Made by a program: the position numbers and the translations under genes
Notes under the pieces: model-generated
Told to the model about the DNA's origin: nothing
Databases searched by the model: none
The model's input: the letters and a program-made list of their open reading frames with translations, nothing else
DNA from: Verrucomicrobiales bacterium
Lineage (GTDB): Bacteria; Verrucomicrobiota; Verrucomicrobiia; Limisphaerales; UBA9464
Assembly: GCA_003445095.1 (NCBI GenBank)
Contig: DLVS01000414.1
Span: forward strand, 1 to 15,939
Length of the DNA: 15,939 nucleotides
Direction: 5' to 3'
Shown here: positions 1-15,939 of the stretch, one piece after another
Layout of the letters: every line of letters begins with the position of its first letter
Position numbering within the stretch: position 1 is the stretch's first letter

Positions 1-1442
1 CGCGTCTTTGCCCCGGTGCCGGCAACACCGTCGAGAATACGGACTTTGTAGTCGGTGAGTCGGATGGGCTGAATCTTAGGGAACGAGCGGGCCAAGGCGG
101 AGCGGAGAGCGCCATCGAGCGCGTTCACGGGGCCGTCACCGTCAGCCACGGTATGATGAACTTGGTCGCCGACCCGGATTTTCACCGTGGCCTCGCAGGT
201 CGAGGTCCCGTGGTTGCCCCGCATCGAGACGTGGTAATCATCGACCGTGAAGAGTAACTGCGGGTTGTTTGTGAGGATGCCGCGGATAAGGAGAGCGAGG
301 GAGGCTTCCGCCGCTTCGAACTCAAATCCTTGCGCTTCGAGCTCTTTCACCCGGGCCGTGATGGCGCGAGTAGTTGGGGCCTCGGGCGTGAGCTTGAATC
401 CGAGCTCGGTTGCTTTGAGGAGAATGTTGGTTCGTCCAGACAAGTCGCTTACCAAGACCCGGCGCGTGTTGCCAACGGCTTCCGGCTGGATGTGCTCGTA
501 ACTGCGGGCGACTCGCTCGATGGCATGGACATGGATGCCGCCCTTGTGGGCAAACGCGGTCTGGCCGACCCAGGGTTGGCGCGGGTCGTGGCGCACGTTG
601 GCGATTTCATCCACAAATTCCGAAAGTTCGCGGAGTTTCGGTAACGAGCGGGCCGGAACGCTAGTCCGGTTCAGCTTGAATTGGATGGTGGGAATGACGC
701 TAGTAAGATTGCAGTTACCCGTGCGTTCCCCGTAGCCGTTGATGGTGCCCTGGATGTGAGTGGCGCCCACTTCGAGAGCCGCAATCCCGTTGGCCACGCC
801 AAAGCCGCAATCGTTGTGCGTGTGGATTCCCAGCCGGGCGTTGAGTCGCCCTCGGGCGGTAGTCGTGATACGGGTGATCTCCGAGGGCAGACAGCCTCCG
901 TTAGTGTCACAGAGGCAGATGACATCGGCTCCGGCCTTTTCCGCGGCTTGCCAGGTCGCCAAAGTGTATTCGGCATCGTCTTTGAATCCATCGAAGGCGT
1001 GTTCTGCATCGTACACCACGGTCCGGCCGTGATCCTTCAGGAAGCGGATGGTGTCGCCGATCATGGCGAGATTCTCGTCAGGTTTTACGCGTAGAACTTC
1101 ATGCACATGGAGGAGCCAAGATTTGCCGACAATCGTGACTACGGGTGACTCGGCGTCCAGCAGCATCCGAATCTGTTCGTCGTTCTCCACCGGAACGCCC
1201 TTGCGCCGAGTGAACCCGAAGGAAGCGATCCGCGCGTGGCGCCATTTGCGTCGGGCGGCCTGGTGGAAGAACTCGAGGTCGCGGGGGTTCGATCCTGGCC
1301 AGCCCCCTTCGATGTAGTGAATACCGAACTGGTCCAGCCGTTCCGCGATGCGCAGCTTGTCGGCGAGCGAAAAGTTGATGCCTTCGGCCTGCGCACCGTC
1401 ACGGAGCGTGGTGTCGTAGATTTCGATGGATGGTGTCTTCAT
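1..1442 (-). CDS. cimA: (R)-citramalate synthase, CimA-type; 3' end cut by window edge
   Basis: Reading down from ATG at 1442, the frame stays open to the edge: 480 full codons with the C-terminus missing (the family is usually about 520-540 aa, so some 50 residues are outside). CimA condenses pyruvate and acetyl-CoA to (R)-citramalate, the threonine-independent route to 2-oxobutyrate and isoleucine, in the cytoplasm. Visible marks of the LeuA/HMGL-like TIM-barrel fold: YDTTLRDGAQAEG at residues 9-21 (catalytic Arg14, metal ligand Asp15), LCDTNGG, and the metal-binding HTHND at 207-211. The linker has AFAHKGGIH followed by a VLVSDLSGRTNI-like segment, and the last readable residues are YKVRILDG...GTGAKTR. 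These favour citramalate synthase over 2-isopropylmalate synthase, although substrate choice is inferred from similarity. No Shine-Dalgarno is evident. The gene is transcribed away from the sigma gene at 1736 and is preceded by an Ile-rich leader ORF and a terminator hairpin. Confidence 0.93.
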   Translation of the reverse strand, partial: MKTPSIEIYDTTLRDGAQAEGINFSLADKLRIAERLDQFGIHYIEGGWPGSNPRDLEFFHQAARRKWRHARIASFGFTRRKGVPVENDEQIRMLLDAESPVVTIVGKSWLLHVHEVLRVKPDENLAMIGDTIRFLKDHGRTVVYDAEHAFDGFKDDAEYTLATWQAAEKAGADVICLCDTNGGCLPSEITRITTTARGRLNARLGIHTHNDCGFGVANGIAALEVGATHIQGTINGYGERTGNCNLTSVIPTIQFKLNRTSVPARSLPKLRELSEFVDEIANVRHDPRQPWVGQTAFAHKGGIHVHAIERVARSYEHIQPEAVGNTRRVLVSDLSGRTNILLKATELGFKLTPEAPTTRAITARVKELEAQGFEFEAAEASLALLIRGILTNNPQLLFTVDDYHVSMRGNHGTSTCEATVKIRVGDQVHHTVADGDGPVNALDGALRSALARSFPKIQPIRLTDYKVRILDGVAGTGAKT

Positions 1443-1473
1443 GGGCGGGGTAGGACTGGAGCTAGAAAAGCCA

Positions 1474-1506
1474 AAAGCCCCGTTCCGGGTCGCGGAACGG
1501 GGCTTT
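1474..1506 (-). terminator. Intrinsic terminator in the cimA leader (attenuator hairpin)
   Basis: A perfect 14-bp stem: AAAGCCCCGTTCCG pairs with CGGAACGGGGCTTT around a 5-nt loop. Read on the minus strand, the 3' arm runs into TTTT, then GGCTTTTC, the form of a Rho-independent terminator. It lies 31 nt before the cimA start codon and downstream of a small Ile-rich ORF, so it would end transcription before cimA rather than after a gene. No plus-strand gene ends nearby that would need it. The structure is seen directly; its role as a conditional attenuator is inferred. Confidence 0.85.
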
Positions 1507-1531
1507 CGACTTGGGGAAAACTCGTTCAGCG
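1491..1531 (-). promoter_or_regulatory. Candidate antiterminator of the cimA attenuator
   Basis: On the minus strand, CGCTGAACG (1531-1523) can pair with CGTTCCGCG (1499-1491): 8 of 9 positions pair, with one U-C mismatch. The 3' partner overlaps the upstream arm and loop of the terminator at 1474-1506, so the two folds exclude each other. The 5' arm contains the last Arg codon and the stop codon of the leader ORF. A ribosome that reaches the stop would mask this arm and let the terminator form, while one stalled at the Ile codons 16 or more nt upstream would leave it free. The pairing is seen in the sequence; the switch is inferred, and the duplex is modest in strength. Confidence 0.5.
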
Positions 1532-1618
1532 GCGCGGCGGGCGTCCAATGCAAATGGCAATGATACCAATTCCCTGCGGGCCGGCTGGACGACTCAAATT
1601 GTTCGGAACGGAATGCAT
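1526..1618 (-). CDS. Isoleucine-rich leader peptide of cimA (30 aa)
   Basis: A 30-codon ORF from ATG 1618 to TGA 1526-1528, upstream of cimA on the same strand. Its C-terminal half holds GIGIIAICIG (residues 16-25), with five Ile codons (17, 19, 20, 22, 24) out of eight, followed by a Pro/Arg-rich tail. An Ile run in a short ORF directly before a terminator hairpin and an isoleucine-biosynthesis gene is the classic layout of ribosome-mediated attenuation, as in the ilv, leu and his leaders of Proteobacteria. The peptide would have no function of its own: the ribosome's speed over the Ile codons would report charged tRNA-Ile. The start is weakly supported because no good Shine-Dalgarno precedes it, which fits most genes here. 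Chance Ile enrichment is the alternative, but its position makes that unlikely. Confidence 0.75.
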   Translation of the reverse strand: MHSVPNNLSRPAGPQGIGIIAICIGRPPRR

Positions 1619-1680
1619 CCCCGCGGAGGAAATGCCAGTTGCGAGGGCGTTCGGCAAGTTTCGTCTTGAAGAATTTCGGA

Positions 1681-1689
1681 ATTTTACCA
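1681..1689 (-). promoter_or_regulatory. Putative extended -10 promoter for the cimA leader
   Basis: On the minus strand TGGTAAAAT reads as an extended -10 (TGn plus TAAAAT, 5 of 6 to TATAAT). No convincing -35 lies about 17 nt upstream, as is common for extended -10 promoters. Transcription would begin near 1674, giving a leader of about 230 nt with the small ORF starting roughly 56 nt in. It also lies 47 nt before the divergent sigma-factor start at 1736, so the two promoters must be close. Inferred from consensus only. Confidence 0.4.
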
Positions 1690-1735
1690 CGGGACATACA
1701 AATTCGCCGCTGGCAGTGTCTGACTAATTGAACTC

Positions 1736-2302
1736 GTGAATAGCGACGGTCACACCGAATCGGCTCCGGCAGCGCTGTATCGAGCACACGCGGCTCAGTT
1801 GTTGCTCTACGGTCGCGCGCTCGGACTCAGTCACGCCGAGGCGGAGGACGTGTTGCATGAGGTCTTTCTGGGCTTGCTCGGGTTGGCTGAATCGCCCCTG
1901 CGGCCGGAGAATTACCTCGTCCGCTCCGTCCGCAATCGGGCGTTGAACTATAAGCGGTCGTTCTTTCGTCGCCTTGCCCGGGAATTCGAATCGACCCGCT
2001 GGTTCGAATCCAGCGCGGATGAAACGCCCGCCGAACGTGCCGCGATGCGTTGCCTTGAACGGCTCCCCACGGAGCAACGCGAGGTAATCGTTCTCAAGGT
2101 TTGGCACGAACTGACCTTTGAAGAAATTGGAGAACTTTTGGACCTGTCGCCGAACACGGCGGCCGGCCGGTATCGTTACGGACTACAGAAACTCCGCGCC
2201 TGCTTGTCTCAGGACGGCGCACGAAACTCGTATGAATTCGACCAATCGTTGGGTGAAACAGTTGACTTCCTGGACTCCGCGTCCGCCCTCCGCGGAGCTT
2301 GA
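1736..2302 (+). CDS. ECF-type RNA polymerase sigma factor
   Basis: 188 aa, a normal ECF size. Region sigma-2 covers about residues 12-80, with a core-binding/-10 helix of the form AEAEDVLHEVFLGLLG (34-49) and then ENYLVRSVRNRALNYKR. Region sigma-4 covers about 104-157, with LPTEQREVIVLKVWHELTFEEIGELL and the DNA-recognition helix SPNTAAGRYRYGLQKLR. A tail of about 30 residues follows. It would recruit core RNA polymerase to a small set of promoters. The start is GTG at 1736; a stop at 1721-1723 closes the frame just upstream and no ATG lies between. The small membrane-protein gene overlaps its 3' end by 71 nt, suggesting translational coupling and possible control by that protein. It is divergent from the cimA leader and heads a probable three-gene unit with the glycosyltransferase. 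Its target promoters cannot be told from this window. Confidence 0.88.
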   Translation: MNSDGHTESAPAALYRAHAAQLLLYGRALGLSHAEAEDVLHEVFLGLLGLAESPLRPENYLVRSVRNRALNYKRSFFRRLAREFESTRWFESSADETPAERAAMRCLERLPTEQREVIVLKVWHELTFEEIGELLDLSPNTAAGRYRYGLQKLRACLSQDGARNSYEFDQSLGETVDFLDSASALRGA

Positions 2303-2603
2303 AACGCGGATTTTTGGCCCGCGCCCTAGGCCTGAGCCCCGCCGCGCCGAGATTGTTCCGGTGGCACGCTGGTTGAGCTGGGGAGTTCCGTCGTTGGGCA
2401 CCGCGCTCGTCGTGGCTAGTTTGTCCGTGCATCCCATCGCGCAGCCAAGCCTCGTCCTGGCTGGCACCAATTCGGCGCAATTGGCCGCCCTCGATTCCGC
2501 CTCCGCTCAAAGCGCGCAAAACGCACTCCCGGTGCGGTCCTTCGCCTGGACGAATGCTTGGCAACCGTTGTCCACGAACGGGTCGCCTAGTGGTTTGAAC
2601 TGA
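2232..2603 (+). CDS. Small single-pass membrane protein, possible anti-sigma partner
   Basis: 123 aa from ATG 2232; an earlier in-frame ATG at 2118 lies deep in the sigma gene and is unlikely. A basic, Pro-rich N-terminal stretch of about 45 residues (TPRPPSAELETRIFG at 15-29) is followed by one hydrophobic helix, about 46-66 (RWLSWGVPSLGTALVVASLSV). A polar Ala/Ser/Asn-rich tail of about 55 residues contains FAWTN. This is the topology of a short anti-sigma or sigma-associated membrane protein with a cytoplasmic N-terminus, but there is no zinc-binding HxxxCxxC motif and I do not recognise a named family. The 71-nt overlap with the upstream sigma gene and the 67-nt gap to the next gene argue for one transcript. 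The function is inferred from position only. Confidence 0.6.
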   Translation: MNSTNRWVKQLTSWTPRPPSAELETRIFGPRPRPEPRRAEIVPVARWLSWGVPSLGTALVVASLSVHPIAQPSLVLAGTNSAQLAALDSASAQSAQNALPVRSFAWTNAWQPLSTNGSPSGLN

Positions 2604-2670
2604 AGTAAGCACTGCCGCCGTTGTTCCTGGATCGCGTTTCCGTTCGTTGCGCTTATTGCGCTTTGCAGTT

Positions 2671-5600
2671 ATGGCAAAATCGAAGTCTCCCCCAATCGTC
2701 CCCGTCTCGACCGTTCCGCCTCCTGCCAAGGGAGTTTCCATTCCGGAAGCCTCCGCCGCCGACACGTCCCCGCCGCGTCTATTTCGGCCGGTGGATTGGC
2801 TGACGCTCGGGGTTGTCTCGTTGGTGATGTTGTTGGCGTATCTCCTCACGCTGGCTCCCGACTTGACGTTGGAGGACTCAGGCGAACTTGCCGTCGGCTC
2901 CATGTATGCCGGAGTCCCCCATCCGCCGGGATACCCGCTCTGGACGCTCTATTCGTGGGCCTTCACGAAGTTGTTACCGTTCTCCAACATGGCCTGGCGA
3001 GTCGCTGTGTCATCGGCCGTGGCGGCGGCCTTGGCTTCTGGACTGATCGGCATGCTCGTGTCGCGCGGAAGCAGCCTCATTGTCGAAGGCATCGAACAGT
3101 TTAAAGACATCGAACGGCGCTGGGAAAACCCGCTGTGCCTCGTGTCGGGCCTGGTGGCCGGGCTCCTGCTGGGATTTAACGGATTCATTTGGAGCCAAGC
3201 GGTCATCGTGGAGGTGTATACGCTGGCGGTGCTCACTTTGGCCGGCGTGTTGGTGTGCCTGTTCCGATGGACTTATGCCCCTCACCAACGTCGTTACTTA
3301 TATTTCGCCTTCTTCTTGTTCGGGTTGTGTTTCTGCAATCACCAAACTCTGATTGTCGCGGCCATCGGCCTTGAAGTGACGGTGCTCATGGCCGATCGGC
3401 GGCTCGGACGCGACCTCTTCTTCGCCAACGCCCTCATATACGCCTTGGTGATGTTTGGGCGGACGTGGGGACTGACCACGATCCTCGCCGATAACCCCGG
3501 CGTCTTCTCCATTTTCAATCTTGTGGGGTTGGGCTCGCTCATCGTGGCCCTGGCCTATACGGGAGTCGTTGATGGCAAAGTCCGCCTCTGGACGTTGGTA
3601 GGTGTGGGTGTGGTCGGTTTCGCTTTATTCAATCTGCTGACCAGCGGTCAGTCCAGTCTCGCGGCCGTGAAAGCCAACACGACGTTATCCATGCAAGCGG
3701 TTGCTGAGGCCGCGGCCGCCGCGGAGGGACAGATAAGCCTCGCGATCAAGCTTTTGACGGGATTCTCGCTGCTCGGCTTGGTGGCGGCATTCGTCGTTTC
3801 CTATAGCACTGAGCGTAAGGGGCGGCTGTTGTCTGAATGGGCGCCGGTCCTGATTTCAGGCCTCGTGTTCGGTCTCGGGGCCGCCGTGTACTTCTACATG
3901 CCGATCGCGTCGATGACGAATCCGCCCATGAACTGGGGCTATCCGCGGACCTGGGAAGGATTCATTCACGCGTTCACCCGTGGTCAATATGAGAAGACAA
4001 ACCCCACGAGTGATCCCTTTCTGCTCCTCCAACAGATGTCGATGTATGCCGAGGGGGCGAAAGAAGAGTTTAACTGGGCCAATCTATTGATCGGACTCGT
4101 TCCCTTCCTCTTCATCAAACAAATGCAGAAGCGGGAGCGCGGTTGGCTCATCGGCCTCTCCGCCATTTACCTCACGCTCGCATTTCTCTTGATGATTCTG
4201 CTCAACCCGAGCGTGGACCGTCAAAGTCGCGAGCTCGTGAAAGTGTTTTTTACCTCGTCCCACATTGTCATCGCCATGGGCGTGGGGTTTGGTCTGTCGC
4301 TCATTGGCGCGATTATCCTCACCCAGTATCGACAGTACCGGTACTGGTTGCTGATCGGCGCGGCGGTAGCCTGTGCCTTTAACTTGTACGAGGTATTGGC
4401 CACGTTTCGGGAGACGGTCTTCCCCATTCTGCGGGGCGCGACTCTGCTGAGCTTGGCCATTTCGTTCGGCTTTCTAGTGCTGGTCATTCTCCAACGAGAA
4501 CGCGCGCTCTTCGCCCCGTTTCTAGCACTATTTGCTCTCATTCCCTTCGACTCGGCGCTGTCGCATTGGGGCGATAACGAACAGCGGAACCACTATTTCG
4601 GATTTTGGTTCGGTCACGATATGTTTGAGCCGGGGGCCGACACCTCGGCGGCGCCGGCGCCCAAGGACAAATCGGGCAAGCCTCTGTATCCGCCGATGAC
4701 CACGAACTCCGTTTTGTTTGGCGGAACCGACCCCGGCCGATTCGCCCCCACCTACATGGTATTTGCCGAAAGCTTCACTCCCGCCGAGCATCGCCGAAAC
4801 CCCAATTTCGATCGCCGCGATGTTTATGTGATCACCCAAAATGCGCTCGCCGATAATACCTATTTAGATTATATCCGCGCACACTACAATCGCAGCGCCG
4901 AAGTGGACCTGCCGTTCTTCTACGGAATGCTGAATGATGCGAAGTCGGCCCTCCGCGGCCGAACCAATACTGCGGCGCAGCTCGCAGCGCCACTGGACCG
5001 GTTCCTCACCGACTTGGGGGCTCGTATTGAGAAGCGACGCCGGGCCGGCAGTTCGATGTTTACGCCGGCAAGTTTTACCGACTTCAAGGCCTTTCAATCC
5101 AAACTGCAGGCTGCCGCCGATCCGGTGTCGAAGTTCCTAAAAGAAAAACTCGGCTCGGCGATCGATGCTGACGCCAAGACTCTGGCCCGAGCGTTGAATC
5201 GACTCATGGAAGGCCCGGCGTTTTACACCGGCGCTGATGCCGGGGGGCCAACGGGCCAAGCGAACCCTTTCGCAGCGGTTCCGATGAGCCAGCATCTCCA
5301 ACGCTTCGCCAAACAGGATCCTCCGACCGCCAATCGCATTCGCTTGAATCGCCTCCTGCTGGAAGCGGCGTATCCTGAGTTGATCGTAAAAAGTCAGGCC
5401 GGCCTTTATCCGGATCTCGAAATTATCACACCGTCGCCGAAAGACGCGGCGCGCTGCTTCCAAGAGTACACCGAGGATGCCGCGCGGAGGTATCAGCTCA
5501 ATCAATTGGATGCGGGCGAAATCGTGAATGTGCTTCCGGACGGTCGGGTGTCGGTCACCGGACAAGTCGCCGTCATGGCGATCAACGGGTTGCTGACCAA

Positions 5601-6687
5601 AGTGATATTCGACGCGAATCCAGATCACGAATTCTACGTTGAAGAAAGCTTCGCTCTGAAATGGATGTACCCGCATTTGGTTCCCGGCGGCATCATTATG
5701 AAGATTGAGCGGCAGCCCGTGAAGGAGCTCAGCGAAGAAGTGATCCAGCGCGATCACGAGTATTGGAGCCAGTATTCCGCTCGGCTGATTGGGGATTGGA
5801 TCAAATACGACACCACGGTTAAGGAAGTTACTGAGTTCGCGAAGCGGACGTATCGCACCCGGGATTTGGTCGGATTCAAGGGAGATCCCAAGTTCGTCCG
5901 CGACCGGAATGCGCAGAAGGCGTTCAGTAAACTGAGGAATGCGATCGGGAAAAGCATTTACACGTGGCGCGCCCAAAACGCGTCCCATTCGCCAGAAGAG
6001 CAGCAGCGCTACCTGCGTGAGGCCGAGTTTGCCTTGAAGCAGGCGTTCGCGTTTTGCCCGTACAGCCCAGAAACCGTCTTCAACTACGCCTCGCTCCTGG
6101 CGAGCATGGGACGATATGAGGACGCGGCGACGGTGGCGCGGACGTGTTATGAATTTGACCCCGACAACTACGGGGTTCGGCAGTTGCTCCAGCAGTTGGA
6201 ACAACTGAAGGCGACCAGTCCGGTGGCGGCGTTGAACCCGCAGGGCATGGGCGAGATCGAGGACAAGTTTCGCGCTGCGCCGACCAACGTGGATATCGGA
6301 TTCCAACTGGCTTCCGCGTACTTCCAAGCCAATCGTAGCAATGACGCGATGGCGGTGCTTGAATCGTTCCTCACGAATCCTGGTAGCGACATACGGATCC
6401 TGGTCTCTTTGGCGGAGGCGTACCGACAAGTTGGGAACGTGGAAAAGATGGAGCGGGCTTTGGAGCGATTTGCGCAGCAGTCACCGGAAAGTCCTGAGGC
6501 TTGGTTTGATCTGGCAGCAATCCAAGCTGCCCAAGCCAAAACGGACGCGGCTCGGACGAGCCTTACGACATCCCTGAAACTTAGCGACGCGCGGTTGGCG
6601 AAGGACCCCAAGGCGCGAAACCTCCGCGAGCTCTACTCGAGTGACTCCCGTTTCGACCCAGTCCGGGGCACCCTGAAAGTGCCTTGA
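2671..6687 (+). CDS. DUF2723 GT-C glycosyltransferase (protein O-mannosyltransferase-like) with C-terminal TPRs
   Basis: 1338 aa from ATG 2671; a TTG eight codons earlier (2647) also keeps the frame but is less likely. After a Pro-rich N-terminus, the first membrane helix (about 44-61) leads into APDLTLEDSGELAVG (62-76), the acidic first-loop motif of the DUF2723 family, then HPPGYPLW. Many more hydrophobic helices run to about residue 620, with the family-typical NWGYPRTWEGFIHAFTRGQY between them. A large soluble part follows with DNEQRNHYFGFWFG, and from about 1105 to the end there are TPR-like helical repeats (SPETVFNYASLLASMGRYEDAA and later copies). DUF2723 includes animal TMEM260, an O-mannosyltransferase, so transfer of a lipid-linked sugar to exported protein is the likely role; substrate and donor are unknown. 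It is probably cotranscribed with the sigma factor and small membrane protein upstream. Confidence 0.85.
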   Translation: MAKSKSPPIVPVSTVPPPAKGVSIPEASAADTSPPRLFRPVDWLTLGVVSLVMLLAYLLTLAPDLTLEDSGELAVGSMYAGVPHPPGYPLWTLYSWAFTKLLPFSNMAWRVAVSSAVAAALASGLIGMLVSRGSSLIVEGIEQFKDIERRWENPLCLVSGLVAGLLLGFNGFIWSQAVIVEVYTLAVLTLAGVLVCLFRWTYAPHQRRYLYFAFFLFGLCFCNHQTLIVAAIGLEVTVLMADRRLGRDLFFANALIYALVMFGRTWGLTTILADNPGVFSIFNLVGLGSLIVALAYTGVVDGKVRLWTLVGVGVVGFALFNLLTSGQSSLAAVKANTTLSMQAVAEAAAAAEGQISLAIKLLTGFSLLGLVAAFVVSYSTERKGRLLSEWAPVLISGLVFGLGAAVYFYMPIASMTNPPMNWGYPRTWEGFIHAFTRGQYEKTNPTSDPFLLLQQMSMYAEGAKEEFNWANLLIGLVPFLFIKQMQKRERGWLIGLSAIYLTLAFLLMILLNPSVDRQSRELVKVFFTSSHIVIAMGVGFGLSLIGAIILTQYRQYRYWLLIGAAVACAFNLYEVLATFRETVFPILRGATLLSLAISFGFLVLVILQRERALFAPFLALFALIPFDSALSHWGDNEQRNHYFGFWFGHDMFEPGADTSAAPAPKDKSGKPLYPPMTTNSVLFGGTDPGRFAPTYMVFAESFTPAEHRRNPNFDRRDVYVITQNALADNTYLDYIRAHYNRSAEVDLPFFYGMLNDAKSALRGRTNTAAQLAAPLDRFLTDLGARIEKRRRAGSSMFTPASFTDFKAFQSKLQAAADPVSKFLKEKLGSAIDADAKTLARALNRLMEGPAFYTGADAGGPTGQANPFAAVPMSQHLQRFAKQDPPTANRIRLNRLLLEAAYPELIVKSQAGLYPDLEIITPSPKDAARCFQEYTEDAARRYQLNQLDAGEIVNVLPDGRVSVTGQVAVMAINGLLTKVIFDANPDHEFYVEESFALKWMYPHLVPGGIIMKIERQPVKELSEEVIQRDHEYWSQYSARLIGDWIKYDTTVKEVTEFAKRTYRTRDLVGFKGDPKFVRDRNAQKAFSKLRNAIGKSIYTWRAQNASHSPEEQQRYLREAEFALKQAFAFCPYSPETVFNYASLLASMGRYEDAATVARTCYEFDPDNYGVRQLLQQLEQLKATSPVAALNPQGMGEIEDKFRAAPTNVDIGFQLASAYFQANRSNDAMAVLESFLTNPGSDIRILVSLAEAYRQVGNVEKMERALERFAQQSPESPEAWFDLAAIQAAQAKTDAARTSLTTSLKLSDARLAKDPKARNLRELYSSDSRFDPVRGTLKVP

Positions 6688-6753
6688 CCGCACCGAGTCT
6701 CGTTTGACTTTGCCGGTCGAGCGCTCGGGAATTTCTGCCGCGACGCGCTTCCC

Positions 6754-6828
6754 CTGAGCCGGCCTTTTGGAGTGCGCCGTGAAGCGGAGCGCGACGGCGC
6801 GCGCTTTTAGTCGGCCGGACGGACTCAG
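6754..6828. repeat. REP-like imperfect palindrome, copy A
   Basis: Nested inverted repeats: CTGAG (6754-6758) with CTCAG (6824-6828), CCGGCC (6759-6764) with GGCCGG (6813-6818), and GCGCCGT (6774-6780) with ACGGCGC (6794-6800). The core TTTGGAGTGCGCCGT recurs at 9238-9252 and, more diverged and inverted, at 9333-9372. It begins 67 nt after the DUF2723 stop codon and might also end that transcript, although no clean T-tract follows. It is probably a dispersed non-coding repeat of the genome; that is inferred from three copies here. Confidence 0.6.
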
Positions 6829-6854
6829 CCAAAAACCGACGGTTGAATCTGCTA

Positions 6855-7508
6855 CCCGAACCGTCGTAGTCGCGGAGGGAACGACGCGCACTTTCCTTTC
6901 GCACCGTCGCGGCGAATCAACCGTCCTTCAACGACTCACGCGCGTCAGAAATCGGCGCTTCCTTCCGTCAGCGACTACGAGGTTTATGGTCTCGATTCAC
7001 GTCCAGATTTTGGAGGTCCAGACTTCCCCCGAACCGTCGTAGTCGCGGAGGGAACGACGCGCACTTTCCTTTCGCACCGTCGCGGCGAATCAACCGTCCT
7101 TTAACGACTCACGCGCGTCAGAAATCAGCGCTTCCTCCCGTCAGCGACTACGAGGTTTATGGTCTCGATTCACGTCCAGATTTTGGAGGTCCAGACTTCC
7201 CCCGAACCGTCGTAGCCGCGGAGGCGGCGACGCGCACTTTCCTTTCGCACCGTCGCGGGAAATCAACCGTCCTTCAACGACACGCGCGTCGGAAATCAGC
7301 GCTTCCTCCCGTGAGCGACTACGAGGTTCATGGCCTCGATTCACGTCCAGATTTTGGAGGTCCAGACTTCCCCCGAACCGTCGTAGCCGCGGAGGCGGCG
7401 ACGCGCACTTTCCTTTCGCACCGTCGCGGGAAATCAACCGTCCTTCAACGACACGCGCGTCGGAAATCAGCGCTTCCTCCCGTGAGCGACTACGAGGTTC
7501 ATGGCCTC
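6855..7508. repeat. Tandem array, about 3.8 units of a 171-173 bp repeat
   Basis: Four direct repeats start with CCCGAACCGTCGTAG at 6855, 7028, 7201 and 7372. Periods are 173, 173 and 171 bp; the shorter unit lost 2 nt in the ACGACTCACGCG segment. The fourth unit ends after about 137 bp at GAGGTTCATGGCCTC. Units 1-2 form one subtype, while units 3-4 form another and are identical over their shared length, so the last duplication is recent. Each unit holds inverted arms, TCGTAGTCGC near its start and GCGACTACGA about 100 nt later. The remaining 54 or so nt, from GAGGTTTATGG to the next unit, are absent after unit 4. Open frames across the array exist only because 171 is divisible by three; no start, homology or codon pattern supports a gene. 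Confidence 0.9.
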
Positions 7509-7611
7509 AAAAGTGTGGCCACGTGTGGAAATCGGGGCTGTCCTTGATCGCCTGAAGCGGGACGCCACAGCAGAAATCGAGCGTGGCGGTGATCAGTTTT
7601 CAACGGCGCTA

Positions 7612-7640
7612 GTTGGCAGGCGGGGGAACCGCCTGCCAAC
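7612..7640 (-). terminator. Perfect 12-bp hairpin downstream of the LPMO gene
   Basis: GTTGGCAGGCGG (7612-7623) pairs perfectly with CCGCCTGCCAAC (7629-7640) across a GGGAA loop. On the minus strand it starts 46 nt after the LPMO stop. No T-run follows on either strand, so it is not a standard intrinsic terminator. It may be an RNA-stabilising 3' structure or another dispersed palindromic repeat. The hairpin is certain; its role is not. Confidence 0.45.
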
Positions 7641-7685
7641 GTTGCGCCTCGTCCTTGGCGGACGCCACTGCGCTACTACGGCGCG

Positions 7686-8993
7686 CTACTTTAGGGTGAG
7701 GTTGGTCGGTTGCTTGATTGTCCCGCCTGGTTCGGCGTTGAAACCAAATTTCACAGAGGTTCCCGCCTTGAGTGACGAATTCCACGCGGCGTTGCGAATC
7801 GTGTAGCGGTTCCCGTCACGCGAGACGAGTTCGGCGTCCCAAAGAGTCGTGATGCGGTGAGGGAAATCAAATGTCACCGTCCACCCGCTCAAATTCCGAG
7901 TAGACGTGTTCTTAAGCGTCGCCTCGCCGGTGAACCCTGTACCCCAATTGCTCGTCGCTTTCACCTTGAGGGTTCCCGTCACGGGCGTCGTGTCCGGCGG
8001 AGGGAAGGTCGGCCCACACACTGGATCGGTTGGCTTTCCATTCACTGCAAATCCCGTTAGCTTCACCCCTCGGCCGGCCGCCGCCTGAAACCCGAAGGTG
8101 ACGGTCGCCCCCGGGGCGATTTGCCCGTTCCAATAGGCATTACCGAAATTGAACGTACCGCCGCTGAAACCACGGCTGACCGCGTCCCAGAAGTTTACAA
8201 TCGTTCCATTGAGTTGAAATGAGAGCGTCCACAGGTTGATCGTATTGGTGCCCGGATTGGTGAGGCGAATGGTTGAGACAAATCCGGTGTCCCAACGGCT
8301 GTCTTCTCGGCACTCGACGACCGGAGTGGGACTTGGCAATGGTGGTGGCGTCGTGCCACCGGGATTTCCATAACCGGTGCCGTCTCCGAAATCGACATCG
8401 CTCAACGAGAAGAATGCTTCACCAGCCGGATCGATCCGTTGCCAGATGACGTAAATCACGTGCTTCCCTGTGCGGGCGGGAAACACGGTGTCGAAGACGT
8501 AGGTGTTTCCCTCTTTGCGGGCATTTTGCGCGCCGTCCAAGGGCACAAGATCGGCCCAGCGCAAGGGTTGCGTAGGTTTCCAGTCTGGGCGTGAGATGTA
8601 CGCTTTGAAAAAGCTCGGATCGTGCGGCACATGAGCGGCGAACACCATGTGGAACGGACCGGGATTTACTGAAGTCGCCGGCCAATCTGAGCGCACCAAG
8701 TCTAGCCCGGCATACTTGGACCGGCCCGCGCTCGCGAGCTGACCGTCGGGAATCAGGGCCTGATAATTGTAGTCTGGAACCAGGCGATTGACCTCGGACC
8801 AATCGTAGAACGGTTGCGTTCCGCCTACGGCCAGAGCAGCCGTCGATGACGGACTTTTGGGAGTTTCCGGATTTTCGAGGAAGATTCGGTAAACCCGGCT
8901 CACGGGACTAAACATGGATCCGTGGCCCAATGCGGGAGTGCCGAGTGCCATCAGCAGAACGACAAGCCGCAGTATAGGTAACGTTTTCATCAT
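7686..8993 (-). CDS. Secreted AA10 lytic polysaccharide monooxygenase with two CBM2-like domains
   Basis: 435 aa from ATG 8993 (a second ATG directly follows). The signal peptide ends ...GTPALG, so cleavage leaves His24 as the mature N-terminus, as the copper histidine brace requires. The AA10 domain spans 24 to about 203: HGSMFSPVSR, second brace His121 in FAAHVPHDPSFFKAYIS, then HVIYVIWQRIDPAGEAFFSLSDVDF near its end, with a Phe (194 or 195) in the usual axial position. A Gly/Pro/Thr linker (about 203-225) leads to a first CBM2-like domain (226-326; Cys228 and Cys326 may form a disulfide), a short Pro linker, and a second one (about 336-435; NWGTGF, GWTVTFDF, no Cys). LPMOs oxidatively cleave crystalline chitin or cellulose outside the cell. 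The substrate is not fixed by sequence; CBM2 binds either polymer. The gene is monocistronic and convergent with the DUF2723 gene. Confidence 0.92.
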   Translation of the reverse strand: MMKTLPILRLVVLLMALGTPALGHGSMFSPVSRVYRIFLENPETPKSPSSTAALAVGGTQPFYDWSEVNRLVPDYNYQALIPDGQLASAGRSKYAGLDLVRSDWPATSVNPGPFHMVFAAHVPHDPSFFKAYISRPDWKPTQPLRWADLVPLDGAQNARKEGNTYVFDTVFPARTGKHVIYVIWQRIDPAGEAFFSLSDVDFGDGTGYGNPGGTTPPPLPSPTPVVECREDSRWDTGFVSTIRLTNPGTNTINLWTLSFQLNGTIVNFWDAVSRGFSGGTFNFGNAYWNGQIAPGATVTFGFQAAAGRGVKLTGFAVNGKPTDPVCGPTFPPPDTTPVTGTLKVKATSNWGTGFTGEATLKNTSTRNLSGWTVTFDFPHRITTLWDAELVSRDGNRYTIRNAAWNSSLKAGTSVKFGFNAEPGGTIKQPTNLTLK

Positions 8994-9236
8994 TAAACAA
9001 TACTAAGCTGGCAGCTCTACTGTAAGCTACCGATGCGCCTTTTGGGGTCAAGGGATGATCACTGGGATCACCGGCCATCGAACGCGCTCGACGGTTGCGC
9101 CGTGGTTACTCAGGGAGATCGTGTCGAGGAGAAGACGCAGTTGCAGTATGGCACAGCGAAGCCAGACGAAGGCGTCCGGCAGGTCAAAGCGGTCGGGCCG
9201 CTGCCGTATCAATTGTTGCGAAAGTACGTGCCGTTG

Positions 9237-9286
9237 CTTTGGAGTGCGCCGTCAAAGCGCAGTGACGACAGCGCTTTGGCTGCCGG
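9237..9286. repeat. REP-like palindrome, copy B
   Basis: TTTGGAGTGCGCCGT (9238-9252) matches copy A, and the similarity continues to GCGCTTT and CCGGAC at its far end. An internal inverted repeat, CAAAGCGC (9253-9260) with GCGCTTTG (9271-9278), forms an 8-bp stem with a 10-nt loop. Same orientation as copy A. Confidence 0.6.
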
Positions 9287-9332
9287 ACAACCGTAGAAAT
9301 AGTCGTCGCAGAATCCCAGTGTTTCGCGACGT

Positions 9333-9372
9333 TCCAAAGCGGAGTCGCGCTTCGCTGGCTTCCGCATTCCAT
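9333..9372. repeat. REP-like palindrome, copy C (inverted)
   Basis: The complement reads TGGAATGCGGAAGCCAGCG and ends CTCCGCTTTGGA, so both ends match copy B (TTTGGAGTGCG ... GCGCTTTGG) while the centre has diverged. It lies 47 nt from copy B in the opposite orientation, so the pair could form a larger cruciform. Membership is by eye and weaker than for A and B. Confidence 0.4.
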
Positions 9373-9517
9373 AGGATTCGCAACCCAAAACGCCCGAAGT
9401 CTCTGAAGGCACTTTCGCAACGATTGATAATTAAAGAGGTGATCGAGCTTCTCTCGCTCCATCTACCTCGTTGACCAGCGAATTGCGAAGAGGGTCTCAA
9501 CCCGTAGCTTTCGCGCC

Positions 9518-12223
9518 GTGAGCTCCGACCGTTCACCCGTCAGTGATTGGTTTGCGCGAACCTTTGAGGAGCCGACACCGGCTCAGGCGGCCGCGTGGCC
9601 GTTGATCCGCGCGGGTCACCACGCGTTGATTGTTTCGCCGACGGGTACGGGCAAGACGTTTGCGGCCTTTTTCGAGGTGCTCGATCAGCTGGCACGCGAA
9701 CACTCGGAAGGGAAGCTCACCGAGACCCTGCATGCGGTGTATGTCTCGCCCTTGCGCGCCTTGAGCTACGATCTGGAGAAGAACCTCCGCGGGCCGCTTC
9801 AGGCGATTTACGGTAGTGAAGCTCCGATTCGGGTCGGCTTGCGCTCAGGCGACACCGACCCCACCGAGCGCCAACAACAATTTGCTCGTCCGCCGCATCT
9901 ACTCCTGACGACTCCCGAAAGTCTGGCGTTGATGCTCAGTCAACCCAAGTGGTCACCCCATTTACGGGCGCTCCGCTGGGTTATCGTGGATGAGATCCAT
10001 GCTTTGGCAGACAACAAGCGCGGGACCCAACTCGCGCTCTGCTTGGAGCGTCTCGAAGCCCTAAAACAGGCAGGGGCCGACTCCGTTGCGGGCCCGTCCC
10101 TCCAAAGAATTGGCCTGTCGGCGACGGTGCATCCCTTGACCGAGATTGGACAATTCTTAGTGGGCACAGACCGCGACTGCCGCATCGTGGATGTCTCTGC
10201 GGCCAAGCAAATCGAGCTCGCGCTTTATTCGCCGCTCCAGAAAAACCCTTATCCGTTGGCCGGATTTAGCGGCGTCCGGATGATTCAAGACTTAGGACGG
10301 TTGGTGAAGAAGCACCGGACGACCCTAGTTTTTTGTAATACGCGGAGTGGTGCAGAGTCGGCGGCGTTTGGACTGAAGCAGGCTCACCCCGAGCTCGCCG
10401 ATAAAATCGAATGTCACCACGGGAGCTTGGACCGAGATGTCCGTTTGCAGGTGGAGGACCGACTAAAGCGTGGAGAACTTCGGTGTGTCGTTTGCTCGAC
10501 TTCACTCGAACTCGGCCTGGACATCGGTTCCATCGATTTGGTGGTCATGATGTCCACGCCCAAGGGAGTCTCCAAGGCGCTCCAGCGGACCGGCCGGGCG
10601 GGCCACAACCTGCGCGAAGTGAGTCGCGGACTGCTGATGGCGACGAACGTCAATGACCTCGTCGAATGTGCCGCGACAGCCCGACTCGCGAGGCGCGGGC
10701 ATTTGGATGCGCTGCGGATACCGGAGGCGCCCCTCGACGTGCTGGCGCAGCAGCTCATGGGAATGGGATGCCAAGGGGAAATGCCAATGGAAGCCGCCTA
10801 CCATCTCGTGCGACGGGCGTATCCATATCGGAATCTTCCGCGGGCCGACTTCGATGCCGTACTCCAGTTTCTGGCGGGCGGAGGCGCGTCGCTGCGGCAG
10901 CAATACGCGGAGTTGTTCGGCAAGATCGTCGCCGACGAAGCACGGGGAGTATTCGAGGCGCGTCCCGGCTCCGTGCGTCGCGATTTCCTTCAGAATGTCG
11001 GCACGATTCCCACAGATGGTGTCATCCGAATTCTACTGCGCCAGACTCAGCTTGGGACCGTTGAAGAATCGTTTCTCCGTCGGATCAAGATCGGCGACGT
11101 CTTCAGCCTGGGCGGGCGCGCGGTCCGACTGGACCGGGTGGGGACGATGGAAGCATGGGTCAGTCGGGCCGACGGTGCTACGCCAACCATTCCTCGGTGG
11201 GGAGCCAACAAAATGCCGCTGTCGAATCGCGTCGGTCAGGAAATCACTTCCTTTCGCTCCGAATTGAGGTCGCGAATCGAGGCGATGCCGTTTCGTCAGA
11301 CTCCCTCGCTCATCCCGTGGATTGCGGAGCGGTTGGAATGCTCTCCGGGGAACGCGACGGTGATTTTTCGCATGCACGCGGCGCAATGTTACGTCAGCGA
11401 AATTCCGACCGCGGAATTTCTGCTCGTCGAAGAGCTCAGGGCGGCGGTCGACCTAAAAGCAGAGCGACCTGACCGAGTGTCGGCCCGACGGCAACGCTCT
11501 CCTCTGGCGCGATCCGAGCTCCTGCTCGAATTCGCTCCCACCAAAGGACCGACACAGGCACGCCATTATTTTTTCCATTGTTTGATCGGTCGCGCCGCGA
11601 ATGACGCATTAAGTCGTGTGGTTGCCTTGCGACTATCCCGGCTCCGCGGCGGTAACGTGGTCGCTTCGCCGGATGACTATGGCTTCGTGCTCACCGTCGC
11701 GGAGCACCAGCGGATTTCTGAGGCGGACCTCGCGGGATTGTTCAACCCCGAAGGGCTCGCCGCTGAGTTGGAAACGTCGCTCGCCCGTTCCGATTTGCTC
11801 AAATATCACTTTCGCAATGCCGCCCAGACCGGGCTGCTCGTGTACCGAAACTATTTCGGAGAACATAAGTCTGTACGGAAGCTGCAATGGTCAAGCGAGG
11901 TCATCTTTAATGTATTGTCGGAGCACGAACCTGATCACGTGCTGCTCAGGGAAGCCCGACGCGACGCGATTCACTCGTTCCTCGATGTCGCGGGGGCGCT
12001 CCGATTCGCCGCGGAGTTGCAATCGTTGGGTGCGCCCGTCCGACTCCGTTCCGTGGAGCACGTGCCACCGTTGTCGTTCGGAATGTATGCGACCCAGATC
12101 AGAGAAGCGTTGCTGGTCGAGGATCCGCACGAAACGTTGGAACGGCTCTACCATCACTGGTGGAACCAGCTCGGGCACTCCACGGCCGAACTATTGGGCA
12201 CGGAGGCGAGCACTGCGGGTTAG
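9518..12223 (+). CDS. Lhr-type superfamily 2 DNA helicase (Lhr core)
   Basis: 901 aa from GTG 9518, close to the roughly 850-900 aa of bacterial Lhr cores. RecA1 carries the Q-motif region PTPAQAAAW (19-27), Walker A SPTGTGKT (40-47), TTPES (131-135), DEIH (158-161) and SAT (201-203). RecA2 carries LVFCNTRSGAE (270-280), HHGSLDR (300-306), a TSLELGLDIGSID motif V and the arginine-finger motif QRTGRAGH (356-363). The region after 370 fits the winged-helix and Lhr-specific domains, ending near residue 890. These ATP-driven 3'-5' translocases unwind DNA-DNA or RNA-DNA duplexes and are linked to repair; many bacterial cores sit beside a ligase or nuclease, absent here. No Shine-Dalgarno is visible before the GTG. 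A SecA or other DEAD-box identity is excluded by DEIH and the length. Confidence 0.9.
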   Translation: MSSDRSPVSDWFARTFEEPTPAQAAAWPLIRAGHHALIVSPTGTGKTFAAFFEVLDQLAREHSEGKLTETLHAVYVSPLRALSYDLEKNLRGPLQAIYGSEAPIRVGLRSGDTDPTERQQQFARPPHLLLTTPESLALMLSQPKWSPHLRALRWVIVDEIHALADNKRGTQLALCLERLEALKQAGADSVAGPSLQRIGLSATVHPLTEIGQFLVGTDRDCRIVDVSAAKQIELALYSPLQKNPYPLAGFSGVRMIQDLGRLVKKHRTTLVFCNTRSGAESAAFGLKQAHPELADKIECHHGSLDRDVRLQVEDRLKRGELRCVVCSTSLELGLDIGSIDLVVMMSTPKGVSKALQRTGRAGHNLREVSRGLLMATNVNDLVECAATARLARRGHLDALRIPEAPLDVLAQQLMGMGCQGEMPMEAAYHLVRRAYPYRNLPRADFDAVLQFLAGGGASLRQQYAELFGKIVADEARGVFEARPGSVRRDFLQNVGTIPTDGVIRILLRQTQLGTVEESFLRRIKIGDVFSLGGRAVRLDRVGTMEAWVSRADGATPTIPRWGANKMPLSNRVGQEITSFRSELRSRIEAMPFRQTPSLIPWIAERLECSPGNATVIFRMHAAQCYVSEIPTAEFLLVEELRAAVDLKAERPDRVSARRQRSPLARSELLLEFAPTKGPTQARHYFFHCLIGRAANDALSRVVALRLSRLRGGNVVASPDDYGFVLTVAEHQRISEADLAGLFNPEGLAAELETSLARSDLLKYHFRNAAQTGLLVYRNYFGEHKSVRKLQWSSEVIFNVLSEHEPDHVLLREARRDAIHSFLDVAGALRFAAELQSLGAPVRLRSVEHVPPLSFGMYATQIREALLVEDPHETLERLYHHWWNQLGHSTAELLGTEASTAG

Positions 12224-12551
12224 AGTGGGCGAATATTCCGGAGGGAAGGATGCTTCGAGGCCCACCCTCCGCTCTTATTCTTCCTCAATTGCCTGGAAGA
12301 CGACGAGCGAAAGGGTTGAAGGATGACACTAACTGGGCGTTCACCAGTTGCGCCAGTCGTACATGTCCTGCTCGCATTGAAACCGTGTTGTGCTGGGACA
12401 ACGTCGCCGGGCGCACAGACAACGGGCAGTCGCGAGGGCGGGGACGAAGTGTCCAGGTGCCTCCGTTGAACTTCGAATGCCTCGCTTCGCCTTGCTGCGG
12501 TAGTCGCGTTGATGACTTATCCAGAATTCGCCTTTTCGAGAGTTTCCAGGA
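12224..12551. other. Intergenic region before the sigma/kinase operon
   Basis: 328 nt without a credible gene. Near its start CGGAGGG (12239-12245) can pair with CCCTCCG (12265-12271), followed by CTCTTATTCTTCC: a weak candidate terminator for the helicase with a long 19-nt loop. Further on AACTGG and CCAGTT form a short hairpin near 12330-12350. The operon promoter should lie in the last 150 nt, but I could not identify -35 and -10 elements with confidence. Confidence 0.45.
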
Positions 12552-13373
12552 ATGGTCACCGCAGGACTAATGGCGGCTGGACCACTAGAATCGGGCGACG
12601 TTCGAGGGGAAGTCTCGTTCAAGACGACCCAGTGGAACTTGATTCGCGCGGCTGGAGGACTCGATCCAACGGAATCCCGAAAAGCCCTCGAAATGCTGTG
12701 CCGCGCCTACTGGTTCCCCGTATATGGGCACATTCGCCGAAGTGGCTTTGGACCGGAGCAAGCCAGAGATCTAACCCAAGGCTTCTTCGCTGAACTTCTC
12801 GAACGCAATCGAATCGGGCGTGCTGACCCCGACCGGGGCCGGTTCCGGTCGTTTCTCCTCGCCTCGGTGAATCACTTCCTCGGACACGAACGCGACCACC
12901 ACAACGCGCGGAAGCGGGGAGCCGGGCAAACCTTGCTGTCGCTTCAAGATGAAGATTGGGAGGGTCGATATGCGGTGTTGGCTTCCTCTGAGGCAGGGCC
13001 CGATGTTCAATTCGATTGTCGCTGGGCTCATGTAATTCTCGACCGCGTGCTCGCAGTGCTACGCCGAGAATTCGATGTGGCAGGACAGATTCGGAGGTTC
13101 GACACGCTCAAGACCTTTCTCGTCGGCGACCGCGGCGATCTGCCAATCGCCCGAGCGGCCGAGCGTTTGGGCATGAGTGAGGGGGCCGTAAAATCCGCGA
13201 TCCATCGGCTGCGAACCCGTTTCCGCGAACTCTTTCGTGACGAGGTAGCCCAAACCATTTCCGGGAGCGCCGACTTGGAGGATGAGATGCGCCATTTGAT
13301 TCGGTCACTGCGCGGGGCGGGGGAGTGGGATGTTGGTATAGGCGGCCCGTCCGCGTCGGTTGCCCCACCCTGA
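12552..13373 (+). CDS. Sigma-70 family factor (kinase-associated, ECF-like)
   Basis: 273 aa from ATG 12552; an in-frame ATG at 12570, with AGGA 5 nt before it, is an equally good start and would remove six residues. FKTTQWNLIRAAGG (23-36) and CRAYWFPVYGHIRRSGFGPEQARDLTQGFFAELL (50-83) form an atypical sigma-2 region, with DPDRGRFRSFLLASVNHFLGHERD next. An acidic spacer follows, then a C-terminal helix-turn-helix (about 196-235): LPIARAAERLGMSEGAVKSAIHRLRTRFREL, a sigma-4 recognition unit. This longer type is common in Verrucomicrobia and Planctomycetes, where it often precedes a Ser/Thr kinase. That is exactly the case here, with an 18-nt gap, so the kinase probably controls this factor or shares its regulon. 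The mechanism is inferred. Confidence 0.85.
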   Translation: MVTAGLMAAGPLESGDVRGEVSFKTTQWNLIRAAGGLDPTESRKALEMLCRAYWFPVYGHIRRSGFGPEQARDLTQGFFAELLERNRIGRADPDRGRFRSFLLASVNHFLGHERDHHNARKRGAGQTLLSLQDEDWEGRYAVLASSEAGPDVQFDCRWAHVILDRVLAVLRREFDVAGQIRRFDTLKTFLVGDRGDLPIARAAERLGMSEGAVKSAIHRLRTRFRELFRDEVAQTISGSADLEDEMRHLIRSLRGAGEWDVGIGGPSASVAPP

Positions 13374-13391
13374 GCCGAACCCACGCCGAAG

Positions 13392-15939
13392 ATGCCTCCG
13401 GAACATGATTCCAGCGTGCCTCGTTGCCCGCGTTGCGCCGCGACGGTGCCCCAGGAGGCTCCCGAGGGAATGTGCGCTGCGTGCCTGGTGGAACTCGCAC
13501 TTTTGGTGGAAGAACCAGCGCCGCCGGCGGCCGACCAGGCGGTACCGCTCATTCGAAAACTTGGCGAATTTGAACTTCTGGAGCGGTTGGGACAGGGAGG
13601 GATGGGTGTCGTGTACAAGGCGCGTCAGCCGCGTCTCAACCGATTAGTCGCACTCAAACTGATCGTGTCGCGCGACCCGGCCCGGCGCGACTTCGCCGAG
13701 CGCTTCCGTCGCGAAGCCGAGGCGGCCGCAGCTTTGGATCATCCGGGCATTGTCACCGTGTATGAAGCCGGCGAGGCCGGTGGAGAAGCGTACCTCGCGA
13801 TGCAATTGATCGATGGCCTGCCGTTGGAACAGGTTATCCGTTCCACTCCGCCGACTCCGGAAACCGCGGCCCGGCTGACTGCCCGAATCGCCCGAGCCGT
13901 CCACTACGCGCACCAGCGCGGCGTGCTGCATCGAGACCTCAAGCCAGGCAACGTGCTGATCGACACCGCCGGCGAACCGTACCTTACCGATTTCGGTCTG
14001 GCTCGATTGCTCGCTCACGAAAGCACGGTCACCAGCACGATGGCGAGTCTCGGAACGCCCTCCTACATGCCACCCGAACAGGCGGCGGGAGGCGCCGCTC
14101 GGGCGACCACTGCTGGAGATGTGTACGGACTCGGGACAATTCTGTTCGAGGCCCTCACGGGAGTTCCCCCATTCTCCGGCGCGACCGCCTACGAGACAGT
14201 TCGGAAGGTGTTGGAACAAGAGCCGCGGCCTCCGTCGGTGATGAATTCGCGAATTCCATCCGACCTCGACACGATCTGCCTCAAATGCCTCTCCAAGGAA
14301 CCACGCCAACGTTACGGCTCCGCTCGCGAACTTGCCGACGACCTCGAACGTTGGTTGCGCCACGAGCCCATCCAAGCGCGTCCTGCTTCGGGTACGGAGC
14401 GTCTCGTGAAATGGGCGAGACGCCGACCAACGTCGGCGGCGTTGGTGATCGTTTCCGTCCTCGCGGTCACGGTCGTCACCGTGGGCAGCGTGATCGCCGC
14501 CGCCCGCTGGCGCGAACAGCGGGATGAATCGGTCGCTCAACGGCTCCGTGCCGAAAAGGTCTCGACCCGCCTACTCATTGAGGAGGCGGAACGGCAACTG
14601 CGGGAGGGCCAGCCTTCGAACGCCTTGGCGCTACTCGCACAATTGCTTCGCCAATCTTCGTCCAACTCCGTCGCCGCGAATCGCATCGTGTCGTTGCTCA
14701 ACCAACGGAGTTTTGCCTTACCTTTGTTCGCTGGGTTTCGTCATTCCGCGAGCTTGAATTCAGCCCACTTCACGTCGATTCCCGGACAGGTTCTGGTCGG
14801 CGGCGATTCCGAGGCCCAGCTTTGGGAAGTCGAGGGTGATCGTCGTGTGGGAGCCGCCTTCACCCACGGCGCCCCAGTTGTCCAAGCTCAGATGTCTCCG
14901 AACGGTTTGCGTGTGGTCACGGTTGGTGAGGACCGGCGAGTTAGGCTTTGGGACGCTCGTCTGGCCAATTCCGAAGTGCGCCTCGACGCCGTTCAGAAGC
15001 ACGCGCGTTACGCGGAGTTCAGCGCCGATAGCGGCCGCTTGTTGGTCGCTGGAGACGACGGCCGGATCGAGATTATTGATGGCGCAAACGGGCGCCTTCT
15101 CCGGACCCTCCAACATCAGCGCGCGGTTCCGATGGCTCGGTTCAGTCCCGACGGGACTCGCGTGGCCGGGGTTACGACTGACGGCTTCCTCATGGTGTGG
15201 GAGCTTCATCAAACCCCAACGAAGCCAAAGGTCCGCAGCCTCGCGGCCGAAGGAAGCGTGGTCGCATGGGATCCCACGGGCCGATTTCTCGCCGCCCCGA
15301 TCGACGGTTACGAAACGTTGAGTCTTGTTGACGCCGACACCCTTGAGAAGGTCGGTGGAACCATGCGGCACGGGGCGCCACTCGCGAGGGTGGAGTTTAG
15401 TCCCGACGGGACCCACCTGGTGACGGCTTCCGAAGATCGGACGGCCCGTGTTTGGGACGCTCGACGAGGAATTCCGTTGACTGAACCGATGCGGCATCCC
15501 GGGGTGGTAACAGGAGCCGAATTCTCGCCCGACGGACGCCAAGTATTGACCGCATGCGAGGATGGTCTGGCGCGAATCTGGGATGTCATCGATGGACGGA
15601 TCCAATCGCGGCCAATGAATCATCCGGCGGCAGTCGCGCACGCGGGGCTAAGTGCTGACGGACGAAAGTTAGTCACCGTCGCCAACGACCAACTCGTCCG
15701 CGTATGGGACACCCGCACTTCGACCCTGTTATTCCCGCCCTTGCCTCATCCGCACCCGCTGCACAGCGCCTATTTCAACCAGGATGGAACTCGGATTGTG
15801 GTGGCAGATGGCGGGCGGATCCGAGAACAGCTCAAGGTGGAACAAGGCACAACCGTCAGCGTTTGGGATGCGGTCTCGGGCAAGCGGATGGGACCGGCCT
15901 TAGAGCTCGGAGGTCGGCCGAACGGAGTCCAGCTCAGTC
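13392..15939 (+). CDS. Membrane Ser/Thr protein kinase with WD40 sensor domain; 3' end cut by window edge
   Basis: 849 codons are readable from ATG 13392, still open at the edge. The order is a zinc ribbon with CPRC (12-15) and C28/C31, then a Hanks-type kinase domain from about 58: glycine loop GQGGMGVVY (67-75), Lys89, Glu108, HRDLKPGN (180-187), DFG (200-202) and GTPSYMPPEQ in the activation segment, so all key catalytic residues are present. One membrane helix lies near 345-365 (AALVIVSVLAVTVVTVGSVIAAA), followed by a short helical linker. From about 445 there are many WD40 blades of the FSPDGT...WD type, such as FSPDGTHLVTASEDRTARVWD and FSPDGRQVLTACEDGLARIWD. It would phosphorylate Ser/Thr in the cytoplasm, with the beta-propeller on the far side of the membrane as ligand or protein-binding sensor. 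It is cotranscribed with the upstream sigma factor; targets are unknown. Confidence 0.93.
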   Translation, partial: MPPEHDSSVPRCPRCAATVPQEAPEGMCAACLVELALLVEEPAPPAADQAVPLIRKLGEFELLERLGQGGMGVVYKARQPRLNRLVALKLIVSRDPARRDFAERFRREAEAAAALDHPGIVTVYEAGEAGGEAYLAMQLIDGLPLEQVIRSTPPTPETAARLTARIARAVHYAHQRGVLHRDLKPGNVLIDTAGEPYLTDFGLARLLAHESTVTSTMASLGTPSYMPPEQAAGGAARATTAGDVYGLGTILFEALTGVPPFSGATAYETVRKVLEQEPRPPSVMNSRIPSDLDTICLKCLSKEPRQRYGSARELADDLERWLRHEPIQARPASGTERLVKWARRRPTSAALVIVSVLAVTVVTVGSVIAAARWREQRDESVAQRLRAEKVSTRLLIEEAERQLREGQPSNALALLAQLLRQSSSNSVAANRIVSLLNQRSFALPLFAGFRHSASLNSAHFTSIPGQVLVGGDSEAQLWEVEGDRRVGAAFTHGAPVVQAQMSPNGLRVVTVGEDRRVRLWDARLANSEVRLDAVQKHARYAEFSADSGRLLVAGDDGRIEIIDGANGRLLRTLQHQRAVPMARFSPDGTRVAGVTTDGFLMVWELHQTPTKPKVRSLAAEGSVVAWDPTGRFLAAPIDGYETLSLVDADTLEKVGGTMRHGAPLARVEFSPDGTHLVTASEDRTARVWDARRGIPLTEPMRHPGVVTGAEFSPDGRQVLTACEDGLARIWDVIDGRIQSRPMNHPAAVAHAGLSADGRKLVTVANDQLVRVWDTRTSTLLFPPLPHPHPLHSAYFNQDGTRIVVADGGRIREQLKVEQGTTVSVWDAVSGKRMGPALELGGRPNGVQLS

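Follow-up and report, generated by a model that had tools for sequence, protein, structure and literature searches.

A candidate isoleucine-sensing attenuator upstream of citramalate synthase in Verrucomicrobiota, and putative sister leaders on ilvB and leuA

Citramalate synthase, the product of cimA, constitutes the entry to the threonine-independent isoleucine route, and the question raised by the present locus is whether the expression of this gene is adjusted to the supply of isoleucine by the short ORF and the hairpins that precede it. The locus lies at one edge of the window—by which term we mean the whole stretch of DNA analysed, 15,939 nucleotides from a Verrucomicrobiales bacterium—where an earlier note, made from the sequence alone, had proposed an Ile-sensing attenuator. 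The encoded CimA carries the LeuA_dimer allosteric domain at residues 377-479. The next upstream gene with a recognised domain, located at 1736-2302 on the plus strand, encodes a Sigma-70-family factor (regions 2 and 4), whose transcription is directed away from cimA.

Layout of the cimA leader

The features of the leader are collected in Table 1. The 30-codon ORF described in the earlier note, with Ile at codons 17, 19, 20, 22, and 24, was present on the minus strand at the coordinates there given and encodes the peptide MHSVPNNLSRPAGPQGIGIIAICIGRPPRR; in-frame TTG and GTG codons occur upstream of its ATG. The antiterminator that the same note had drawn between 1531-1523 and 1499-1491, with the stop codon of the ORF included, was likewise recovered with 8 of 9 pairs and one U-C mismatch, and gains further pairs between UUU 1520-1518 and AAA 1506-1504. 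The 14-bp terminator is found 31 nt before cimA, as had been claimed, with an interrupted T tract, unlike several relatives that have an unbroken T run after the hairpin; and this stem lengthens to 20 pairs when extended by script. A search for the terminator pattern gave a single occurrence in the window and none in 200 shuffles of it, and no shuffle of the leader region, out of 200, folded as well as the region itself (z -2.62).

Table 1. Features of the cimA leader region in the window.
Feature	Coordinates	Strand	Basis and remarks
cimA, citramalate synthase	3..1442	minus	TIGR00977, 619.4 bits (cut-off 450); proposed regulated gene; 480 aa in the window, runs off the edge
Leader ORF, 30 codons + TGA	1526..1618	minus	ATG 1618-1616, TGA 1528-1526; start codon uncertain
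Candidate control codons, 5 Ile (17, 19, 20, 22, 24) within 8 codons	1547..1570	minus	Reading of the window sequence; frame-specific Ile in 38 leaders
Antiterminator 5' arm CGCTGAACGAGTTT	1518..1531	minus	Contains the leader stop TGA 1528-1526; TGAACG kept in relatives, pair counts
Common segment AAAGCCCCGTTCCGCG	1491..1506	minus	Serves as antiterminator 3' arm and, as far as 1493, as terminator 5' arm; alignment, nascent-RNA folding
Intrinsic terminator hairpin, 14 bp	1474..1506	minus	1506-1493 with 1487-1474, loop 1492-1488
T-rich tail TTTTGGCTTTT	1466..1476	minus	First bases pair in the terminator stem; T run interrupted in the window copy
Possible extended -10 TGGTAAAAT	1681..1689	minus	Sequence match only; promoter scan negative

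Generic scans of the window returned 0 terminators and 0 promoters, the former result probably because the T tract is interrupted. That negative scan and the broken T tail weigh against the window's copy, but a predicted intrinsic terminator lies between the leader ORF and the gene. The extended -10 promoter proposed in the earlier note could not be substantiated beyond the match in sequence, and neither a promoter nor a Shine-Dalgarno site was seen to recur among the 24 leaders listed; the promoter, the ribosome-binding site, and the start of the ORF are thus to be regarded as putative only.

The element in related genomes

A scan of species genomes yielded 79 loci with a cimA relative, of which the 78 with upstream sequence were examined: the terminator was present in 26, whereas the other 52 were without the element. 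All the terminator-bearing loci are labelled Verrucomicrobiota, one of them being Pedosphaera. In a tree of the CimA proteins of the window and the 78 loci—constructed by a quick method, branch support being SH-aLRT only—all 27 element-bearing rows fell in one group of 28 (support 92), whose only row without it, L050, has an Ile leader of its own; a single origin of the cimA element appears likely from that distribution. In 15 of 18 genomes the exact terminator pattern was confined to a single site, which lay on the contig of cimA, and a repeat family was therefore rejected as the origin of the hairpin; the antiterminator-arm pattern was found in all 18, with one extra match in G014.

The L050 contig, labelled Candidatus Taylorbacteria, encodes at 3001-5790 a protein of 929 aa in which CimA is joined to a NifS/IscS-like cysteine desulfurase; the genes for IF-2 and ClpB lie nearby. 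Its Ile-rich leader MQMSKKIIITAIIITSPNGGGLARV (2797-2874) is accompanied by a different, T-tailed hairpin, and its CimA falls within the Verrucomicrobiota Ile-leader group of the protein tree. At another locus, L053, an Ile/Val-rich ORF (2789-2939, ending in SIVVVGSIIIVD) touches a hairpin without a T tail before a more distant cimA.

We constructed a covariance model of the cimA element, designated R1, and ran it on 320 genomes of the order, where it matched 96 genomes at E<=0.001 and 46 at 47.9 bits or more; two further matches, of 43.9 and 43.5 bits, were cut by contig ends. Of the 46 genomes with a strong match, 45 have cimA as the gene directly downstream, and in the other the contig ends first, so that what follows the element is a gene of isoleucine synthesis itself. 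Of 387 genomes sampled across the phylum, 62 were matched by R1 at E<=0.001, and the best of these matches besides G004 reached 40.4 bits, for which reason R1 matches under about 45 bits were treated as background. Of the weak matches in the order, the 25 that were inspected, on 24 loci outside cimA (L158 and L161-L183; 28 to 45 bits), each together with the frame next to it, were rejected, since none of the 24 loci had a cimA. When 11 of them were read in three frames, a long open frame ended at the supposed stop in each—seven of these endings being, we presume, that of ribosomal protein S9—and we interpret the loci so inspected as ordinary terminators that follow genes. For the same reason we dropped an Arg leader on argC, a gene read by eye after five R1 matches.

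The codon counts drew on 45 sources, namely the window plus 44 of the 46 genomes with strong matches; 44 of these sources fitted the pattern (L148 was filtered out), and the removal of near-copies (<12 differences in 90 nt) then left 38 non-redundant leaders, in each of which the 24 codons before the stop were counted. In frame, 156 of 912 codons were Ile (17.1%), as compared with 13 (1.4%) and 26 (2.9%) in the two alternative frames, and none of 100,000 random choices of frame matched the in-frame count. The in-frame count was the highest of the three in 36 of the 38, the exceptions being L119 (1 against 3) and L137 (2 against 3), in which another frame was the richer; and it amounted to two or fewer among the 24 codons in 8 leaders. 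Neither Val (37, 36, and 35 codons) nor Leu (46, 52, and 90) was enriched in frame in these 38 cimA leaders. The leader is therefore a short ORF rich in codons of the pathway product. In 26 of the 38 the last Ile codon precedes the stop by 7-8 codons, and the peptides are highly divergent save for Ile and a shared Arg close to the end. The alignment of relatives that the earlier note had set as a test thus bears out its proposal: the short frame and its Ile codons are kept while the remainder of the peptide drifts, and the strong matches to the element sit at cimA.

Both hairpins are also kept in the relatives, together with some compensatory changes of the sort that the note had asked for. 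The 22 distinct rows of the alignment, A1, were picked by the words TGAACG and CCCCGTTC, so that the selection itself accounts for the invariance at those words and for part of the paired percentage; with that proviso, 98.7% of 308 terminator cells were paired, and 96.6% of 236 antiterminator cells, the latter versus 27-50% when the partner was slid by 1-3 columns. In sequences chosen by the terminator—25 loci and the window, the remaining terminator-bearing locus of the 26, L011, being cut short and left out—TGAACG stands 18-26 nt before CCCCGTTC in 26 of 26, which spacing keeps the stop codon at some 20 nt before the terminator. Among the terminator pairs, 8 of 14 never vary and three have two-sided changes, a number equalled by 30 of 500 shuffles; in the main antiterminator helix 6 of 8 pairs never vary, and one antiterminator pair has two-sided changes, a number equalled by 245 of 500 shuffles, although its five changed cells were equalled by none. 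This pair, 1531-1491 (C-G in 13 rows, A-U in 3, U-A in 2, and unpaired in 4 of the 22), speaks for the antiterminator alone because its 3' base is in the terminator loop. The rows with changed pairs form two related groups (L030, L033, and L040; L004 and L013), and the covariation across both hairpins is modest.

A proposed mechanism and its rivals

The ORF, its Ile codons, the two hairpins, their conservation, and their spacing can all be read directly from the sequences; and we consider it highly probable on those grounds that the cimA leader is a ribosome-mediated transcription attenuator sensing charged tRNA-Ile. The translation of the leader, the stalling, the termination, and the response to isoleucine that we infer would proceed as follows. 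With plentiful Ile-tRNA the ribosome would reach the stop codon (1528-1526) and cover the 5' arm of the antiterminator, upon which covering the terminator (1506-1474) would form and transcription would end before cimA. With scarce Ile-tRNA the ribosome would stall among the Ile codons, and about 6 nt would separate its leading edge from the stop; the arm at 1531-1518 would then be free to pair with 1506-1491, which pairing would block the terminator and permit the transcription of cimA. The antiterminator shares an arm with the terminator, and it is the other arm that the ribosome would be expected to mask.

The position of the ribosome was estimated by assuming its edge to be 15 nt from the first base of the A-site codon. 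With the last Ile codon in the A site, that edge falls about 6 nt before the stop (median of the 38 leaders); the antiterminator arm starts 3 nt before the stop, so that a ribosome at the last Ile would end just short of the arm. We folded the nascent RNA, namely, the RNA before the 3' arm of the terminator is made. When a ribosome was placed at the last Ile codon, the key pair of the antiterminator was predicted to form in 33 of the 38; in L123 and L147 the ribosome would cover the arm, and in three others the key pair was absent. With the edge fixed at -6 the key pair had P >0.5 in 36 of the 38, where, as a control, shuffling of the RNA behind the arm left the key G still pairing with something at a mean probability of 0.63. 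In the absence of a ribosome the antiterminator formed in 28, the arm paired upstream in 6 (the window included), and the arm was free in 4. The median energy was -11.7 kcal/mol for the antiterminator segment and -26.7 kcal/mol for the terminator segment, the latter being the stabler in each of the 38; therefore, the switch would have to be kinetic, chosen during transcription.

Three other readings of the locus were weighed. That the hairpin ends some other transcript, as an ordinary terminator, and that the Ile-rich frame arose by chance, might be suggested by the negative generic scan in the window and by the outer AAAACCCC/GGGGTTTT that ordinary-looking terminators of the order have in common; yet chance would hardly place the strong matches next to cimA in 45 of 46 genomes, restrict the Ile enrichment to one frame in 36 of 38 leaders, or keep TGAACG at 18-26 nt before CCCCGTTC in all 26 sequences chosen by the terminator. 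The presence of the arm pattern in all 18 genomes searched, with its one extra match in G014, and the sigma factor at 1736-2302, transcribed away from the hairpin, likewise tell against this explanation, which we regard as very improbable. The constant position of the ORF before cimA would also suit a functional small protein, or an ORF that couples translation to cimA, but the peptides differ widely except for Ile and the common Arg near the end, and the hairpin and 31 nt separate the ORF from cimA; to this possibility we would give similarly little credence.

A metabolite riboswitch or a T-box, sensing isoleucine or its tRNA directly and without translation, would accord with the strong conservation of a small RNA motif. 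The Rfam scan of the window, however, gave no match at the gathering score, its four weak matches all being far below it, and the scan of 12 further loci (six of them ilvB loci) gave only two tRNAs at that score, both in L050, so that no gathering-score match assigns the leader to the T-box or to any other Rfam family. Upstream of both hairpins, moreover, the aligned sequences have little in common but the Ile codons. A direct sensor of this kind seems to us extremely improbable, and the ribosome-mediated attenuator is the reading with which we continue.

Leaders on ilvB and leuA, and known systems

The regions upstream of ilvB, leuA, and trpE were inspected in 15 genomes of the cimA-leader group. 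For ilvB, a Val-rich leader (for example, MNRTSPVVVLVAGGEAAAGTCRA) was present in all 14 loci above the family cut-off (L184-L197; 14 of the 15 genomes), followed by a hairpin and a T run; some 165-220 nt separate the leader's stop from the family match. For leuA, with 14 loci, a Leu-rich leader (for example, NLRLTALALLLSRATVGV) is carried by most of the genomes, and such a leader with a terminator was found in the 8 loci that were parsed (L227, L229, L232-L235, L238, and L239), where the last part of the ORF appears able to pair with the 5' arm of the terminator; in the other 6 the script found no terminator, and L228 and L236 are seemingly without a leader. One example of leuA was identified as 2-isopropylmalate synthase by NF002991 (816.7 bits). 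Val accounted for 59 of 312 codons in frame versus 7 and 30 in the 13 parsed ilvB leaders, and Leu for 50 of 192 versus 4 and 19 in the 8 parsed leuA leaders, which counts are somewhat favoured by the parsing script, in that it took the stop with the most Val or Leu when given a choice. Trp leaders were discarded, since the 15 trpE loci had no recurring Trp-rich leader—isolated ORFs contained as many as 4 Trp codons—and trpE was taken as a negative control.

Models built from those ilvB and leuA leaders (R2 and R3, respectively; threshold E<=0.001) matched 291 and 243 of the 320 genomes of the order, these figures being model matches of which the 30 best loci each were checked: 29 of the 30 best R2 loci adjoin ilvB and 29 of the 30 best R3 loci adjoin leuA, one of the latter neighbours, at L316, being a distant relative (26% identity). 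The control outside the order covers R1 and R2. In the phylum sample R2 matched 33 of the 387 genomes, two of which (G004 and G239) are members of the order, and of 29 such loci ilvB was found only at L329 (G239) and L356 (25.3 bits); L330-L334 were rejected as ilvB leaders on a three-frame reading. The ilvB and leuA leaders thus seem to be order-wide, and the cimA leader seems confined to a sublineage.

We think it probable, taking these distributions together, that one order of Verrucomicrobiota possesses a branch-specific attenuation regulon, in which Val (with Leu) codons on ilvB, Leu codons on leuA, and Ile codons on cimA would govern each branched-chain arm by its own codons. Of the three, the leaders on ilvB and leuA look ancestral in the order and that on cimA the youngest, having presumably arisen once in the sublineage and perhaps moved with cimA into the Patescibacteria-labelled L050, whose Ile leader has another terminator. 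This three-leader arrangement is the most interesting side of the finding: on cimA, ilvB, and leuA a single cell would offer three natural versions of one mechanism, each tuned to a different amino acid, and the hundreds of genomes available would allow study both of the co-evolution of control codons, stop position, and hairpin arms and of the birth of a new attenuator on a gene.

Classical ribosome-mediated attenuators govern branched-chain amino-acid operons, such as ilv and leu of E. coli. The cimA leader resembles these in its short ORF rich in codons of the product, in the competition between antiterminator and terminator, and in the pathway gene downstream, but differs in having cimA as the target, in the enrichment of Ile alone, and in the position of the stop codon inside the antiterminator arm; we claim no sequence relation with them. 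The protector (1:2) hairpin is known from E. coli trp, and some attenuators are without one; such a hairpin does not seem to be common here, the arm being predicted to pair upstream in the 6 of 38 leaders mentioned above, the window's included.

Among the systems described in other phyla, the Corynebacterium ilvBNC leader and the ilvB-II motif (PMC11857589, PMC10272879) likewise have branched-chain codons, a terminator with an antiterminator, and one copy per genome before the gene; there, however, one leader on ilvBNC contains Ile, Val, and Leu codons, whereas here separate leaders stand on cimA, ilvB, and leuA. The Leptospira ilvB motif and the ilvB-OMG motif are also proposed uORF attenuators, the Leptospira leaders having at least three consecutive Val codons, as do many ilvB leaders here, and the ilvB-OMG motif being ascribed to "various bacterial phyla" that are unnamed in that section (PMC10272879); the six ilvB loci scanned here, in contrast, reach no Rfam gathering score. 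In Actinobacteria attenuators were computed before ilvB and trp genes, the abstract of that report on predicted leader peptides naming no cimA leader and assigning to leuA a pseudoknot (the LEU element) instead of a Leu leader peptide (PMC1262725).

In the open-licence full-text literature we found no report of attenuation or of a leader peptide in Verrucomicrobiota, nor of a leader peptide on cimA or citramalate synthase, and the word Verrucomicrob has 0 occurrences in the main text of two surveys. The kind of mechanism is known; what is new, as far as we searched, is the phylum, cimA as the target, and the three branch-specific leaders. If true, the present proposal would extend leader-peptide attenuation to Verrucomicrobiota and to citramalate synthase.

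Elsewhere in the window, at 7686-8993 on the minus strand, lies a gene for a lytic polysaccharide mono-oxygenase (LPMO_10) with a CBM_2 cellulose-binding domain.
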